Part shown: in pieces, positions 1-64,000 of the stretch
How the letters are laid out: every line of letters begins with the position of its first letter
How positions within the stretch are numbered: the first letter of the stretch is position 1
Assembly: GCF_903642285.1 (NCBI RefSeq)
Contig: NZ_CAHJWJ010000016.1
Coordinates: 1 to 64,000, forward strand
Direction of reading: 5' to 3'
Origin: Sphingomonas bacterium
GTDB lineage: Bacteria; Pseudomonadota; Alphaproteobacteria; Sphingomonadales; Sphingomonadaceae
DNA: 64,000 bases
The notes under the pieces: model-generated
Databases searched by the model: none
What the model was told of the DNA's origin: nothing
The model's input: only the letters and a program-made list of their open reading frames with translations
Program-made: the position numbers and the translations under genes

Positions 1-2241
1 ATCGCCACGATCGCCACCGCGACCGCCGCCGCCTTCGCCGCGCGGACCACGGCCACCGTCGCCGTCACGCCGCGGTCCACGCGGACCACGGTCGCCGCCT
101 TCGCCCCGATCGCTTCTGGGCTCGCGCGCGGGACGCGTGTCCTCCAGCTCGGCACCGGTTTCCTGATCGACGACCCGCATCGACAGGCGGACCTTGCCGC
201 GCGGATCGATCTCGAGGACCTTGACCTTGACGTCCTGGCCTTCGCTCAGGACGTCGGAGACCTTCTCGACCCGCTCGCCCCGGATCTCGGAGACGTGGAC
301 GAGGCCGTCCTTGCCGCCCATGAAGTTCACGAACGCGCCGAAATCGACGAGGTTGACGACCTTGCCGTCATAGACCTTGCCGACTTCCGCTTCCTCGACC
401 AGGCCCTTGATCCACTTGACCGCGGCGTCGATCTGCGCCGGATCGGAGGACGAGACCTTGATGACGCCCTCGTCGTCGATGTCCACCTTGGCGCCCGTCT
501 GCGCGACGATCTCGCGGATCACCTTGCCGCCGGTGCCGATGACTTCGCGGATCTTCGACTTGTCGATCGAGAAGGTCTCGATGCGCGGTGCGTGCGCCGA
601 GAGTTCCTCGCGCGTGTGGTCCAGCGCCTTGGCCATTTCCCCCAAGATATGCGCGCGGCCTTCCTTGGCCTGCGCCAGCGCCTTGCCCATGATCTCCTCG
701 GTGATGCCGGCGATCTTGATGTCCATCTGCATCGTCGTGATGCCCGCGGACGTGCCCGCCACCTTGAAGTCCATGTCGCCGAGGTGATCCTCGTCGCCCA
801 GGATGTCGGACAGGACCGCGAAGTCCTTGCCCTCCAGGATCAGGCCCATCGCGATGCCCGACACCGGGCGCTTCAGCGGCACGCCCGCATCCATCATCGA
901 CAGCGAACCGCCGCAGACGGTGGCCATCGACGAGGAGCCGTTGCTCTCGGTGATGTCCGACAGCACGCGGATCGTGTAGGGGAATTCGTCCTTCGACGGC
1001 AGCACCGGATGCAGCGCGCGCCAGGCGAGCTTGCCGTGACCGACTTCGCGACGCCCCGGCGCACCGAAGCGGCCGACTTCGCCGACCGAATAGGGCGGGA
1101 AATTATAGTGCAGCATGAAGTTTTCGTACGAGAGCCCGGTCAGCCCGTCGATCATCTGCTCGGCGTCGCGGGTGCCGAGCGTCGTGGTGCAGATCGACTG
1201 CGTCTCGCCGCGGGTGAACAATGCCGAGCCGTGCGCGCGCGGCAGGAAATGCACCATCGCCTCGATCGGACGGATCTGTGTGGTGGTGCGGCCGTCGATG
1301 CGGGTGCCGTCCTTCAGGATGGCGCCGCGGACGATCTCCGCCTCCAGCTTCTTCATCAGCTTGCCTGCCGCCATCTGGTCCTGCGGACTGGCATCGGCGA
1401 ACGCGGTCTTGCCCTTGGCGCGGGCGAGGTTCAGCAAGTCGGAGCGCTTGGACTTGTCCGTCACCTTGTAGGCGGCGGCGATGTCCTTGCCGATCAGCGT
1501 CTTCAGCTTGTCCTTGGCGGCGCTGAGATCGGCCTGCTCGGCCATTTCCCACGGATCCTTCGCGGCCTTCTCGGCCAGGTCGATGATGAGGTTGGCGGCT
1601 TCGCGGCAGGCCTTGTGCGCGAACTGGACCGCGCCCAGCATGACCTCTTCCGACAGCTCCTTGGCTTCGGATTCGACCATCATGACGGCGGCACCGGTGG
1701 CGGCGACGACGAGATCGAGATCGCCCGACTTGGACTGCTCCAGCGTCGGGTTCAGGACATATTCGCCGTCCACATAACCGACGCGCGCCGCGCCGATCGG
1801 GCCCATGAAGGGCACGCCCGAGATGGTGAGCGCGGCGGATGCGGCGACCATCGCGAGGATGTCGGGCTCGTTTTCGCCGTCATAGCTCAGCACTTGGGCA
1901 ATGACGTTGACTTCGTTGTAGAAGTCTTCGGGGAACAGCGGACGCAGCGGGCGATCGATGAGACGGCTGGTCAGCGTCTCCTTCTCGGTCGCGCCGCGCT
2001 CGCGCTTGAAGAAGCCGCCGGGGATGCGGCCGCTGGCGGAGAATTTCTCCTGATAGTGGACGGTGAGCGGGAAGAAATCCTGGCCCTCCTTCACGGTGCG
2101 CGCGGCGGTGACGGCGCACAGCACGACGGTCTCGCCCAGCGTGGCGAGGACGGCGCCGTTCGCCTGGCGGGCGACGCGGCCCGTCTCGAGCGTCAGCGTC
2201 TGGTTGCCCCACTGGGTGCTTACGGTCTTGGTATCGAACAT
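1..2241 (-). CDS. pnp: Polyribonucleotide nucleotidyltransferase (PNPase), C-terminus cut by the window edge
   Basis: Phosphorolytic 3'-5' exoribonuclease of the RNA degradosome. It begins [16 protein letters not shown] and 747 codons are visible without a stop, so only the end of the tail is missing. Two RNase PH domains are followed by a KH domain (about residues 555-615, GTGGK loop) and an S1 domain (about 618-690). From about residue 700 the tail is a low-complexity Arg/Gly/Asp-rich stretch encoded by a GC-rich repeat-like sequence, like the RGG-type tails of other alphaproteobacterial PNPases. The start is preceded by GAAGGAAAC. It is the last visible gene of the leftward rimP-nusA-infB-rbfA-truB-rpsO series. 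A terminator-like hairpin and a palindromic repeat lie between rpsO and pnp, so pnp may be partly uncoupled from the genes upstream. Confidence 0.97.
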
Positions 2242-2363
2242 CTTGTTTCCTTCACTCCGGTCGCCAGATGCGAACGGGGCCTATGTGCGGGCTAAGCCGG
2301 CCCGCGGCGGTTCGAAGCCTGTCGTGGCTTCTGCCAGTTCGCCGAATTGCTAGCTGGCCTTGT

Positions 2364-2413
2364 GTCCCCGCGAAGGCGGGGACCCAGTCTGGGCACCTGC
2401 CTTCGCGGGTGAA
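2364..2413. repeat. Palindromic repeat Pal-A, between rpsO and pnp
   Basis: GTCCCCGC (2364-2371), loop GAAG, then GCGGGGAC (2376-2383) forms an 8-bp hairpin. CCTTCGCGGG at 2400-2409 can pair with the same left arm, giving a larger alternative fold. This is an incomplete copy of the GC-rich palindrome seen at many other places in the window. Confidence 0.8.
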
Positions 2414-2424
2414 CAGGATTAGAT

Positions 2425-2452
2425 AGCGAAACGGCCCCCCGCAGGGAGCCGC
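2425..2452 (-). terminator. Intrinsic terminator-like hairpin after rpsO
   Basis: On the minus strand, just after the rpsO stop codon, CGGCTCCC and GGGGGCCG pair around a short loop and are followed by TTTCGCT. The stem is GC-rich but the T-run is only three bases, so termination may be partial. The position matches the rpsO-pnp intercistronic terminator known in Escherichia coli. Confidence 0.5.
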
Positions 2453-2457
2453 TCGTG

Positions 2458-2727
2458 TTATTTACGAAGCCCGAGCTTCGCGATGAGATCGAGATAACGC
2501 TGGCCGTCCTTGTGACGGAGATAGTCCAGCAGCGACCGGCGCTTGTTGACCATCATCAGCAGGCCGCGGCGGGAGTGGTTGTCCTTCGCGTGACCCTTGA
2601 AATGGCCGGTCAGATTCTTGATCCGCTCGGTCAGGATGGCGACCTGCACCTCGGGGGAACCGGTGTCGCCTTCGGCGCGGCCATGTTCCTTGATGACTTC
2701 CTGGCGGCGTTCTGCGGTGATCGTCAT
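2458..2727 (-). CDS. rpsO: 30S ribosomal protein S15
   Basis: An 89-residue protein starting [16 protein letters not shown], the normal length for S15, a primary 16S rRNA-binding protein that nucleates assembly of the 30S platform. The S15 signature is visible from [21 protein letters not shown] through [21 protein letters not shown]. Its ATG overlaps the truB stop codon as ATGA, and AAGGAACACAC just upstream, inside the truB end, is the ribosome binding site, so the two genes are translationally coupled. The gene is intact. Confidence 0.98.
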
Positions 2728-3716
2728 GTGTGTTCCTTCGACATCATATCAATATTGAAGCCGCGAACGACGCGGACGTTTCCGTCCCGGACCTCCACCA
2801 GCGCGACCGGAACATCGTCCGCGCACGCGAGATATCGGCCGTCCTCGTTGGCGATCCCGTCCAGCACGCGCCCCTGTCGGAGCGCTCCTGCCTGGGCGGG
2901 GGTGAGGGGTAGAGCCGGGATGTCGTCCAGCCCCGCCCTCAACGGCAGGAGATGGTGTTCAAGTGCGCGCGCTCTACCGGCTTCGCCCATAATGTCCAGC
3001 GATATCGCGTGTGACAGGTCGAACGGCCCGGACTTGGTGCGGCGGAGATAGGTGACATGGCCGACGGTGCCGAGCGCGACCGCGATGTCGCGCGCGAGGC
3101 TGCGGATATAGGTGCCCTTTGAGACATGCGCGGTGAGGGTGATTTCGTCGGTCCGGACGTCATCAGCCCGCTCTTCGTCACCCCCGCGAAAGCGGGGGCC
3201 CCGCTTCTGCTGGTCGGCCCAAGAAGCGTCGTCCCCGCTTTCGCTGGGATGACGGGAAAGGGCGTGAACAACCACATCCCTGCTCGCCAGCACCACCTCT
3301 TCCCCTGCCCGCGCCAAGTCATACGCGCGCGCACCGTCGACCTTGAGCGCGGAATAGGCCGGTGGCACCTGTGCGATCGGCCCGGTGAAGCGCGGCAGCA
3401 CCGCCGCCACGGCCGCCAGCGTCGGCCGCACATCGGATGTCGCCACCGGCACGCCTTCCGCGTCCAGCGTATCCGTCTGCACCCCGAACCCGATCGTGAA
3501 CTCATACACCTTGTCGCTGTCGAGCATCCGCCCGGCGAGCTTCGTCGCCTCGCCGATCGCGATCGGCAGTACCCCCGTCGCCAGCGGATCGAGCGTGCCG
3601 CCATGCCCGACCTTGACCTTCGCGTAGCCGGCGTCGCGCAGCACCCGCTTCACCGCGGACACGCCCTGCGTCGACCCCAGGCCCAGCGGCTTGTCGAGGA
3701 TGATCCAGCCATGCAT
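2724..3716 (-). CDS. truB: tRNA pseudouridine(55) synthase TruB carrying an in-frame palindromic repeat
   Basis: Makes pseudouridine 55 in the T-loop of tRNAs. The start at [20 protein letters not shown] fits the family. The catalytic block is [20 protein letters not shown] (catalytic Asp in TLDP), and the C-terminal part matches the PUA-like region. At 330 residues it is somewhat long. The extra length comes from about residues 155-180 ([11 protein letters not shown]... to ...PRFRGGDEE), encoded by a full Pal-A palindrome at 3177-3253 and lying just before the conserved [19 protein letters not shown] block. The reading frame is open through the repeat, so the protein is probably made with the extra segment. 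It lies between tdk and rpsO. Confidence 0.95.
3177..3253. repeat. Palindromic repeat Pal-A inside truB coding sequence
   Basis: The left end GTCACCCCCGCGAAAGCGGG and the right end CCCCGCTTTCGCTGGGATGA are near inverted copies flanking a spacer of about 35 bases that has its own weaker pairing. The same arrangement occurs between genes at 29293-29370 and 45452-45529. Here it lies inside the open reading frame of truB and is read through in frame. Confidence 0.85.
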
Positions 3717-3726
3717 GCCGTCGGTC

Positions 3727-4329
3727 CTAACCCAGCGCCTGGGTAGCGGGTTGTCGGCCGAGCGCCTCCGTGAAATGCCGCCGGCACAGCGCGACATAGC
3801 GATCGTTCCCGCCGATCTCGGTCTGCTGCCCCTCGGCGATCGCTCGCCCGTCCGCATCCAAGCGCAGGTTCATCGTCGCCTTGCGCCCGCAGGTGCAGAC
3901 CGACTTGATCTCGACCAGACTGTCCGCGATCGCCAGCAGCCGCGCCGATCCCGGGAACAGATCACCGCGGAAATCCGTGCGAAGACCATAGGCGAGAACC
4001 GGGATGCCGTCCGTGTCGCAAAGCCGCGCAAGCTGGTCGACTTGCGCGGGCGTCAGGAACTGCGCCTCGTCGACCATCACGCACGCCAGCGGATCCTGTG
4101 CATGCCGTTCGCGCACGCACGCCGCGAGGTCGGTCTGCGCATCGAACGGCGTTGCCGGTGCGGTCAGCCCGATCCGCGAGGTGATCGTTCCCGCCATGAA
4201 CCGGTCGTCGATCGCCGCGGCGAACAGCATCGTCGCCATTCCCCGCTCGGCATAGTTGAACGCCGCCTGCAGAAGGTTGGTCGACTTCCCCGCATTCATC
4301 GAGGCATAGTAGAAATACAGCTTGGCCAT
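3727..4329 (-). CDS. tdk: Thymidine kinase
   Basis: Salvage kinase that phosphorylates thymidine with ATP. The 200-residue length is normal for a type II (TK1-like) enzyme. The P-loop is YASMNAGKST near residue 10, the Walker B segment is VMVDEAQFL near residue 90, and zinc-binding cysteines appear as VCTCGRK and ALCRRHF. The ATG overlaps the stop codon of the upstream PIN toxin gene as TGATG, implying translational coupling. Having tdk inside the rbfA-truB interval is not part of the classical operon. It appears to have arrived with, or beside, the toxin-antitoxin pair. Confidence 0.95.
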   Translation of the reverse strand: MAKLYFYYASMNAGKSTNLLQAAFNYAERGMATMLFAAAIDDRFMAGTITSRIGLTAPATPFDAQTDLAACVRERHAQDPLACVMVDEAQFLTPAQVDQLARLCDTDGIPVLAYGLRTDFRGDLFPGSARLLAIADSLVEIKSVCTCGRKATMNLRLDADGRAIAEGQQTEIGGNDRYVALCRRHFTEALGRQPATQALG

Positions 4330-4718
4330 CAGGCGAGCGTTTCGATCGGGATCGGGCTGTCGGGACCGGCAGCGCGGGCGATGGCGCGGTCGAATGTCGC
4401 GAAGCTGGTGGCGGAGCGCGCCGAGACGAGATGGATCAGGTCCGCAAAATCACCTCCGAGGTGAAACCGGTCGATCGCCCAGCGGACCAGCATCGGTTCC
4501 TCGACGGTCACCACAGGACGATCGATGAACCGAAGCAGCACGGATGCGATCGCAGCGCGCGAAAAGCTGTATCGCGAGCGCATGACCCATGCGGTTTCCA
4601 GCAAGACCGTCAACGTCACCAAGACCGGGTCCGCGAGCGCACGCTCGGCAATCTCGGTCTGTGCGGTGTCGTCCGCAATCAGCAGCCGTAATACGACATT
4701 CGTGTCGACAGCTTTCAC
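4329..4718 (-). CDS. PIN-domain toxin, VapC-like
   Basis: A 129-residue PIN-domain ribonuclease candidate. The N-terminus VKAVDTNVVLRLLIADD carries the first conserved acidic residue, TVLLETAWVMRS the conserved Glu, and GGDFADLIHLVSA plus FATFDRAI the C-terminal acidic residues. I place the start at the GTG whose bases overlap the antitoxin stop (GTGA, 4718-4715). An ATG ten codons upstream would extend it into the antitoxin gene. VapC toxins typically cleave tRNA or rRNA, but the target here cannot be told from sequence. The gene is coupled at both ends, to the antitoxin upstream and to tdk downstream. Confidence 0.85.
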   Translation of the reverse strand: MKAVDTNVVLRLLIADDTAQTEIAERALADPVLVTLTVLLETAWVMRSRYSFSRAAIASVLLRFIDRPVVTVEEPMLVRWAIDRFHLGGDFADLIHLVSARSATSFATFDRAIARAAGPDSPIPIETLA

Positions 4719-4999
4719 CAGTCGCCGCGCAAACCGCTCTTCGACCATTCATCGGCGATCGTCTCATTCATCTCTTCGATGGTGACCGGCCGTCCTTTAT
4801 ACTGCGACGTGATCTCCCGGATTTCCGCCATGATCACCGCGTCCGATCGTCCGGACTTGCCGAATTGCGGCCGCAGGATCACGTCACTTCCCACCATCGA
4901 GACCGAAAACCGCTGACCCGCCGTAAGCCCGAGCGAGTAACGCACGTCCTTGGGGATAACGATCTGACCCTTTTCAGACATGGTCGTGTAAGCGTTCAT
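4715..4999 (-). CDS. AbrB/MazE-type antitoxin
   Basis: A 94-residue protein with an N-terminal swapped-hairpin AbrB fold: MSEKGQIVIPKDVRYSLGLTAGQRFSV is the classic AbrB/SpoVT DNA-binding motif. The C-terminal half (PVTIEEMNETIADEWSKSG) is the likely toxin-binding arm. It directly precedes and overlaps the PIN-domain gene, forming a VapBC-like module. Antitoxins of this kind usually repress their own promoter together with the toxin. An alternative start at the second Met (MSEKGQ) is possible. The module lies between rbfA and tdk in the same orientation. Confidence 0.85.
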   Translation of the reverse strand: MNAYTTMSEKGQIVIPKDVRYSLGLTAGQRFSVSMVGSDVILRPQFGKSGRSDAVIMAEIREITSQYKGRPVTIEEMNETIADEWSKSGLRGDW

Positions 5000-5030
5000 G
5001 GAAGTAAGATGCGTCTTACTCGGTAGGAAG

Positions 5031-5429
5031 TCAATCGACGGAGCTATCCTCGCCCAGATCCTGCGCCACCTGCGGCGCGCGTAGCAGCGTGTCGATATGG
5101 GTGCCCTCGTCGAAGCTTTCGTCCGCCAAGAACTTCAGCTTGGCGGCATATTTGGTCTTCACCGCCTGTGCGACCTCGCGCTGCAAGTACGCGGTGTTGG
5201 TGCGCAGCGCCTTCAGCACGTCCGCCTCATCGCGGCCGAGCAGCGGCTTCACGAAGACCGTCGCGTGGCGCAGGTCGGGCGACATGCGGACTTCGGTGAT
5301 CGAGACCATGTGCTTGGCGAGCGTGTCGTCATGCACGTCGCCGCGCTGCAGAATGGCGGACAGGACGTGACGCACTTGCTCGCCGACGCGCAGCGTACGC
5401 ACGGATTTTTCGGGGGTGTCTTTGTTCAT
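5031..5429 (-). CDS. rbfA: 30S ribosome-binding factor A
   Basis: RbfA binds free 30S subunits and helps mature the 5' end of 16S rRNA. The 132-residue frame from [20 protein letters not shown] has the usual length and ends with the conserved block [20 protein letters not shown], then [20 protein letters not shown]. The frame stays open further upstream, but that part is the translated Pal-C palindrome and the end of infB, so the Met at 5429 is the better start. It follows infB in the same orientation, separated by the repeat. Confidence 0.95.
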
Positions 5430-5433
5430 CTTT

Positions 5434-5565
5434 CCCTCTCCGGCAGGAGAGGGAGGGGCCCGCCCGGCGCTAGCCGAGTGGAGGGTGAGGCAGCATCTGC
5501 GCCGCTCACCTGCCCTCACCCTTCCGCCGCTCCGCGGCTCCCTCCCTCTCCCGCAGGGAGAGGGA
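5434..5565. repeat. Palindromic repeat Pal-C, between infB and rbfA
   Basis: The left end CCCTCTCCGGCAGGAGAGGG and the right end CCCTCTCCCGCAGGGAGAGG are each hairpins and are inverted copies of one another, separated by a spacer that also contains internal pairs (GGAGGGTGAGG with CCTGCCCTCACC). The arms would form a long double hairpin in the infB-rbfA mRNA. A related copy lies after glmM at 36248-36372. Confidence 0.85.
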
Positions 5566-5572
5566 ATGGAAA

Positions 5573-8275
5573 TTACAGCGTCCGTTCGCGCATCTCGACC
5601 TCGAACGTCTCCAGGAAGTCGCCCGCCTTGATGTCGGTGAAGTTCTGCGTGAACGTCACACCGCACTCCAGCCCGGCGCGAACCTCCGGCACGTCGTCCT
5701 TGAACCGGCGAAGCGAGGCGATCTCGCCCTGGTAGATGATGACGTCGTTGCGCGTGATGCGGGCTTTCAGCGCCTTGCGGATGACGCCTTCGGTGACCAG
5801 CAGACCCGCCGCACGACCATGTTTGCCCGCCGAGAACACCTCGCGGATTTCGGCGCGGCCGACGACCGTCTCGAACGCTTCCGGCCCGAGTTCGCCCGCC
5901 ATGCCCGCCCTGATCTCGTCGACCAGATCGTAGATCACGTCGTAATATTTGAACGCGACCTTCTGGCGCTCGGCGATCTCGCGCGCCTTGGCATTGGGGC
6001 GCACGTTGAAGCCGATGATCGGGGCACCCGATGCACCCGCCAGCGTGACGTCGCTTTCGGTGATGCCGCCGACGCCCGAATGCAGCACGCGCGCCTTGAT
6101 GAGGTCGGTCGAGATCTTGTTGATCGCGCCGACGATCGCCTCGACCGTGCCTTGCGTGTCCGCCTTCACGACCAGCGGATATTCGATCGCCTGCTTTTCC
6201 TTCAGCGCGGAGAACATCGATTCCAGGCTGGCCGGGGCCGATGTGGTCCGCTTGTCGGTCAGGACGCCGCGACGGTATTCCGCGACTTCGCGCGCCCGCG
6301 CCTCGTTCTCGACGACCTGCAGCGGATCGCCCGCCGAAGGCACACCGGAAAGTCCCAGGACCTCGACCGGCATCGCCGGGCCGGCTTCCTTGACCTGCTT
6401 GCCCTTGTCATCGACCAGCGCGCGGACCTTGCCGCTTTCCGCACCGATGACGAAGATATCTCCGACCTTCAGCGTGCCGCGGTTGACCAGCACCGTCGCG
6501 ACGGGGCCGCGACCCTTGTCCAGCTTGGCCTCGATCACCGTGCCCTCGGCCGGACGATCGGGGTTGGCGCGCAGTTCGAGCAGTTCGGCCTGGAGTTGGA
6601 TCTTCTCGATCAGTTCGTCCAGCCCGGTCTTCTTCAGCGCGGACACCTCGACGTCCTGGACGTCGCCGCCCATGTCCTCGACGACGACTTCTTCGCTCAA
6701 CAGGCGCTCGCGTACCTTTTGCGGATTGGCGCCTTCCTTGTCGACCTTGTTGATCGCGACGATCATCGGGACGCCCGCGGCCTTGGTATGCGCGATCGCC
6801 TCCACCGTCTGCGGCATCAGGCCGTCGTCAGCGGCGACGACCAGCACGACGATGTCGGTCACGTCCGCGCCGCGGGCACGCATCTGCGTGAACGCCTCAT
6901 GGCCGGGCGTATCAAGGAAGGTGACCTTCGACTTGTCCTTCAGGGTCACCTGATACGCGCCGATATGCTGCGTTATCCCGCCCGCTTCGCCGCGGGCGAC
7001 GTCGGTGCCGCGCAGCGCGTCGAGCAAACTGGTCTTGCCGTGGTCGACGTGCCCCATGATGGTGACGACGGCGGGACGCGGCAGCAGATCGCCATCCTCT
7101 TCCTCGACCGTATCGATCGCCAGATCGGCATCGCTGTCGCTGACGCGGGTGATGTTGTGGCCGAATTCGGTCACCAGCAGTTCGGCGGTATCCTGGTCGA
7201 TCGTCTGCGTCAGCGTGACCGGCATGCCCATCTTGAACAATGCCTTGACCAGATCCGCGCCCTTTTCCGCCATGCGGATCGCCAGTTCCTGGACGGTGAT
7301 CGCGTCGGGCACGGCGACGTCGCGGACCTGCTTGGCCTGCGCCTCGCGCGGGCCGCCGATGCCGCGGCGTTCCTTCTCGCGCGCACGCTTCAGCGCGGCG
7401 AGGCTGCGGGCACGCGCGCCGTCACCGTCGCCCAGCGCGCGGTTGACGGTCAGCTTGCCCGATTGGCGGCGATCGTCACCCTTGCGATCGCGGAGCGACG
7501 GACGCCCGGGCAGGGCGTTTCGCGGGGTCGCGGTGCCCGCGGGCAGCGCACGTCCGGCAGTCGACGCCGCGGCTGCGGCCGCCGGCGCAGTCGGCTTTGC
7601 CGCTGCGGGGGGTGGTGGCGGCGAAGGCCGTTCGGGCCGCGCGACCGGCGAGAAGCGCCGGGGGGCGGGCATCGACGGATCGGGCTCGAGCGACGTGATC
7701 GGCGCAGGTGCGGCAACCGGATCGGATGTCTTCGGCGCAGGTGCGGCTTTCGCGACCTCGGGCTCGTGGCGGGGCGCGACTTCGGACGGCGCAGCGGCTT
7801 CGACCGGGGCGGGCTCGGGCACGGCCGGCTCGGGTGCAACGGGCGGATCCATCTGGACTCGCCGATTCTCCTCGATACGAAGCCGTTCGTCCTCGGCCGC
7901 ACGCTGGCGATCGCTCTCCTCGCGGCGGCGCGCATCTTCCAGCGTGTGCATGCGCTGGTCTTCGGCTTCGCGCAGCAGCAGCGCCTGGCGTTCCTGCGCC
8001 GACAGATTACTGACCGGCGCGCGAGGCTGGGCGGGCTGTGGCGCGGTCGCGACCGGCGCTGGGGTCGCGGCCTCGATCCGGGATCCCTCCTGAACCTGGG
8101 CTTCGGGCGCTGCGCCGCCCGGGCCGAGCACGCGACGGCGCTTCACTTCGACCACGACCGTGTTCGAACGGCCATGGCTGAAGCTCTGCTTCACCTTGCC
8201 GGTTTCGACCGTGCGCTTGACGCCCAAAGGCGTGCGCATGCCGAGCTTCGGCTTTTCGTTGTCGGTGTCGCTCAC
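5573..8275 (-). CDS. infB: Translation initiation factor IF-2
   Basis: GTPase that places initiator fMet-tRNA on the 30S subunit. The 900-residue protein begins [20 protein letters not shown], the alphaproteobacterial IF-2 N-domain. A Pro/Ala/Glu-rich linker with a charged coiled-coil segment (about 85-150) follows. The G domain shows GHVDHGKTS near residue 405, DTPGHEAF near 455 and NKVD near 508, and domains II-IV are complete. Its ATG overlaps the ylxR stop as ATGA. The linker is rich in GC and simple repeats, which explains several long spurious reading frames on the other strand. Confidence 0.98.
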
Positions 8276-8979
8276 TCAAATTCCTCGTGTGTCGTCACGG
8301 CCGGTAGGTCGCCGGAAAGTCCGGACGCCGATGGCCCTTGCGAGGCCGTTTCGCAAGGTACCGGGGGAAGATCGGGGCCGACGAAATGCAGCCAGCGGCC
8401 GAGCGCATCGCTCACCCGCTTTGCCGCAGCGCGGTCGGTCAGGCCGATATGTACCACATTCCCGCGGCCTAGCGCCAACCCCAATATGGTGCGGTCGATG
8501 GGCAGTGCCAAGCCCCGGACGTCACTGCCTTCGCGATCCGATCCGATCCGCCACGCCTGATCCAGCTTGCGGTTGCCGTCGGTACCGGCGTCCGAGGCGT
8601 GGTAGAGCGCATGCAGCTTGCCGCTGCGTGCCGCGGTTTCGATCCGTTCGGAGCCCGTCATCAGCGTGCCCGTCTTCGCTTCGAGCCCGAGCCGGTCGAG
8701 CGCATTGCGTTCGAGTGCGACGGCGATCATCCGCGGCAAATCGTCGGGGATCGTGATCGCCGCGCCCTTGAACGCCCGCGCCAGCGCGCCGCGCAGTTTC
8801 TTCTTGGCGATCGCGGTTTCCAGTTCGCCGCGCGGAACGCCGATCCACGCGCCGCGTCCGGGGGCCTTGGCGCGGATATCGGGCAGCACGACACCGTCGG
8901 GGGAGACCGCGAGTCGGATCAGGTGATCGCGCCCGTCGCGGTCGCGCGTCAGGATGCAGGAGCGGATGGGGTCAGTCAT
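8272..8979 (-). CDS. YlxR-family RNA-binding protein (DUF448)
   Basis: A 235-residue protein at the conserved ylxR position between nusA and infB. The N-terminal YlxR domain is recognisable in RSCILTRDRDGRDHLIRLAV and KAPGRGAWIGVPRGELETAI. The rest (about 100-200) resembles the L7Ae-like domain often fused to YlxR in alphaproteobacteria, ending in a variable tail. I choose the Met at 8979 because GGAG lies nine bases upstream. An in-frame Met five codons earlier is inside a palindromic repeat. YlxR is thought to bind RNA or to regulate rnpB or nucleoid genes in some bacteria; its role here is not known. Confidence 0.85.
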   Translation of the reverse strand: MTDPIRSCILTRDRDGRDHLIRLAVSPDGVVLPDIRAKAPGRGAWIGVPRGELETAIAKKKLRGALARAFKGAAITIPDDLPRMIAVALERNALDRLGLEAKTGTLMTGSERIETAARSGKLHALYHASDAGTDGNRKLDQAWRIGSDREGSDVRGLALPIDRTILGLALGRGNVVHIGLTDRAAAKRVSDALGRWLHFVGPDLPPVPCETASQGPSASGLSGDLPAVTTHEEFE

Positions 8980-8985
8980 GCGCAG

Positions 8986-9019
8986 CTCCGTCATGCCGGG
9001 CTTGTCCCGGCATCCAGAG
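8986..9019. repeat. Left inverted repeat bracketing the GIY-YIG gene (Pal-A half unit)
   Basis: It begins CTCCGTCATGCCGGGCTTGT and ends CCCGGCATCCAGAG. Internally ATGCCGGG and CCCGGCAT form a hairpin. It matches the reverse complement of 9418-9451 at 32 of 34 positions, and is also a near-exact direct copy of 9351-9384. Confidence 0.85.
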
Positions 9020-9346
9020 CCAACCAGACTGACTTCCGTGCGAGAACGCCAACCCTGCCTCTATATCCTGGCGAGCGAGCGCAACGGGACGCTGTATATC
9101 GGCGTCACGTCGAACTTGATCGGCAGGGTGATCCAACACCGTGAAAGCACGTTCGGCGGGTTCACCAGGCGCTACGGCGTGACAACGCTCGTCTGGTTCG
9201 ATGTCGCAGATACGATGGAAGCCGCCATCACCGTCGAGAAGCGGATCAAAAAATGGCCCCGCGCTTACAAACTCAACCTGATCGAGCGCGACAATCCACG
9301 CTGGCGAGACTTGGCGGTCGACCTGGGTTTGGAACCGCTGTCCTAA
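8993..9346 (+). CDS. GIY-YIG nuclease family protein bracketed by palindromic repeats
   Basis: A small single-domain GIY-YIG protein. CLYILASERNGTLYIGVTSN is the GIY-YIG pair (here LYI and YIG), IGRVIQHR holds the conserved Arg, AITVEKRIKKW the likely catalytic Glu and LIERDNPRW the conserved Asn region. It resembles the stand-alone UvrC/URI-type proteins common in sphingomonads. The ATG at 8993 lies inside the left repeat, whose translation gives MPGLSRHPE. A GTG at 9038 is an alternative start that would leave out the repeat. The gene is antisense to the nusA-infB operon and ends 7 bases before the next repeat. Whether it cuts DNA or is domesticated cannot be told. Confidence 0.8.
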   Translation: MPGLSRHPEPTRLTSVRERQPCLYILASERNGTLYIGVTSNLIGRVIQHRESTFGGFTRRYGVTTLVWFDVADTMEAAITVEKRIKKWPRAYKLNLIERDNPRWRDLAVDLGLEPLS

Positions 9347-9353
9347 TCCGTCC

Positions 9354-9447
9354 GTCATGCCGGGCTTGTCCTGGCATCCAGAGCCGCAGGGTACAGCGGC
9401 ATCGTCGGCGCGACCTACCCTGGATGCCGGGACGAGCCCGGCATGAC
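9354..9447. repeat. Full Pal-A palindromic unit downstream of the GIY-YIG gene
   Basis: The left half GTCATGCCGGGCTTGTCCTG is a direct copy of the repeat at 8990. The right half (9418-9451) ends GACGAGCCCGGCATGAC and is its inverted copy. The two halves flank a spacer of about 30 bases, the same layout as 17197-17278. Confidence 0.85.
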
Positions 9448-9467
9448 GGAGGTTGAACCTCAGCGCC

Positions 9468-9701
9468 TCATTGCGAGGATTCCGCATGTGCGTCCTCCTG
9501 CGTAACGGGTTTCGCGTCGCGGTCGGCGATCAGAAGGCCGCCCGCGCCGTAGTTTTCGGTCGACACCTCTTCGATCACGATCTGCACCGCGGCCGGGTTC
9601 TTGCCGAGCCGCGCGACCAGCGAGGACGTGACGTCGGCCACAATCCCCGCTTTCTGGTCCTTGCTGGCGGTGCCCGAGATCCGGATCGACACGAAGGGCA
9701 T
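9468..9701 (-). CDS. 4-oxalocrotonate tautomerase family protein
   Basis: A 77-residue protein of the tautomerase superfamily. [10 protein letters not shown] places the catalytic Pro directly after the initiator Met, and KAGIVADVTSSLVARLGKNPAAVQIVIEEV matches the helix-strand core. It lies immediately after nusA: the nusA stop and this start overlap as TGATG, so it is co-translated with the transcription factor gene. The substrate is unknown. Such small tautomerases act on enol or keto compounds, and their presence in a translation operon has no obvious functional reason. Confidence 0.85.
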   Translation of the reverse strand: MPFVSIRISGTASKDQKAGIVADVTSSLVARLGKNPAAVQIVIEEVSTENYGAGGLLIADRDAKPVTQEDAHAESSQ

Positions 9702-11308
9702 CAGGCGTCTTCACCCCCCGATGACGCAGCAGCAGGTTCGTCCTCGAACCAGTGGGCGCGCGCCGCCATGATGATCTCGTTGCCCTGTTCGTCGCTGAGA
9801 CCATATTCGGACAGGATGCCGCCCTTGGGCTCGGGCCGCTTGGGCGCATCGTCGTTGCGGCGACGCGGTTCGACGCGCTTCTTTTCGACCAGTTCGTCGG
9901 TTGCGAGATCGGCCAAGTCGTCGAGCGTCTTGATTCCCGCCTTGCCGAGCGTCACCAGCATCGCCTCGGTCAGATACGGGATCGCCGCCAGTTCGTCCTC
10001 GACACCGAGCGCGGTACGCTCTTCCTTGCTGGCAGCGTCGCGGCGTTCCAGCGCCTCGGTCGCGCGGCTTTGCAATTCAGCGGCGAGGTCTTCGTCAAAC
10101 CCCTCGATCGAGGCGATCTCCTCGACCTCGACATAAGCGACTTCTTCCAGCGCGCTGAAGCCTTCGGCGACCAGCAATTGCGCCAGCGTCTCGTCGACGT
10201 CGAGTTCCTTCTCGAACATCGCCGAACGCTCGACGAATTCCTTCTGGCGCTTCTCGCTCGCATCGGCCTCGGTCAGGATATCGATCGCCTTGCCTGTCAG
10301 CTGGCTGGCGAGGCGGACATTCTGGCCGCGACGGCCGATGGCGAGACTCAGCTGGTCGTCGGGAACCACGACCTCGATCCGGTCCTCTTCCTCGTCGATC
10401 ACGACGCGCGATACGGAGGCGGGCTGGAGCGCGTTGACGACGAAGGTCGCGGTGTCGGGCGACCAGGGGATGATGTCGATCTTCTCGCCCTGCATCTCCT
10501 GCACGACGGCCTGGACGCGGCTGCCCTTCATGCCGACGCATGCGCCGACGGGGTCGATGCTGCTGTCGTGGCTGATGACGCCGATCTTCGCGCGGCTGCC
10601 CGGATCGCGCGCGGCCGCCTTGATCTCGATGATGCCGTCGTAGATTTCGGGCACTTCCTGCGCGAACAGCTTCTTCATGAAGTCGGGATGCGCGCGGCTG
10701 AGGAATATCTGCGGGCCGCGATTCTCGCGCACCACCTTCAGGATCAGCGAGCGGATGCGGTCGTTGACGCGCACCACTTCGCGCGGGATCTGCGCGTCGC
10801 GGCGGATGACGCCTTCGGCGCGGCCCAGGTCGACGACGACATGCCCGAACTCGACGCGCTTGACGACGCCGGTGATGATCTCGCCCGCGCGGTCCTTATA
10901 TTCCTCGAACTGGCGCTCGCGCTCGGCGTCGCGGACCTTCTGGAAGATAACCTGCTTGGCGGCCTGCGCAGCGATCCGGCCGAATTCGATCGGGGGCAGC
11001 GGATCGACGATGTAGTCGCCGACGACCGCGCCGTCCTGCAGCTTCTGCGCGTCCTTGACGGATACCTGCTTGAAATAATCGTCGACGCCCTCGACGACCT
11101 CGACGACACGCCACAAACGGAGGTCGCCGGTCGTCGGATCGAGCTTCGCGCGGATATCGTTCTCCGCGCCGTAGCGCGAGCGGGCGGCGCGCTGGATCGC
11201 GTCCTCCATCGCCTCGATGACGATGCCCTTGTCGATCATCTTCTCCGATGCGACCGAATTCGCGATCGCGATCAGTTCCGCACGGTTGGCGGTGACGGCG
11301 GTGGCCAT
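9701..11308 (-). CDS. nusA: Transcription termination/antitermination factor NusA
   Basis: RNA polymerase-binding elongation factor acting in pausing, termination and rRNA antitermination. The 535-residue length fits alphaproteobacterial NusA. The N-terminal domain starts [19 protein letters not shown]. The S1 domain is about residues 130-205 ([20 protein letters not shown]). Two KH domains include [18 protein letters not shown] and [21 protein letters not shown]-terminal acidic helix-hairpin repeats follow. The start overlaps the rimP stop as TAATG. It is the second gene of the rimP operon. Confidence 0.98.
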
Positions 11309-11883
11309 TATTCCTGTCCTTCTTTCACGCTATCGTCTTCGGACATCTCGTCGTCCTCGAATTCGTCGGCCCCTTCGGCGGACAGCGGCTGGGTCGCCGC
11401 GATCAGCCGATCGGTCATCATGAGCTTCGCCCCGTCGATCCGGTCGAACCCGACCGTCATCGGCCCATGCCCGCGAACGTCGATCGACACCCGGTCGCCC
11501 TCCGCGCCGATCAGGTCGCCGGTCAGCTGCTTGCGCCCGTCGATCGGTTCGACGAGGTGGAGGCGCGCCTCATGCCCCGCCCAGTCGGTATAGTCCGCAA
11601 GCCGGGTCAGCGGCCGGTCGATGCCCGGCGAACTGACCTCGAGCCGATACGCCCCCTCGATCGGATCGCGGCCCTCCGCCTCCAGCGCGTCGAACACGTC
11701 GGAGATGCGGCGCGACAAGGCGGCGCAATCCTCGATCATCAGCTGGCGGGTCTCGGGATGCTCCGCCATCACCTGCAAGGTCGGGTCCGACTTCCCGCCG
11801 GTCATCTTCACGCGGACGAGCGCGAAGCCGAGTGCGGAGGCTTCGGGTTCGATCAGTCGGGTGAGGGCGGCGGTGTCGGTCAT
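11308..11883 (-). CDS. rimP: Ribosome maturation factor RimP
   Basis: RimP helps assemble the 30S subunit. The 191-residue protein begins MTDTAALTRLIEPEASALGF and shows the conserved SPGIDRPLTRLADY segment and the C-terminal Sm-like half (IGAEGDRVSIDVRGHGPMTV), ending in an acidic tail. It is the first gene of the long leftward operon. A promoter-like sequence lies about 90-120 bases upstream, and nusA follows with a one-base TAATG overlap. Confidence 0.95.
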   Translation of the reverse strand: MTDTAALTRLIEPEASALGFALVRVKMTGGKSDPTLQVMAEHPETRQLMIEDCAALSRRISDVFDALEAEGRDPIEGAYRLEVSSPGIDRPLTRLADYTDWAGHEARLHLVEPIDGRKQLTGDLIGAEGDRVSIDVRGHGPMTVGFDRIDGAKLMMTDRLIAATQPLSAEGADEFEDDEMSEDDSVKEGQE

Positions 11884-11972
11884 GCAGCTCGCGAATCGGG
11901 TACGGGGCGTTGCCGCCGCGGAGTAGGACCCCGCAGCCTCTTCACCGATGACGATGTCGAGTAAGCAAGCGC

Positions 11973-12001
11973 GCTATACGTCGGGCGATGCGTGTCCGCA
12001 A
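11973..12001 (-). promoter_or_regulatory. Sigma-70-like promoter for the rimP-nusA-infB operon
   Basis: On the minus strand TTGCGG (12001-11996), a 17-base spacer and TATAGC (11978-11973) match a housekeeping promoter with correct spacing. Transcription would begin around 11966, leaving a leader of about 80 bases before rimP. The call rests on pattern only. Confidence 0.5.
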
Positions 12002-12063
12002 GCGCGCAACCGGCGGGTGCGGCGGGACGTTGTCGAGACACTTCAATCGCGAAAGAGAACGCC

Positions 12064-13350
12064 ATGGTCCGTCACGCCTTGCTCGCCACCTTGATGATCG
12101 GAACCGCGTGCAGCGCGCAGCCGCAGCAGGCCGATCGAGGAAACTCCGCGGTTCAGGGTCCGCAAGGCCCGCAGCCCGCGGGCGCGGACCAGCCGGTGCC
12201 GCAGAATGCGCCCGTCACCAATATTAGGAATGTGCCCGCGACGACGGGTCGCGCGAACCTGCCGCAGACGAAGCCGCCGTTCACGGTCCAGATGATCGGC
12301 CAGTTCGATGAACCATTCGCGATGGCGTTCCTGCCGGACGGTTCGCTGCTGGTGACGGAGAAGGGAGGAACGCTCAAAGTCCGCTACCCAGACGGTGCGG
12401 TGCGTGATGTAGCTGGCGTACAGGCGGTGGCGGCCGGAGGACAGGGCGGACTGCTCGATGTCGCGGTTGCGGCCGATGGCACGATTTACCTCAGCTATTC
12501 CGAACCGGCTCCGGTCGGCAGTCAACTCGTCCTCGCCCGCGCGAACCTGGGAGTCTGGACTGCGGGTTGCCACGTCGGAAAGGCTGCGGATTGCCCACCC
12601 GGCGAGACCCATCATCCCATGTTGCTGAATAACCCGACTGTCATCTGGCGTTCGGGCTCATATGGCCCCGGTGGCCAGTTCGGCGCAAAGATAACATTCG
12701 CCCCCGACGGCAAATCGTTGTTCCTGACCTCGGGCGAGCGCCAGCGGTTCAGCCCGGCGCAGGACCCCGACCAGGCGCTCGGCAAGATCCTGCATCTGAC
12801 GCTCGACGGCAAGGCGTGGCCTGGCAATCCCGACTACAAGGCGGGCGGGGTGCGCGCACAGACCTGGACCAGCGGCCACCGCAATCCCTACGGCCTCGTC
12901 TTCGTCCCCGACGGACGGCTGTGGGAGGAGGAGATGGGGCCAAAGGGCGGCGACGAGCTGAACCTGATCGAACCCGGTCGCAACTATGGCTGGCCGATCG
13001 TCTCGAACGGCGACAATTACAGCGGGCGGCCGATCCCCGATCATCCGAGCCGCCCCGATCTCGCGGCACCGGCCCTGTGGTGGAACCCTTCGATCTCGCC
13101 CGGCGGGATGATCTATTATTCGGGCGCTATGTTCCCGCAATATAAGGGATCGCTGTTCATCGCCGGCCTCGGGGACGAATCGCTGATTCGCGTCGCGCTG
13201 GACGGCGCGAGCGCGAAGGCGATGGACCAATGGGGCATGGGCACGCGCATCCGCGATGTAGCGCAGGCACCCGACGGCGCGATCTGGCTGCTGGAGGACG
13301 GCGGAAGGGGTTCGGGCGGCCGGCTGCTGCGGCTGACGCCGAAGGGTTAA
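12064..13350 (+). CDS. PQQ-dependent aldose sugar dehydrogenase-like lipoprotein
   Basis: A 428-residue beta-propeller protein of the glucose/sorbosone dehydrogenase family (YliI/Asd-like). The start MVRHALLATLMIGTACSAQP gives a lipoprotein signal peptide with lipobox Cys near residue 16, so a periplasmic lipid-anchored protein is expected; AAAGAGAA precedes this ATG. Family blocks include FAMAFLPDGSLLVTEKGGTL, KITFAPDGKSLFLTSGERQ, WTSGHRNPYGLVFVPDGRLWE and GPKGGDELNLIEPGRNYGWP, with the His of SGHRNP as the likely catalytic base. No cytochrome domain is fused. The last codons overlap the convergent P-loop gene by four bases. Confidence 0.9.
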   Translation: MVRHALLATLMIGTACSAQPQQADRGNSAVQGPQGPQPAGADQPVPQNAPVTNIRNVPATTGRANLPQTKPPFTVQMIGQFDEPFAMAFLPDGSLLVTEKGGTLKVRYPDGAVRDVAGVQAVAAGGQGGLLDVAVAADGTIYLSYSEPAPVGSQLVLARANLGVWTAGCHVGKAADCPPGETHHPMLLNNPTVIWRSGSYGPGGQFGAKITFAPDGKSLFLTSGERQRFSPAQDPDQALGKILHLTLDGKAWPGNPDYKAGGVRAQTWTSGHRNPYGLVFVPDGRLWEEEMGPKGGDELNLIEPGRNYGWPIVSNGDNYSGRPIPDHPSRPDLAAPALWWNPSISPGGMIYYSGAMFPQYKGSLFIAGLGDESLIRVALDGASAKAMDQWGMGTRIRDVAQAPDGAIWLLEDGGRGSGGRLLRLTPKG

Positions 13351-13859
13351 TAGGAGACGCGCACGCCGTTCATCGCTGCCATCTCGTCGGCATCGGGCGC
13401 TTCCCACATCGCCTCGACAAAATCGAACATCTCGCGGGTGATCGCGAAGCCGAGCTGCGTTTCCTCGCCGAGCCGCGTATTGCGCTCAGCCACACGCCCC
13501 CAACGCTCGTCCGGCAAGACATCGAGGAAATGCAATCGAACGGCCAGTCCTTCCGCGGCCGCGCGTTCGGCTGATCGCGTACGCGCTTGGCGTGTCGTAA
13601 GCCCGACTTCCAGGACCGACGGCACGCCGCGATGCGCGGCATCGACCGCGATACGCCAGATCATCGCGCCGGCACGCTCGACCCGCGCGATTGCCCATTC
13701 TGGATCGATCGGCTGCGGCGAGTCCATCCAGAACAGCGCGGTCATCCATTCGTCGATGGAAAAGCGCAGCGCGCCAAGTTCGTCGGCGAGCCGTATCGCA
13801 TAGGTCGTCTTGCCGGCACCGGTCGATCCGCAGATCAAATGTACGGTCGCGGCGCTCAA
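13347..13859 (-). CDS. P-loop kinase-like ATPase (AAA_33/zeta-like)
   Basis: A 170-residue single-domain NTPase. The Walker A motif is LICGSTGAGKTTYAIRLA near residue 10, followed by RFSIDEWMTALF, the substrate-side acidic motif seen in zeta-toxin/chloramphenicol phosphotransferase-like kinases. VLEVGLTTRQARTRSAERA matches the helical lid region with Arg residues. The family covers small-molecule and nucleotide kinases, so the substrate is open. The gene converges on the sugar dehydrogenase gene and is followed four bases away by the thioesterase gene upstream on the same strand, so all three leftward genes may be one transcript. Confidence 0.8.
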   Translation of the reverse strand: MSAATVHLICGSTGAGKTTYAIRLADELGALRFSIDEWMTALFWMDSPQPIDPEWAIARVERAGAMIWRIAVDAAHRGVPSVLEVGLTTRQARTRSAERAAAEGLAVRLHFLDVLPDERWGRVAERNTRLGEETQLGFAITREMFDFVEAMWEAPDADEMAAMNGVRVSY

Positions 13860-13863
13860 CGGA

Positions 13864-14265
13864 TCACTCCCGCGCGATCAGGTAATTCATCCGCGCCGCG
13901 GCGATCGGTTTGGTGCGATCGTCCTGCCAGGCGATCGCCTCGACATTGGCGACGCGGGTGCCGAGCCGGGTAACGATGCCCATGCCGTAGGTGGGCTTGT
14001 CGCGCCCGCCGCGCATGTAATCGACGGTGACGTTGACCGGCTTGATCCGGGCCCCCGGCTCCGTAGCCCCGTCATCCGCCAGCGCATGTCGAAGCGCGGC
14101 GATCGCCGCCATTTCCAGCAGCCCGCCGATGGCACCGCCGTGCAGGAAACCGGGCCGGCCGAGGACCTCGTCGCGGAACGGCATGACCAGTAACGGCGTC
14201 CCGTCGTCGCCAGTCTCGACGGTCAGCCCGAGCAGTTCGGCATAGGGCGGCAGCGCGGCCGTCAT
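13864..14265 (-). CDS. PaaI-type hotdog thioesterase (first of two)
   Basis: A 133-residue single hotdog-fold protein. RPGFLHGGAIGGLLEMAAIAALRH is the PaaI signature (HGG plus the following helix), and KPVNVTVDYMRGGR the central strand. It probably hydrolyses acyl-CoA thioesters. Its start overlaps the stop of the second thioesterase gene by four bases (ATGA), so the two are a tandem pair likely to form a heteromer or to have split substrate ranges. Confidence 0.85.
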   Translation of the reverse strand: MTAALPPYAELLGLTVETGDDGTPLLVMPFRDEVLGRPGFLHGGAIGGLLEMAAIAALRHALADDGATEPGARIKPVNVTVDYMRGGRDKPTYGMGIVTRLGTRVANVEAIAWQDDRTKPIAAARMNYLIARE

Positions 14266-14681
14266 GCGTCGAGCACCATGAACGTGCCCGCGACATGCGC
14301 GAGCGGATCGGCCGGGTCGCCGTCATGCGCCTGACCGCGCACGAATGCGATCGACCGGGTCACGCGGATGCATTCGCCGCGCCCGATCACCGTCCGGTCA
14401 GGCGTCGCCGGACGCAGATAGTCGACGCGCAGGTCCAGCGTCGCCTGCGGGGAGAAAACGCCGCGCTTCACCCAGACCGACATGCTGGTCGCCATGTCCA
14501 TCAGCGTCAGGATCGGACCGGATGCGATGATACCGCGCGACGGATCGCCGATCTGCGCGGCGTCATAGGGCAAGGCGAGTTCGACCCAGCCATCGCCCTG
14601 ATCCTGATAGCCGATACCGAGCAGCCCGGCATGACCGCCCATTTTGCCGCGCATGAAGCGCTCGAGATCGAAACCCGCCAT
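14262..14681 (-). CDS. PaaI-type hotdog thioesterase (second of two)
   Basis: A 139-residue hotdog-fold protein starting MAGFDLERFMRGKMGGHAGL. DPSRGIIASGPILTLMDMATSMSVW sits where family members have the HGG helix; here the motif reads RGIIASG, so the usual HGG is missing and the catalytic residue may differ. ATLDLRVDYLRPATPDRTVIGRGE is the conserved strand pair. It is the first gene of the leftward thioesterase pair, divergent from the crotonase gene. The divergent pairing suggests a shared fatty-acid or CoA-ester role. Confidence 0.8.
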   Translation of the reverse strand: MAGFDLERFMRGKMGGHAGLLGIGYQDQGDGWVELALPYDAAQIGDPSRGIIASGPILTLMDMATSMSVWVKRGVFSPQATLDLRVDYLRPATPDRTVIGRGECIRVTRSIAFVRGQAHDGDPADPLAHVAGTFMVLDA

Positions 14682-14777
14682 CGCGTGGCGCTCTACACGA
14701 GGGGGCACCGCGTGCAACATTGCGGAGCGGGGCGGCGAGCGATAGGTCGGCGGGATAACGACGAGAGGATGCGCGCC

Positions 14778-15560
14778 ATGACCGAATGCGTGACGATCGC
14801 GGTCGCCGACCATGTCGCCGACGTTCGCCTGGCGCGCGCGGACAAGATGAACGCGCTCGACGCCGCGCTGGTCGACGGCATCGCTGGCGCGGTCGAGCGG
14901 CTGGCAGGGATGACGGATGTCCGCTGCGCAGTGTTGTCGGGCGAGGGGCGGGCGTTCTGCGCCGGGCTCGACATGGCATCGATGCAAAGCGGGGGATCGG
15001 GGAACGCGCTTGGCGAGCGTACGCATGGCCCCGCGAACCTGATGCAGCATATCGCCTGGGGGTGGCGGACGCTGCCGATGCCGGTGATCGCTGCGGTCCA
15101 CGGCGTCGCGTTCGGCGGTGGTTTTCAGATCATGTCGGGCGCGGACGTCCGCATCGCTGCGCCGGGCACGCGCTTTGCGGTCCGCGAGACGCATTGGGGT
15201 CTGGTACCGGACATGGCGGGGGTCGCGCTGTGGCGGACGCTGGCGCGCGACGACGTGCTGCGCGAACTGACCTACACCGCGCGCGAGTTCGACGCGGACG
15301 AGGCGCTGCGCCACGGCTTCGTCACCCGCATCGCCGACGATCCGCGTGCCGAGGCCATGGCGCTCGCGGCCGTGATCGCTGGCCGTAACCCGCAAGCGAT
15401 CCGCGCCGCGAAGCGGCTGTTTACGCTTGCCGCGGATGCCGATGGTGATACGCTGCTTCAGGCGGAAAGCGACGAACAGATGGCCATCATCCGCACCCCC
15501 AACCAGCGCGAGGCGGTAATGGCGAACATGGAAAAACGCCTGCCCCGATTCGCGGATTGA
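14778..15560 (+). CDS. Crotonase family enzyme, enoyl-CoA hydratase-like
   Basis: A 260-residue crotonase. RADKMNALDAALVDGI, then VLSGEGRAFCAGLDMASM (oxyanion hole) and AAVHGVAFGGGFQIMSGADVRIA are the family signatures. The second catalytic Glu region reads WGLVPDMAGVALW, with Asp in place of the usual second Glu, so the reaction may not be plain hydration. The start at 14778 has GAGAGG nine bases upstream. An ATG nine bases earlier is less well spaced. It is followed directly by a nitroreductase gene. Confidence 0.85.
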   Translation: MTECVTIAVADHVADVRLARADKMNALDAALVDGIAGAVERLAGMTDVRCAVLSGEGRAFCAGLDMASMQSGGSGNALGERTHGPANLMQHIAWGWRTLPMPVIAAVHGVAFGGGFQIMSGADVRIAAPGTRFAVRETHWGLVPDMAGVALWRTLARDDVLRELTYTAREFDADEALRHGFVTRIADDPRAEAMALAAVIAGRNPQAIRAAKRLFTLAADADGDTLLQAESDEQMAIIRTPNQREAVMANMEKRLPRFAD

Positions 15561-15565
15561 CCGGG

Positions 15566-16234
15566 ATGGACGTCGGCCACGCCATCGCCACGCGGCGCTC
15601 CGTCCGCGGGTTCCTCGACCGGCCGGTGCCGCGCGAAACGCTGGAGTCGCTTGCCATCCGCGCCGCACGCGCCGCGACGGGGGGCAATCTTCAGCCTTGG
15701 CATGTCGACATCGTGATGGGGGATACGATCGCCGGGTTGAAGGCGACGATGGCCGGGAAGCTGGCGCGCGGCGACATCGAGACGGCGGCCTATGCGGTCT
15801 ATCCGCCGAAGCTCGCCGCGCCCTATTCGGACCGCCGCGCCGCGATCGGCGAGGCGCTGTATGGCCATCTCGGCATCCCGCGCGAGGATCGCGATGGACG
15901 CCGCGCCTGGTTCGCGCGCAACTTCCGGTTCTTCGGTGCACCCGCCGCCTATTTCGTGACGGTCGATCGCGGCATGGGACCGCCGCAATGGGCGGACCTG
16001 GGGATGTATCTCCAGAACCTGATGCTGCTGGCGGTCGAGGCGGGCCTCGCGACGTGCCCGCAGGAATGCTGGGCGATGTATCCCGATACCGTCGGCGCGG
16101 TGATCGAGACGCCGGCGGAGCGGATGCTCTTTTGCGGGGTGGCGATCGGGTATGAGAACGTCGCTGAACCGGCGAACCGGACTCGGAGTGCGCGCGCCGA
16201 TAAAGCGGAGTGGCTGACGATCAGGGGGGCGTGA
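15566..16234 (+). CDS. Nitroreductase family protein
   Basis: A 222-residue FMN-dependent nitroreductase-fold protein. ATRRSVRGFLDRPVPRETLE is the N-terminal FMN-binding Arg motif and AARAATGGNLQPWHVDIV the second. MGPPQWADLGMYLQNLMLLA is the dimer helix and CPQECWAMY lies near the flavin. A TTG at 15557 overlapping the crotonase stop is an alternative start. The substrate is unknown; relatives reduce nitroaromatics or quinones with NAD(P)H. It probably shares a transcript with the crotonase and the hydrolase downstream. Confidence 0.85.
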   Translation: MDVGHAIATRRSVRGFLDRPVPRETLESLAIRAARAATGGNLQPWHVDIVMGDTIAGLKATMAGKLARGDIETAAYAVYPPKLAAPYSDRRAAIGEALYGHLGIPREDRDGRRAWFARNFRFFGAPAAYFVTVDRGMGPPQWADLGMYLQNLMLLAVEAGLATCPQECWAMYPDTVGAVIETPAERMLFCGVAIGYENVAEPANRTRSARADKAEWLTIRGA

Positions 16235-16236
16235 CG

Positions 16237-17166
16237 ATGTGGGGATTGGCGATGGCGGCGGCGCTGGCGACCGGGGCGGCGGGCATTCCGGTCGAGGCAC
16301 CGGGACCGAACGGGCCGCTGGCCGGGACGCTGCTTGGCGAGGGCACGGGGCGACCGGTCGTTATCATCGTCCCCGGCTCGGGGCCGACCGACCGCGACGG
16401 CAACAATGCATTGGGGATTACGGCCGCGCCCTATCGTCTGCTCGCGGAAGCGTTGGCCGCGAAGGGCGTGGCGAGCGTGCGAATCGACAAGCGTGGGATG
16501 TTCGGTAGCAAGGCCGCGATCCCCGATGCCAATCATGTCACCATGGCGGACTATGCCGCCGACGTTCACGCCTGGGCGAAGGTCATCCGCGCGCGCACCG
16601 GCGCGCCGTGCGTCTGGGTACTGGGGCATAGCGAGGGTGGGCTGGTCGCGCTGGTGGCTGGGCAGGATGCGACCGATATCTGTGGGCTGATCCTCGTCTC
16701 CGCCGCGGGTCGGCCGCTGGGCGTGGTGCTGCGCGAACAGATTGCGGTCAATCCCGGGGCTGCTCCGTTGTTACCGACGCTCGACGCTGCGATCGCGGCC
16801 GCGGCGGCAGGGCGTCCGGTCGATCCCGCCACGCCGCCGCCGATCGCCCGGCTTTTCCCGCCGCAACTCGCGACCTATTGGCAAAGCACGCTCGGCTATG
16901 ACCCGGCGACGCTGATCGTGGCCTATCATGGGCCGGTGCTGATCCTCCAGGGGACGCGCGATATCCAGGTGTCGGTCGCGGATGCCAAGCGTTTGGCGGC
17001 GGCGGATCCGCGCGCGCATCTCGTGCTCGTCGAGGGTGCGAACCACGTGCTGAAGCATGTCGGCAGCGACGACCGGGCGGCGAACGTCGCGACCTACAGC
17101 GATTCCTCGCTGCCGATCGCGGACGGCTTCGTCGCACCGATCGTGGCGTTGGTCTCGCGTCGCTGA
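16237..17166 (+). CDS. Exported alpha/beta hydrolase
   Basis: A 309-residue alpha/beta hydrolase. The start MWGLAMAAALATGAAGIPVE gives a short signal peptide and follows GGGGGGCGTGACG closely behind the nitroreductase stop. VVIIVPGSGPTDRDGNN is the oxyanion loop, WVLGHSEGGLVALVAG the nucleophile elbow (GHSEGG), and VLILQGTRDIQVS and EGANHVLK supply the Asp and His of the triad. It resembles the YfhR/prolyl-oligopeptidase-like serine hydrolases of unknown substrate. Confidence 0.85.
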   Translation: MWGLAMAAALATGAAGIPVEAPGPNGPLAGTLLGEGTGRPVVIIVPGSGPTDRDGNNALGITAAPYRLLAEALAAKGVASVRIDKRGMFGSKAAIPDANHVTMADYAADVHAWAKVIRARTGAPCVWVLGHSEGGLVALVAGQDATDICGLILVSAAGRPLGVVLREQIAVNPGAAPLLPTLDAAIAAAAAGRPVDPATPPPIARLFPPQLATYWQSTLGYDPATLIVAYHGPVLILQGTRDIQVSVADAKRLAAADPRAHLVLVEGANHVLKHVGSDDRAANVATYSDSSLPIADGFVAPIVALVSRR

Positions 17167-17196
17167 CGCTTATCTACCGGATCAGTCGCTAGAGTC

Positions 17197-17278
17197 GTCA
17201 TCCCGGGCTCGTCCCGGGATTCAGGGCCTCGAACGAAACTGCCTGCCGCTCTGGATGCCGGGACCCGCCCGGCATGAC
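17197..17278. repeat. Palindromic repeat Pal-A between convergent genes
   Basis: The left end GTCATCCCGGGCTCGTCCCG and the right end GGGACCCGCCCGGCATGAC are inverted relatives around a spacer of about 30 bases. It lies between the convergent hydrolase and DEAD-box helicase genes, where it could act as a bidirectional terminator. Confidence 0.85.
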
Positions 17279-17285
17279 GGAGGGA

Positions 17286-18689
17286 TCAGCGCGCCGCGTT
17301 GCCCGTCCGGCTGCCACCACCGCCGCCGCTACGGCCGCCGCCGGAGCGACCACCGCCGCCGCCCGGAGCACCGCGACCCTGCCCGCCGCCCCGGCTGGCG
17401 TTCGCATAGTTGCGGCCGGTATTGCTCCCCGTCGGGCTCGGCGCATGCGTGGCGCGTGGCCGTGCAGGCCCGCGTGGCTGGCGGGGGCGATCATCGCGCG
17501 GGGCGGGGTCGTTGCCGATCGCCTGCACCCGGGTCGCCTTGATCCTGTTCGCCTGCGCCATGAAATCCTCCGGCAGCGCCTCGACCGCGATCTTCTGACG
17601 CGTCACCTTCTCGATGTCGCGCAGATAGGGCCGCTCGTCGTCCGCGCAGAACGATACCGCGATGCCGCTCGCACCCGCACGCGCGGTCCGGCCGATGCGG
17701 TGAACATATTGCTCCGCCACATTGGGCAGTTCGAAGTTCACGACGTGGCTGACGCCCGACACGTCGATCCCGCGCGCGGCGATGTCGGTCGCGACCAGGA
17801 TCGGCACCTGGCCCGACTTGAACGCGGCGAGCGCGCGCTCCCGCTGCGGCTGGCTCTTGTTGCCGTGGATCGCGTTGGCGGCGATGCCGTTGCCCGCCAG
17901 CAGCTTCACGACGCGGTCGGCACCATGCTTGGTGCGGGTGAAGACCAGCGCACGGTCGACGCCCTCGCCGCCGAGGACGATCGTCAACAGCGCCTGCTTC
18001 TCCGCCTGGTTGACGAAGGTGACATATTGATCGACGCGCTCCGCCGTCGTCGCCGCGGGCTTGACCGATACGGTCGCGGGTTCGTGGAGGAACTGGTCCG
18101 CCAATTCACGGATCGCGACGGGCATGGTCGCGGAGAAGAACAAGGTCTGGCGCTTGCGCGGCAGCATGCGGACGATCTTGCGCAGCGCATGGATGAAGCC
18201 GAGGTCGAGCATCTGATCGGCCTCGTCCAGCACCAGGATCTCGATCGTCGACAGGTTCAGGAAGCCCTGTTCGACCAGGTCGATCAGGCGGCCCGGCGTG
18301 GCAACGAGGATGTCGACGCCGCGGCTGACGTCCTGGCGGTTCTTGTTGATGCTGGTACCGCCGAACACGGTCGCGACCGACATCTTCGAGAATTTCCCGT
18401 AATCGCGCGCGCTGTCGGCGATCTGGCCGGCGAGTTCGCGGGTGGGGGCGAGGACGAGCATGCGGCAATGCGTCGGCAGGATGCGCTTCTGCGATCCGAC
18501 GAGGCGCTGGATCGACGGCAGCACGAACGCCGCGGTCTTGCCGGTGCCGGTCTGCGCGATGCCGAGCAGGTCGCGGCCCTCGAGCAGGATGGGGATGGAA
18601 TCGCGCTGGATCGGCGTCGGGGTTTCATACCCCTTCGCCTGGAGCGCGCGGACGAGGGGTTCGGCGAGGCCGAGTTCGGAAAAAGGCAT
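17286..18689 (-). CDS. DEAD-box RNA helicase, RhlE-like
   Basis: A 467-residue ATP-dependent RNA helicase starting MPFSELGLAEPLVRALQAKG. Motifs in order are the Q motif TPIQRDSIP, I AQTGTGKT, Ia PTRELA, Ib TPGRLID, II VLDEAD, III SAT, IV ALVFTRTK, V ATDIAARGIDV and VI HRIGRTARAG. The C-terminal tail from about residue 385 is rich in Arg, Gly and Pro and ends in a Gly/Arg/Ser repeat that likely binds RNA. Such enzymes act in ribosome assembly, RNA decay and cold growth. The upstream 314 bases hold no gene, so a long leader is possible. Confidence 0.93.
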   Translation of the reverse strand: MPFSELGLAEPLVRALQAKGYETPTPIQRDSIPILLEGRDLLGIAQTGTGKTAAFVLPSIQRLVGSQKRILPTHCRMLVLAPTRELAGQIADSARDYGKFSKMSVATVFGGTSINKNRQDVSRGVDILVATPGRLIDLVEQGFLNLSTIEILVLDEADQMLDLGFIHALRKIVRMLPRKRQTLFFSATMPVAIRELADQFLHEPATVSVKPAATTAERVDQYVTFVNQAEKQALLTIVLGGEGVDRALVFTRTKHGADRVVKLLAGNGIAANAIHGNKSQPQRERALAAFKSGQVPILVATDIAARGIDVSGVSHVVNFELPNVAEQYVHRIGRTARAGASGIAVSFCADDERPYLRDIEKVTRQKIAVEALPEDFMAQANRIKATRVQAIGNDPAPRDDRPRQPRGPARPRATHAPSPTGSNTGRNYANASRGGGQGRGAPGGGGGRSGGGRSGGGGGSRTGNAAR

Positions 18690-19003
18690 GATATGCTTTC
18701 GACTGTGCCGGACTCGCGCGATCGCAGATCGACGCACGAGTGGCGGTGGTGGTTGACACCCCGCGTGAAAAGGGAAGCCCGTTGATAACGACCAAGGCGG
18801 AGCCTGGACGCGGCGTTTGCCGCTGTCCGATCACGCTGCATTACGTCTCGATCGTCGGCAGATGCCGGATCGGGCGCGAAATGTCAAGGTCGTGCCACGT
18901 CGCCCGCAATAGCGCGACGACATGCCGCGCGAATCCAGCTTTCGCTGGGACGGCGCGCGTGGTGCGGCTACTACCCCGGAAAACGGGAAGAGGATCGACG
19001 CAT
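18690..19003. other. Gene-free divergent region between helicase and FAH-family gene
   Basis: No convincing gene is visible in these 314 bases. It must hold the promoters of both divergent genes. A TTGACA at 18753-18758 has no clear -10 partner. A lone hairpin CCAGCTTTCGCTGG near 18940 resembles half of a Pal-A unit. Confidence 0.5.
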
Positions 19004-20005
19004 ATGAAACTGGCCAGCCTCAAACAGGGGCGCGACGGCGCGCTTGTCGTCGTCTCCGACGATCTCGCCTGGTGCGCGGACGCCGCGCATATCGCGCCCA
19101 CGTTGCAGGCCGCGCTCGACGATTGGGACCGGCTGTCGCCCGCGCTCGAAAATCTCGCGACCGATCTGGCGCACGAGATGATCCCGATGCGGCGGTTCCA
19201 CGAACATGCCGCCGCATCGCCCCTGCCGCGGGCGTATCAATGGGCGGACGGTTCGGCCTATGTGAACCATGTCGCGCTCGTCCGGCAGGCGCGCGGGGCG
19301 GCGATGCCCGACAGCTTCTGGCACGATCCGCTGATGTACCAGGGCGGGTCGGACGGGTTCCTGGCCCCGCGCGACCCGATACCGCTGGCGGACGAAGCCT
19401 GGGGCTGCGACCTGGAGGGCGAGGTCGTCGTCGTGACCGGCGACGTACCGATGGGCGCGAGCCGCGAGGCGGCGCTGGACGCGATCCGGCTGGTCGGGCT
19501 GACCAACGACGTCAGCTTGCGCAATCTCATCCCGGGCGAACTCGGCAAGGGCTTCGGCTTCTTCCAATCCAAGCCTGCGAGCGCTTTCTCGCCGGTGTTC
19601 GTCACGCCCGGATCGCTGGGCGACTGGTGGCAGGACGGCAAGCTGCACCGTGTCCTGAAGGTCGATCTCAACGGTCAACCCTTCGGCCGCGCCGACGCGG
19701 GGCAGGACATGACGTTCGATTTCGGCACGCTGATCGCGCATGCCGCGAAGACCCGCGCGCTCGGTGCCGGGACGATCGTCGGGTCGGGTACCGTCTCCAA
19801 TCGCGGCGCGGACGGCGGACCGGGCAAGACGATCGCGGATGGCGGCGTCGGCTATTCCTGCCTCGCCGAATTGCGGACGATCGAGACCATCGCCAGCGGC
19901 AAGCCGGCGACGCCGTTCCTGAAGCGCGGCGACGTGGTGAAGATCTGGGCGGAGGACGACAGGCATCACCCGATCTTCGGGGCGATCGAACAGACGGTGG
20001 GATGA
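19004..20005 (+). CDS. Fumarylacetoacetate hydrolase family protein
   Basis: A 333-residue protein with an N-terminal FAH-N-like part (MKLASLKQGRDGALVVVSDD) and a C-terminal FAH catalytic domain. Metal-binding acidic residues appear in CDLEGEVVVVTGDVPMG and LVGLTNDVSLRNLI, and GTVSNRGADGGPGKTI and GDVVKIWAED are typical family blocks. It may be fumarylacetoacetase itself (tyrosine catabolism) or a related 2-keto-acid hydrolase. No hmgA or maiA neighbour is present to decide. GGGAAGAGGAT precedes the ATG. Confidence 0.85.
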   Translation: MKLASLKQGRDGALVVVSDDLAWCADAAHIAPTLQAALDDWDRLSPALENLATDLAHEMIPMRRFHEHAAASPLPRAYQWADGSAYVNHVALVRQARGAAMPDSFWHDPLMYQGGSDGFLAPRDPIPLADEAWGCDLEGEVVVVTGDVPMGASREAALDAIRLVGLTNDVSLRNLIPGELGKGFGFFQSKPASAFSPVFVTPGSLGDWWQDGKLHRVLKVDLNGQPFGRADAGQDMTFDFGTLIAHAAKTRALGAGTIVGSGTVSNRGADGGPGKTIADGGVGYSCLAELRTIETIASGKPATPFLKRGDVVKIWAEDDRHHPIFGAIEQTVG

Positions 20006-20017
20006 GGGCATCGTGTC

Positions 20018-20035
20018 CTCCTGCGTTCGCAGGAG
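20018..20035. repeat. Single palindromic hairpin after the FAH-family gene
   Basis: CTCCTGCG TT CGCAGGAG is a perfect 8-bp stem, like one half of a Pal-A unit. It starts 12 bases after the stop codon and could limit 3' decay or end transcription. Confidence 0.6.
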
Positions 20036-20092
20036 AACGGGGCGGAACGGCACGCTATGCCCGGCCGTTTAACGGACGAAGGAGACACCCCC

Positions 20093-20287
20093 GTGCCCAC
20101 CGACAAGACCACCGCCATCCCGCCCGACAACGGCACCCGCGCCTCGGTCGACCCGCGCACCGGCGAAGTGCGCGGCAGCGGCGTCGGTGCGGGCGGCGGC
20201 AGTTCCGGAGAGGATCCGAGCAGCGATTCCGCGGCCGGCGATGGCCAGCCCGCCAACGGGATCGATGCCGAGAAGACCGCCGAATGA
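20093..20287 (+). CDS. Small hydrophilic protein of unknown function
   Basis: A 64-residue frame beginning at a GTG (VPTDKTTAIPPDNGTRASVD) with a strong AAGGAG eight bases upstream; an ATG at 20057 lacks such a site. The product is acidic, rich in Gly, Ser, Pro and Asp, with no hydrophobic segment, so it is probably disordered and cytoplasmic. I do not recognise a family. It lies between the FAH-family gene and the branched-chain dehydrogenase operon. Confidence 0.6.
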   Translation: MPTDKTTAIPPDNGTRASVDPRTGEVRGSGVGAGGGSSGEDPSSDSAAGDGQPANGIDAEKTAE

Positions 20288-20387
20288 GCCGTCCGGCATA
20301 TCCGGCTCGCTTGAAATTCAATTACGACGGAGCGAAGGCGGCGCGCAGGCCGGCATGATGCCCGCACGCGACAATATGGAGGGACTT

Positions 20388-21674
20388 ATGGCCAGCGATA
20401 CTCGGCGCGCCAATCTACGGCCGCTGTCGCTCCATGTGCCCGAACCCAAATTCCGCCCCGGGGACACCGTCGATTTCGCCTCGGTCGCGGTCCCACAGGT
20501 CGATGCCGCGCGTCGCCCCGATACCGCGGCGGCGGCATCGACATTCGTCGAGCTGTCTTATGGCCTGGTGCGCGTGCTCGGGGAGGATGGCCATGCGGTC
20601 GGCGCGTGGAACCCACGACTGCCCCCCGATCTGCTGCGGCGGATGCTGCGCAGCATGGCGTTGACCCGCGCGTTCGACGAACGGATGTTCCGTGCCCAGC
20701 GCCAGGGCAAGACGAGCTTCTACATGAAGGCCACGGGCGAGGAAGCGGTCGCGGTCGCGGCGGCCTATGCGCTCGATTACGACGATATGTGCTTCCCGTC
20801 CTACCGTCAGCAGGGGCTGCTGATCGCGCGGAACTGGTCGCTGGTCGACATGATGAACCAGATCTATTCGAACAAGGGTGACCGGTTGCAGGGCAAGCAA
20901 TTGCCGATCATGTATTCGGTGAAGGAGGCGGGCTTCTTTTCGATCTCGGGCAATCTCGCCACGCAATATCCGCAGGCGGTCGGTTGGGCGATGGCGTCGG
21001 CGGCGAAGGGCGACACGCGGATCGCCGCGGTATGGTGCGGCGAGGGATCGACCGCGGAGGGCGATTTCCATTCCGCCTGCACCTTCGCCAGCGTCTACCG
21101 CGCGCCGGTGATCCTCAACGTCGTGAACAACCAATGGGCGATATCGAGCTTTTCCGGGTTCGCGGGCGCGGAGGCGACGACCTTCGCGGCGCGCGCGATC
21201 GGCTATGGGATGGCCGGGCTGCGCATCGATGGCAACGACGCGCTGGCGGTGTACGCTGCGACCGCCTGGGCGGCGGAGCGCGCGCGGACCAACCATGGAC
21301 CGACGCTGATCGAGCATTTCACCTACCGCGCGGAGGGGCATTCGACCTCGGACGATCCCGGCCAGTACCGATCGGAGGGCGAGCCCAACGCCTGGCCGCT
21401 CGGCGATCCGATCCGGCGGCTGAAGGAGCATCTGATCGCGATCGGCGAATGGGACGAGGAACGCCACGTGGCGCAGGACAAGGACCTCGCCGACCAGGTG
21501 AAGGCCGCACAGAAGGAAGCCGAGAAGAACGGCATCCTCGGTCACGGCCTCCATCAGCCGCTGGATACTTTGTTCGACGGGGTGTTCGAGGAGATGCCAT
21601 GGCATTTGCGCGAACAGCAGGCGCAGATGATGGCGGAAGAGGCCGCAAGCGGCCGGCCATGGGATCGCAAGTGA
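20388..21674 (+). CDS. bkdA1: Branched-chain 2-oxoacid dehydrogenase E1 alpha subunit
   Basis: A 428-residue thiamine diphosphate-dependent E1 alpha subunit that decarboxylates the 2-oxoacids of Val, Leu and Ile. The N-terminal extension LSLHVPEPKFRPGD is typical of bacterial branched-chain E1 alpha. Family blocks include ALTRAFDERMFRAQRQGKTSF, FPSYRQQGLLIARNW, the ThDP/Mg motif GEGSTAEGDFHSACTFASVY...VNNQWAIS, and YRAEGHSTSDDPGQYR, the phosphorylation-loop region of mitochondrial homologues. The ATG at 20388 follows GGAGGG. It is first in an operon with E1 beta, E2 and a PAP2 phosphatase, but no E3 (lpd) gene follows here. Confidence 0.95.
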   Translation: MASDTRRANLRPLSLHVPEPKFRPGDTVDFASVAVPQVDAARRPDTAAAASTFVELSYGLVRVLGEDGHAVGAWNPRLPPDLLRRMLRSMALTRAFDERMFRAQRQGKTSFYMKATGEEAVAVAAAYALDYDDMCFPSYRQQGLLIARNWSLVDMMNQIYSNKGDRLQGKQLPIMYSVKEAGFFSISGNLATQYPQAVGWAMASAAKGDTRIAAVWCGEGSTAEGDFHSACTFASVYRAPVILNVVNNQWAISSFSGFAGAEATTFAARAIGYGMAGLRIDGNDALAVYAATAWAAERARTNHGPTLIEHFTYRAEGHSTSDDPGQYRSEGEPNAWPLGDPIRRLKEHLIAIGEWDEERHVAQDKDLADQVKAAQKEAEKNGILGHGLHQPLDTLFDGVFEEMPWHLREQQAQMMAEEAASGRPWDRK

Positions 21675-21718
21675 TGGCCATGGTCCTCCGCGGCGCAGCC
21701 GCAATCCATCCTTCTTTT

Positions 21719-21781
21719 CGTGTCTTCGTGTCTTCGTGCGAGGCAATCTTATTTTTTCTCGCACGAAGACACGAAGACGCG
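21719..21781. repeat. Long hairpin (Pal-D) between E1 alpha and E1 beta genes
   Basis: The arms at 21719-21742 and 21758-21781, built on the unit CGTGTCTTCGTGTCTTCGTG, pair at 23 of 24 positions around a 15-base A/T-rich loop. This would form a very stable stem-loop in the 154-base gap between the two subunit genes. Its sequence is unlike the other repeats in the window. Confidence 0.85.
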
Positions 21782-21828
21782 AAGAGTAAGAAGCATTTTG
21801 AGGCCGCTGGCGCGGCGGATATCCTGCG

Positions 21829-22857
21829 ATGACCGAACCAACCACCCGCATGACCATGATCCAGGCGATCAACTCCGCCATGGAGGTCATGATGGAGCGC
21901 GATCCGGCGGTCATCGTGATGGGGGAGGATGTCGGCTATTTCGGCGGCGTGTTCCGCGCGACCGCAGGGCTACAGGCCAAATTCGGCAAGACGCGCGTGT
22001 TTGACACGCCGATCACCGAATGCGGCATCATCGGCGTGGCGGTGGGGATGGGGGCTTACGGCCTCAGGCCCGTGCCCGAGATCCAGTTCGCGGATTACAT
22101 CTACCCCGCGCTCGACCAGTTGGTCAGCGAGGCGGCGCGGCTGCGCTATCGCTCGGCGGGGGAATTCACCTCGCCGATCACGGTGCGGTCGCCGTTCGGT
22201 GGCGGCATCTTCGGTGGCCAGACGCACAGCCAGTCGCCCGAAGGGATCTTCACCCATGTCTCGGGGATCAAGACCGTCATTCCCTCGACGCCTTACGATG
22301 CCAAGGGCCTGCTGATCGCCGCGATCGAGGACAACGACCCCACGCTCTTCTTCGAACCCAAGCGCATCTACAACGGTCCCTTCAACGGCCATTGGGATCG
22401 CCCGGCGGAAAACTGGTCGAAACATCCTGCGGGTGAGGTGCCGACCGGCTATTACAAGATCGACCTCGGCAAGGCGAACGTCGTGCGGCCCGGCGAGGCG
22501 CTGACCATCCTGTGCTACGGTACGATGGTGCATGTCTGCACGCAGGTCGTCGCGGACGCGGGCGTCAATGCCGAGATCGTCGACCTGCGCACGCTGGTGC
22601 CGCTCGACATCGAGACGATCGAAGCGTCGGTGAAGAAGACCGGCCGCTGCATGATCGTCCATGAGGCGACGCGCACCGGCGGCTTCGGTGCGGAGCTTTC
22701 GGCGCTGGTGCAGGAGCGCTGCTTCTACCATCTGGAAGCCCCGATCGAGCGCGTGACGGGCTTCGACACGCCCTATCCCCACAGCCTCGAATGGGCGTAT
22801 TTCCCCGGTCCCGTCCGTATCGGCGAGGCGCTGAAAAAAATCATGAAGGACGCCTGA
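21829..22857 (+). CDS. bkdA2: Branched-chain 2-oxoacid dehydrogenase E1 beta subunit
   Basis: A 342-residue transketolase-type subunit that pairs with E1 alpha to form the heterotetrameric decarboxylase. Conserved blocks are MGEDVGYFGGVFRATAGL, TPITECGIIGVAVGMGAYGL, RSPFGGGIFGGQTHSQSPEG, EPKRIYNGPFNG (typical of branched-chain rather than pyruvate E1 beta) and VHEATRTGGFGAELSALVQE. The long Pal-D hairpin lies just upstream. The stop codon overlaps the E2 start as TGATG. Confidence 0.96.
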   Translation: MTEPTTRMTMIQAINSAMEVMMERDPAVIVMGEDVGYFGGVFRATAGLQAKFGKTRVFDTPITECGIIGVAVGMGAYGLRPVPEIQFADYIYPALDQLVSEAARLRYRSAGEFTSPITVRSPFGGGIFGGQTHSQSPEGIFTHVSGIKTVIPSTPYDAKGLLIAAIEDNDPTLFFEPKRIYNGPFNGHWDRPAENWSKHPAGEVPTGYYKIDLGKANVVRPGEALTILCYGTMVHVCTQVVADAGVNAEIVDLRTLVPLDIETIEASVKKTGRCMIVHEATRTGGFGAELSALVQERCFYHLEAPIERVTGFDTPYPHSLEWAYFPGPVRIGEALKKIMKDA

Positions 22858-24209
22858 TGGCTCGTTTCACCTTCAAGTTGCCGGACATCGGCGAAGGCAT
22901 CGCCGAGGCGGAGATCGTCGCGTGGCACGTGGCTGTCGGCACCTACGTCGAGGAAGATCAGAACATCGCCGACATGATGACCGACAAGGCGACGGTCGAG
23001 ATGGAGTCGCCGGTTTCGGGCATCGTCGTCGAACTGGCGGGCGCGGTCGGCGACCAAGTGTCGATCGGTTCGGCGTTGGTGGTCATCGAAACGGATGCCG
23101 TCGTCGAGAGCGACGAGACGGTCGCGGCACCCGAGACGGCCGCGCAGGAAGAGACGGCCGAGCAGTATGAGGCGGAAAATCCCGGAGTGGCGGAGGAGCA
23201 AATCCTCCCCGGTACGGGGAGGGGGACCGCCAGCGAAGCTGGTGGTGGAGGGGGCGTGCCACGAGCGATGTCGCCCGAGGAAGCCCCCCTCCACCGTCCT
23301 GCGGACGGTCCCCCTCCCCGTGCCGGGGAGGATTTCAAGGCCCTCGCGTCGCCCGCCGTCCGTGCGCGGGCGAAGGACTTGGGGATCGACCTCGCGTCCG
23401 TCAAAACCGACTCCGACCGCGTCCGTCATTCGGACCTGGACGCGTATCTCCGCTACGGCGCGGGCCAGGGGTATAACGCGCCGAACGCCAGCCGCGCCCG
23501 CGCCGACGAGCAGGTGAAGGTCGTCGGCATGCGCCGCCGCATCGCCGAGAACATGGCCGCGTCGAAGCGCGCGATCCCGCATTTCACCTATGTCGACGAG
23601 ATCGACGTCACCGCGCTGGAGGCGATGCGCGGGGATCTGAACGCGAACAGGGGCGTGCGGCCGAAACTGACGATGCTGCCGCTGCTGATCGTCGCGATCT
23701 GCCGCTCGCTGCCCGAATTCCCGATGCTCAACGCGCGCTACGACGACGAGGCCGGCGTGGTGACTCGTTCGGGCCGCGTCCATCTCGGCATGGCGACGCA
23801 GACCGATGCCGGGCTGACCGTCCCGGTGATCCGCGACGCGCAGGACCGCAACGTCTGGCAGCTCGCGACCGAGATCGGGCGGCTGGCGGACGCGGCGCGC
23901 GCGAACAAGCTGAAGCCCGACGAGATGGGCGGCGGGACGATCACCGTCACCTCGCTGGGGCCGCTCGGCGGAATCGCGACGACGCCCGTCATCAACCGCC
24001 CCGAGGTCGCGATCATCGGCCCGAACAAGATCGTCGAACGCCCCGTTTTTGCCAAAAAGGAAGGTGGGGGCGACGATATCCGCCGTGCGAAGCTTATGAA
24101 CCTGTCGATCAGCTGCGACCACCGCGTCGTCGATGGCTGGGATGCGGCGAGCTATGTCCAGGCGCTCAAGCGCTATCTTGAGACGCCGGTGCTGCTGTTC
24201 GCCGATTGA
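22857..24209 (+). CDS. bkdB: Branched-chain 2-oxoacid dehydrogenase E2 acyltransferase with a repeat in its linker
   Basis: A 450-residue dihydrolipoyl acyltransferase that moves the acyl group to CoA. The single lipoyl domain (about 1-80) has the lipoyl Lys in MTDKATVEMES. The peripheral subunit-binding domain starts LASPAVRARAKDLGIDL (about 163-200). The catalytic domain ends with SISCDHRVVDGWDAASYVQ, where the catalytic His is in DHRVVDG. Residues about 115-160, between the lipoyl and binding domains, are encoded by a complete Pal-B palindrome and read LPGTGRGTASEAGGGGG and so on. The linker is normally flexible, so the insertion is probably tolerated. Confidence 0.95.
   Translation: MARFTFKLPDIGEGIAEAEIVAWHVAVGTYVEEDQNIADMMTDKATVEMESPVSGIVVELAGAVGDQVSIGSALVVIETDAVVESDETVAAPETAAQEETAEQYEAENPGVAEEQILPGTGRGTASEAGGGGGVPRAMSPEEAPLHRPADGPPPRAGEDFKALASPAVRARAKDLGIDLASVKTDSDRVRHSDLDAYLRYGAGQGYNAPNASRARADEQVKVVGMRRRIAENMAASKRAIPHFTYVDEIDVTALEAMRGDLNANRGVRPKLTMLPLLIVAICRSLPEFPMLNARYDDEAGVVTRSGRVHLGMATQTDAGLTVPVIRDAQDRNVWQLATEIGRLADAARANKLKPDEMGGGTITVTSLGPLGGIATTPVINRPEVAIIGPNKIVERPVFAKKEGGGDDIRRAKLMNLSISCDHRVVDGWDAASYVQALKRYLETPVLLFAD
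23200..23335. repeat. Palindromic repeat Pal-B inside the E2 coding sequence
   Basis: A 136-base element with terminal inverted repeats: left AAATCCTCCCCGGTACGGGG, right CCCCGTGCCGGGGAGGATTT, with 29 of the terminal 30 positions pairing. Further pairing continues inward (CCAGCGAAGCTGG and CCGTCCTGCGGACGG hairpins). It lies in frame in the inter-domain linker of the acyltransferase. Confidence 0.9.
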
Positions 24210-24841
24210 TGGCGGCGCGTCGGCTGCCGCCGGTATTGGCGGGTGCGGGGATCACCGCGGTAGCGGTCGCGCTGGTGCTGGCCGTCGGGTTCGCGGTCGA
24301 TCACTGGCCGTTCGCGTTCGACCGCGCCATTATCACCGGGCTGCGGGCCTGGGGCGGGCCGGCATGGTTGCCGTCGCTGGCGATCGACGTGACCGCGCTC
24401 GGCAGCCCGCCGGTGCTGGCGATCCTGGTCGCGGTCGTCGCCGGCCTGTTGCTCGTCACCGGGCGAGCTCGGACCGCAATCATCACGATGGTCGCCTGCG
24501 CTTCGGGCGGGGCGGTGGTCAGCCTCGTCAAGATAGACATCGCCCGGCCGCGACCGACGTTGGTGCCGCATCTCGTTCCCGCCGCGCATGCCAGCTTTCC
24601 CAGCGGCCATGCGGCGGGCAGCGCGATCGTCTACATGACGCTGGCCGCGCTTGCGACGCGCCTGACGGACGACCGCGCGGTGCATCGCTATATCGTCGGC
24701 ATCGCGGTGCTGCTGGTCGCAGCCATCGGGTGCAGCCGGGTGTATCTGGGGGTCCACTGGCCGTCCGACGTGATGGCCGGATGGAGCTTCGGGACGCTAT
24801 GGGCGCTCGGCTGGTGGTGGGCGACCGCGCGGATGCGGTAG
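24209..24841 (+). CDS. PAP2-family membrane phosphatase
   Basis: A 210-residue integral membrane protein with about five or six hydrophobic helices. The three-part PAP2 signature is present: KIDIARPRP, HASFPSGHAAGSA and SRVYLGVHWPSDVMAGW. It probably removes phosphate from lipid phosphates such as undecaprenyl pyrophosphate or phosphatidic acid at the periplasmic face. The ATG overlaps the E2 stop as TGATG, so it is co-translated with the dehydrogenase operon although the two functions have no known link. Confidence 0.9.
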   Translation: MAARRLPPVLAGAGITAVAVALVLAVGFAVDHWPFAFDRAIITGLRAWGGPAWLPSLAIDVTALGSPPVLAILVAVVAGLLLVTGRARTAIITMVACASGGAVVSLVKIDIARPRPTLVPHLVPAAHASFPSGHAAGSAIVYMTLAALATRLTDDRAVHRYIVGIAVLLVAAIGCSRVYLGVHWPSDVMAGWSFGTLWALGWWWATARMR

Positions 24842-24848
24842 CATTTTC

Positions 24849-24875
24849 GTCATGCCGGGACGAGCCCGGCATGAC
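24849..24875. repeat. Short perfect palindrome Pal-A between convergent genes
   Basis: GTCATGCCGGGACGAGCCCG runs into the inverted end GGCATGAC: a 27-base unit with a 12-bp stem. It separates the convergent PAP2 and galE genes and may terminate both. A copy differing by one base is at 61199-61225. Confidence 0.85.
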
Positions 24876-24882
24876 GGAAGAA

Positions 24883-25878
24883 TTAGGCTCCCCGCTCAGC
24901 GAGCACCCGCTCCCACGCCAGCGCGTCGCGGACGATCGTGTCGAGATCGTCGCGCTCGGGCCGCCAGTCGAGTGCCGCGAGGATCGCCGCGTTATCCGCC
25001 ACCAGCGCGGCAGGATCGCCCGCGCGCCGACCCTCCATCCGGCGATCGATCTTCATGTTGGTCACGCGGTCGACCGCGTCGAGCACTTCGTTGACCGAGA
25101 AACCCCGGCCATAGCCGCAATTGAGGATATGGCTTTCCGCCGGCTGTGCGACGAGGAGGTCGAGCGCGGCGACATGCGCGGCCGCCAAGTCCGACACATG
25201 GATATAATCGCGCACACCGGTGCCGTCGGGCGTGTCGAAATCGGTGCCGAATATGCCGACGTGCGTACGCTTTCCCGTCGCCGCCTCGACCGCGATCTTG
25301 ATGAGATGAGTCGCGCCGATCGTCGACTGACCGCTGCGTCCGGCGGGGTCGGCACCCGCGACGTTGAAATAGCGAAGCGCGCAGAAATTCATCGGATGCG
25401 CGGCGGCGACATCCTTCAGCATCGCCTCGGTCATCAGCTTGGACATGCCGTAGGGATTGATCGGCACCGTCGGATCGCCCTCCGCGACCGGCACCTTGGC
25501 CGGCGTGCCATAGGTCGCCGCGGTCGAGGAGAAGATGAAATGGGGAACGCCCTCCGCGACCGCGCTTTCGAGCAGCGCCTCGGTCGCCGCGGTGTTGTTG
25601 CGGTAATATTTGAGCGGGTTCGCCACCGACTCCGGCACCACGACCGATCCGGCGAAATGCACGATCGCCTTGACGGCGTGATCGCGGATGATGTCGCGCA
25701 CCCGCGCGTCCGCGACGTTCGCCTCGACCAAAGTCGCGCGGGGATCGACCGCCCAGGCGAACCCGGTGACGAGATTGTCGACCACCACCACCCGGTGCCC
25801 CGCATCGAGCAGCGCCAGTACCGCATGACTGCCGATATAGCCTGCGCCCCCCGTCACCATCACCGCGCCGTCGATCAT
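24883..25878 (-). CDS. galE: UDP-glucose 4-epimerase
   Basis: Interconverts UDP-glucose and UDP-galactose. This 331-residue extended short-chain dehydrogenase has the NAD-binding motif VTGGAGYIGSHAVLALLDAG at the start, the Ser/Thr residues in FSSTAATYG, and the Tyr-x-x-x-Lys pair in NPYGMSKLM. RYFNVAGADPAGRSGQS and VRDYIHVSDLAAAHV are classic GalE blocks. It supplies UDP-galactose for surface polysaccharides. It stands alone, convergent with the PAP2 gene and divergent from msrA. Confidence 0.95.
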   Translation of the reverse strand: MIDGAVMVTGGAGYIGSHAVLALLDAGHRVVVVDNLVTGFAWAVDPRATLVEANVADARVRDIIRDHAVKAIVHFAGSVVVPESVANPLKYYRNNTAATEALLESAVAEGVPHFIFSSTAATYGTPAKVPVAEGDPTVPINPYGMSKLMTEAMLKDVAAAHPMNFCALRYFNVAGADPAGRSGQSTIGATHLIKIAVEAATGKRTHVGIFGTDFDTPDGTGVRDYIHVSDLAAAHVAALDLLVAQPAESHILNCGYGRGFSVNEVLDAVDRVTNMKIDRRMEGRRAGDPAALVADNAAILAALDWRPERDDLDTIVRDALAWERVLAERGA

Positions 25879-25947
25879 GCGTTCATCCTACCCTTTGCGC
25901 GCGACCTAGCGGCTTCCTATCTGCAGGGAAAGTTCAGGAGATGATCG

Positions 25948-26487
25948 ATGACGGACTATGCGACGCTGGCAGGCGGCTGTTTCTGGTGCACCGAGGCGGT
26001 GTTCAAGGATGTGATCGGCGTCGAGAGCGTCGAGAGCGGCTATATCGGGGGGCATGTCGACAATCCGACCTACAAGCAGGTCTGCCGCGGGGATACTGGC
26101 CATGCCGAGGCGATCCGGATTGGCTATGATCCAGCGCAGTTAGCGCTAGGCGATCTGCTCGATATCTTCTTCGCGACGCACGATGCGACGCAACTGAACC
26201 GGCAGGGCAACGACGTCGGCACGCAATATCGCTCCGCGATGTTCCCGGCGGACGACGCGCAAGCGGCGGCGATGACGGCGGCGAAGGACCGCGCGCAGGC
26301 GGAGTCGGCCAAGCCGGTCGTCACCACGATCGAGCCGATGGCCGAGTGGTTTCCGGCCGAGGGCTATCACCAGGATTATTGGGAAACATCGGGCCGGTCG
26401 AACCCCTATTGCATGGCGGTGATCCCGCCCAAGCTGCAGAAACTGCGCAAGAGCTTCGCGGCGCGGTCGCGGGCGGTGGCGGCCTAA
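25948..26487 (+). CDS. msrA: Peptide-methionine (S)-S-oxide reductase
   Basis: Repairs methionine-S-sulfoxide in proteins. The 179-residue protein has the catalytic Cys in AGGCFWCTEAVF near residue 11, then VESGYIGGHVDNPTYKQVC, DVGTQYRSAMF and EGYHQDYW, all standard MsrA motifs. GGAG eleven bases upstream sets the start. No cysteine-rich C-terminal extension is present, so resolving Cys residues must be internal (VCRG and NPYC). Its last bases overlap the convergent tsaC gene. Confidence 0.95.
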   Translation: MTDYATLAGGCFWCTEAVFKDVIGVESVESGYIGGHVDNPTYKQVCRGDTGHAEAIRIGYDPAQLALGDLLDIFFATHDATQLNRQGNDVGTQYRSAMFPADDAQAAAMTAAKDRAQAESAKPVVTTIEPMAEWFPAEGYHQDYWETSGRSNPYCMAVIPPKLQKLRKSFAARSRAVAA

Positions 26488-27503
26488 CGGTGTGCGGCGC
26501 GGCGCAGGCGATCGTTGATCGCCACGCCGATGCCGTATTCGGGGATCGGCGCGACGGCGATGCGCACGGCGGGCGTGGCGTCGGCGCGGTGGAGCGCGGC
26601 GAACAGGTTCGCGGCGGCTTCGACGGGTGTGTTGCCGAGGGTTTCGTCGCCTGGGGTCGCGCCGTAGCCGATCAGCCATTCGTCGGGCGCGGCGCTGGTA
26701 GCGTTTAGCCGGAGGGGCTTTCGCGGGGCATAGTGGCTGGCGAGCTGGCCGGGCGCGTTCACCCCCGATTCTCCCTCCGGCAAAGGCCGGGGCCCAGTTG
26801 CCGGACGGTCGTGATCGGCCGATCGCGCCGTTACCGAGTTCGTGGCGACTGGGCCGCGGCCTTCGCCGGGTGGGGGCGTCGGGGTGGAGAAACAACCGGC
26901 AACCATCGCCGCCGTCACCGGCCCTGGTCGCAGGATCGCACGCCCTGAAACGATCGTCGACTCCACCCCCGCCGCGCATGCGCCGTCGTCGACGACGAGC
27001 GGCACCCGGTTCCCCAAACTCGCCACGACATGCGCCGCGGTCGTCGGGCTGATCGCGTTGCTCGCATTGGCCGACGGTGCCGCGAGCGGACGCCCGCACA
27101 CCGCCAACAGGTCGCGCATTGCCCGCCCCGCCGGCGCGCGGATCGCGACCGTCTCCAGCCCCGCGGTCACCAGCGACGCGATCCCTGCCTGCGCCCGCAA
27201 CGGCAGCACCAGCGTCAGCGGCCCGGGCCAGAACGCCGCCGCCAGAACCCGCGCATCGTCGTCGAATACCGCGATCCGCTCGGCCGCGACCAGATCGAGC
27301 ACATGCACGATCAGCGGGTTGAAGCTCGGTCGCCCCTTCGCAGTATAGATCGCCGCGGCCGCTTCCGCATTCGTGGCGTCCGCCGCCAGGCCATAGACCG
27401 TCTCGGTCGGCACTGCGACGATTCCACCCGCCAGGATCGACGCCGCGGCATCCTGGATCACCGCCGGGCCATATGGCCGGACTTGTGGGTTTGGACACGC
27501 CAT
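26484..27503 (-). CDS. Threonylcarbamoyl-AMP synthase, Sua5 type, with an in-frame palindromic repeat
   Basis: Makes threonylcarbamoyl-AMP for the t6A37 modification of tRNAs that read ANN codons. The YrdC/TsaC domain (about residues 10-200) shows PTETVYGLAADATN, KGRPSFNPLIVHV and APSANASNAISPT. The C-terminal Sua5 domain (about 250-339) starts NAPGQLASHYAPRKPLRL. The linker, about residues 209-244, is encoded by a Pal-A palindrome at 26771-26878 (PGEGRGPVATNS through RPLPEGESG). The family linker is known to be variable, so function is probably kept. It overlaps msrA tail to tail. Confidence 0.93.
   Translation of the reverse strand: MACPNPQVRPYGPAVIQDAAASILAGGIVAVPTETVYGLAADATNAEAAAAIYTAKGRPSFNPLIVHVLDLVAAERIAVFDDDARVLAAAFWPGPLTLVLPLRAQAGIASLVTAGLETVAIRAPAGRAMRDLLAVCGRPLAAPSANASNAISPTTAAHVVASLGNRVPLVVDDGACAAGVESTIVSGRAILRPGPVTAAMVAGCFSTPTPPPGEGRGPVATNSVTARSADHDRPATGPRPLPEGESGVNAPGQLASHYAPRKPLRLNATSAAPDEWLIGYGATPGDETLGNTPVEAAANLFAALHRADATPAVRIAVAPIPEYGIGVAINDRLRRAAHR
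26771..26878. repeat. Palindromic repeat Pal-A inside the Sua5 coding sequence
   Basis: The left end CTCCCTCCGGCAAAGGCCGG pairs with the right end GGCCTTCGCCGGGTGGGGGC. The spacer holds further inverted pieces. It resembles the intergenic copies at 29466-29566 and 40337-40443 but has drifted more. Confidence 0.75.
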
Positions 27504-27554
27504 TGTGCAGCGCTATAGCGTCCTGAATACCGAGCCATAAAGAGGATGCGCGCC

Positions 27555-29267
27555 ATGGTCTTCACCCCCGCGACCGAAGAACAGCGTTTTCTGCTGCGTC
27601 ACGTCGTCGACATCGAGCAACTGGCGGCGACCGAGCGGTTCGCGGCGGCGAGCGACGACGTGGTGGAAGCGGTGCTGGACGGCGTCGGTGCCTTCGCGGC
27701 GGGGGAATGGGCACCGCTCAACCGGATCGGCGATACGGTGGGCGCGAAATGGACGCCCGACGGCGTGGTGATGCCCGAAGGGTTCGCGGCGGCGTACAAG
27801 GATTATGTCGCGGGCGGCTGGGGCACGATCGGCGTGCCGGAGGAATTTGGCGGGCAGGGCCTGCCCTTCGCGATCCAGACCGCGGTGCTCGACACGCTTG
27901 GGTCGGCGAACATGGGCTTCGCGCTTTGCCCGACTCTGACGGTCGGCGCGATCGAGGCGTTGGCGCATCATGGTAGCCCCGAACAGCAGGCGCTGTACCT
28001 GCCCAAACTCGCGACCGGCGAATGGACGGGCACGATGAACCTGACCGAGCCGCAGGCGGGCAGCGATGTCGGGGCGCTGCGTGCAACCGCGAAGCCGCTC
28101 GGCGACGGGAAATGGTCGATCAAGGGAACCAAGATCTATATCTCGTTCGGCGATCACGACATGGCGGCCAACATCGTCCACCTCGTGCTGGCACGGACCC
28201 CCGATGCGCCCGCGGGAACACGCGGTATCTCGTTGTTTCTGGTGCCGAAATTCCGGCTGACGGACGATGGCGCGCCGGGCGGCCTGAACGACGTCCGGGT
28301 GGTGTCGATCGAGCACAAGATGGGCCTTCACGCGTCGCCCACCTGCGTGCTGAGTTTCGGCGATCACGACGATTGCATCGGCGAGCTGATCGGCGCCGAA
28401 CATGGCGGCATACGCGCGATGTTCACGATGATGAACAATGCGCGGCTGAACGTCGGGCTGCAGGGCGTGCAGGTGGCAGAAGGCGCGACGCAGGGCGCGG
28501 TCGCCTATGCGCTGGACCGCGTGCAGTCGGCACGTGCGGGATCGCCCAGCAAGGAGTCCGTAAAGATCGTCGAGCATCCCGACGTCCGCCGCATGCTGAT
28601 GCGGATGAAGGCGCAGACGCAGGCGGCGCGCGCCTTGGTCTATTACGCAGCGGGGCAGGTCGACCGCGCCGGCTTGGGAGATGCCGCGGCGAAGGCGCGG
28701 CTCGAACTCGTTACGCCGCTGGCCAAGGCGCACGGCACCGATCTGGGCAACGAAGTCGCGTCGATCGGTATCCAGATCCATGGCGGCATGGGCTATGTCG
28801 AGGAGACGGGCGCGGCGCAATATTTCCGCGATGCGCGGATCACGCCGATCTACGAAGGCACCAACGGCATCCAGGCGGCGGACCTTGTCGGGCGCAAATT
28901 GTCGATGGAGAACGGCGCGGTCTTCGCCGCGCTGATCGCCGACATCCGCGGCGAGGCGAAGGATGCGCGCCTGCTGGCGTTGGTCGATGCGTGCGAGGGC
29001 ATCGGTCGACGGCTGGCGACGGCGGACGCGGACGACAGGCTGGCGGCAAGCTATCCGTTCCTGACGATGCTGTCGGTCGCGACCTGCGGCTGGCTGATGG
29101 AACGGCAGGGCCGGTTCGCTGACGACAGCGCGTTCGGCCGTATGAAGGCGGCGGCGGTGCGCTTCTATCTCGACCAGATCGTACCCGAGGCGATGGGGCT
29201 GGAGGCCGCGGCGACCGCCAGCGCGGCGGTCCTGTATGCGGTCGAGCCGGAATTGTTCGCGGCGTGA
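27555..29267 (+). CDS. Acyl-CoA dehydrogenase with C-terminal extension domain
   Basis: A 570-residue FAD enzyme that alpha,beta-dehydrogenates acyl-CoA esters, larger than classic (about 380-residue) members because of the N-terminal and C-terminal extra domains of the FadE5/DmdC-like class. Key blocks are MNLTEPQAGSDVGALRATA, KIYISFGDHDM, SIEHKMGLHASPTCVLSF, IGIQIHGGMGYVEETGAAQY and ITPIYEGTNGIQAADLVGRK, which holds the catalytic Glu (YEGTNGIQ). The start follows AGAGG by nine bases; an ATG three codons earlier is closer. It is divergent from the Sua5 gene. Confidence 0.9.
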   Translation: MVFTPATEEQRFLLRHVVDIEQLAATERFAAASDDVVEAVLDGVGAFAAGEWAPLNRIGDTVGAKWTPDGVVMPEGFAAAYKDYVAGGWGTIGVPEEFGGQGLPFAIQTAVLDTLGSANMGFALCPTLTVGAIEALAHHGSPEQQALYLPKLATGEWTGTMNLTEPQAGSDVGALRATAKPLGDGKWSIKGTKIYISFGDHDMAANIVHLVLARTPDAPAGTRGISLFLVPKFRLTDDGAPGGLNDVRVVSIEHKMGLHASPTCVLSFGDHDDCIGELIGAEHGGIRAMFTMMNNARLNVGLQGVQVAEGATQGAVAYALDRVQSARAGSPSKESVKIVEHPDVRRMLMRMKAQTQAARALVYYAAGQVDRAGLGDAAAKARLELVTPLAKAHGTDLGNEVASIGIQIHGGMGYVEETGAAQYFRDARITPIYEGTNGIQAADLVGRKLSMENGAVFAALIADIRGEAKDARLLALVDACEGIGRRLATADADDRLAASYPFLTMLSVATCGWLMERQGRFADDSAFGRMKAAAVRFYLDQIVPEAMGLEAAATASAAVLYAVEPELFAA

Positions 29268-29292
29268 ACGCGGTGCGCTTGGGATAAAGGGT

Positions 29293-29370
29293 GTTCCCCC
29301 GCGAAAGCGGGGGTCCAGGGGCGGCTAGCGCATCGCCCGTAACCCTGGACCCCCGCGTTCGCGGGGGAAC
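29293..29370. repeat. Palindromic repeat Pal-A after the acyl-CoA dehydrogenase gene
   Basis: The left end GTTCCCCCGCGAAAGCGGGG and the right end CCCCGCGTTCGCGGGGGAAC are near-perfect inverted copies; TCCAGGG and CCCTGGA extend the pairing inward. The spacer is about 20 bases. Confidence 0.9.
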
Positions 29371-29465
29371 GGTGGAGGATACCATCATGTTTGATCTCGA
29401 TACCTGGAAGAGGTGATGGCGTTGGGGTTCGGGGACTGAGCGCAGTCTGCCGCGGCCATATTTCT

Positions 29466-29566
29466 CACCCCGGCGAAGGCCGGGGCCGGTTGCACGACGT
29501 TCGTTACGGCGCGCATCGCTCCAAAACGGGGTTCACCGCAGCTGGGCCCCGGCCTTCGCCGGGGTG
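29466..29566. repeat. Palindromic repeat Pal-A upstream of the GntR gene end
   Basis: The left end CACCCCGGCGAAGGCCGGGG and the right end CCCCGGCCTTCGCCGGGGTG are perfect inverted 20-mers, separated by about 60 bases. Confidence 0.9.
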
Positions 29567-29585
29567 GCGGCGGGTGCGGGCAATC

Positions 29586-29942
29586 CTAAACCCCCTCACG
29601 CTCCACCAAATCCGCCACGTCCAACCCGAGCAGGTCGATATACCCCCGGATCCGCGGCCACTGCGTATCGACGAACGCCGCGCGTTCCGCCACGCGCAGT
29701 GCCTCGACCGCGCCGGGCAGCACGAACATGCCGACGCCGCGGCGGACCTCGACATAGCCGTCGTCCTGGAAACTCTGATACGCCTTGGCGACCGTCAGCG
29801 GGTTCGCGCCATGTTCGGCGGCAAAGGCGCGAACCGAGGGGAGCTGGTCGCCGGCCGCATAGTCGCCGCGCAATATGCCGGCCGCGATCGTCGCACGCAG
29901 TCGGATATAGACCGGGCTGTCCTCGTTGCTGAGCGCTGTCAT
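29586..29942 (-). CDS. GntR-family regulator, YtrA-like
   Basis: A 118-residue repressor-type protein with one N-terminal winged helix (SPVYIRLRATIAAGILRGDYAAGDQLPSVRAFAAEHGANPLTVAKAYQSFQDDGYVEVRRG, seen in parts) and a very short C-terminal helical part. That size is typical of the YtrA subfamily, which usually controls an adjacent ABC transporter operon. No transporter is next to it here: the next leftward material is repeats. Its true target is unclear. A nitroreductase gene lies 37 bases upstream on the same strand. Confidence 0.88.
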   Translation of the reverse strand: MTALSNEDSPVYIRLRATIAAGILRGDYAAGDQLPSVRAFAAEHGANPLTVAKAYQSFQDDGYVEVRRGVGMFVLPGAVEALRVAERAAFVDTQWPRIRGYIDLLGLDVADLVEREGV

Positions 29943-29979
29943 GCCGTCTTAATACAGCAATTGGGCGATAGGTCGAGTC

Positions 29980-30558
29980 TCAACCTATCCAGCGGCTGAC
30001 CAACCGTTCCATATCGGGCCGCGGACGCTCGTCGAGCGGGCGCGAGGGGGTGCCGATGAACATGAAACCGGCGATCCGCTCGGAGTTGCGCCCGAACAGG
30101 TCGCGCACCGTATCGCTGAACGCCGCCCAGCCGGTCAGCCAGCCGCCGGCAAAGCCCATCGCGTGCGCGGCGTGGAGCAGGTTCATGCAGGCCGCGCCGG
30201 CGGACAGGTCCTGTTCCCATACCGGGATATGGCTGTCGGGTTTGGGCGAGGCGAGGACCACGACCAGGGCGGGCGCCTGCCGCGCGAATTGGGCGACGGC
30301 CTCGACCTCTCCCGGCCCCGCGGTGGGACGCTCCGCGCGGAATGCGGCGACCAGCTTGTCCGCCAGCGTGGCACGCCGGTCCATCGGCACGACGACGAAG
30401 CGCCATGGGGCGAGTTTGCCATGGTCCGGCGTCCGCGCGGCGACCGTCAGCATGGCGTCCAGTTGTGCATCGGTGGGACCCGGATCGCCCAGGTCACGGG
30501 GCTTGCCCGAACGGCGCGTGGCAAGGAGCGAGAGCGGGGTGGTGGCGTCGTTGAGCAT
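29980..30558 (-). CDS. Nitroreductase family protein, YdjA-like
   Basis: A 192-residue single-domain FMN enzyme. TTPLSLLATRRSGKPRDLGDPGPTDAQLD is the N-terminal motif (FMN-contacting RRS), MLTVAARTPDHGKLAPWRFVVV the second, and AGGWLTGWAAFSD the conserved C-terminal region near the flavin. It resembles E. coli YdjA, a minimal nitroreductase of unknown natural substrate. The same-strand GntR gene lies downstream, so both may form a small transcript. Confidence 0.88.
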   Translation of the reverse strand: MLNDATTPLSLLATRRSGKPRDLGDPGPTDAQLDAMLTVAARTPDHGKLAPWRFVVVPMDRRATLADKLVAAFRAERPTAGPGEVEAVAQFARQAPALVVVLASPKPDSHIPVWEQDLSAGAACMNLLHAAHAMGFAGGWLTGWAAFSDTVRDLFGRNSERIAGFMFIGTPSRPLDERPRPDMERLVSRWIG

Positions 30559-30668
30559 GGTCGGCGACGTAGGCGTCTGCCCGCGATATTTACAGGGCGC
30601 GCTTTGCCGTTAGGGTCGCGGCCGACCAGCGCCGCGATCGCCGGCACCAAGTTTCAGGGAGTTGCCAT

Positions 30669-32474
30669 ATGGTCGATACGCCGACCGCCGACAGCCCGGC
30701 CGAGCCGGACATCAGCCATGTCGACATGCTGTCGGAGCGGACCTGGCTGGGTCATCCCCGCCAATTGTCGCGGCTGTTCACGATCGAGATGTGGGAGCGG
30801 TTCGGCTTCTACGGCATGCGCGCGGTGCTGGTCATCTACCTCACCAAGCATTTCCTGCTGGCGGACCACGAGGCGAGCGGGATCGTCGGCGGGTATCTCA
30901 GCCTCGTCTATCTGACGCCGGTCGTCGGCGGGTTGCTCGCGGACCGGTATCTGGGATCGAAGCGCGCGGTGAAGTTCGGCGCGCTCGTGATGGCGGTCGG
31001 GTATCTGCTGCTGTGCTTCGGCGGGCCGCAGGGTGCGCCCTATGCGACGATCGACGGCACGCGCTACGTCGTGTCGCAGGCACCTGCGAAGACCGTCATG
31101 GGCACCAGCGACGCGCCGCAGACGCTATCGCTGAACGGCCAGACGCTGACGATCCACGGCCTGCCCGACGGGTCGGTGCAGTTGCTGACCCCGGGGGGAT
31201 CGGTGTCGCGCACGGTGGCGGCGACGTCCTTTTCCGCCGGTGCGGATCGTCCGGCCTTCTATACCGGGCTGCTGCTGTTCGCGCTCAGTCTGATCGTCAT
31301 CGGCAACGGCTTCTTCAAACCCAATATCTCGACCATCGTCGGCGCGCTCTATGCCAAGGGCGACCGGCGACGCGATGCGGGGTTCACGATCTTCTATGCG
31401 GGGATCAATATCGGGTCGGTGCTGGGGCAGATCTTCTGTCCGCTGCTCGTCAACCTGTTCGGCTGGTGGGCGGGGTTCCTGATCGTGTCGGCGGTGCTGC
31501 TCGTCGGGTGGGCGACCGCGCAGTTCGATGGCGGGCGGCTCGACGGTTACGGCGAACCGCCGGTGCAGACCGGGCGCGACCGCGCGCCGCTGATCTACCT
31601 GCTGTCGCTGGCATCCGTCGCGATCTTCTGGCTGATCTTCCACAACGTCATGACCGCACCCGTCGCGGCGGCGGGCAGCGGGCTCGCGGGCTATGTCGCG
31701 GCGACGCCGTTCCTGGGCAAGGTGCTGTTCGTCGTGTTCCTCGCGGCGGTCATCGGCATTCCGATCTGGGCCGCGCGGGTCGGCGACAAGGTCGAGTTCC
31801 AGATGATGGTCGCGGCGATCATCCTGGTCGTCTTCAACGTCACCTTCTGGACCTTGTTCGAACAGGCGGCGTCGTCGCTGACGCTGTTCGCGGACCGCAA
31901 CACGACGCTGTCGATCTTCGGCTTCACGATGTCGGCGGCGGCGACGCAGCAGTTCAACCCGATCTTCGTGGTCGCCTTCGCGCCGGTGCTGAGCTGGTGC
32001 TGGATCAGCCTGGCGAAGCGGGGACTGGAGCCGTCGATCCAGGTGAAGTTCGGGATCGCGTTGCTGCTGGTCGGGCTCGGCTTCGTCGTGCTGGCCTATA
32101 GCGGCTCTACTGCGAACGAGGCGTTCCGGGTGTCGCTGTGGTGGCTGGTACTCACCTATTTCCTGCACTCGATCGCCGAACTCTGCATTTCGCCGGTCGG
32201 GCTGTCGATGATCACCAAGCTATCGATCGCGCGGATCGTCGGCATGATGATGGGCGTATGGTTCCTGTCGATCTCGGTCGGCGAATATCTGGCGGGTGCG
32301 GCGGCGCAGGCGGCGTCGGTGCAGACGGTGGGCGGGCAAGTGACCAACCCCGAGCTGGCGCTGAACACCTATCTGCACACCTTCATGACGGGCGGCGAGC
32401 TGACGATCGGGGCGGGGGTGGTCCTGCTGCTGATCTCGCCGGTGCTGAAGAAGCTGATGCACGGGGTGGATTGA
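30669..32474 (+). CDS. Proton-dependent oligopeptide transporter (POT/PTR2 family)
   Basis: A 601-residue inner-membrane symporter with about 14 hydrophobic helices that imports di- or tripeptides with protons. The proton-coupling ExxER motif appears as FTIEMWERFGFYGMRAVLV in helix 1, and the PTR2 signature as GNGFFKPNISTIVGALYAKGD. A periplasmic loop of about 70 residues between helices near residue 125 (APYATIDGTRYVVSQ onward) is a feature of the DtpT-like branch. It is preceded by a gene-poor divergent region and followed by a Pal-A repeat. Confidence 0.95.
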   Translation: MVDTPTADSPAEPDISHVDMLSERTWLGHPRQLSRLFTIEMWERFGFYGMRAVLVIYLTKHFLLADHEASGIVGGYLSLVYLTPVVGGLLADRYLGSKRAVKFGALVMAVGYLLLCFGGPQGAPYATIDGTRYVVSQAPAKTVMGTSDAPQTLSLNGQTLTIHGLPDGSVQLLTPGGSVSRTVAATSFSAGADRPAFYTGLLLFALSLIVIGNGFFKPNISTIVGALYAKGDRRRDAGFTIFYAGINIGSVLGQIFCPLLVNLFGWWAGFLIVSAVLLVGWATAQFDGGRLDGYGEPPVQTGRDRAPLIYLLSLASVAIFWLIFHNVMTAPVAAAGSGLAGYVAATPFLGKVLFVVFLAAVIGIPIWAARVGDKVEFQMMVAAIILVVFNVTFWTLFEQAASSLTLFADRNTTLSIFGFTMSAAATQQFNPIFVVAFAPVLSWCWISLAKRGLEPSIQVKFGIALLLVGLGFVVLAYSGSTANEAFRVSLWWLVLTYFLHSIAELCISPVGLSMITKLSIARIVGMMMGVWFLSISVGEYLAGAAAQAASVQTVGGQVTNPELALNTYLHTFMTGGELTIGAGVVLLLISPVLKKLMHGVD

Positions 32475-32509
32475 GGGGTCCGGAGCGCCGCGCTCTCCAT
32501 AATCCGTCC

Positions 32510-32596
32510 GTCGCCCGGGCTTGCGCCGGGTCCAGGGCGTAGCAGATCGACGGTCGTTGCTTGCGGTCCTGGAGGCCGGGACGAGCCCGGCATGAC
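32510..32596. repeat. Palindromic repeat Pal-A between convergent genes
   Basis: The left end GTCGCCCGGGCTTGCGCCGG (diverged) and the right end GGGACGAGCCCGGCATGAC flank a spacer with TCCAGGGC and GTCCTGGA. It lies between the convergent peptide transporter and aldo/keto reductase genes. Confidence 0.8.
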
Positions 32597-32602
32597 GAGC
32601 TT

Positions 32603-33588
<986 letters not shown>

Positions 33589-33592
<4 letters not shown>

Positions 33593-34830
33593 GCGGGTCT
33601 CTCCTTCGCCCGGTCGAGCCGGGCCACGAACGTCGTAACGGCGATGTCCATCGTCACGTTCCCGACGGTGCGGAACAGGTCGGGAATCGTCTCGACCGCG
33701 ACGAGCAGCCCCAGCGCCTCGATCGGCACCCCCATCGCGATCGCGACCGGCGCGACGCTGGCGAAATAGCTGATGGTGCCGGGCAAGCTGACCGAGCCCA
33801 TCGTCGTGATCGCCGCGGTCGCGACCCCCGCGGCGAGCGCGCCCGGCCCGATCGGCACCCCAAGCCAGCGTGCCACGTACAGCGCGACCGCCAGGTTCAT
33901 GGCCGGACTCGTCGCGCGGAAGATCGCGACCGCGATCGGCAGGACGATCCCGGCGGTCGTGGGCGGTGCGCCCAGCGCTTCCGAACCTTTGAGCATCGCG
34001 GGCAGCGAGGCGAGCGAGGACTGGGTGCTGATCGCCACCGCCTGCGCGGGTCCCGCCGCACGCACGAACGCGCCCAGCCGCACGCGCCCCGCCAGCACCG
34101 CGAGCGGGTAGGCGGCGATCAAGACGACGATGCCGATCGACGATACGATGATGATGTAATGGGCGAGCGCGCCGAACGCCGCCGCCCCGGTCCGCGCGCC
34201 GACGCCGTACGCCAGCGCGAAGATGCCGATCGGCGCGAGCTTCAGGATCCAGCCGATGATGACGAGCATGGCATCGACGATCGCCTGGAAGAAACCGGTC
34301 AGCAGCTGACGCGGCACCGGGGCAAGCCGGGTGATCGCGAAGGCGAAGACCAGCGCGAAGACGGTGAGCGGCAGGAACGCATCCCCCGCCGCGGCGGCCA
34401 GCACGTTGGTCGGCACCACGGTCTCGAAGAAGGTGCCCATCGTGGGCGCGGCCCCCATCGGCGGTGCCTGCGTCAGTGCGGCGCGCAGCGCGGTGGACCA
34501 GGCGGTGGGCAGCGGCCACAGGTCGAGCAGCAGCGGCGTCAGCACCGCGGACATGATCGTGGTACTCCACAGGACGATCGTGATCGCCACGATCGCGCGA
34601 CCGGCAATGCGGCCGGCACGCGCCGCATCCGCGGTTGCACCGACGCCCGTCACCAGCAGCCCGACGATCAGCGGCACGATCACCATCTGCAATCCGTGCA
34701 GCCAGGCCGAGCCGATCGGCTGCGTGAAGGCGGTTGCGGCCAATGCGCCGGTCGTCGACCAATGCGCCACGGCGATCCCCAGCACCAAACCGGCGACGAG
34801 CGCCAGCAATATGCGTGTAGCTTGCGACAT
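33589..34830 (-). CDS. Dicarboxylate/amino acid:cation symporter (DAACS family)
   Basis: A 413-residue membrane transporter of the DctA/GltP fold with about eight helices and two re-entrant loops. The Ser-rich loop reads [15 protein letters not shown], helix 7 [17 protein letters not shown] (the usual N-M-D reads MNLA), and hairpin 2 [17 protein letters not shown]. The start [20 protein letters not shown] follows AAAGGGCGAG. Substitutions in the helix 7 motif suggest a substrate other than the usual C4-dicarboxylates. It is co-translated with the aldo/keto reductase and divergent from glmM. Confidence 0.9.
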
Positions 34831-34900
34831 ACTCGCCCTTTCCCCCAAGCATCGCTATCTGCGACACGCTCGGATGACATAGCGGAACGGATACGCTGCG

Positions 34901-36241
34901 ATGGCAAGGAAATATTTCGGCACCGACGGCATTCGCGGCGAGACCAACCAGGGCGCGATGACCGCGGCGATGGCGATGAAGGTCGGCATGGCGGCGGGCG
35001 CGTATTTCCTGCGCGGCGACCACCGCCACCGGGTGCTGATCGGCAAGGACACGCGGCTGTCGGGCTATATGCTCGAATCCGCGCTGGTCGCCGGGTTCAC
35101 CAGCGTCGGCATGGACGTGGTGATGGTCGGCCCGATGCCCACCCCCGGCGTCGCGATGCTGACGCAATCGATGCGCGCGGACATCGGCGTGATGATCTCC
35201 GCCAGTCATAATCCGTACGCCGACAACGGCATCAAATTGTTCGGGCCCGACGGCTACAAGCTTTCCGACGAGGCGGAAACCGCGATCGAGGCGCTGATCG
35301 ACAGCGACGTGCCGCTCGCCCCCTCCACATCGATCGGACGCGCGCGGCGGATCGACGACGCGCAGGGGCGCTACATCAATTCCGCCAAGGGGACCTTTCC
35401 CAAGGACCTGCGGCTCGACGGGATGCGCATCGTCATCGATTGCGCGAACGGTGCCGCCTACCGCGTCGCGCCATCCGCCCTGTGGGAGCTGGGTGCGGAC
35501 GTCATCGCGATCGGGGTGACGCCCGATGGCACGAACATCAACGACGGCGTCGGATCGACCGCGCCGCAGACGCTGTCGGAGACCGTCGTCGCCAGCGGTG
35601 CGGACATCGGTATCGCGCTCGACGGCGATGCGGACCGGCTGATCGTCGTCGACGAAAAGGGCCGGGTGGTCGATGGCGACCAGCTGATGGCGACGATCGC
35701 CGCGGGCTGGGCGCGGGCCGGGCGGCTGGTCGGCGGCGGGCTGGTCGCGACGGTGATGTCGAACCTGGGGCTTGAGCGGCATCTGGCGGCGCAGGGGCTT
35801 GGGCTGGTGCGGACCGCGGTGGGGGATCGCCATGTGCTGGAGGCGATGCGGACGCGCGGGTACAATGTCGGCGGCGAGCAGTCGGGGCACATCATCCTCG
35901 CCGATTACGGCACCACGGGCGACGGACTGGTCGCGGCGTTGCAGGTCCTGGCCGAGGTCCGCCGCGCGGGCGCACCGGCGAGCGAGGTGCTCCACCGGTT
36001 CGAGCCGCTGCCGCAATTGCTGAAGAATGTCCGCTTCAAGGGCGGCAAGCCGCTCGACGCCGACAAGGTGAAGGCGGTGATCGCGGAGGCCGAGGCGGAA
36101 CTGGCGGGCAAGGGGCGGCTGGTGATCCGGCCGTCGGGGACCGAACCGGTGATCCGCGTGATGGCGGAGGGTGACGATCCCGGCCAAGTGGAGCGCGTCG
36201 TCGACCGCATCTGCGACGCGGTGCGCGAGGCGGCGGCTTAG
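34901..36241 (+). CDS. glmM: Phosphoglucosamine mutase
   Basis: Converts glucosamine-6-phosphate to glucosamine-1-phosphate for UDP-GlcNAc, peptidoglycan and LPS synthesis. The 446-residue protein starts [20 protein letters not shown]. The phosphoserine loop is [21 protein letters not shown] near residue 103, the metal-binding loop [15 protein letters not shown] near 243, the sugar-binding loop [13 protein letters not shown] near 326, and the phosphate-binding loop [15 protein letters not shown] near 410. The ribosome binding site is weak. It is followed by a Pal-C repeat. Confidence 0.97.
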
Positions 36242-36247
36242 TCGTTT

Positions 36248-36372
36248 CCCTCTCCCTTCGGGAGAGGGAGGGAGGCCCGTAGGGCTGGAAGGGTGAGGGC
36301 AGTAACGGTCCTGCCCTCACCTCACGCCGCTGCTGGGCATGGCCGACCCGATGCTGTCAGCGGGAGAGGGGA
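36248..36372. repeat. Palindromic repeat Pal-C after glmM
   Basis: CCCTCTCCCTTCGGGAGAGG forms a tight hairpin just after the glmM stop. GGGTGAGGGC pairs with GCCCTCACC further right, and CGGGAGAGGGGA closes it, as in the 5434-5565 copy but with a degraded right arm. Confidence 0.75.
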
Positions 36373-36383
36373 CAGAAGGAACG

Positions 36384-36611
36384 ATGCTTGAAATGCACCC
36401 CGATTGCGAACGCTGCGGCGCGGATCTTCCCGCCGACGAGCCGGGCGCGTTCATCTGTTGGTTCGAATGCACCTTCTGCGCGGCCTGCGCCGATGCGCTC
36501 GACGATCGGTGCCCGAATTGCCGCGGCGAGCTGATGGACCGGCCGGCGCGGACGGGGGCGAATTTGAAGAAGCATCCGGCAGCGACGGTGCGGCGGTTTG
36601 CGGGCTCCTGA
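36384..36611 (+). CDS. DUF1272 cysteine-rich protein
   Basis: A 75-residue protein with a zinc-ribbon-like pattern: MHPDCERCGADLPADEPGAF, ECTFCAACADAL and CPNCRGELMDRPAR give four CxxC-type pairs. This matches the DUF1272 family of unknown function. The start MLEMHPDCE follows GAAGGAACG. It lies between glmM and thiD, with a repeat on each side. Confidence 0.88.
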   Translation: MLEMHPDCERCGADLPADEPGAFICWFECTFCAACADALDDRCPNCRGELMDRPARTGANLKKHPAATVRRFAGS

Positions 36612-36931
36612 TGGCGTGTCCGGACTTACGTTCGCATGCTTCCCGATATGCCACCCCGGCGAAGGCCGGGGTCCAGGTACGAGACATTGGTAATGGCACG
36701 GTGCCACCCGACAACGACTGGCTTCCCAACTGGACCCCGGCCTTCGCCGGGGTGGTTAATGCGTTTGCGTAACGGCGTAAGGCCTGTCCTACACGCCCCG
36801 ATCCATGGCACACGCCCCGACATGATCGCACCATCTCCCTGCCGCCCATACCCCGCAAACACCCGTTTTGCGCGATGGGGGGGAATGCCATGGCACGCCT
36901 CCACTTCCTCCACTTCCGCGGATGTTTTCCA
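36612..36931. other. Gene-free stretch before thiD
   Basis: These 320 bases contain one Pal-A unit (36651-36755) and no convincing gene. The remaining 175 bases next to thiD should hold its promoter; I see no clear riboswitch or promoter match. Confidence 0.5.
36651..36755. repeat. Palindromic repeat Pal-A upstream of thiD
   Basis: The left end CCACCCCGGCGAAGGCCGGG and the right end CCCGGCCTTCGCCGGGGTGG are perfect inverted copies, and GTCCAGGT and ACTGGAC extend the match. Confidence 0.9.
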
Positions 36932-37705
36932 GTGAAAATCCCCCGCCTCCTCATCATCGCCGGCTCCGATTCCGGCGGCGGCGCGGGAATCCAGGCGGAT
37001 ATCAAGACGGTCACGATGCTCGGTGGTCATGCGATGACCGCGATCACCGCGGTCACCGCGCAGAACACGATGGGGGTGCAGGCGGTGCATCCCGTGCCGA
37101 CCGACATCGTGCTGGTACAGATCGAGTCCGTGCTGTCCGATATCGGCGTCGATGCGGTTAAGATCGGGATGATCGGATCGGCCGAGACCGCGCATGCGGT
37201 CGCGGATCGGCTCGCGGCGCTCGACGTGCCGATCGTGTTCGATCCCGTCATGATCGCGACCAGCGGTGCGACGCTTGCGGATGCAGCCACGATCGCCGCG
37301 TTCGAGCGGCTCATGGCGACCGCGTCGGTGGTGACGCCCAACCTGCCCGAACTGGCCGCGCTCGGCGGCGAGGATGCGGTGCTTGCGCATGGCTGTCATC
37401 TTGTGGTGAAGGGTGGCCATGGCGAGACGAGCATGATCACCGACCGCCTGCTCGCGCCGGGCGGAATCCTGCTCGACGAACTGCACGGCACGCGGATCGA
37501 TACCGATGATACGCACGGCACCGGCTGTACCTTCGCAAGCGCGCTCGCCTGCGGGCTCGGGTCGGGGCTGCCGATCGCGGATGCGTTCCGGCAGGCGGTG
37601 CGCTTCGTTCGTATCGCGCTGATCCACGCGCCCGGTCTGGGAAACGGGCACGGTCCGATGGGACATGCGCTGGGCGTCGTGCCGTTCGACGAGATCGAAG
37701 GCTGA
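36932..37705 (+). CDS. thiD: Hydroxymethylpyrimidine/phosphomethylpyrimidine kinase
   Basis: Phosphorylates HMP and HMP-P in thiamine synthesis. The GTG start (VKIPRLLIIAGSDSGGGAGI) gives 257 residues, the normal size. In-frame ATGs at 36875 and 36890 would add up to 19 residues with no family match, so the GTG is favoured although its ribosome binding site is weak. Motifs are AGSDSGGGAGIQADIKT at the start, DPVMIATSGATL, VVKGGHGE and the anion hole THGTGCTFASALACGL. The stop overlaps the rnhB start as TGATG. Confidence 0.93.
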   Translation: MKIPRLLIIAGSDSGGGAGIQADIKTVTMLGGHAMTAITAVTAQNTMGVQAVHPVPTDIVLVQIESVLSDIGVDAVKIGMIGSAETAHAVADRLAALDVPIVFDPVMIATSGATLADAATIAAFERLMATASVVTPNLPELAALGGEDAVLAHGCHLVVKGGHGETSMITDRLLAPGGILLDELHGTRIDTDDTHGTGCTFASALACGLGSGLPIADAFRQAVRFVRIALIHAPGLGNGHGPMGHALGVVPFDEIEG

Positions 37706-38361
37706 TGCCGCATCTGAAACACGAACGCCTCTGCCTGCCGCCCGTCGCCGGCGTCGACGAGGCCGGGCGCGGGCCGCTCGCCGGGCCGGTGGTCGCCGCA
37801 GCGGTGATATTGCCCGCCAAGGGCGTGCCACGGGGGATCGACGATTCGAAGAAGCTTTCCGCCGCCGAGCGCGAACGGCTGTGCGCGCTGCTCCACCAGC
37901 GCGCCTGTGTCGGGATCGGCGTGGTCGAGGCGGACGAGATCGACCGGCTGAACATCTACTGGGCGACGATGAAGGCGATGACGCTGGCGGTCGAGGCGCT
38001 CGCGCAATGCCTGGGCGCGGTGCCCGGCCATATCCTGGTCGACGGCAACCGGCTGCCGCGCTGGTCCTATGCCGCCACCGCGATCGTCGGCGGCGATGCG
38101 CTGTCGCTGTCGATCGCCGCCGCCTCGGTGATCGCGAAACATACCCGCGACACGATCATGCTGGCCCACGCCGATGTCCATCCGCATTATGGCTGGCATG
38201 CGAACAAGGGCTATGGCGCGCCCGCGCACCTGAAGGCGCTGCGCGATCATGGACCGTCGCCGCTGCACCGGCACAGTTTTGCGCCGGTCGCGGCAGCGGC
38301 GCGTGGTCGGATGTGCGTTGGCAGCGAAGCTGAGTCTTTTGCGCCACACCACCAAGGATAG
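37705..38361 (+). CDS. rnhB: Ribonuclease HII
   Basis: Removes ribonucleotides and RNA from RNA-DNA hybrids. The 218-residue protein has VAGVDEAGRGPLAGPVVAAA (catalytic Asp-Glu), GIDDSKKLSAAERE, ILVDGNRLP and SIAAASVIAKHTRD, the standard RNase HII motifs. The C-terminus after HRHSFAPVAAAAR is slightly longer than usual. It is translationally coupled to thiD and lies upstream of the ccrM regulatory region. Confidence 0.96.
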   Translation: MPHLKHERLCLPPVAGVDEAGRGPLAGPVVAAAVILPAKGVPRGIDDSKKLSAAERERLCALLHQRACVGIGVVEADEIDRLNIYWATMKAMTLAVEALAQCLGAVPGHILVDGNRLPRWSYAATAIVGGDALSLSIAAASVIAKHTRDTIMLAHADVHPHYGWHANKGYGAPAHLKALRDHGPSPLHRHSFAPVAAAARGRMCVGSEAESFAPHHQG

Positions 38362-38378
38362 CGGGTGACGGGCGGTAG

Positions 38379-39632
<1,254 letters not shown>

Positions 39633-39633
39633 G

Positions 39634-40275
39634 GTGTCCCGCCATATCGTCCGGCGTTTCGCGATACTATTTGCGTGCGTCGCATTGGCTCCGGTGCTGA
39701 CTGGCGCAACCAACTATGCTGCCGGGCGACTGACACGGACGGCGGCATCGTCGCTGGCGTGTATTCCGACGGCGGCGATCCCGTCCCTAGCCGTTATCGC
39801 GATGCTTTATGTTTGGCGCGGCGACCGGGCGCTGCTAAAATGGCGGAGACGTACGTTCGCAATCGAGCGCCGTGCCGCCACGCTTGCCGTCGGTTGGCTT
39901 ATGGCATGGATTATCGGTAGCATCATCGTGGCACATCTGGTCGGCGGCTGGATCACCTATGCGCAAGGGACCGCGGCACTGTTCGCCTTTCTGGTCTTCG
40001 GTCCCATTGGGGAGGAGTTGTTGTTCCGGGGCCTGATATGGGACGAGGCGCGTGCCGCTGGCGGGTCGGCGGCGCGCGCAACCGCTATTTCCGTCACAGC
40101 GTTCAGCGTGCATCACCTGTTTTTGCACGGCGTGTCGCTGCCTCATGTGGCGTTTGCGCAAATGGCGTTCGCGGTTCCGATGGGGCTGGTATTGATCCGC
40201 CTCCGCCGCCTGACCAGCAGCCTTTGGCCACCGTTGTTGGTACATGTCGCGACCAACCTGCCCGCAGCATTCTGA
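39634..40275 (+). CDS. CPBP family intramembrane metalloprotease
   Basis: A 213-residue membrane protein with about six helices. The CPBP/Abi signature is present: FGPIGEELLFRGLIWDEARA (EExxxR), SVHHLFLHG (HxxxH-type site) and LLVHVATNLPAAF. Relatives include CAAX-type proteases and bacteriocin self-immunity proteins, so the substrate is open. The start is a GTG only one base after the ccrM stop, so it is in the ccrM transcript. The G+C content is a little lower than its neighbours. Confidence 0.85.
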   Translation: MSRHIVRRFAILFACVALAPVLTGATNYAAGRLTRTAASSLACIPTAAIPSLAVIAMLYVWRGDRALLKWRRRTFAIERRAATLAVGWLMAWIIGSIIVAHLVGGWITYAQGTAALFAFLVFGPIGEELLFRGLIWDEARAAGGSAARATAISVTAFSVHHLFLHGVSLPHVAFAQMAFAVPMGLVLIRLRRLTSSLWPPLLVHVATNLPAAF

Positions 40276-40336
40276 CATGTCTGTGTGCGACGTTGCCATA
40301 GGGTCTCAGGGGAACGCCGTCCGCCGTTCCCGCTTT

Positions 40337-40443
40337 CCCTCCCCGGCGAAGGCCGGGGCCCAGCTGCGAGACGATTGTGACGACGTGGCGCGCGCGGTAA
40401 CGCGAACCGGTGCAACTGGGCCCCGGCCTTCGCCGGGGAGGGG
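40337..40443. repeat. Palindromic repeat Pal-A upstream of folP
   Basis: The left end CCCTCCCCGGCGAAGGCCGG and the right end CCGGCCTTCGCCGGGGAGGG are perfect inverted copies; GGCCCAG and CTGGGCC continue the pairing. The spacer is about 50 bases. It ends 30 bases before the folP start. Confidence 0.9.
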
Positions 40444-40473
40444 CGGGCGGCTGTGCGCCGTCGGGGACGAGAT

Positions 40474-41532
40474 ATGAGCCTTCACCTCCGCCCGATCCAG
40501 TTCGTCGACACGCCCATCGGCCTGCCCGAAGGCAGCGTCGCGCGGCTGGCGGGGGGGATGTGCTGGTTCGCGGCGTACGAGGCGATCGAGGACGGGGTTC
40601 GGCGAACGGTGCCTGTCGCGGAGGTCGTGATGCTTGGCGAGCGCGCGATCCGGCTGCACGACGCGATCATCCGGCTGCGGCCCGCACTGACGCTGGGCCA
40701 GCGTACGCTTCGGCTCGACCAGCCGCTGGTCGCGGGCATCCTGAACGTCACCCCCGACAGCTTCTCCGACGGCGCAAAGCATCTGGGCGATCCGGCCGCC
40801 GCCGCTGCGGCGGGGGTGGATATGGCGGCGGCGGGTGCGGCGCTGATCGATGTCGGCGGGGAATCCACGCGGCCGGGCGCGGCGCTGGTGTGGGAAGAGG
40901 ACGAGGTCAAGCGCGTCGTCCCCGTCATCGAACGGCTGGCGAGCGCAGGAACCTTGGTGTCGGTGGATACCCGCAAGGCTGTCGTGATGGAGGCGGCACT
41001 CGCGGCGGGTGCGGCGATCGTCAACGACGTGTCCGCGCTCCTGTGGGACGACCGCGCATTGGCGGCGGTCGCGCGTGCCGGCTGCCCGGTGGTGCTGATG
41101 CACTCGCCCGATCCCGCCAAGGGCGGGCATGGCCGGGTGGCGTATCGCAACGTGCTGACCGAGGTGTTCGACTGGCTCGCCGCGCGGATCGCCGCGGTGG
41201 TCGCGGGGGGCGTCGACCGTGCGCGGATCATCGTCGATCCCGGCATCGGTTTCGGCAAGTCGCTCGCGGACAATCTCGCGGTGCTGAACGGGTTGGCGAT
41301 GTTTCACGGGCTGGGCTGTCCGATCATGCTCGGGGTCAGTCGCAAGCGGATGATCGGCGCGTTGTCGAACGAGGCACCGGTGGGGGAGCGGCTTGGCGGA
41401 TCGGTCGCGCTGGCGATCAAGGGCATCGAGGCGGGCGTGCAGTTGCTGCGCGTCCACGACGTCGCCGAGACGGTGCAGGCGGTGCGGGTCTGGCGCGGGC
41501 TCAAGGATGCGGCGATGATGCCCGTTCGTTGA
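40474..41532 (+). CDS. folP: Dihydropteroate synthase
   Basis: Condenses 4-aminobenzoate with the pterin pyrophosphate in folate synthesis; the target of sulfonamides. The TIM-barrel motifs are LVAGILNVTPDSFSDGAKHL, ALIDVGGESTRPGAALV, IVNDVSALLWDD, IIVDPGIGFGKSL and IMLGVSRKRMIGAL. At 352 residues it is longer than the usual 280 or so because of about 75 extra N-terminal residues (HLRPIQFVDTPIGLPEGSVA onward), seen in other sphingomonads by family knowledge. GGGGACGAG sits upstream of the start. Confidence 0.95.
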   Translation: MSLHLRPIQFVDTPIGLPEGSVARLAGGMCWFAAYEAIEDGVRRTVPVAEVVMLGERAIRLHDAIIRLRPALTLGQRTLRLDQPLVAGILNVTPDSFSDGAKHLGDPAAAAAAGVDMAAAGAALIDVGGESTRPGAALVWEEDEVKRVVPVIERLASAGTLVSVDTRKAVVMEAALAAGAAIVNDVSALLWDDRALAAVARAGCPVVLMHSPDPAKGGHGRVAYRNVLTEVFDWLAARIAAVVAGGVDRARIIVDPGIGFGKSLADNLAVLNGLAMFHGLGCPIMLGVSRKRMIGALSNEAPVGERLGGSVALAIKGIEAGVQLLRVHDVAETVQAVRVWRGLKDAAMMPVR

Positions 41533-41547
41533 CAACGGGAGAGTGCC

Positions 41548-42231
41548 ATGACCTTCGATCCGCAGAAGATGCTGCTTGCCTATGCCGGGGTGACGACCGC
41601 GGCGCTCGCCTGGTTCCTGATCGCCGCCGCCGCGCCGCCCGCGAAGACGCTCGGCACGATCGACGTGGAACGGATCAACGTCCGCGAACCGGACGGCACG
41701 CTGCGCATGACGATCTCCGACACGGCACGCGCCCCCGGCATCATCGTCAAGGGCACCGAATATCCGCACCCCAGCCGAAGCGCCGCGGGCATGTTGTTCT
41801 ACAATGACGAGGGGACGGAGAATGGCGGCCTGATCTTCGGTGGGCAAAAGACGGGGGACAAGGCGGCGAGTTACGGCAGCCTGACCTTCGATCGCTATCA
41901 CCAGGACCAGGTCGTGCAGTTGCTGGGCGAGCAGGACGGGACCGAGCGGCGCGCGGGGCTGATGGTGAACGATCAGCCGGAAAGGCAGATCGACTATCCG
42001 GCGATCGCGCGGATCGTCGCGATGCCGGCAACGCAGCGGGCGGCGGCCTATACCGCCGCGAATATCGGCGGCACGCCGCGGCTGTTCGTCGGGCGCGACC
42101 ATGATGGATCGTCGCGCGTGGCGCTGCGCGACGGTGCAGGGCGTCCACGGCTGGTGCTGCGCGTTGCGGCGGACGGCGTGACGGCGATCGACTTCCTAGG
42201 CGCGGACGGGAAGGTCGTGCGGACGCTCTAG
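41548..42231 (+). CDS. Membrane-anchored protein of unknown function
   Basis: A 227-residue protein I do not recognise. Residues about 9-30 (LLAYAGVTTAALAWFLIAAA) form one membrane segment or uncleaved signal. The rest is a soluble, probably periplasmic domain with repeating short strand motifs: INVREPDGTLRMTISD, GMLFYNDEGTENGGLIFGG, PRLFVGRDHDGSSRVALRDGAG and LRVAADGVTAIDFLGADG. These suggest a beta-rich sheet or propeller-like fold. It follows folP by 15 bases, probably in the same transcript, and overlaps the convergent sigma-54 regulator gene by four bases. Confidence 0.75.
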   Translation: MTFDPQKMLLAYAGVTTAALAWFLIAAAAPPAKTLGTIDVERINVREPDGTLRMTISDTARAPGIIVKGTEYPHPSRSAAGMLFYNDEGTENGGLIFGGQKTGDKAASYGSLTFDRYHQDQVVQLLGEQDGTERRAGLMVNDQPERQIDYPAIARIVAMPATQRAAAYTAANIGGTPRLFVGRDHDGSSRVALRDGAGRPRLVLRVAADGVTAIDFLGADGKVVRTL

Positions 42232-43646
42232 GCGGCGTTGTCGATCCCGAGTTCGCCCAGTTTACGGTACAGCGTCGATCGCCCGATCCCCAGCCGCCGC
42301 GCGACTTCGGTCATGCGGCCGCGGTAATGGCCGATCGCGAGGCGGATGACGTCGGCCTCGATCTCCTCCAGCGCGCGCATGTTGCCGTCCGCGCGGAACA
42401 GCGTGACGCCGCCCGACATCGCCATCGCCATCGCGATCGGGACCCCGCGGCGATTGCCGAGACTCGCGATCTGCGGGAAATCCGCCCGCGTCAGTGCCGC
42501 CCCCTCGCACAGCACCGCGGCGCGGAAGAGCGCGTTCTGCAACTGGCGGACATTGCCCGGCCAGTCGTAGTCGGCGAGCAGGGACAGCGCGTCGTCGGTG
42601 ATGCCGAGCGGCCGCAATCCCGGCTGCTGCGCGATCCGCGCGAGCAGGTGGCGAGTCAGCGCGGGGATGTCCGCGGTGCGCTCCCGCAGCGGCGGGATGG
42701 TCACCTGCACGACATTCAGCCGGTAATACAGGTCTTCGCGGAAGCGCCCCGCCTCCACCTCGTCGAGCAGTTTCCTGTTCGTAGCCGCGATCACGCGGAC
42801 ATCGACCATGCGCGGATGACGCGCGCCGATCGGCTGGACCTCGCCCGATTGCAGCACGCGCAGCAGCTTGACCTGCGCATCGAGCGGCATCTCGCCGACC
42901 TCGTCGAGCAGCAGTGTGCCGCCATCGGCATCGGCGAAGCGCCCGATCTTGCGTTCGAACGCGCCGGTGAACGCGCCCTTTTCGTGGCCGAACAGCTCGC
43001 TCTCGACCAGGTTCGCGGGGATCGCGCCGCAATTGACGGTGACCATCGGCTTCTTGCCGCGCGGGGAAGCGGCGTGGACCGCCTCCGCGACGACTTCCTT
43101 GCCGACACCGCTTTCGCCCTCGATCAACACCGCGACGCGGGTGCGCGCGGCCTTGGCGGCGATGGCGAGCGCGGCGCGGAAATCGGGGGAGGAACCGACG
43201 ATCTCGTCGAAGCCCAGCAGTGCGGGGATCTTTTCGGTCAGCGGGCGCAGTTCGCCCGCATCGGTGCCGCCGACCGCCGCCTCGAGTGCGGCGAGCAGCC
43301 GGTCGGGGGCCAGCGGCTTGACCAGGAAATCGGTCGCGCCGCTACGCATCGCGGCGACGGCGTGCGCCACCGAACCGTTCGCGGTCAGCATCAGGATCGG
43401 TAACGCCGGCCGGCGTGCGCGCAGTTCGGCGATCAGCGCGGTCGCGTCGGCATCGGGGGCCCAATGATCCAGCACGATCGCGTCGAGCTGCATCCCGTCC
43501 TGCGTACCGAGCGTCGCGATCGCCATTTCGCCGTCCGCGGCGAAGATCGATCGCCATCCGGCGCGCGCCGCCAGTGCCGATACGAGACGGCGCTGCGCCG
43601 GCTCGTCGTCGATCAGCAGCAGCAGTCGCTGGCCGTTCCGCGTCAT
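42228..43646 (-). CDS. Sigma-54-dependent response regulator, NtrC type
   Basis: A 472-residue regulator. The receiver domain (about 1-120) has [11 protein letters not shown], a phosphorylatable Asp in [11 protein letters not shown] and Lys in [10 protein letters not shown]. The AAA+ domain (about 150-380) shows [15 protein letters not shown], the sigma-54 contact loop [24 protein letters not shown] and [13 protein letters not shown]. The C-terminal Fis-type helix-turn-helix is [20 protein letters not shown]. No histidine kinase is adjacent, so it is an orphan regulator. The intact GAFTGA implies it can activate sigma-54 polymerase. Confidence 0.92.
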
Positions 43647-43781
43647 GCATCCACCCCGTTCATGGCGATCGTTCTAGCGGCTTCTAGTAAAGGTCGGCTT
43701 AAGCCAGTCCGTCCACGGGGCTTGAGGCGTAGCGGGGGGGCGAGTAAGGTCATCGTCGACGATCGATGAATGGGGACGACG

Positions 43782-43907
43782 ATGGCCGGCAACGGTGACA
43801 TGAAAGCGCACGCGCAAACCTATGACCGGGTGATCGCGATGCTGAAATGGGGCGCGGTCGCTTGTGGTGCCATCGCGCTGGCGGTGATCCTGATCATCAG
43901 CCGCTGA
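43782..43907 (+). CDS. aa3-type cytochrome c oxidase subunit IV
   Basis: A 41-residue single-helix protein: MAGNGDMKAHAQTYDRVIAM followed by a transmembrane segment (WGAVACGAIALAVILIIS). This is the pattern of the small alphaproteobacterial cytochrome c oxidase subunit IV (Paracoccus CtaH-like). The start follows GGGGACGAC. Its stop overlaps the pntAA start as TGATG, so the tiny protein is coupled to transhydrogenase translation, far from the other oxidase genes, which are not in this window. Too short for many gene finders. Confidence 0.8.
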   Translation: MAGNGDMKAHAQTYDRVIAMLKWGAVACGAIALAVILIISR

Positions 43908-45034
43908 TGCGGATCGCGGTCCTCGCCGAGCATGCCCCCGGCGAACGGCGCGTGGCCGGAACGGCGGAGACGGTCCGCAAATTCATCGCACTCGGCGCGG
44001 ATGTCGCGGTCGAGGCGGGGGCGGGCATTGGCGCATCGATCGCCGACCAGGCCTATCGCGATGCGGGCGCGACCGTTGGCGACAGGTCGGCAACGCTGGC
44101 CGGCGCGGACGTCGTGCTGGGCGTTCAGGGCCCCGATCCCGTGACGCTGTCCGGGGCGGCACCGGGGGCCTGGATCGTCGCCAGCCTCAATCCGTTCGCG
44201 GAACGCGCGCGGGTCGATGCCTATGCGGCGGCGGGTTACGAGGCGCTGGCGATGGAATTCATGCCGCGGATCACCCGCGCGCAGTCGATGGATATCCTGT
44301 CGTCGCAATCGAACCTGTCCGGCTACAAGGCGGTACTGGACGGCGCGGCGGAATATGGCCGGGCGTTTCCGATGATGATGACCGCGGCGGGGACGATCTC
44401 GGCGGCGAAGGTTTTCGTGATGGGGGTCGGCGTCGCCGGATTGCAGGCGATCGCGACCGCACGGCGGCTGGGCGCACAGGTTTCCGCGACCGACGTGCGC
44501 TCGGCGACGAAGGAACAGATCCAGTCGCTGGGCGCGAAACCGATCTTCGTCGAGAACGTCGCCGGCATCGAGGGCGAAGGGTCGGGCGGCTATGCCGGGG
44601 AGATGAGCCCCGAATACCAAGCCGCGCAGGCCGAACTGGTGACCGCGCATATCGCCAAGCAGGACATCGTCATCACCACCGCGCTGATCCCCGGCCGCCC
44701 GGCACCGCGGCTCGTCTCCGCCGCGCAGGTCGCGAGCATGAAGCCGGGTTCAGTAATCGTCGATCTCGCAGTGGAGCAGGGCGGCAATGTCGAGGGTGCG
44801 GTGGCGGGCGCGGTCGTCGAGGTCGGCGGCGTGAAGATCGTCGGGCACCGCAACGTGCCGTCGCGGCTGGCGGCGGACGCGAGCGCGTTGTTCGCGCGCA
44901 ACCTCTTCAATTTCCTGAGCGCCTTCTGGGACAAGGATGCTGGGCGGCCGGTGCTGGATGCGGAGATCGGCGACGCGATCCGGCTGACGCGGGGTGGCAA
45001 GGTGGTGTCGCCACGGCTCCTCGAAACGCGGTGA
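43907..45034 (+). CDS. pntAA: NAD(P) transhydrogenase alpha subunit, part 1 (NAD-binding)
   Basis: The dI component of proton-translocating transhydrogenase, which binds NADH outside the membrane on the cytoplasmic side. The 375-residue protein has AEHAPGERRVAGTAETVRKF at the start, SSQSNLSGYKAV, the nucleotide-binding MGVGVAGLQAIATARRLGAQVSATDVR and the mobile-loop region GGYAGEMSPEYQAAQ. The alpha chain is split in two, as in Rhodospirillum. The stop is followed by a 114-base gap before pntAB. Confidence 0.95.
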   Translation: MRIAVLAEHAPGERRVAGTAETVRKFIALGADVAVEAGAGIGASIADQAYRDAGATVGDRSATLAGADVVLGVQGPDPVTLSGAAPGAWIVASLNPFAERARVDAYAAAGYEALAMEFMPRITRAQSMDILSSQSNLSGYKAVLDGAAEYGRAFPMMMTAAGTISAAKVFVMGVGVAGLQAIATARRLGAQVSATDVRSATKEQIQSLGAKPIFVENVAGIEGEGSGGYAGEMSPEYQAAQAELVTAHIAKQDIVITTALIPGRPAPRLVSAAQVASMKPGSVIVDLAVEQGGNVEGAVAGAVVEVGGVKIVGHRNVPSRLAADASALFARNLFNFLSAFWDKDAGRPVLDAEIGDAIRLTRGGKVVSPRLLETR

Positions 45035-45148
45035 ATTCACTGTCCTACATCGGATCGCGGTGCCATCGTTCGACGAGTGGCTTCATCCTGAAGAGGGTGA
45101 GGGAATTTTGGTGATTACCGTAAACTTTGTAACCTTTGGGAGTTGCTG

Positions 45149-45448
45149 ATGGACTTCATCGCGATCCTGTCGATCTTCGTCATGGCCTGCTTCGTGGGCT
45201 ATTATGTCGTCTGGTCGGTCACGCCTGCGTTGCATACGCCTTTGATGGCCGTGACCAACGCTATTTCCTCGGTCATTATCGTGGGGGCGTTGATCGCTTC
45301 GGCGGCCGCGGGATCGCCGGTGGCGAAGTGGCTGGGGCTGGGGGCGGTGGTGTTGGCCAGCGTCAATATCTTCGGCGGGTTCGCGGTGACGGCGCGGATG
45401 CTGGCGATGTACAAGAAGAAGGAACGGCCGGTGGTCGTTTCGAAATAG
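45149..45448 (+). CDS. pntAB: NAD(P) transhydrogenase alpha subunit, part 2 (membrane)
   Basis: A 99-residue membrane component with three helices: MDFIAILSIFVMACFVGYYV, then LMAVTNAISSVIIVGALIAS and WLGLGAVVLASVNIFGGFAV. The blocks TPALHTPLMAVTNAISSVII and NIFGGFAVTARMLAMYKKK are diagnostic. GGGAG seven bases upstream sets the start at 45149. A Pal-A repeat separates it from pntB. Confidence 0.95.
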   Translation: MDFIAILSIFVMACFVGYYVVWSVTPALHTPLMAVTNAISSVIIVGALIASAAAGSPVAKWLGLGAVVLASVNIFGGFAVTARMLAMYKKKERPVVVSK

Positions 45449-45451
45449 GTC

Positions 45452-45529
45452 GTCATCCCGGCGTAGGCCGGGATCCATCGGGCCACAGGCGCTGGTGGAG
45501 AGATGGACCCCGGCCTTCGCCGGGGTGAC
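45452..45529. repeat. Palindromic repeat Pal-A between pntAB and pntB
   Basis: The left end GTCATCCCGGCGTAGGCCGG and the right end CCGGCCTTCGCCGGGGTGAC are inverted copies; ATCCAT and ATGGAC extend the pairing. The right end lies just before the GGAGGG ribosome binding site of pntB. Confidence 0.9.
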
Positions 45530-45544
45530 GGGAGGGAAAGCGCG

Positions 45545-47053
45545 ATGGACGAACTGACGGTCAATCCCTGGGCAGCGCTCGCCTATCTCGTCGCGGGGGT
45601 GTGTTTCGTCCTCGCGCTGCGCGGGCTGTCGAGCCCGGCGTCGAGTCAGCGCGGCAACCGGTTCGGCATCATCGGCATGACGATCGCTGTGGTCACCACG
45701 CTGGTGACGCATGTGCCGACAGTAAGCTTTGCGGTCGGGTCGGGATGGACGCTTTACGCTCCGGCTGAGTCGTTCACCCTTCCCGTCGACTACGTAACCA
45801 TCGCAGAAATCCTCGCCGCCATCGCCCTCGGCGCGGCGATCGGCCTGACCACCGCGCGGCGCATCGCGATGACCGACATGCCGCAGCTCGTCGCCGCGTT
45901 CCACAGCCTCGTCGGCCTCGCCGCGGTCCTCGTCGCGTGCGCGGCGTACCTCAACCCGCAGGCGTTCGGCATCGCCGACCTCGTCGTCCCGCTGATCGGA
46001 CAGTCCTTCGCGGTCATTCATCCGGTCAGCCGGATCGAGATGGGGCTGGGCGTCGCGATCGGCGCGATCACGTTCAGCGGCTCGGTCATCGCGTTCCTGA
46101 AGCTGAACGGCAATATGGGCGGCAAGCCGATCCTGCTGCCGTTCCGCCACGTCATCAACCTCGGCATCGTCGCCGCGATCCTGCTGCTCATCGCCTATTT
46201 CACGCAGGACCAGAGCCCCTGGGTCTTCTGGTCGGTCACCGCGCTCAGCTTCGCGATCGGCTTCCTGCTGATCGTCCCGATCGGCGGCGCGGACATGCCC
46301 GTCGTCGTCAGCATGCTGAACAGCTATTCGGGCTGGGCCGCCGCGGCGATGGGGTTCACGCTGCACAATACGGCGATGATCATCACGGGCGCGCTGGTCG
46401 GATCGTCGGGCGCGATCCTGAGCTATATCATGTGTCGCGCGATGAACCGCAGCTTCATCAGCGTCATCGCGGGCGGATTCGGTGCGGTCGCCGACACCGG
46501 CGGCGGCGCGGCGAAGGCCGATCGTCCGTGGAAGCGCGGCTCCGCGGAGGACGCGGCCTTCCTGATGAGCCAGGCCGAACAGGTGGTGATCGTCCCCGGC
46601 TACGGCATGGCGGTCAGCCAGGCGCAGCACGTGCTCCGCGAAATGGGCGACAAGCTGCGCGCCGAGGGCGTGCGCGTCAAATATGCGATCCACCCCGTCG
46701 CGGGACGGATGCCCGGGCACATGAACGTGCTGCTCGCCGAAGCGAACGTGCCCTATGACGAGGTGTTCGAGCTGGAGGACATCAACAGCGAATTCGCGCA
46801 GACCGACGTCGCGTTCGTCATCGGCGCGAACGACGTCACCAATCCGGCCGCGAAGACCGACAAGACCTCGCCGATCTACGGCATGCCCGTGCTGGACGTC
46901 GAAAAGGCGAAGACGGTGGTGTTCATCAAGCGGTCGATGGGCGGGGTAGGCTATGCCGGCGTCGACAACGACGTGTTCTATATGGACAACACCATGATGC
47001 TGCTGGGCGACGCGAAGAAGATGACGGAGGAGATCGTGAAGGCGTTGGGCTGA
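45545..47053 (+). CDS. pntB: NAD(P) transhydrogenase beta subunit
   Basis: A 502-residue subunit with the membrane domain dII (about nine helices, residues 1-290) and the NADP(H)-binding domain dIII. Family blocks are FHSLVGLAAVLVACAAY, MNRSFISVIAGGFG, VIVPGYGMAVSQAQHVLREM, HPVAGRMPGHMNVLLAEA, VIGANDVTNPAAKTD and FIKRSMGGVGYAGVDNDVFY. The enzyme couples proton flow to NADPH production. GGAGGG ahead of the ATG abuts the Pal-A repeat. Confidence 0.97.
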   Translation: MDELTVNPWAALAYLVAGVCFVLALRGLSSPASSQRGNRFGIIGMTIAVVTTLVTHVPTVSFAVGSGWTLYAPAESFTLPVDYVTIAEILAAIALGAAIGLTTARRIAMTDMPQLVAAFHSLVGLAAVLVACAAYLNPQAFGIADLVVPLIGQSFAVIHPVSRIEMGLGVAIGAITFSGSVIAFLKLNGNMGGKPILLPFRHVINLGIVAAILLLIAYFTQDQSPWVFWSVTALSFAIGFLLIVPIGGADMPVVVSMLNSYSGWAAAAMGFTLHNTAMIITGALVGSSGAILSYIMCRAMNRSFISVIAGGFGAVADTGGGAAKADRPWKRGSAEDAAFLMSQAEQVVIVPGYGMAVSQAQHVLREMGDKLRAEGVRVKYAIHPVAGRMPGHMNVLLAEANVPYDEVFELEDINSEFAQTDVAFVIGANDVTNPAAKTDKTSPIYGMPVLDVEKAKTVVFIKRSMGGVGYAGVDNDVFYMDNTMMLLGDAKKMTEEIVKALG

Positions 47054-47072
47054 GAACGTGCGCGCGAACGCG

Positions 47073-47900
47073 TCAGGCCGGCGCGAGGTCGCCGAACCGG
47101 TAGCTTGCCGTCACGCCGCCGTCCATCAGGATATCGCTGCCGGTGATGAACGCGCCCTCCGATCCCATCAGAAGCGCCCCCACCGTCGCGACCTCGTCCG
47201 GGGTACCGGCGCGTCCGACCGGCGAGAGATCGATCATCCGGCGATAACCCGCCCCGCGCGGGCCGGTCAGTTCGTCGTTGGCCAGTGGCGTGATGACGAT
47301 GCCCGGGCTGATCGTGTTCAGCCGCGCTCCGCGTCTTCCCCAGCGCACCGCCTCCGCCATCACCCTGAGCGCGTTTGCCCGCTTCGCGATCTGATAGGCG
47401 TTCAACGGGTCGGTGACCCGATCCGGTTGCAGCATCGCAAGCGCGAGCAGGTCGTCGGCCGGCGTCGTGGCGAGCGCCAGATCCTGGTCGGCGGTCAATG
47501 CTCCCAGGCGATGCCCGGACTGCGATGCGATCACGACGCCCGCGCCGCCGCGCGCGATGACATCGCCGAACGCCTCGAGCACGATCGCGGTGCCGTACAG
47601 ATCGACGGCGAGGATGGTTGCGGGCGAGGCCTGCGACGGGGAGACGCCGGCGGCATGGATCATGCCGGTCACGTCGCCGATCGCCGTTGCCGTCGCGACC
47701 AGCGCGCGGACAGACAGGACGGAAGACACGTCGACCGTCGCCGCGCTGACCCGGAACCCTGCATCGCCAAGCGTCTTCGCCGCGGCCTCGGCGGTTTCCT
47801 GGCACAGGTCGGCCAGCAGGACGTGCTTGCCCGCGCCGATGCGGCGGGCGATCGCCTGGCCGATCGATCCCGCACCGATGACGACGACGACGTCGGTCAT
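47073..47900 (-). CDS. Short-chain dehydrogenase/reductase
   Basis: A 275-residue [23 protein letters not shown] is the Rossmann Gly motif, [12 protein letters not shown] the NNAG-like motif, [10 protein letters not shown] carries the catalytic Ser and [12 protein letters not shown] the Tyr-x-x-x-Lys. [20 protein letters not shown] is the usual post-catalytic block. It overlaps the cupin gene by four bases (ATGA), so the two are one unit, and both are divergent from a LysR regulator that likely controls them. Substrate unknown. Confidence 0.9.
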
Positions 47901-48340
47901 TCCGATTCCCCTTGCGACGTGGAGCGATTGCCCGTTGCAGATGGCAGCGGCGGCGTCGTGAATTGTGCGTCGCTGACCTTTTCCAGCCAGGTGACGACCG
48001 AACCATCCTTCATTTCGGCGATCGCGATGTGCGTCATCGCGCAGTCGGGGGCAGCGCCATGCCAATGCTTCTCGTCCGGCGCGAACCATATGATGTCGCC
48101 CGGACGGATTTCCTCCACCATGCCGCCCTCGCGCTGGACCCGACCCAGACCGGAGGTCACGAGGAGCGTCTGCCCTAGCGGATGCGTGTGCCAGGCGGTT
48201 CGTGCACCCGGTTCGAACGTCACCGTCGCGCCGCTCAACTTGCCGCTGCCGCTGAACGGCGCATCGATCCGGACGACGCCGGTGAAATAGTCCGCCGGGC
48301 CCCGAACCGAAGGCTGCGCGCCGCTACGCTTGATATCCAT
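47897..48340 (-). CDS. Cupin domain protein
   Basis: A 147-residue single-cupin protein. [20 protein letters not shown]-like motif 1 reads [16 protein letters not shown] with Glu replaced by Gln, and motif 2 [17 protein letters not shown] supplies His, so a metal may still bind. It resembles the (R)-mandelonitrile lyase/quercetinase-like cupins that travel with SDR genes. It heads a two-gene leftward unit divergent from a LysR gene, 93 bases apart. Confidence 0.85.
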
Positions 48341-48433
48341 GAACCGTCTCCCATGCTGCGTGCGGATCTAGGCGTGATGGGGGTATGTGATAAGTCGCTG
48401 GAACTTGCATGGACCTATATCTAGGGTTCATGG

Positions 48434-49327
48434 ATGCAGCGCGATCAACTGAGCGACCTCAGCGTGTTCCTTGCCGTATCCGAAGAATGCAGCTTCACGC
48501 GCGCCGCGGCCAGGCTGGGTACGTCGCAGTCGGCACTCAGCCATACGGTCCGTCGCCTGGAAACGCGGCTCGGCGTCCGGCTTCTGACCCGCACCACGCG
48601 AAGCGTCGCACCGACCCACGCCGGCCAACGACTGCTGGACACGTTGCGACCGGCGCTGGCCGGCATCGAGACGCAGCTCGCGTCGCTCCGCGATCTTCGC
48701 GAGCGGCCCGCCGGGAATATCCGTATCACGGCCTCCCAGCACGCCGTGGATACGGTGCTGTGGCCGACCTTCGCAAAGCTGCTTCCCGATTATCCCGACA
48801 TCCATGTCGAACTGAGCATCGATTCGGGGTTCGCAGATATCGTCACCCAGCGGTTCGACGCCGGCGTCCGGCTGGGCGAAGCGCTTGCCAAGGACATGAT
48901 TGCGGCGCGGATCGGGCCGGACCTCCGGATGGCGGTGGTCGGCTCGCCCGGCTATTTCGAACGGCGATCGATTCCGCAGACCCCGCAGGACCTAGCCGGT
49001 CACGATTGCATCAACCTTCGCCTGTTGAGCGCGGGCGGACTTTATGCCTGGGAAATGGAGAAGGACGGTCGGGAACTGCGCGTCCGCGTGGAAGGACAGC
49101 TGGCGTTCGACAATGTTCACATGATCGTCCGCGCAGCGTCGGCGGGGTTCGGGATGGCATTCGTGATGGAGGATCAGGTCGCGGCGCAGGTCGCCGATGG
49201 GCGATTGGTCCGCGTCTTGGACGATTGGTGCCCGTCTTTTCCGGGATACCACATCTACTATCCGAGCCGCCGGCAGCCTTCCGCGGCGTTCGTTCTGCTG
49301 GTGGCCGCGCTGCGCTACCGTAGTTGA
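48434..49327 (+). CDS. LysR-family transcriptional regulator
   Basis: A 297-residue regulator with an N-terminal winged helix (DLSVFLAVSEECSFTRAAARLGTSQSALSHTVRRLETRLG, seen in parts) and a substrate-binding-like effector domain (GNIRITASQHAVDTVLWPTF onward). LGVRLLTRTTRSVAPTHAG is typical. The 93-base divergent gap to the cupin-SDR pair should hold its operator, and it probably activates that pair in response to their substrate or a related compound. Confidence 0.93.
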   Translation: MQRDQLSDLSVFLAVSEECSFTRAAARLGTSQSALSHTVRRLETRLGVRLLTRTTRSVAPTHAGQRLLDTLRPALAGIETQLASLRDLRERPAGNIRITASQHAVDTVLWPTFAKLLPDYPDIHVELSIDSGFADIVTQRFDAGVRLGEALAKDMIAARIGPDLRMAVVGSPGYFERRSIPQTPQDLAGHDCINLRLLSAGGLYAWEMEKDGRELRVRVEGQLAFDNVHMIVRAASAGFGMAFVMEDQVAAQVADGRLVRVLDDWCPSFPGYHIYYPSRRQPSAAFVLLVAALRYRS

Positions 49328-49448
49328 AATCAGGCACTAAACGCCACCCTTGGCTACGTCGCGTCGAGATGCATCGGTTTTGGGTCAATCGTCTTCCCCT
49401 GCCGCTACACCCCCTTATCCTCGCTTCCGGTCGAAGGGGGAGTGATCG

Positions 49449-50383
49449 ATGGACGCGCCGGTTGATCCCGAAACGCCTTCGCGCGGTTCGCAGGTCGCGA
49501 TACTGATCGCTTCGCCGGGTGCCGGGGCGGAGGCGGTTCGGGCGTTGGAGTTGACGGGTGGTCGACTGCTCGCGCGGATCGACTGGAACGCCGTGCCCGA
49601 GGAGTTGTCGCGGATCGCGGTACAACCTCTGATCCTGATCGAGACCGCCGGGGCGGACGAGGCGGTGCTGACGGGGATGCTGCCGCGGATCGACGGCTAT
49701 GCGACCGCACTGGATTTGACCGTGGTCGTCGCGTTGGACGTCGCGCAGATCGACGTGGTGACGGCCGGGCTGCTCGGCGCGACGGTCGACCTGCTGTGCG
49801 CGCCGACGATGGCGGAGCGGATCGCGGCGCTGGCGCTGGCGGCGCAGCGATCGGACGGGGTGCTGCACGACCGGTGGCGCGAGGGCGAGGCGTCGCGGCT
49901 CGACCGGCTGAACCGCGAGGTCGCGCGAATCGCGGAACTGCTCGCGCGGCTGACGCGCAGCGGCGGCGAAGCGGACGAGGACGACAGCGTGGCGGAGCGG
50001 CGGACGAGCTTCATGATCGAATCGATCCCGGTCGCCCCGCCAAAGGCCAGCGATATCCGCCGCACGATCCGGCTGCGCCGGCTGCGCGACCGGTTCTCGT
50101 CAGCGGGTTGTTCGAGGACCCGGCGTGGGACATGCTGCTCGACCTGTTTGCGGCCGAACTGGAAAATGTCCGCGTCTCGGTGTCGAGCCTGTGCATCGCC
50201 GCCGCGGTGGCGCCGACGACCGCCTTGCGCTGGATCGCGCGGATGACGGAGGCCGGACTATTCGAGCGCGTGCCCGACGCAGCCGATCGGCGGCGCGCGT
50301 TCATGCGGCTCGCACCGCGCGCCAGCGAGGCGATGGCGGGCTATTTCGCGGCGCGCGCACGGATGGATATGCCGGTGCGCTGA
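49449..50383 (+). pseudogene. Winged-helix (MarR-like) regulator broken by a one-base frameshift
   Basis: The first frame starts MDAPVDPETPSRGSQVAILI and runs through a receiver-like alpha/beta domain (about 1-125) and a coiled segment (RWREGEASRLDRLNREVARI). At about 50097 (RLRDRF) the sense switches to another frame, where GLFEDPAWDMLLDLFAAELE and VSVSSLCIAAAVAPTTALRW, LTEAG-type wing and ADRRRAFMRLAP continue the winged helix to 50383. A missing base in CGGTTCTCGTC (TTCTTC expected) explains it. The second half is well preserved, so the break is recent, a sequencing error, or a rare frameshift. Confidence 0.75.
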
Positions 50384-50447
50384 TTAGTCTGTACAACGGG
50401 ACTTGCCGATCACGCGCGACGCTGGCATCGCGCGCATTCCCGCTATG

Positions 50448-50523
50448 GGGCGCTTAGCTCAGCTGGTAGAGCGGCTCGTTTACACCGAGTAGGTCGGCGG
50501 TTCGAACCCGTCAGCGCCCACCA
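50448..50523 (+). tRNA. tRNA-Val, anticodon TAC
   Basis: A complete 76-base cloverleaf with encoded CCA (50521-50523). The acceptor arms are GGGCGCT and AGCGCCC, the D-loop is AGCTCAGCTGGTAGAGC, the anticodon stem GCTCG/CGAGT encloses TTTACAC with anticodon TAC, and the T arm is GGCGGTTCGAACCCGTC. TAC reads GTA and, with modification, other valine codons. A GC hairpin follows directly. Confidence 0.95.
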
Positions 50524-50525
50524 CC

Positions 50526-50544
50526 CCGGTCCTGGACCGGGGGG
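50526..50544. terminator. Hairpin after tRNA-Val
   Basis: CCCCGGTC CTG GACCGGGG is a perfect 8-bp stem starting two bases after the tRNA CCA end. There is no T-run, so it may be a processing or Rho-related structure rather than an intrinsic terminator. It lies between the tRNA and the convergent DUF3597 gene. Confidence 0.5.
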
Positions 50545-50559
50545 GGGCGGGCGTAGGTC

Positions 50560-50934
50560 TTATTTGCCGGTTCGGATCCGCTCCATCACCGCAGCATGCA
50601 GCCAGATGTTCATTTCGGCGGACCCGTCCTTTTCGCCGGTATAGCCAAGCTCGGTCGCCAGCTCCTCGCGGTTGGACAGGCTGGAATCGAGACCGAGCAG
50701 CTTCATCAGATCGACGATGGACGTCTGCCAATGAAGGTCGGTATCGCCCTTGGATGCCGCAATCTTCTCCAGCGCGGCGTCGGCGTCGATCGGAGCCGGC
50801 GGTTCGGCAGGTGCGGGTGCCGCGGGTGCCGGTTCGGCGGGACTGGCGGCGGCGGGGGCTGGTGCCGCGGGGGCAGCGGCCTGGACCGCAGGGTGGCCGA
50901 AAATCGCGTCCTTGATCGATCCGAAAATGCTCAT
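50560..50934 (-). CDS. DUF3597 protein
   Basis: A 124-residue protein starting MSIFGSIKDAIFGHPAVQAA. An Ala/Pro/Glu-rich segment (about 20-50) leads to a compact helical domain: DADAALEKIAASKGDTDLHW, SIVDLMKLLGLDSSLSNREELATELGY and MNIWLHAAVMERI. This matches the DUF3597 family, small LysM-neighbouring proteins of unknown function. It converges on tRNA-Val. Confidence 0.85.
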   Translation of the reverse strand: MSIFGSIKDAIFGHPAVQAAAPAAPAPAAASPAEPAPAAPAPAEPPAPIDADAALEKIAASKGDTDLHWQTSIVDLMKLLGLDSSLSNREELATELGYTGEKDGSAEMNIWLHAAVMERIRTGK

Positions 50935-51044
50935 GGTGTGTCCTTCATGGTGAACTGCGGCAACGCGCAAATGCCCGTCTCGGTATCGGCAGGGTGAAAA
51001 GAATTCGACGGATCAATGAGTCGAAGCCCGCAAGGGAACCGCCA

Positions 51045-51620
51045 TTACAGCAACCGCACCAGCCGAACCGCGCGCGCGAGCCAGGGCGGGTCGGCCATGA
51101 CATGCTGGCGGCTGCCGGGCGTCAGCGGAAGCAGATGCAATCGTCCGCCCCCTTGCGCCTCGTCGCGACCGATCAGGCGGCCGAACAGGAACTGACCGGC
51201 ACCGCGCGGCACCAGGACGTCCCGGTTCATCGCGCGGCCGAAATCGCCGGGAGCAAGGGTTTCGCACCAGACCTCATCGCCTGCGCGGTAATCGCCGACG
51301 CCGGATGCGACCGATAGCGCAATCAACCCAGCGGCGGCGGCGGGCGGGACGATCGTTGCCGCCCTGCGCGGAGCGTGCGTGCCGTCGGCGTCGATGATCG
51401 CGGCGAGCGGCAGGTCGCTGCGCGTCGGTAGTGTAACCAGATCGCCGGCAGTCACCCCCAGGGCGGCGGCGATCCGGTTCAGCCAAGCGACGGACACCGT
51501 CCGGGTGCCCGTCTCCAGCCGACCGATCGTCTGCGGCGTCGTAGGCGGCGTGCAAGCGCGGGCGACATCGTCCAGCGTCATGTTGCGGGCACGGCGGACT
51601 TCGCGGATCGCGCTAATCAT
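51045..51620 (-). CDS. XRE-family regulator with C-terminal S24/LexA-like part
   Basis: A 191-residue protein. The N-terminal helix-turn-helix is MISAIREVRRARNMTLDDVA, then TPQTIGRLETGTRTVSVAWLNRIAAALGV. The C-terminal half (AAIIDADGTHAPRRAATIVP, then GDEVWCETLAPGDFGRAMNRDVLVPR) resembles the S24-type effector domain but with no clear Ser-Lys dyad, so self-cleavage is doubtful. The start at 51620 is the first Met of the HTH domain. It is divergent from the DUF6456 gene, 91 bases apart, suggesting shared control. Confidence 0.8.
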   Translation of the reverse strand: MISAIREVRRARNMTLDDVARACTPPTTPQTIGRLETGTRTVSVAWLNRIAAALGVTAGDLVTLPTRSDLPLAAIIDADGTHAPRRAATIVPPAAAAGLIALSVASGVGDYRAGDEVWCETLAPGDFGRAMNRDVLVPRGAGQFLFGRLIGRDEAQGGGRLHLLPLTPGSRQHVMADPPWLARAVRLVRLL

Positions 51621-51711
51621 TTCGGCTCTCTTACAACCAAATGGGTTTTTCGCTGTCCTACAATATCGCCGCCATGGCAAGAGCATGCCGAATCGCAGAC
51701 GGGAGACGACG

Positions 51712-52146
51712 ATGCGCGAATTGGCCGAGCGGAGGGTGCCGGGTCTTGGAGGCCGCAGCGTGACGGTCAACCTGGCCGAGTCGCCGCTCGGCTGGTTGCG
51801 CGCGCGCGGGATGGTGGACGCAAGGCAATTCGAGGCGGGGGAACGGCTGCGCTGCGACTACGAACGTGCATGTATCGCGCCGCGCACCACGATGCGCTGG
51901 ACGGCGCGGGTCGATGGCGGCGCAGGTGGATTCGATCCGGCGCATGCGCAGATCGCGGCGAAGCGGCGGTTCGACGCAGCACTGGCGGCGCTCGGCGGTG
52001 GCCTGAAGGACGTGGCCTGGCGCGTGATCTGCGCCGGCGAGACGCTGCCGACGGCGGAACGCGGTCTCGGCTGGCCGGCGCGGGCGGGGCGGATTGTATT
52101 GACTCTGGCGCTGGATCGGCTGGGAGATCATTATGGTCTTGGTTGA
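51712..52146 (+). CDS. DUF6456 protein
   Basis: A 144-residue protein beginning MRELAERRVPGLGGRSVTVN. The block NLAESPLGWLRARGMVDARQFEAGERLRCDYERA is the DUF6456 signature, found in alphaproteobacterial proteins often fused to or beside a helix-turn-helix. LDRLGDHYGL closes the domain. GGGAGACGACG precedes the ATG. Function unknown, though a role with the divergent XRE regulator is suggested by the pairing. Confidence 0.8.
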   Translation: MRELAERRVPGLGGRSVTVNLAESPLGWLRARGMVDARQFEAGERLRCDYERACIAPRTTMRWTARVDGGAGGFDPAHAQIAAKRRFDAALAALGGGLKDVAWRVICAGETLPTAERGLGWPARAGRIVLTLALDRLGDHYGLG

Positions 52147-52162
52147 ACCGTGGAGCGCAAGA

Positions 52163-52819
52163 ATGATCATTTATGGTTCGGGACTATCGCCCTTTGTACG
52201 CAAGGTGCTGTTCTTCGCGCATGAAAAAGGCATTGCGGTTGATCTGCGAATGGCGGGCATGGGCGCGGGAGGCGAGGATTTCGCCGCCGCGTCGCCGTTC
52301 CGCAAGATGCCCGCGCTGCGCGATCCCGGCGCGGACGGCGGACGCGACTTCACGATTTCGGATTCGAGCGCGATCGTCACCTATATCGAGGCAAAATTTC
52401 CCGATCCCGCGCTGATCCCGTCCGATCCGATATCGCGGGCGCGGACGATTTGGTGGGATGAGTTTGGCGACACGCTGCTGATGAAGGCCTGTGCGCCGGT
52501 GTTCTTCAATCGCGTCGTCGCGCCGCGTTTCCTGAAACGCCCGGGGGACATGGCGGCGGCGGATGCGGCGGTCCGCGACGAACTGCCGCCATTGTTCGAT
52601 TACCTGGAGCGAACCATTCCCGATACCGGTTTTCTGGTCGACGACCGGCTGACGCTGGCGGACATTTCGGTCGTCTGTCCGCTGGTGAACCTGGAGTATT
52701 GCGACGTGGCAATGGATCCGGTGCGTTGGCCGCGGACGATCGCCTATCGCGATGCGATCCTCGGCCGACCCGGGATTGCCGATCTGGTGGCGGGTGAGCG
52801 GCGGCTTATGGCGGCGTGA
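52163..52819 (+). CDS. Glutathione S-transferase family protein
   Basis: A 218-residue GST. The N-terminal thioredoxin fold has MIIYGSGLSPFVRKVLFFAH (the Ser-Pro-Phe region), FRKMPALRDPGADGG (cis-Pro) and TISDSSAIVTYIEAKFPD (glutathione Ser). The helical C-terminal domain ends LTLADISVVCPLVNLEY, the N-capping box. TGGAGCGC is upstream. Its stop overlaps the next gene as TGATG. The substrate is unknown. Confidence 0.9.
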   Translation: MIIYGSGLSPFVRKVLFFAHEKGIAVDLRMAGMGAGGEDFAAASPFRKMPALRDPGADGGRDFTISDSSAIVTYIEAKFPDPALIPSDPISRARTIWWDEFGDTLLMKACAPVFFNRVVAPRFLKRPGDMAAADAAVRDELPPLFDYLERTIPDTGFLVDDRLTLADISVVCPLVNLEYCDVAMDPVRWPRTIAYRDAILGRPGIADLVAGERRLMAA

Positions 52820-53757
52820 TGCGGATACCGGTCGTCAAATGTCACGGTTCGGGCAACGATTTCCCGCTGGTCGATGCGCGCGCGGTGCAGCTGAGCGACG
52901 CGGAATGGGCGACGGTCGCGCGCGCGCTGGCGGACCGGACCGGGCCCGTCGGTGGAGACGGGCTGTTGCTCCTCGGACCGGGCGATCAAAGCGTGCCGTT
53001 TTCGATGGCGATGTACAATTCGGACGGGAGCGAGGCGGAGACGTGTCTGAACGGGCTTCGCTGCGTCGCGCGCGCGGGGTTCGCGGCGCTGGGGATCGAG
53101 GTGGCGACGGTTGGGCTGATGAACAGCACGGCCGAAGCGTCGCATGCGGCCGATCTGGCGCCGGGCGTCTACACGGTGCGTGAGACCGCGGGCCCGGCGA
53201 CGCACGACGTTGCCGACTGGCCGATGACGATCGGGCGCGAGAGCAATATCGAGACGGCGATCGCGCCGCTCGGCAGCGCGCGCGCCTTTACCGCGGTCGC
53301 GATCCCCAATCCCCATCTGATCGCGTTCGTCGAGGCCGTGGACGAGGCGGAACTCGCGACGATCGGCCGGGTGTGCGAGGCGGCACCCGGCTGGCTTCCC
53401 AACCGCGCGAACGTGTCGTTCGTCGAGCTTCGCGACCCCGCCACGCTGTTCGTTCGCACGTTCGAGCGGGGGGTCGGGCTGACCGACAGCTGCGGCAGCG
53501 CGATGGCGGCGTCGGTGCACGCCGCCGGGCTGACCGGGCGGATCGCGTTCGGCACCCCGGTCGTCGTGCTGAACCGCGGCGGGCTGGTGCGCGCGGTCGC
53601 GGCGGCGGACGGCATGGTGACGATCGAGGGGAATGCGACCTGGCAATGGACGGGGTCGATCGACGTCGATCCGGCGACCGGCGCGGTGCGCGATCTGAGG
53701 ATCGACACCGTCTTTCACGACGAGGCCGCAGCCTGGGCCGCGGCGACGGCGGCCTGA
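52819..53757 (+). CDS. Diaminopimelate epimerase-like protein
   Basis: A 312-residue DapF-fold protein. MRIPVVKCHGSGNDFPLVDA matches HGxGNDF, and GPVGGDGLLLLGP matches the GADGLL block. The first active Cys region reads SDGSEAETCLNGLRCVARA (usually ECGNGARC) and the second VGLTDSCGSAMAASV (usually ACGTGA), so both Cys are kept but the flanks differ. NPHLIAFVEAV is conserved. It is about 40 residues longer than classic DapF. It may be a second epimerase with a different substrate, or the main DapF of this lineage. It is co-translated with the GST gene. Confidence 0.8.
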   Translation: MRIPVVKCHGSGNDFPLVDARAVQLSDAEWATVARALADRTGPVGGDGLLLLGPGDQSVPFSMAMYNSDGSEAETCLNGLRCVARAGFAALGIEVATVGLMNSTAEASHAADLAPGVYTVRETAGPATHDVADWPMTIGRESNIETAIAPLGSARAFTAVAIPNPHLIAFVEAVDEAELATIGRVCEAAPGWLPNRANVSFVELRDPATLFVRTFERGVGLTDSCGSAMAASVHAAGLTGRIAFGTPVVVLNRGGLVRAVAAADGMVTIEGNATWQWTGSIDVDPATGAVRDLRIDTVFHDEAAAWAAATAA

Positions 53758-53835
53758 CCGCCGGCGCGCGATCATTGCTTCCCCGCGGCAACGGTATACA
53801 CCGGTGACCGTAATCGGGGGGTGAAGCGGTCGGCC

Positions 53836-55794
53836 ATGGCGACGCAGGGGTATGAGCTGGCGCACGACGCCGCGCGGTTGGCGACGCTGGACGACTATGC
53901 CATCCTCGACACACCGTCGGAGACCGGGTTCGACGATATCGTCCGCCTGGCGACGCTGGCGTGCGATGCGCCGACCGCGCTCGTCAGCATGATCGCCGAC
54001 GATCGTCAGTGGTTCAAGGCGCGGTCGGGGTTCGCGGAGCTGGAAACCGATCTGGCGACGTCGGTCTGCGCATATACCATTACGGCGGACGATCTGCTCG
54101 TCATCCCGGATCTGGCGCTGGACCCGCGAACGGTGGACAACCGGCTGGTGACGAACGCGCCCCATGCGCGCTTCTATGCCGGTGCGCCGCTCAGGGTCGC
54201 GGACGGGCAGGTGCTCGGTGCGCTGTGCGTCATCGATCTCGCACCACGCCCGGAAGGGCTGACGCTCGACCAGGCGGAGACGCTTCGCGCGCTGGCCGGG
54301 CAAGTCGTCGCGCTGCTCGAACTGCGCCGCGCGCTGACGCAGCAGGTATCGCGCGAGGCGCATTGGCGCGGATTGTTCGAGCAGCTGAGCGAGGGCTTCG
54401 TCGTCAAGGATGCGGTGCGCGACGCGTGGGGGAGGATCGTCGACTGGCGCTATGTCGAGGTGAACGCGGCGTGGTGCGACATGCTCGGCATGATGGGCAC
54501 GCCGATGACCGGCCGGACGCTGCTGTCGGTATTCCCGACGATCGAGCAGGCGTGGATCGAAGATTTCGCGGCGGTCGTCGAGACGGGCGAGCCGCGGACG
54601 TTCCGCCGGGAAATCGCGACGCTCGGCCGATGGTACGAAGGACGCGCGTTCCGGCTGGGCCCGGACCGGTTCGCCGCCACCTTCGTCGAGGTGACGGACC
54701 AGGTCCGTCACCAGCGGCGGCAGGCTGCGCTGCTGACGCTCGGCGACCGGCTTCGCGATCTCGGCAGCATCGCGGCGATGACGGTGGAGGCGAGCCGCGT
54801 CGTCGGTGAGGCGCTGTGCGTCACGCGGGTCGGGTTCGGCCGGTTCGATGCCGCACAGGATCATCTCGACGTCTCGCCCGGCTGGACCGCACCCGGCCAG
54901 CGCGAGATCAGCGGATCGCGACCGATCGCGCATTACGGCGATGTCGCGGCCGATCTGATCGGCGGCCAGCCGCTGGTGATCGAGGATGTGCGGGCCGATC
55001 CGCGGACCGCGGGAACATCGGCCGCGCTGGAGACGATCGGGGTGCGCGCGCAGGTCAACATGCCGGTGCGCGACAAGGGCCGGACGGTGGCTTTGCTGTT
55101 CGTCCACGACGACAAGCCGCGCGCATGGACCGCGGAGGAGCTGTCCTTCCTGCGCAGCGTGGCGGACCGGCTGGAGGTCGGCGTCGCGCGGCTGCAGGCG
55201 GACGAGCGGCAGAAATTGCTGAACGAGGAATTGTCGCACCGGCTGAAGAACACGCTGTCCATCGTGCAGGCGATCGCGACCCAGACGTTGAAATCGGTCG
55301 CCGATCGGCCGGCGGTCGAAATACTGGAGCGGCGATTAATGGCGCTCGGCGCGGCGCACGACCTATTGTTGCGCAAGAATTGGGTAGGTGCGGATCTTCG
55401 CCAGATCGCCGAGGACGTGATCGGTGCGGTCGCCCCGCTGGACCGGATGACGTTCGCCGGCGCGTCGGTGGAGTTCGGTTCCCGCGCAGCGATGTCGCTG
55501 TCGCTGCTGCTCCACGAACTGGCGACCAACGCGATCAAATATGGTTCGCTGTCGAGGGACGGCGGCATCGTCACGCTGGCGTGGCAGACCGAACAGGGCG
55601 ATCACGGCGCGGAGCTGGTACTGTCCTGGGTCGAGCGCGGCGGCCCGCCGGCGACCCAGCCGATCCGCCGCGGATTCGGGTCGAAGCTGATCCGCATGGG
55701 TTTGATCGGAACGGGCGGGGTTGATGCACGTTATGATGATGTCGGCTTTTCCGCCGTCATGCGTGCGCCGCTGATGGAACTCCAGTCGGCATGA
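53836..55794 (+). CDS. HWE-family sensor histidine kinase with GAF and PAS domains
   Basis: A soluble kinase of about 652 residues. A GAF domain (about 20-165, ATSVCAYTITADDLLVIPDL) is followed by a PAS domain (about 185-300), a second GAF (about 305-465), then the HWE kinase core: phospho-acceptor EELSHRLKNTLSIVQAIATQ near residue 475, LLHELATNAIKYGSLSRDGG as N box and VLSWVERGGPPATQP as the WxE motif. No membrane helices, so it senses a cytoplasmic or diffusible signal. A GTG at 53821 is an alternative start. A single-domain response regulator follows. Confidence 0.92.
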   Translation: MATQGYELAHDAARLATLDDYAILDTPSETGFDDIVRLATLACDAPTALVSMIADDRQWFKARSGFAELETDLATSVCAYTITADDLLVIPDLALDPRTVDNRLVTNAPHARFYAGAPLRVADGQVLGALCVIDLAPRPEGLTLDQAETLRALAGQVVALLELRRALTQQVSREAHWRGLFEQLSEGFVVKDAVRDAWGRIVDWRYVEVNAAWCDMLGMMGTPMTGRTLLSVFPTIEQAWIEDFAAVVETGEPRTFRREIATLGRWYEGRAFRLGPDRFAATFVEVTDQVRHQRRQAALLTLGDRLRDLGSIAAMTVEASRVVGEALCVTRVGFGRFDAAQDHLDVSPGWTAPGQREISGSRPIAHYGDVAADLIGGQPLVIEDVRADPRTAGTSAALETIGVRAQVNMPVRDKGRTVALLFVHDDKPRAWTAEELSFLRSVADRLEVGVARLQADERQKLLNEELSHRLKNTLSIVQAIATQTLKSVADRPAVEILERRLMALGAAHDLLLRKNWVGADLRQIAEDVIGAVAPLDRMTFAGASVEFGSRAAMSLSLLLHELATNAIKYGSLSRDGGIVTLAWQTEQGDHGAELVLSWVERGGPPATQPIRRGFGSKLIRMGLIGTGGVDARYDDVGFSAVMRAPLMELQSA

Positions 55795-55854
55795 TCAGGA
55801 AAGCGGGATGACTTGCCGAACATCGATACCAGCACCGACACGGGCGCGGCGACT

Positions 55855-56211
55855 ATGATACCGGTATTGCTGGTCGTGGAGGACGAACCGCTGTTGCGAA
55901 TGCTGGCGATGGATGTCGGCGAGGATGCGGGCTTCACCGTCGTCGCGGCGGCCAACGCCGCCGCCGCCGTCGCGATCCTTGAGGCACGGACCGACATCCG
56001 AGTCGTGTTCACCGATATCGACATGCCCGGATCGATCGACGGCCTCAAACTGGCCGCCTGCATCCGCGACCGCTGGCCGCCCATCCACATCATCGTGACG
56101 TCCGGCCACCGCAAACCCGCGGACGGCGATCTGCCCGCGGGCAGCATGTTCTTCGCCAAGCCGTACCGGCAGGACCGGGTGATCGAGGCGATGCGGCGGA
56201 TGGCGGCTTAG
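55855..56211 (+). CDS. Single-domain response regulator
   Basis: A 118-residue CheY-like receiver. LLVVEDEPLLRMLAMDVGED carries the acidic pair, VVFTDIDMPGSIDGLKLAAC the phosphorylatable Asp, IVTSGH the Thr/Ser and FFAKPYRQDRVIEAM the Lys. No output domain is present, typical of receivers paired with HWE kinases. The start is uncertain: a TTG at 55813 with AAGCGGGA upstream would add 14 residues. It is 60 bases after the kinase stop and is its probable partner. Confidence 0.88.
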   Translation: MIPVLLVVEDEPLLRMLAMDVGEDAGFTVVAAANAAAAVAILEARTDIRVVFTDIDMPGSIDGLKLAACIRDRWPPIHIIVTSGHRKPADGDLPAGSMFFAKPYRQDRVIEAMRRMAA

Positions 56212-56487
56212 GGGAAGCTGGCGTTCAGTGGGTTGCGGTGGCGTGTGGTTAGCAGCGGTTGGCCGACGTCGGTGGACTACCGACGGGCAGCTTTGGGGAA
56301 GCGGTAGCCAGTACCTGCCGTCCCGCCATCGACGGGCTTTCCCGAAAACGATCGCGGTTGGGAAAACGCGAGCGTTCTCGAAACCCAACCAAGCCCGCCA
56401 TTCTGAGAATTGCCAGCGTCCGTGTCTGACCGGCACCATTGCCCGATTGCCCATTGACGTTGTCACTGTGGCGAGGCTGATAGTCAT

Positions 56488-57585
56488 GTGAGCATCAGTC
56501 CCATGTCCCTAATCCTCGGTCTGTTCGAGGTGCAGATGCTCTTGCTGGCGACCGCCATCATCGTCGGGCGGCGTGGGGCCGCGCAACGTTCTCTCGGCGC
56601 GTTGCTGATCGTCCTGTGCGGCATGCTGACGCCGTTCGCCATCGGCTATGCCGGCCTCTACGATCGCTGGCCGTGGCTCTCGTTCGCGCCGTTCGCCGTG
56701 CCCCTGGCGATGGGGCCACTGCTCTACGCGCACCTCAATGTCCTGATCTTCGATCGGCCGATACCACGCTGGCACGCCGCGTTGCCCGTGGGTCAGTTCG
56801 CCTATCAGGCCGTCGCCTTTTGCCTCCCGCTCGGTTTGAGAGGTACGTTCGATCGGGAGGTTCAACGTCCTTGGCTCGATCCGATCCTGGCGGTGCTGCT
56901 GCTCGCATCGATGATCGGTTACGCCGTTGCCGGACTATGTGCACTGCGCCAACATCGCGGTTGGCTGATGGCGTGCCGATCGGACCTCGCTGCGGCCAAG
57001 CGGGTGCAGGCGGTGCTGATCGCCTTTGCCGTGATCGCGGCGGTGCGAACGGTATACCTGGTCGCCGATGCCCTGATCGCACCGCTCTCCTACTTCGACA
57101 TGTTCGGTTTCTATGTCGTACTGGCGATCGTCGGTAATTATCTGGCGATCGAGGGCTGGCGGCAGGCAGACGCCCGACCGCAGCCTATCGTGGAGCCGAT
57201 CGAGCGGGATTGGCGTCCGATCGCGACCGAATGGATGCGCCGGATCGAAGAACAGGAATGGTGGCGCGATCCCGACCTCGACCTTGCCAAGTTGGCTCGC
57301 CGGCTTGGGACCAACACTGCCTATCTGTCGCGCGGCCTCAACGAAGGCCTTGGGCTGGGGTTCGCCGAGGCGATCAATGGCCCGCGCGTCGAGCATGTCG
57401 CCGCAAAGCTTCGGGACGGTTCCGATCGCGATATCCTGACGCTCGCGATCGATGCCGGTTTCGGATCGAAGGCGACGTTCAACCGTGCCTTCAAGGATCG
57501 GTTCGGCATCACGCCCACGGCCTTTCGCCGCGTCTCAACGGGCAAAAACGACGTGGGACATGCGGATCTGCAGCGCATAGCCTGA
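56488..57585 (+). CDS. Membrane-bound AraC-family regulator
   Basis: A 365-residue protein with seven predicted membrane helices in the N-terminal part (LILGLFEVQMLLLATAIIVG, SLGALLIVLCGMLTPFAIGYA and others to about residue 235), then a cytoplasmic AraC DNA-binding domain (DLDLAKLARRLGTNTAYLSR, IDAGFGSKATFNRAFKDRFGITPTAFR). The start is a GTG with GAGG upstream; an ATG five codons later has none. Regulators of this build sense an external or membrane signal. An S41 protease gene follows in the same direction. Confidence 0.88.
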   Translation: MSISPMSLILGLFEVQMLLLATAIIVGRRGAAQRSLGALLIVLCGMLTPFAIGYAGLYDRWPWLSFAPFAVPLAMGPLLYAHLNVLIFDRPIPRWHAALPVGQFAYQAVAFCLPLGLRGTFDREVQRPWLDPILAVLLLASMIGYAVAGLCALRQHRGWLMACRSDLAAAKRVQAVLIAFAVIAAVRTVYLVADALIAPLSYFDMFGFYVVLAIVGNYLAIEGWRQADARPQPIVEPIERDWRPIATEWMRRIEEQEWWRDPDLDLAKLARRLGTNTAYLSRGLNEGLGLGFAEAINGPRVEHVAAKLRDGSDRDILTLAIDAGFGSKATFNRAFKDRFGITPTAFRRVSTGKNDVGHADLQRIA

Positions 57586-57631
57586 CCATGACCGGCATCG
57601 GCTCGGGGTCTAAGCCGCTCGGAGCAACACC

Positions 57632-59113
57632 ATGTTTCACCTCGATCGCCGGCATTTCCTGACGGGAACGTCGGGACTGCTCGCCGCCGCCTTCCTGCCG
57701 GCATCCGCCAGGGCGACCGGCGAGCTGCTGGCACCTGCGGCGATGCGAGAGGACATAGCCATCCTGTTCGACGCGTATGCAAGCTTGCATCCCGGCCTCT
57801 ACCGCTACCTGACCCCGGCCGGCTTCCGGCGGGAACGCGAGCGTCTCGATCGGTTTGCCGGTACGCCCCGCGCTCTGGGAGACTTCTACCTGGCGCTGTC
57901 GGCCTTCACTGCCAGCATCCGGTGCGGCCACAGCTTCCCCAATCCTGCCAATCAGACACCGGCCGTCGTATCGGCGCTGTTCGGCAGGCCCGATCGGCTG
58001 CCGTTCGCCTTCGCATGGCTGGACCGGCGCATGATCGTCACCGCCGATCTCGGCAGCGGGCACCATCTGCCGGCCGGGAGCGAGGTCGTTGCGATCGACG
58101 GCATCGACGCACGCGACATCCTGGCCAAGATGCTTCCCTATGGCCGCACGGATGGGAGCAACGATGCGCGCAAGGTGGCCGACCTCGGCATACCGGGCGA
58201 TGGCGATCAGCCGGCATTCGATGTGCTGCGGACACTCCTCTTCCCATCATCCGGTCCCTCGGCCCGTATCGTGGTGCGAGCCGAGGGCAGAACCGTCGCC
58301 ATGGCTTGTGCGTTGATGACCGCAGCGGCGCGGGACGCGGCGCTACGTCATCCATCCAAAGACTCTCCTTATGGCTGGTCGTTCGAGCTGCGCGGCAACG
58401 TCGGCGTCCTCGTGATGCCGACCTGGGCGGTCTTTCACGACGAATGGGATTGGCGGGGTTTCATCGACGCCAGCATGGACACCGCGATCGACCGCCAGCT
58501 CTCGGGCATCGTCATCGACGTACGCGACAATGGCGGAGGTCTTGATTGCGGGGCGGCGATCATCGCCCGCCTGATCGAAGCGCCGCTGGCCGCCGACAGC
58601 TATTCCCGCCATGTACGCTACCGCAAGATACCCGATCGGCTTTCCCCCTACCTCAAGACCTGGGACCGCAGCTTCAAAGACTGGGGGGCGTCGGCGATCG
58701 GTCCCGACGCGACCGGTTTCTACATCCTGACCCGTCCCGGCGACGCTTCCGATACCGACACCATCCAGCCGAAGGGGCGACGGTTCACGGGCAAGGTCGC
58801 CGTCCTCGTAGGCCCGAAGAACGCTTCGGCCACCTTCGGCTTCGCGAGCCTCATGCAGCGTCACCGGCTGGGAACGCTGATTGGCGAGCATACCGGCGGC
58901 AACCGTCGCGGCATCAACGGCGGCGCTTTCTTCTTCGTCGGATTACCCGGATCGGGCATCGAGGTCGATCTGCCGCTGATTGCCTATTGGCCCGACACGC
59001 CGCAACCGGACGCCGGGATCATGCCGGATATCCTCATGCCGGCCCGAGCAGCCGATCTACGAGCCGGGGGGGACACCGCGCTGGCGCAGGCGGTCCTCAT
59101 AGCGTCAAACTGA
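57632..59113 (+). CDS. Exported S41-family peptidase
   Basis: A 493-residue protein with a Tat-like signal peptide (DRRHFLTGTSGLLAAAFLPA). The C-terminal half is the S41 (tail-specific protease/C-terminal processing) fold: GIVIDVRDNGGGLDCGAAII, FTGKVAVLVGPKNASATFGF, where the Ser of NASATF is the likely nucleophile, and GEHTGGNRRGINGGAFFF. There is no recognisable PDZ domain, so it belongs to the S41 group that acts on peptides or is a peptidase-like binding protein. It lies 46 bases after the membrane AraC regulator, its likely controller. Confidence 0.88.
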   Translation: MFHLDRRHFLTGTSGLLAAAFLPASARATGELLAPAAMREDIAILFDAYASLHPGLYRYLTPAGFRRERERLDRFAGTPRALGDFYLALSAFTASIRCGHSFPNPANQTPAVVSALFGRPDRLPFAFAWLDRRMIVTADLGSGHHLPAGSEVVAIDGIDARDILAKMLPYGRTDGSNDARKVADLGIPGDGDQPAFDVLRTLLFPSSGPSARIVVRAEGRTVAMACALMTAAARDAALRHPSKDSPYGWSFELRGNVGVLVMPTWAVFHDEWDWRGFIDASMDTAIDRQLSGIVIDVRDNGGGLDCGAAIIARLIEAPLAADSYSRHVRYRKIPDRLSPYLKTWDRSFKDWGASAIGPDATGFYILTRPGDASDTDTIQPKGRRFTGKVAVLVGPKNASATFGFASLMQRHRLGTLIGEHTGGNRRGINGGAFFFVGLPGSGIEVDLPLIAYWPDTPQPDAGIMPDILMPARAADLRAGGDTALAQAVLIASN

Positions 59114-59257
59114 TCCATCTACCTTCCAGATTGGGAATCGCACCCCATAGAGCCGGTCATCATCTGCTCCTTTCGAATGTCCGCTCCGAACAATGCAACC
59201 GGACGGACGCTACGGCATCAGGAGGCCGAACGCGTGCAGTGAGCGCCGGGATGTTTC

Positions 59258-59309
59258 TTAACCAGATCGGTACAAAGCGCTTGACAGCGCGACGCTGTTT
59301 GGGTACATA
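59258..59309 (+). promoter_or_regulatory. Promoter of the gene transfer agent cluster
   Basis: TTGACA (59281-59286), a 17-base spacer and TACATA (59304-59309) form a good sigma-70 promoter. A CtrA-type half-site TTAACC lies at 59258-59263, about 20 bases upstream of the -35. GTA expression needs CtrA in Rhodobacter. Transcription would begin near 59316, 83 bases before the first gene. Confidence 0.55.
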
Positions 59310-59336
59310 ACAGGAACGCTTAAGAATTGCGAGTCG

Positions 59337-59369
59337 GGGGCCGGGGCGGCGACGCCTGTCGGCCCCTTT
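59337..59369 (+). terminator. Leader hairpin resembling an attenuator or terminator
   Basis: GGGGCCG (59337-59343) pairs with CGGCCCC (59360-59366), and inside it GGCG (59345-59348) pairs with CGCC (59353-59356) around the tetraloop GCGA, a GNRA loop. TTT follows. It lies between the promoter and the ribosome binding site of the first GTA gene. Confidence 0.55.
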
Positions 59370-59398
59370 CGCTGTGAGCCTTGGGGGAGGACGATAGG

Positions 59399-59875
59399 AT
59401 GGAAGCCGACGACGCGATCGCAGTAAAGAAGAAGCGCCGGAGCAAGCCCCGGACCAAATGGACGCCGGCGAAAACGGCAGCGTTTTTCGATCATCTGTCG
59501 ATCGCCGGCAATATTTCCCAGGCCGCCGCGGCGGTCGGCATGGCCCCGTGTTCGGTGCATCGCATGCGCGCGCGCGACGCCGAATTCGCCGACGCATGGG
59601 AAGTCACGATCGAGGCCGGATATGCGACGATCGAGATGCGGCTGATCGGGCATACCCTGGCCGGACTGGGCCGGGGCGATCCGATGGAAGCGGTCGGCGA
59701 CGCGGTGGCGATCGATGTCGATCAGGCGCTGCGATTGCTGAAGGAACGCGACACCAGACGAACCGGCGCTCGATTGCGGAGTGGCGCACGTCCGCGACGC
59801 GCCACGGCGGCCGAAACCGATGCGTTGATCCTTGCCAAGCTGGCGGCGATCGCGGCGCGGAAGACCGGGGCTTGA
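59399..59875 (+). CDS. GTA small terminase-like protein (g1-type)
   Basis: A 158-residue protein starting MEADDAIAVKKKRRSKPRTK. A helix-turn-helix segment, TAAFFDHLSIAGNISQAAAAVGMAPCSVHRMRARD, binds DNA ends in phage small terminases, and the rest is a coiled helical oligomerisation part (ALRLLKERDTRRTG). The strong GGGGGAGG ribosome binding site eight bases upstream sets the start. Its place ahead of TerL matches g1 of the Rhodobacter capsulatus GTA (RcGTA). The next gene may start at a TTG overlapping this stop. Confidence 0.8.
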   Translation: MEADDAIAVKKKRRSKPRTKWTPAKTAAFFDHLSIAGNISQAAAAVGMAPCSVHRMRARDAEFADAWEVTIEAGYATIEMRLIGHTLAGLGRGDPMEAVGDAVAIDVDQALRLLKERDTRRTGARLRSGARPRRATAAETDALILAKLAAIAARKTGA

Positions 59876-59910
59876 GCGGGGAACCGGGCGCGGTTCCGCC
59901 GTTCGAACGG

Positions 59911-61188
59911 ATGCGTTTGCTGCACCCCGATGAGCAGTCGGAAATCGTCGAGTCCCTACCCGGGCCGCACAAGCGCGAACTGCTCACGCGTTGGGAAGTA
60001 TGGGCGCATCACGGGCAACGCGCGCCCGAAGGCGACTGGCGGATCTGGCTGATCCGTGCCGGTCGCGGGTTCGGGAAGACGCGCGCCGGTGCTGAATGGG
60101 TCAGCGCGGTGGCGCGCGCCAATCCGGACGCGCGGATCGCGCTGGTCGGCGCGACGATCGCCGACGCGCATCGGGTCATGATCGACGGCGCGAGCGGACT
60201 TCGGTCGGTCGCGTGGGAGGAAGAGCGCGTGGTCTGGCGCGGTACGAAGGGCGAGTTCGTCTTCCCCTCCGGCGCGCGCGCGTTCGTCTATTCGGCCGAA
60301 GCGCCCGACGCCTTGCGCGGGCCGGAGCATCATGCGGCATGGTGCGACGAGCTGGCGAAATGGCGCTGCGGCGACGTGGCATGGGACAACCTCATGATGG
60401 GGCTGCGGCTGGGCGAGGGGCGCGTGGTGGTGACGACGACGCCGCGGCCGGTGCCGCTGATGCGGCGGTTGCTGGCGATGCCGGGGCTGGTCGAGACGGT
60501 CGGGCGCACGGTCGACAACCCGCATCTGCCCGTGTCGTTCGTGGCGGCGATGGCGGCGCAATATGGCGCGACCAGGCTCGGTCGGCAGGAACTGGGGGGC
60601 GAGATGATCGAGGATGCGGTCGGCGCGCTGTGGACGCGGGCGATGATCGAGGCGTGCCGGACCGGTTCGTCGCCCGATCCGGTGCGCGTGGTCGTGGGGG
60701 TCGATCCGCCCGCCGGGATCGGCGGCGATGCGTGCGGGATCGTCGCGGTCGCGCTGGATGCCGGTGGCATCGGCTATGTGCTGGAGGATGCGAGCGTCGT
60801 GGGCGCGTCGCCCGAAGGCTGGGCGCGCGCGGTCGCGGCCTGCGTCGAACGGCATGGCGCGGACCGGGTGATCGCAGAGGTCAACCAGGGGGGCGCGATG
60901 GTGGAAAGCGTGCTGCGCGGGGCGGCGGCCGACCTGCCGATCAAGACGGTCCACGCGACGCGCGGCAAGGTGCTGCGCGCCGAGCCGGTGGCCGCGCTCT
61001 ACGAGCGGGGAAAGGTGCGGCATGTCGGCGCGTTCCCCGCGCTGGAAGACGAGCTGTGCGGGCTGGTCTCCGGCGGGGGGTATGAAGGGCCGGGGCGATC
61101 GCCGGACCGTGCGGATGCATTGGTGTGGGCGGTGACGGCGCTGATGCTGGGCGCGGGAGGAAGCCCGAAGGTGCGGGTGGTGGGGTAG
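59911..61188 (+). CDS. GTA large terminase (g2-type)
   Basis: A 425-residue DNA-packaging motor. The ATPase has IRAGRGFGKTRAGAEWVSAV (Walker A) and HHAAWCDELAKW (Walker B), then VVTTTPRPVPLMRRLLAMPG as motif III. The nuclease domain begins VVVGVDPPAGIGGDACGIVA and ends SPDRADALVWAVTALM, both with conserved Asp. A TTG at 59872 overlapping the previous stop is an alternative start adding 13 residues. It matches RcGTA g2 and fills capsids with host DNA by headful packaging if the particle is functional. Confidence 0.92.
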   Translation: MRLLHPDEQSEIVESLPGPHKRELLTRWEVWAHHGQRAPEGDWRIWLIRAGRGFGKTRAGAEWVSAVARANPDARIALVGATIADAHRVMIDGASGLRSVAWEEERVVWRGTKGEFVFPSGARAFVYSAEAPDALRGPEHHAAWCDELAKWRCGDVAWDNLMMGLRLGEGRVVVTTTPRPVPLMRRLLAMPGLVETVGRTVDNPHLPVSFVAAMAAQYGATRLGRQELGGEMIEDAVGALWTRAMIEACRTGSSPDPVRVVVGVDPPAGIGGDACGIVAVALDAGGIGYVLEDASVVGASPEGWARAVAACVERHGADRVIAEVNQGGAMVESVLRGAAADLPIKTVHATRGKVLRAEPVAALYERGKVRHVGAFPALEDELCGLVSGGGYEGPGRSPDRADALVWAVTALMLGAGGSPKVRVVG

Positions 61189-61198
61189 CATCATTTCC

Positions 61199-61225
61199 GT
61201 CATGCCGGGACAAGCCCGGCATGAC
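61199..61225. repeat. Short perfect palindrome Pal-A between terminase and portal genes
   Basis: GTCATGCCGGGACAAGCCCG runs into GGCATGAC, a 12-bp stem with a three-base loop. It differs by one base from the copy at 24849-24875, and lies 11 bases after the TerL stop inside the GTA operon. Confidence 0.85.
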
Positions 61226-61281
61226 GACGTTTTGCGGCGGTGACGGATGTCGATCCCTCGCCCACGTTCAAAGGACAGCTC

Positions 61282-62382
61282 ATGAAACTCTTCGGGTGGA
61301 AGGCCCCGCGCGATGGCGCGCGGCCGGCTTTGTCGCGTGCCGGCGTCACCGCGTTTTCGGGCGACTGGCCGCAAGGGTATGAGGCGCAGGTGCGTGCGGG
61401 CTACCGCGACAACGCGGTCGGGCAGCGTGCGGTGCGGCTGATGGCGGAAAGCGTCGGCGACGTACCGCTGACCGCTTCGGACCCGGCGCTCGTCGCGTTG
61501 GTCACCATGCGGTCGGGCGGGCAGACCCTGCTCGGCGATGTCGGGGCGCAATTGCTGTTGCACGGCAATGCCTATGTCCAGCTGCTGCGCGACGCGGATG
61601 GCGGGATCGCCGAACTCTATGCGCTTCGCCCCGAACGGGTGAGCGTGGAGCCGGATGCGAGCGGCTGGCCCGCGGCCTATGCCTACCGGGTCGGCGGCAA
61701 CGTCACGCGACTGTCCGCGGACCCGGTGCGGCCGCAGGTCGTCCATATCAAGGCGTATAACCCGCTCGACGATCATTACGGGCTCGGCTGCCTCGGGGCC
61801 GCATCGGGCGCGGTCGCGGTGCACAATGCGGCGGCGCGCTGGAACAAGGCGCTGCTCGACAATGCCGCGCGGCCGTCCGGTGCGCTGGTGCACGAGGCGG
61901 CGGACGGGTCGGTGCTGTCGCGCGACCAGTTCGACCGGCTACGCCGCGAGATGGAGGAGGGGTTTTCCGGCGCGGCGAATGCCGGCCGGCCGATGCTGCT
62001 GGAGGGTGGCTTGCGCTGGCAGGCGATCAGCCTGACGCCCGCCGAACTGGATTTCGTCGGCACCAAGGCGGCGGCGGCACGCGAGATCGCGCTGGCGTTC
62101 GGAGTGCCGCCGATGATGCTCGGGCTGCCGGGCGACAGCACCTACGCCAATTACCGCGAGGCGAACCGCGCGTTTTTCCGGCTGTCGGTGCTGCCGATGG
62201 CGGGGACGATCCTCGACGCGCTGGCGCAGGGGTTGCGGGGGTGGTTCCCCGACGCCGCGCTGTCGGTCGATCTCGACCGGGTCGCGGCGATCGCGGAGGA
62301 CCGCGCCAGCCTTTGGGACATGGTCGGCAAGGCGGATTTTCTCACCGGCGAGGAGAAGCGTGCGAAGGTCGGGCTGTCGTGA
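61282..62382 (+). CDS. GTA/HK97-family portal protein (g3-type)
   Basis: A 366-residue phage portal of the HK97 gp3 class, through which DNA enters the capsid. YRDNAVGQRAVRLMAESVGDVPLTA is the N-terminal block, LLLHGNAYVQLLRDADGGI the central one and LALAFGVPPMMLGLPGDSTYANYREANRAFFR the C-terminal signature (IALAFGVPP here). The start MKLFGWKAP follows AAAGGACAG. Position and size match RcGTA g3. The stop overlaps the next gene as GTGA. Confidence 0.92.
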   Translation: MKLFGWKAPRDGARPALSRAGVTAFSGDWPQGYEAQVRAGYRDNAVGQRAVRLMAESVGDVPLTASDPALVALVTMRSGGQTLLGDVGAQLLLHGNAYVQLLRDADGGIAELYALRPERVSVEPDASGWPAAYAYRVGGNVTRLSADPVRPQVVHIKAYNPLDDHYGLGCLGAASGAVAVHNAAARWNKALLDNAARPSGALVHEAADGSVLSRDQFDRLRREMEEGFSGAANAGRPMLLEGGLRWQAISLTPAELDFVGTKAAAAREIALAFGVPPMMLGLPGDSTYANYREANRAFFRLSVLPMAGTILDALAQGLRGWFPDAALSVDLDRVAAIAEDRASLWDMVGKADFLTGEEKRAKVGLS

Positions 62383-62672
62383 CGGGCGGCGTCTTGGCCC
62401 AGCTGATGAAACAGGGGGCGGAGCGCGGCGCGGACCTGGTGACGCTTCGCGCGATCGCGGAGGAAGCGGGCGAACTTGGCGCGACTCGCGCGCTGACACG
62501 GCTCGGCCTCGCCGACGAGCGGGCGGAACGCGATGTCGCGGAACTGCGCGAGCTGCTGGGGGCGTGGCGCGATGCGAAGCGGTCGGCGTGGAAGGCGATT
62601 ATCGGCTGGGCGTGCGCGGCGGTGCTGGCTGCGCTGGCGCTGAAGCTCGGGTTCGGGGCGCTGGTGAAATGA
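62379..62672 (+). CDS. Small GTA-cluster protein with C-terminal membrane helix
   Basis: A 97-residue protein starting at a GTG that overlaps the portal stop. The N-terminal two thirds are helical and charged (ADLVTLRAIAEEAGELGATR, AELRELLGAWRDAKRS), and residues about 76-95 (IIGWACAAVLAALALKLGF) form a membrane segment. It occupies the place of RcGTA g3.5 between portal and protease; a sequence relation cannot be judged by eye. It overlaps the protease gene as ATGA. Confidence 0.7.
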   Translation: MTGGVLAQLMKQGAERGADLVTLRAIAEEAGELGATRALTRLGLADERAERDVAELRELLGAWRDAKRSAWKAIIGWACAAVLAALALKLGFGALVK

Positions 62673-63037
62673 GCGGGCGCTTCACCGGATATGCCGCGCT
62701 GTTCGACCGGGTCGACCGCGCGGGCGACGTGATCCGCGCCGGGGCCTTCGGCGAACCGCGGACGGTGCCGTTGTTGTGGCAGCACCGCGGCGATCCGGTC
62801 GGTCATGCGTCGGTACGCGAGGATGCGCAGGGTCTCGCCGTCGAGGGGGTCATCGACGACCCCGATCTGGCGGCATCGGTGCGCAGCGGCGCGGTCGCGG
62901 GGCTGTCGGTCGGTTACCGCCCGCGCGCGGTCCGCCAGGCTGCGCACCGCGAACTGACCGCGGTCGATCTGGTCGAGGTCAGCCTGGTCGCGATCCCGAT
63001 GCAGTCGCTGGCGCGGGTCGACCGATTTTTCACCTGA
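62669..63037 (+). CDS. GTA prohead protease (g4-type)
   Basis: A 122-residue HK97-type maturation protease. FTGYAALFDRVDRAGDVIRAGAF is the first block; PLLWQHRGDPVGHASV contains the catalytic His and SGAVAGLSVGYRPRAV the catalytic Ser in GLSxGY. VEVSLVAIPMQSLARV ends the domain. It cuts the capsid delta domain during head maturation. Its small size matches RcGTA g4. The capsid gene follows in 10 bases. Confidence 0.92.
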   Translation: MSGRFTGYAALFDRVDRAGDVIRAGAFGEPRTVPLLWQHRGDPVGHASVREDAQGLAVEGVIDDPDLAASVRSGAVAGLSVGYRPRAVRQAAHRELTAVDLVEVSLVAIPMQSLARVDRFFT

Positions 63038-63047
63038 GGAGAAAGTC

Positions 63048-64000
63048 ATGGAAACGGAAAACGAGATGACGGGCGGCGCGGTCGTGCGGCCGGTACTGGA
63101 AGGCGCGCGTCAAGATTCGGCAAGGGCGAATGGGGCGGCGTTCGAAGGGTTCGTGCGGAGCGGCGCGACGATGGAGATGAAGGCGTTCACCGGCGTGACC
63201 GGGGACTCGGGCGGCTTCACGGTGCCGACCGAGATCGATGCGGTGATCGACCGCACGCTCGCCTCGATCTCGCCGATCCGCGGGATCGCGAACGTCGTGA
63301 AGGTCGGCTCGGCGGGGTATCGCAAGCTGGTGACGACGGGCGGTACGCCATCGGGCTGGGCGGCGGAGACCGATGCGCCGGGCCAGACCGCGACCCCGGT
63401 CTTCGCGGAGATCGCGCCGCCGATGGGCGAGCTGTATGCCAATCCGGCGGCGAGCCAGACGATGCTCGACGACGCGGCGTTCGACGTCGAGGCATGGCTG
63501 GCCGACGAGATCGCGACCGAATTCGCGCGCGCCGAAGGGGCGGCGTTCGTCGCCGGTTCCGGGGTCAATCGTCCGCGCGGGTTCCTGCAATCGCCGGTCG
63601 CCGCCGCGCTCGACGGGGTGCGCGCGTTCGGGACGCTGCAATATCTGGCGACGGGGACCGCGGGCGATTTCGGCGATCATCCCGACGAGCGGCTGATCGA
63701 CCTGGTCCAGAGTCTGCGTTCGCCCTACCGCCAGGGCGCGAGCTTCGTGATGAACGCCGGCACGCTGGCGCGGATCCGCAAGCTGAAGACCGCGAACGGG
63801 GCGTTCCTCTGGGCACCGAGCCTGGATGCGAGCACGCCGGCGACGTTGCTCGGCTATCCCGTCGTCGAGGCCGCGGACATGCCCGATATCGACGCGAACA
63901 GCGTCTCGGTCGCGTTCGGCAATTTCCGTGCGGGCTATCTGATCGCCGAACGGACCGAAACGCAGATCCTGCGCGATCCCTATTCGAACAAGCCGTACGT
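63048..64000 (+). CDS. GTA major capsid protein (g5-type), cut by the window edge
   Basis: 317 residues of an HK97-fold capsid protein are visible, running off the right edge. After a short N-terminal arm, ATMEMKAFTGVTGDSGGFTVPTEID begins the mature capsid. TTGGTPSGWAAETDAPGQTA is the E-loop region and GSGVNRPRGFLQSP and VMNAGTLARIRKLKTANGAF belong to the P and A domains. The start METENEMTGG follows GAGGAGAAAG. It is the sixth gene of the GTA head module. Confidence 0.92.
   Translation, partial: METENEMTGGAVVRPVLEGARQDSARANGAAFEGFVRSGATMEMKAFTGVTGDSGGFTVPTEIDAVIDRTLASISPIRGIANVVKVGSAGYRKLVTTGGTPSGWAAETDAPGQTATPVFAEIAPPMGELYANPAASQTMLDDAAFDVEAWLADEIATEFARAEGAAFVAGSGVNRPRGFLQSPVAAALDGVRAFGTLQYLATGTAGDFGDHPDERLIDLVQSLRSPYRQGASFVMNAGTLARIRKLKTANGAFLWAPSLDASTPATLLGYPVVEAADMPDIDANSVSVAFGNFRAGYLIAERTETQILRDPYSNKPY

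Follow-up and report, generated by a model that had tools for sequence, protein, structure and literature searches.

GIY-YIG nuclease genes bracketed by REP-like palindromes in sphingomonads and other bacteria

In Neisseria, the site-specific single-strand nucleases (Ssn), reportedly the subject of a 2025 Nat Commun paper by Chenal et al., are said to belong to the GIY-YIG superfamily and to have a dispersed cognate repeat. The family described here has a similar make-up, a small GIY-YIG protein paired with a multicopy cognate repeat. Single-strand cutting is reported for the Neisseria proteins; for our family we can document a REP-bounded unit, candidate gene-less REP-dimer derivatives and several coexisting nuclease/repeat pairs per genome.

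A second point of comparison is provided by the RAYT (TnpA-REP) REPtrons, which are built on GTAG REPs (PMC2817692; PMC3733652). RAYT REPtrons share with our unit a REP-flanked gene, repeat-specific partners, several such pairs per genome and dispersed REP dimers; their partner protein is an HUH tyrosine transposase, whereas ours is a GIY-YIG nuclease with a CGTC-class REP. CGTC REPs carry the tag CGTC, a stem of 8-9 bp, a loop of 4-5 nt and a CCA tail, are mostly arranged as head-to-head dimers, and have been described from alphaproteobacteria, Neisseria (dRS3) and Rickettsia (RPE) (PMC3733652). This 2013 survey describes CGTC REPs as lacking an associated transposase gene (PMC3733652), whereas those of the family analyzed here have an associated nuclease gene.

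The window is a stretch of 64,000 nucleotides from Sphingomonas bacterium (GCF_903642285.1, contig NZ_CAHJWJ010000016.1, forward-strand positions 1 to 64,000). A GIY-YIG gene in it had been noticed between 34-base inverted repeats with two mismatches, and we recover the same pair as arms of 32 nt that are 97% complementary (8986-9017 versus 9420-9451; Table 1). The left repeat, described as a near-exact direct copy of 9351-9384, matches over 35 nt at 97% (8987-9021 versus 9351-9385). Since 9351-9381 and 9420-9450 are inverted relative to each other and separated by 38 nt, a direct and an inverted copy make up a complete REP dimer at the right end of the unit; the left REP, upstream of the nuclease gene, is single. 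The predicted order of half palindrome, nuclease gene and complete palindrome is thus confirmed, and the unit does lie antisense in a leftward run of nusA, tautomerase, ylxR and infB genes. The unit's repeats show the tag, stem, loop and CCA tail of CGTC REPs, and a hairpin is predicted for the REP as a single strand (z -4.28).

Table 1. Features of the unit, its neighbors and dispersed repeats in the window
Feature	Position	Strand	Evidence
Left CGTC-tagged REP (tag CGTC, 8-bp stem, 5-nt loop, CCA tail)	8986..9021	+	Repeat comparison, fold
Solo GIY-YIG nuclease gene, start GTG 9038	9038..9346	+	Pfam PF01541, conserved start, catalytic residues
Second REP, direct copy of left REP	9351..9385	+	Repeat comparison
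Third REP, inverted; forms REP dimer (REPIN-like) with 9351-9385	9420..9451	-	
ylxR, flanking gene; conserved start MTD at 8979, immediately outside left REP	8272..8979	-	
Tautomerase-family gene, nusA side of unit	9468..9701	-	
Inverted pair of CGTC REPs, gene-less, dispersed	17196..17279	.	
Single Pal-A copy, dispersed	32569..32597	-	

The window protein has a GIY-YIG domain (Pfam PF01541, 51.4 bits against a cut-off of 22.6), its sole Pfam match. RAYT membership was considered and rejected, as the gene encodes this domain only and not an HUH transposase. Residues Y8, Y19, R29, H33 and E66 do not vary across 37 homologues, and N85 hardly does. The predicted model has a pLDDT of 93.5, and its best PDB match by Foldseek is a GIY-YIG protein; domain, catalytic residues and fold all place the protein in the GIY-YIG superfamily. 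UPF0213 protein BH0048 (1zg2), Slx1 and the UvrC GIY-YIG domains share this fold, with 1zg2 alone among the nearest solved structures at a Foldseek E < 0.001, and are very weakly similar to the window protein in sequence (E 0.15 and 0.36). No match to a phage or defence family was found in PHROGs or PADLOC.

In all 70 genus loci analyzed below, a start codon lies within two codons of the beginning of the domain, which in the window corresponds to GTG 9038, ∼17 nt past the left repeat. The original prediction put the start at an ATG in the left half palindrome; an in-frame ATG is indeed present (8993), but in view of the conserved position we reject a start codon within the repeat. The nuclease is under strong purifying selection (median dN/dS 0.09, maximum 0.23, for 82 gene pairs of 80-98.5% identity). 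An in-frame stop interrupts 7 of 70 copies in 12 multi-copy genomes (L307, L313, L320, L334, L336, L348 and L357), hence some copies decay, and dead ones persist beside intact ones.

The 26-nt palindrome of the unit (Pal-A) is found, at up to three mismatches, at 95 places (49 + 46) in the host genome (3.05 Mb in 54 contigs), compared to 0 for the reversed control. Inverted pairs account for 22 of the 30 best-matching of these places, three of the 30 being the window's own unit. Start-to-start spacing is 45-68, mostly 53-56 or 66-68, and this arrangement is that of the head-to-head dimers of CGTC REPs. Four relatives of the nuclease were found in the host, each bracketed by a different repeat class; three of the four classes were counted, at 95, 104 and 10 places. 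Pal-A itself was not found at the host paralogues L032-L034 and is, alone, too narrow as a search motif. A wider detector finds L033 flanked, and by the flank score described below L032, L033 and L034 all are. The second abundant palindrome of the host, CCACCCCSGCGAAGGCSGGGGCCCAG, is without a CGTC tag, occurs at 54 + 50 places, many of them inverted pairs 76-79 apart, and brackets paralogue L032 (C18:425-799).

Relatives of the nuclease (E 1e-10 or better) are present in 264 of 295 genomes of the genus, often in several copies. From the listed matches we used the best 70 (30 + 40 loci), a non-random set in which many loci are orthologues adjoining ylxR. Strict CGTC-REPs occur at 3.06 per kb near these genes (-250 to +600), compared to 0.25 per kb elsewhere, on both sides of the gene in 54 of the 70 loci and on at least one side in 65. 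Their distances are stereotyped: the nearest upstream REP lies at -52 in forward orientation in 17 loci and at -43 to -45 in reverse orientation in 18. For more distant relatives, we scored the best ungapped repeat common to the upstream and downstream flank, with a threshold of 17; the window gene scores 32, and a scan of the window at 420 grid positions gives none that reaches the threshold. At the class level, 23 of 29 loci exceed it, as against 1 of 104 shifted windows (counted from listed values). The strict CGTC detector finds only 10 of these 29, and hence the wider score was needed; in some nuclease clades the repeats are without the CGTC tag.

Across bacteria, 82 of 104 loci are repeat-flanked versus 6 of 694 shifted windows. 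This set combines named contigs from many groups with a phylum sample, less 5 of 109 loci dropped for lying near a contig end. The groups in which REP-like repeats exceed the threshold include sphingomonads, gamma- and betaproteobacteria, Neisseria gonorrhoeae, Nitrospinae, Scalindua and Omnitrophus; a Bipolaricaulota locus also exceeds it, but its repeat is not REP-like and one of its own controls is over the threshold. For 12 genus genomes with multiple copies, 63 of 70 loci are flanked, and 67 when the strict detector is added, compared to 0 of 30 controls (one random shifted window per locus where long enough). These 70 loci derive from 98 matches, 28 having been left out as partial or not fetched. 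The locus sets overlap to some extent: L267 is the window, L286, L274 and L196 repeat L134, L136 and L135, and some named loci (e.g. L183 and L036) come from genomes of the genus set. Homologues are thus flanked by repeats far more often than shifted windows are, contrary to the possibility that most would lack palindromes.

Might such brackets arise by coincidence, with REPs collecting in intergenic DNA beside small genes or acting as their terminators? REPs are located mainly between genes, and a hairpin could terminate transcription. However, brackets are rare in the shifted windows and absent from the window grid, upstream REPs sit at fixed distances, and repeats covary with nucleases within genomes (see below). 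We regard coincidence as highly improbable.

As a planned negative control, we scored a second GIY-YIG subfamily, with a motif like YILRCxDGSYYTGHTDDLE. In this group, 18 of 20 loci turned out to be flanked (two window placements per locus), the two loci below threshold being L385 (score 15) and L398 (score 9, UPF0213-like by eye). The sphingomonad loci are bracketed by the palindrome CCGTTCGTCCTGAGCTTGTCGAAGGAC and variants, 12 of 13 (L382-L394) being over the threshold, and L034 of the host (C18:11902-12150) is flanked in the same way. The partnership therefore extends beyond one subfamily, and GIY-YIG genes per se cannot serve as a control; the controls that stand are the shifted windows and the window grid.

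The 12 multi-copy genomes allow repeats to be compared with nucleases. Paralogues of the same genome often have different REPs, and related nucleases of other genomes have similar ones; classes of nuclease and REP include ATGCTGAA, ATGCCAGCG and CACCCCGGCC. Repeat distance correlates with protein distance (r 0.368) over 1983 pairs from different genomes, drawn from 67 loci (57 syntenic pairs excluded; L292, L302 and L358 excluded as without a usable repeat). No shuffle reached this value, whether among 5000 free ones or among 5000 confined to single genomes. The repeat is closer to that of the nearest homologue elsewhere than to those of own-genome paralogues in 55 cases, versus 12 in which it is not. 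For a narrower set of 43 loci, r is 0.413 and the cases divide 34 to 8, with one tie (28 syntenic pairs excluded). That relatives' repeats change in step with the enzyme suggests that the enzyme recognizes the repeats and may help spread them. One caveat here is that units and REPs moving together would also yield covariation, and hence these data establish a lasting link rather than recognition as such. Taken with the flanking, the covariation indicates that the partner gene is probably flanked by its specific REPs, as in a REPtron.

Genome-wide copy numbers follow the nuclease as well. The T class REP GTCATGCTGAACTTGTTTCAGCATCC is found at 107, 81, 48, 44, 5 and 5 places in the six genomes with a T nuclease and at 8, 2, 0, 0, 0 and 0 places in the six others (one-sided p 0.006). 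For the S class REP, the counts are 88, 42, 27, 16 and 8 in five S-labelled genomes and 38, 3, 1, 0, 0, 0 and 0 in the seven others (p 0.010). Both the T and S counts include the flanking copies used to label the genomes; many of the places in genome G056 belong to a variant with 2-3 mismatches, and G116 is labelled S from a REP position beside a match outside the loci taken. The exception is G138, which has 38 S-class REPs and no S-class nuclease among the loci taken.

Discrete copies of a unit can be seen in genome G105, where three paralogous units of 401 bp each lie on three contigs with 82-87% DNA identity. The similarity between them starts and stops within 4 bp of the REP tips, giving these copies the defined ends at dispersed places that characterize an insertion sequence. 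Other unit pairs are similar, but in some the match ends short of the far REP tip. Near one G105 unit lies a REP dimer that matches the left 63 bp and the right 40 bp of the unit, as would an internal-deletion derivative. Of 19 relatives' loci compared with that G105 copy, 13 match it on both flanks; in the listed pieces the unit is seen at none of the 19. Gaps between the flanks are down to ∼10 bp in relatives, and the extra sequence in G105 exceeds the unit alone. At the junctions and copies compared, where intergenic flanks are highly diverged, we found no target-site duplication or exact insertion site.

We compared the nusA-tautomerase-ylxR junction at 50 loci, chosen rather than random: 30 were the best ylxR matches, and 20 were selected for close relationship to gene-bearing loci. 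After leaving out L178, in which the tautomerase gene was not found, 8 of 49 junctions have the gene with repeats, 7 have a strict REP but no gene, and the other 34 have neither, although one of the last group (L107) shows a REP-like pair by eye. In sister species, the spacing between the neighboring genes is 11 nt versus 532-535 in one case and 20 versus 544 in another. Comparing this junction among relatives had been proposed as a way to find the exact insertion ends; states with and without the unit were obtained, but the site itself and any duplication were not. The seven REP-only junctions, relevant to whether the repeat can arrive without the gene, are compatible either with gene loss or with independent arrival of the repeat. 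The gene beside ylxR is common to many members of the genus, which makes it look like a long-inherited resident there and unlike a recently active transposon, while its REPs vary between species. Within a genome, protein identity between copies reaches 88% at most, so no recent jump was seen.

Finding REP-only, full and empty states at a single junction is also what one could expect from homing into REP dimers, a gene-less dimer on another chromosome copy or on incoming DNA being cut and the gene copied in by repair. GIY-YIG domains are present in known homing endonucleases, and the REP dimer looks like the unit minus its middle. No conversion of a dimer into a unit was seen. Moreover, at many loci unrelated to one another repeats sit alike at both ends, and the class of REP goes with the nuclease, so that movement of the whole unit explains as much. 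We consider homing improbable.

The reading we favor, with slightly better than even confidence, is that of a REPtron-like unit: its nuclease would act on the cognate REP, and gene-less REP pairs would be its derivatives. The minimal element would consist of an inverted CGTC-tagged REP, a solo GIY-YIG gene and an inverted REP. The nuclease would recognize the REP of its own unit, most likely in hairpin form where DNA is single-stranded, as in replication or DNA uptake. It would cut at or near this REP and thereby allow infrequent copying or movement of the unit and the gene-less REP dimers. By analogy, the GIY-YIG nuclease most likely fills the role that the RAYT transposase has at GTAG REPs. 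Here we infer recognition and cutting of the REP, specificity for single strands and nuclease-driven spread. Thus, while the observation underlying the original prediction is confirmed and a repeat/nuclease partnership is backed by the flank scores and the covariation, its interpretation is partly supported: the repeat-bracketed unit has discrete counterparts in G105, and its cleavage activity and movement are inferential.

A protein from N. gonorrhoeae, which may be Ssn, is 62% identical to the window protein. It sits among dRS3-type palindromes (12 places in 8.3 kb). Because of this identity and setting, the window nuclease likely belongs to the Ssn kind. In an alternative explanation, the nuclease would be an Ssn-like modulator of DNA uptake or recombination that cuts REP-bearing single-stranded DNA, with the bracket keeping the two linked and other machinery spreading the REPs. 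The reported activity of Neisseria Ssn and the gonococcal relative both fit such a role, and strong purifying selection and long residence at nusA-ylxR suit a host function. On the other hand, REP-tip-bounded units lie at unrelated locations within a single genome, and several repeat/nuclease pairs coexist per genome, both of which suggest mobility too. We judge a purely modulatory role to be rather unlikely, though deserving of some weight.

The association foreseen in the original prediction holds, but its novelty is doubtful given that Ssn was reportedly published in 2025, and this kind of nuclease/repeat pair is probably already known. Potentially new aspects are the discrete unit, the REP-dimer derivatives, the coexisting pairs with covariation within genomes and the link to CGTC REPs. 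Among the listed matches from open-licence literature (titles and starts of abstracts), we found no report pairing GIY-YIG proteins with REPs, which is weak evidence of absence.

A broader form of the REPtron-like reading, to which we give somewhat less than even credence, is that the movers so far lacking for CGTC REPs and for several other REP classes are solo GIY-YIG nucleases. These would then form bacteria-wide minimal mobile elements of ∼400 bp (REP, nuclease, REP), parallel but unrelated to RAYT REPtrons, with a REP of its own for each clade, coexisting pairs in a genome, MITE-like REP dimers and at least one further GIY-YIG subfamily with another palindrome. A GIY-YIG family could in this way fill the transposase gap that the 2013 survey describes for the CGTC REPs (PMC3733652). 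A cognate nuclease would make the origin, spread and function of CGTC REPs testable with a protein of ∼100 residues. Nuclease clades with differing repeats offer a natural comparison for working out how hairpin DNA might be read by GIY-YIG proteins, and site-specific single-strand cutters are a possible use.

Several minor features of the window were also noted. Within 8977-8992, the outer tip of the left REP reads GACGGAG on the minus strand; its GGAG lies ∼7 nt before the ylxR start and may act as the ylxR ribosome-binding site. The tautomerase-family gene lies between nusA and ylxR in 49 of the 50 genus junctions examined, a setting that to our knowledge has not been described. Finally, at 24848-24876 and 61198-61226 the REP has CGTC on both strands, GATGACG replacing the CCA tail, and these two sites are fully symmetric palindromes.
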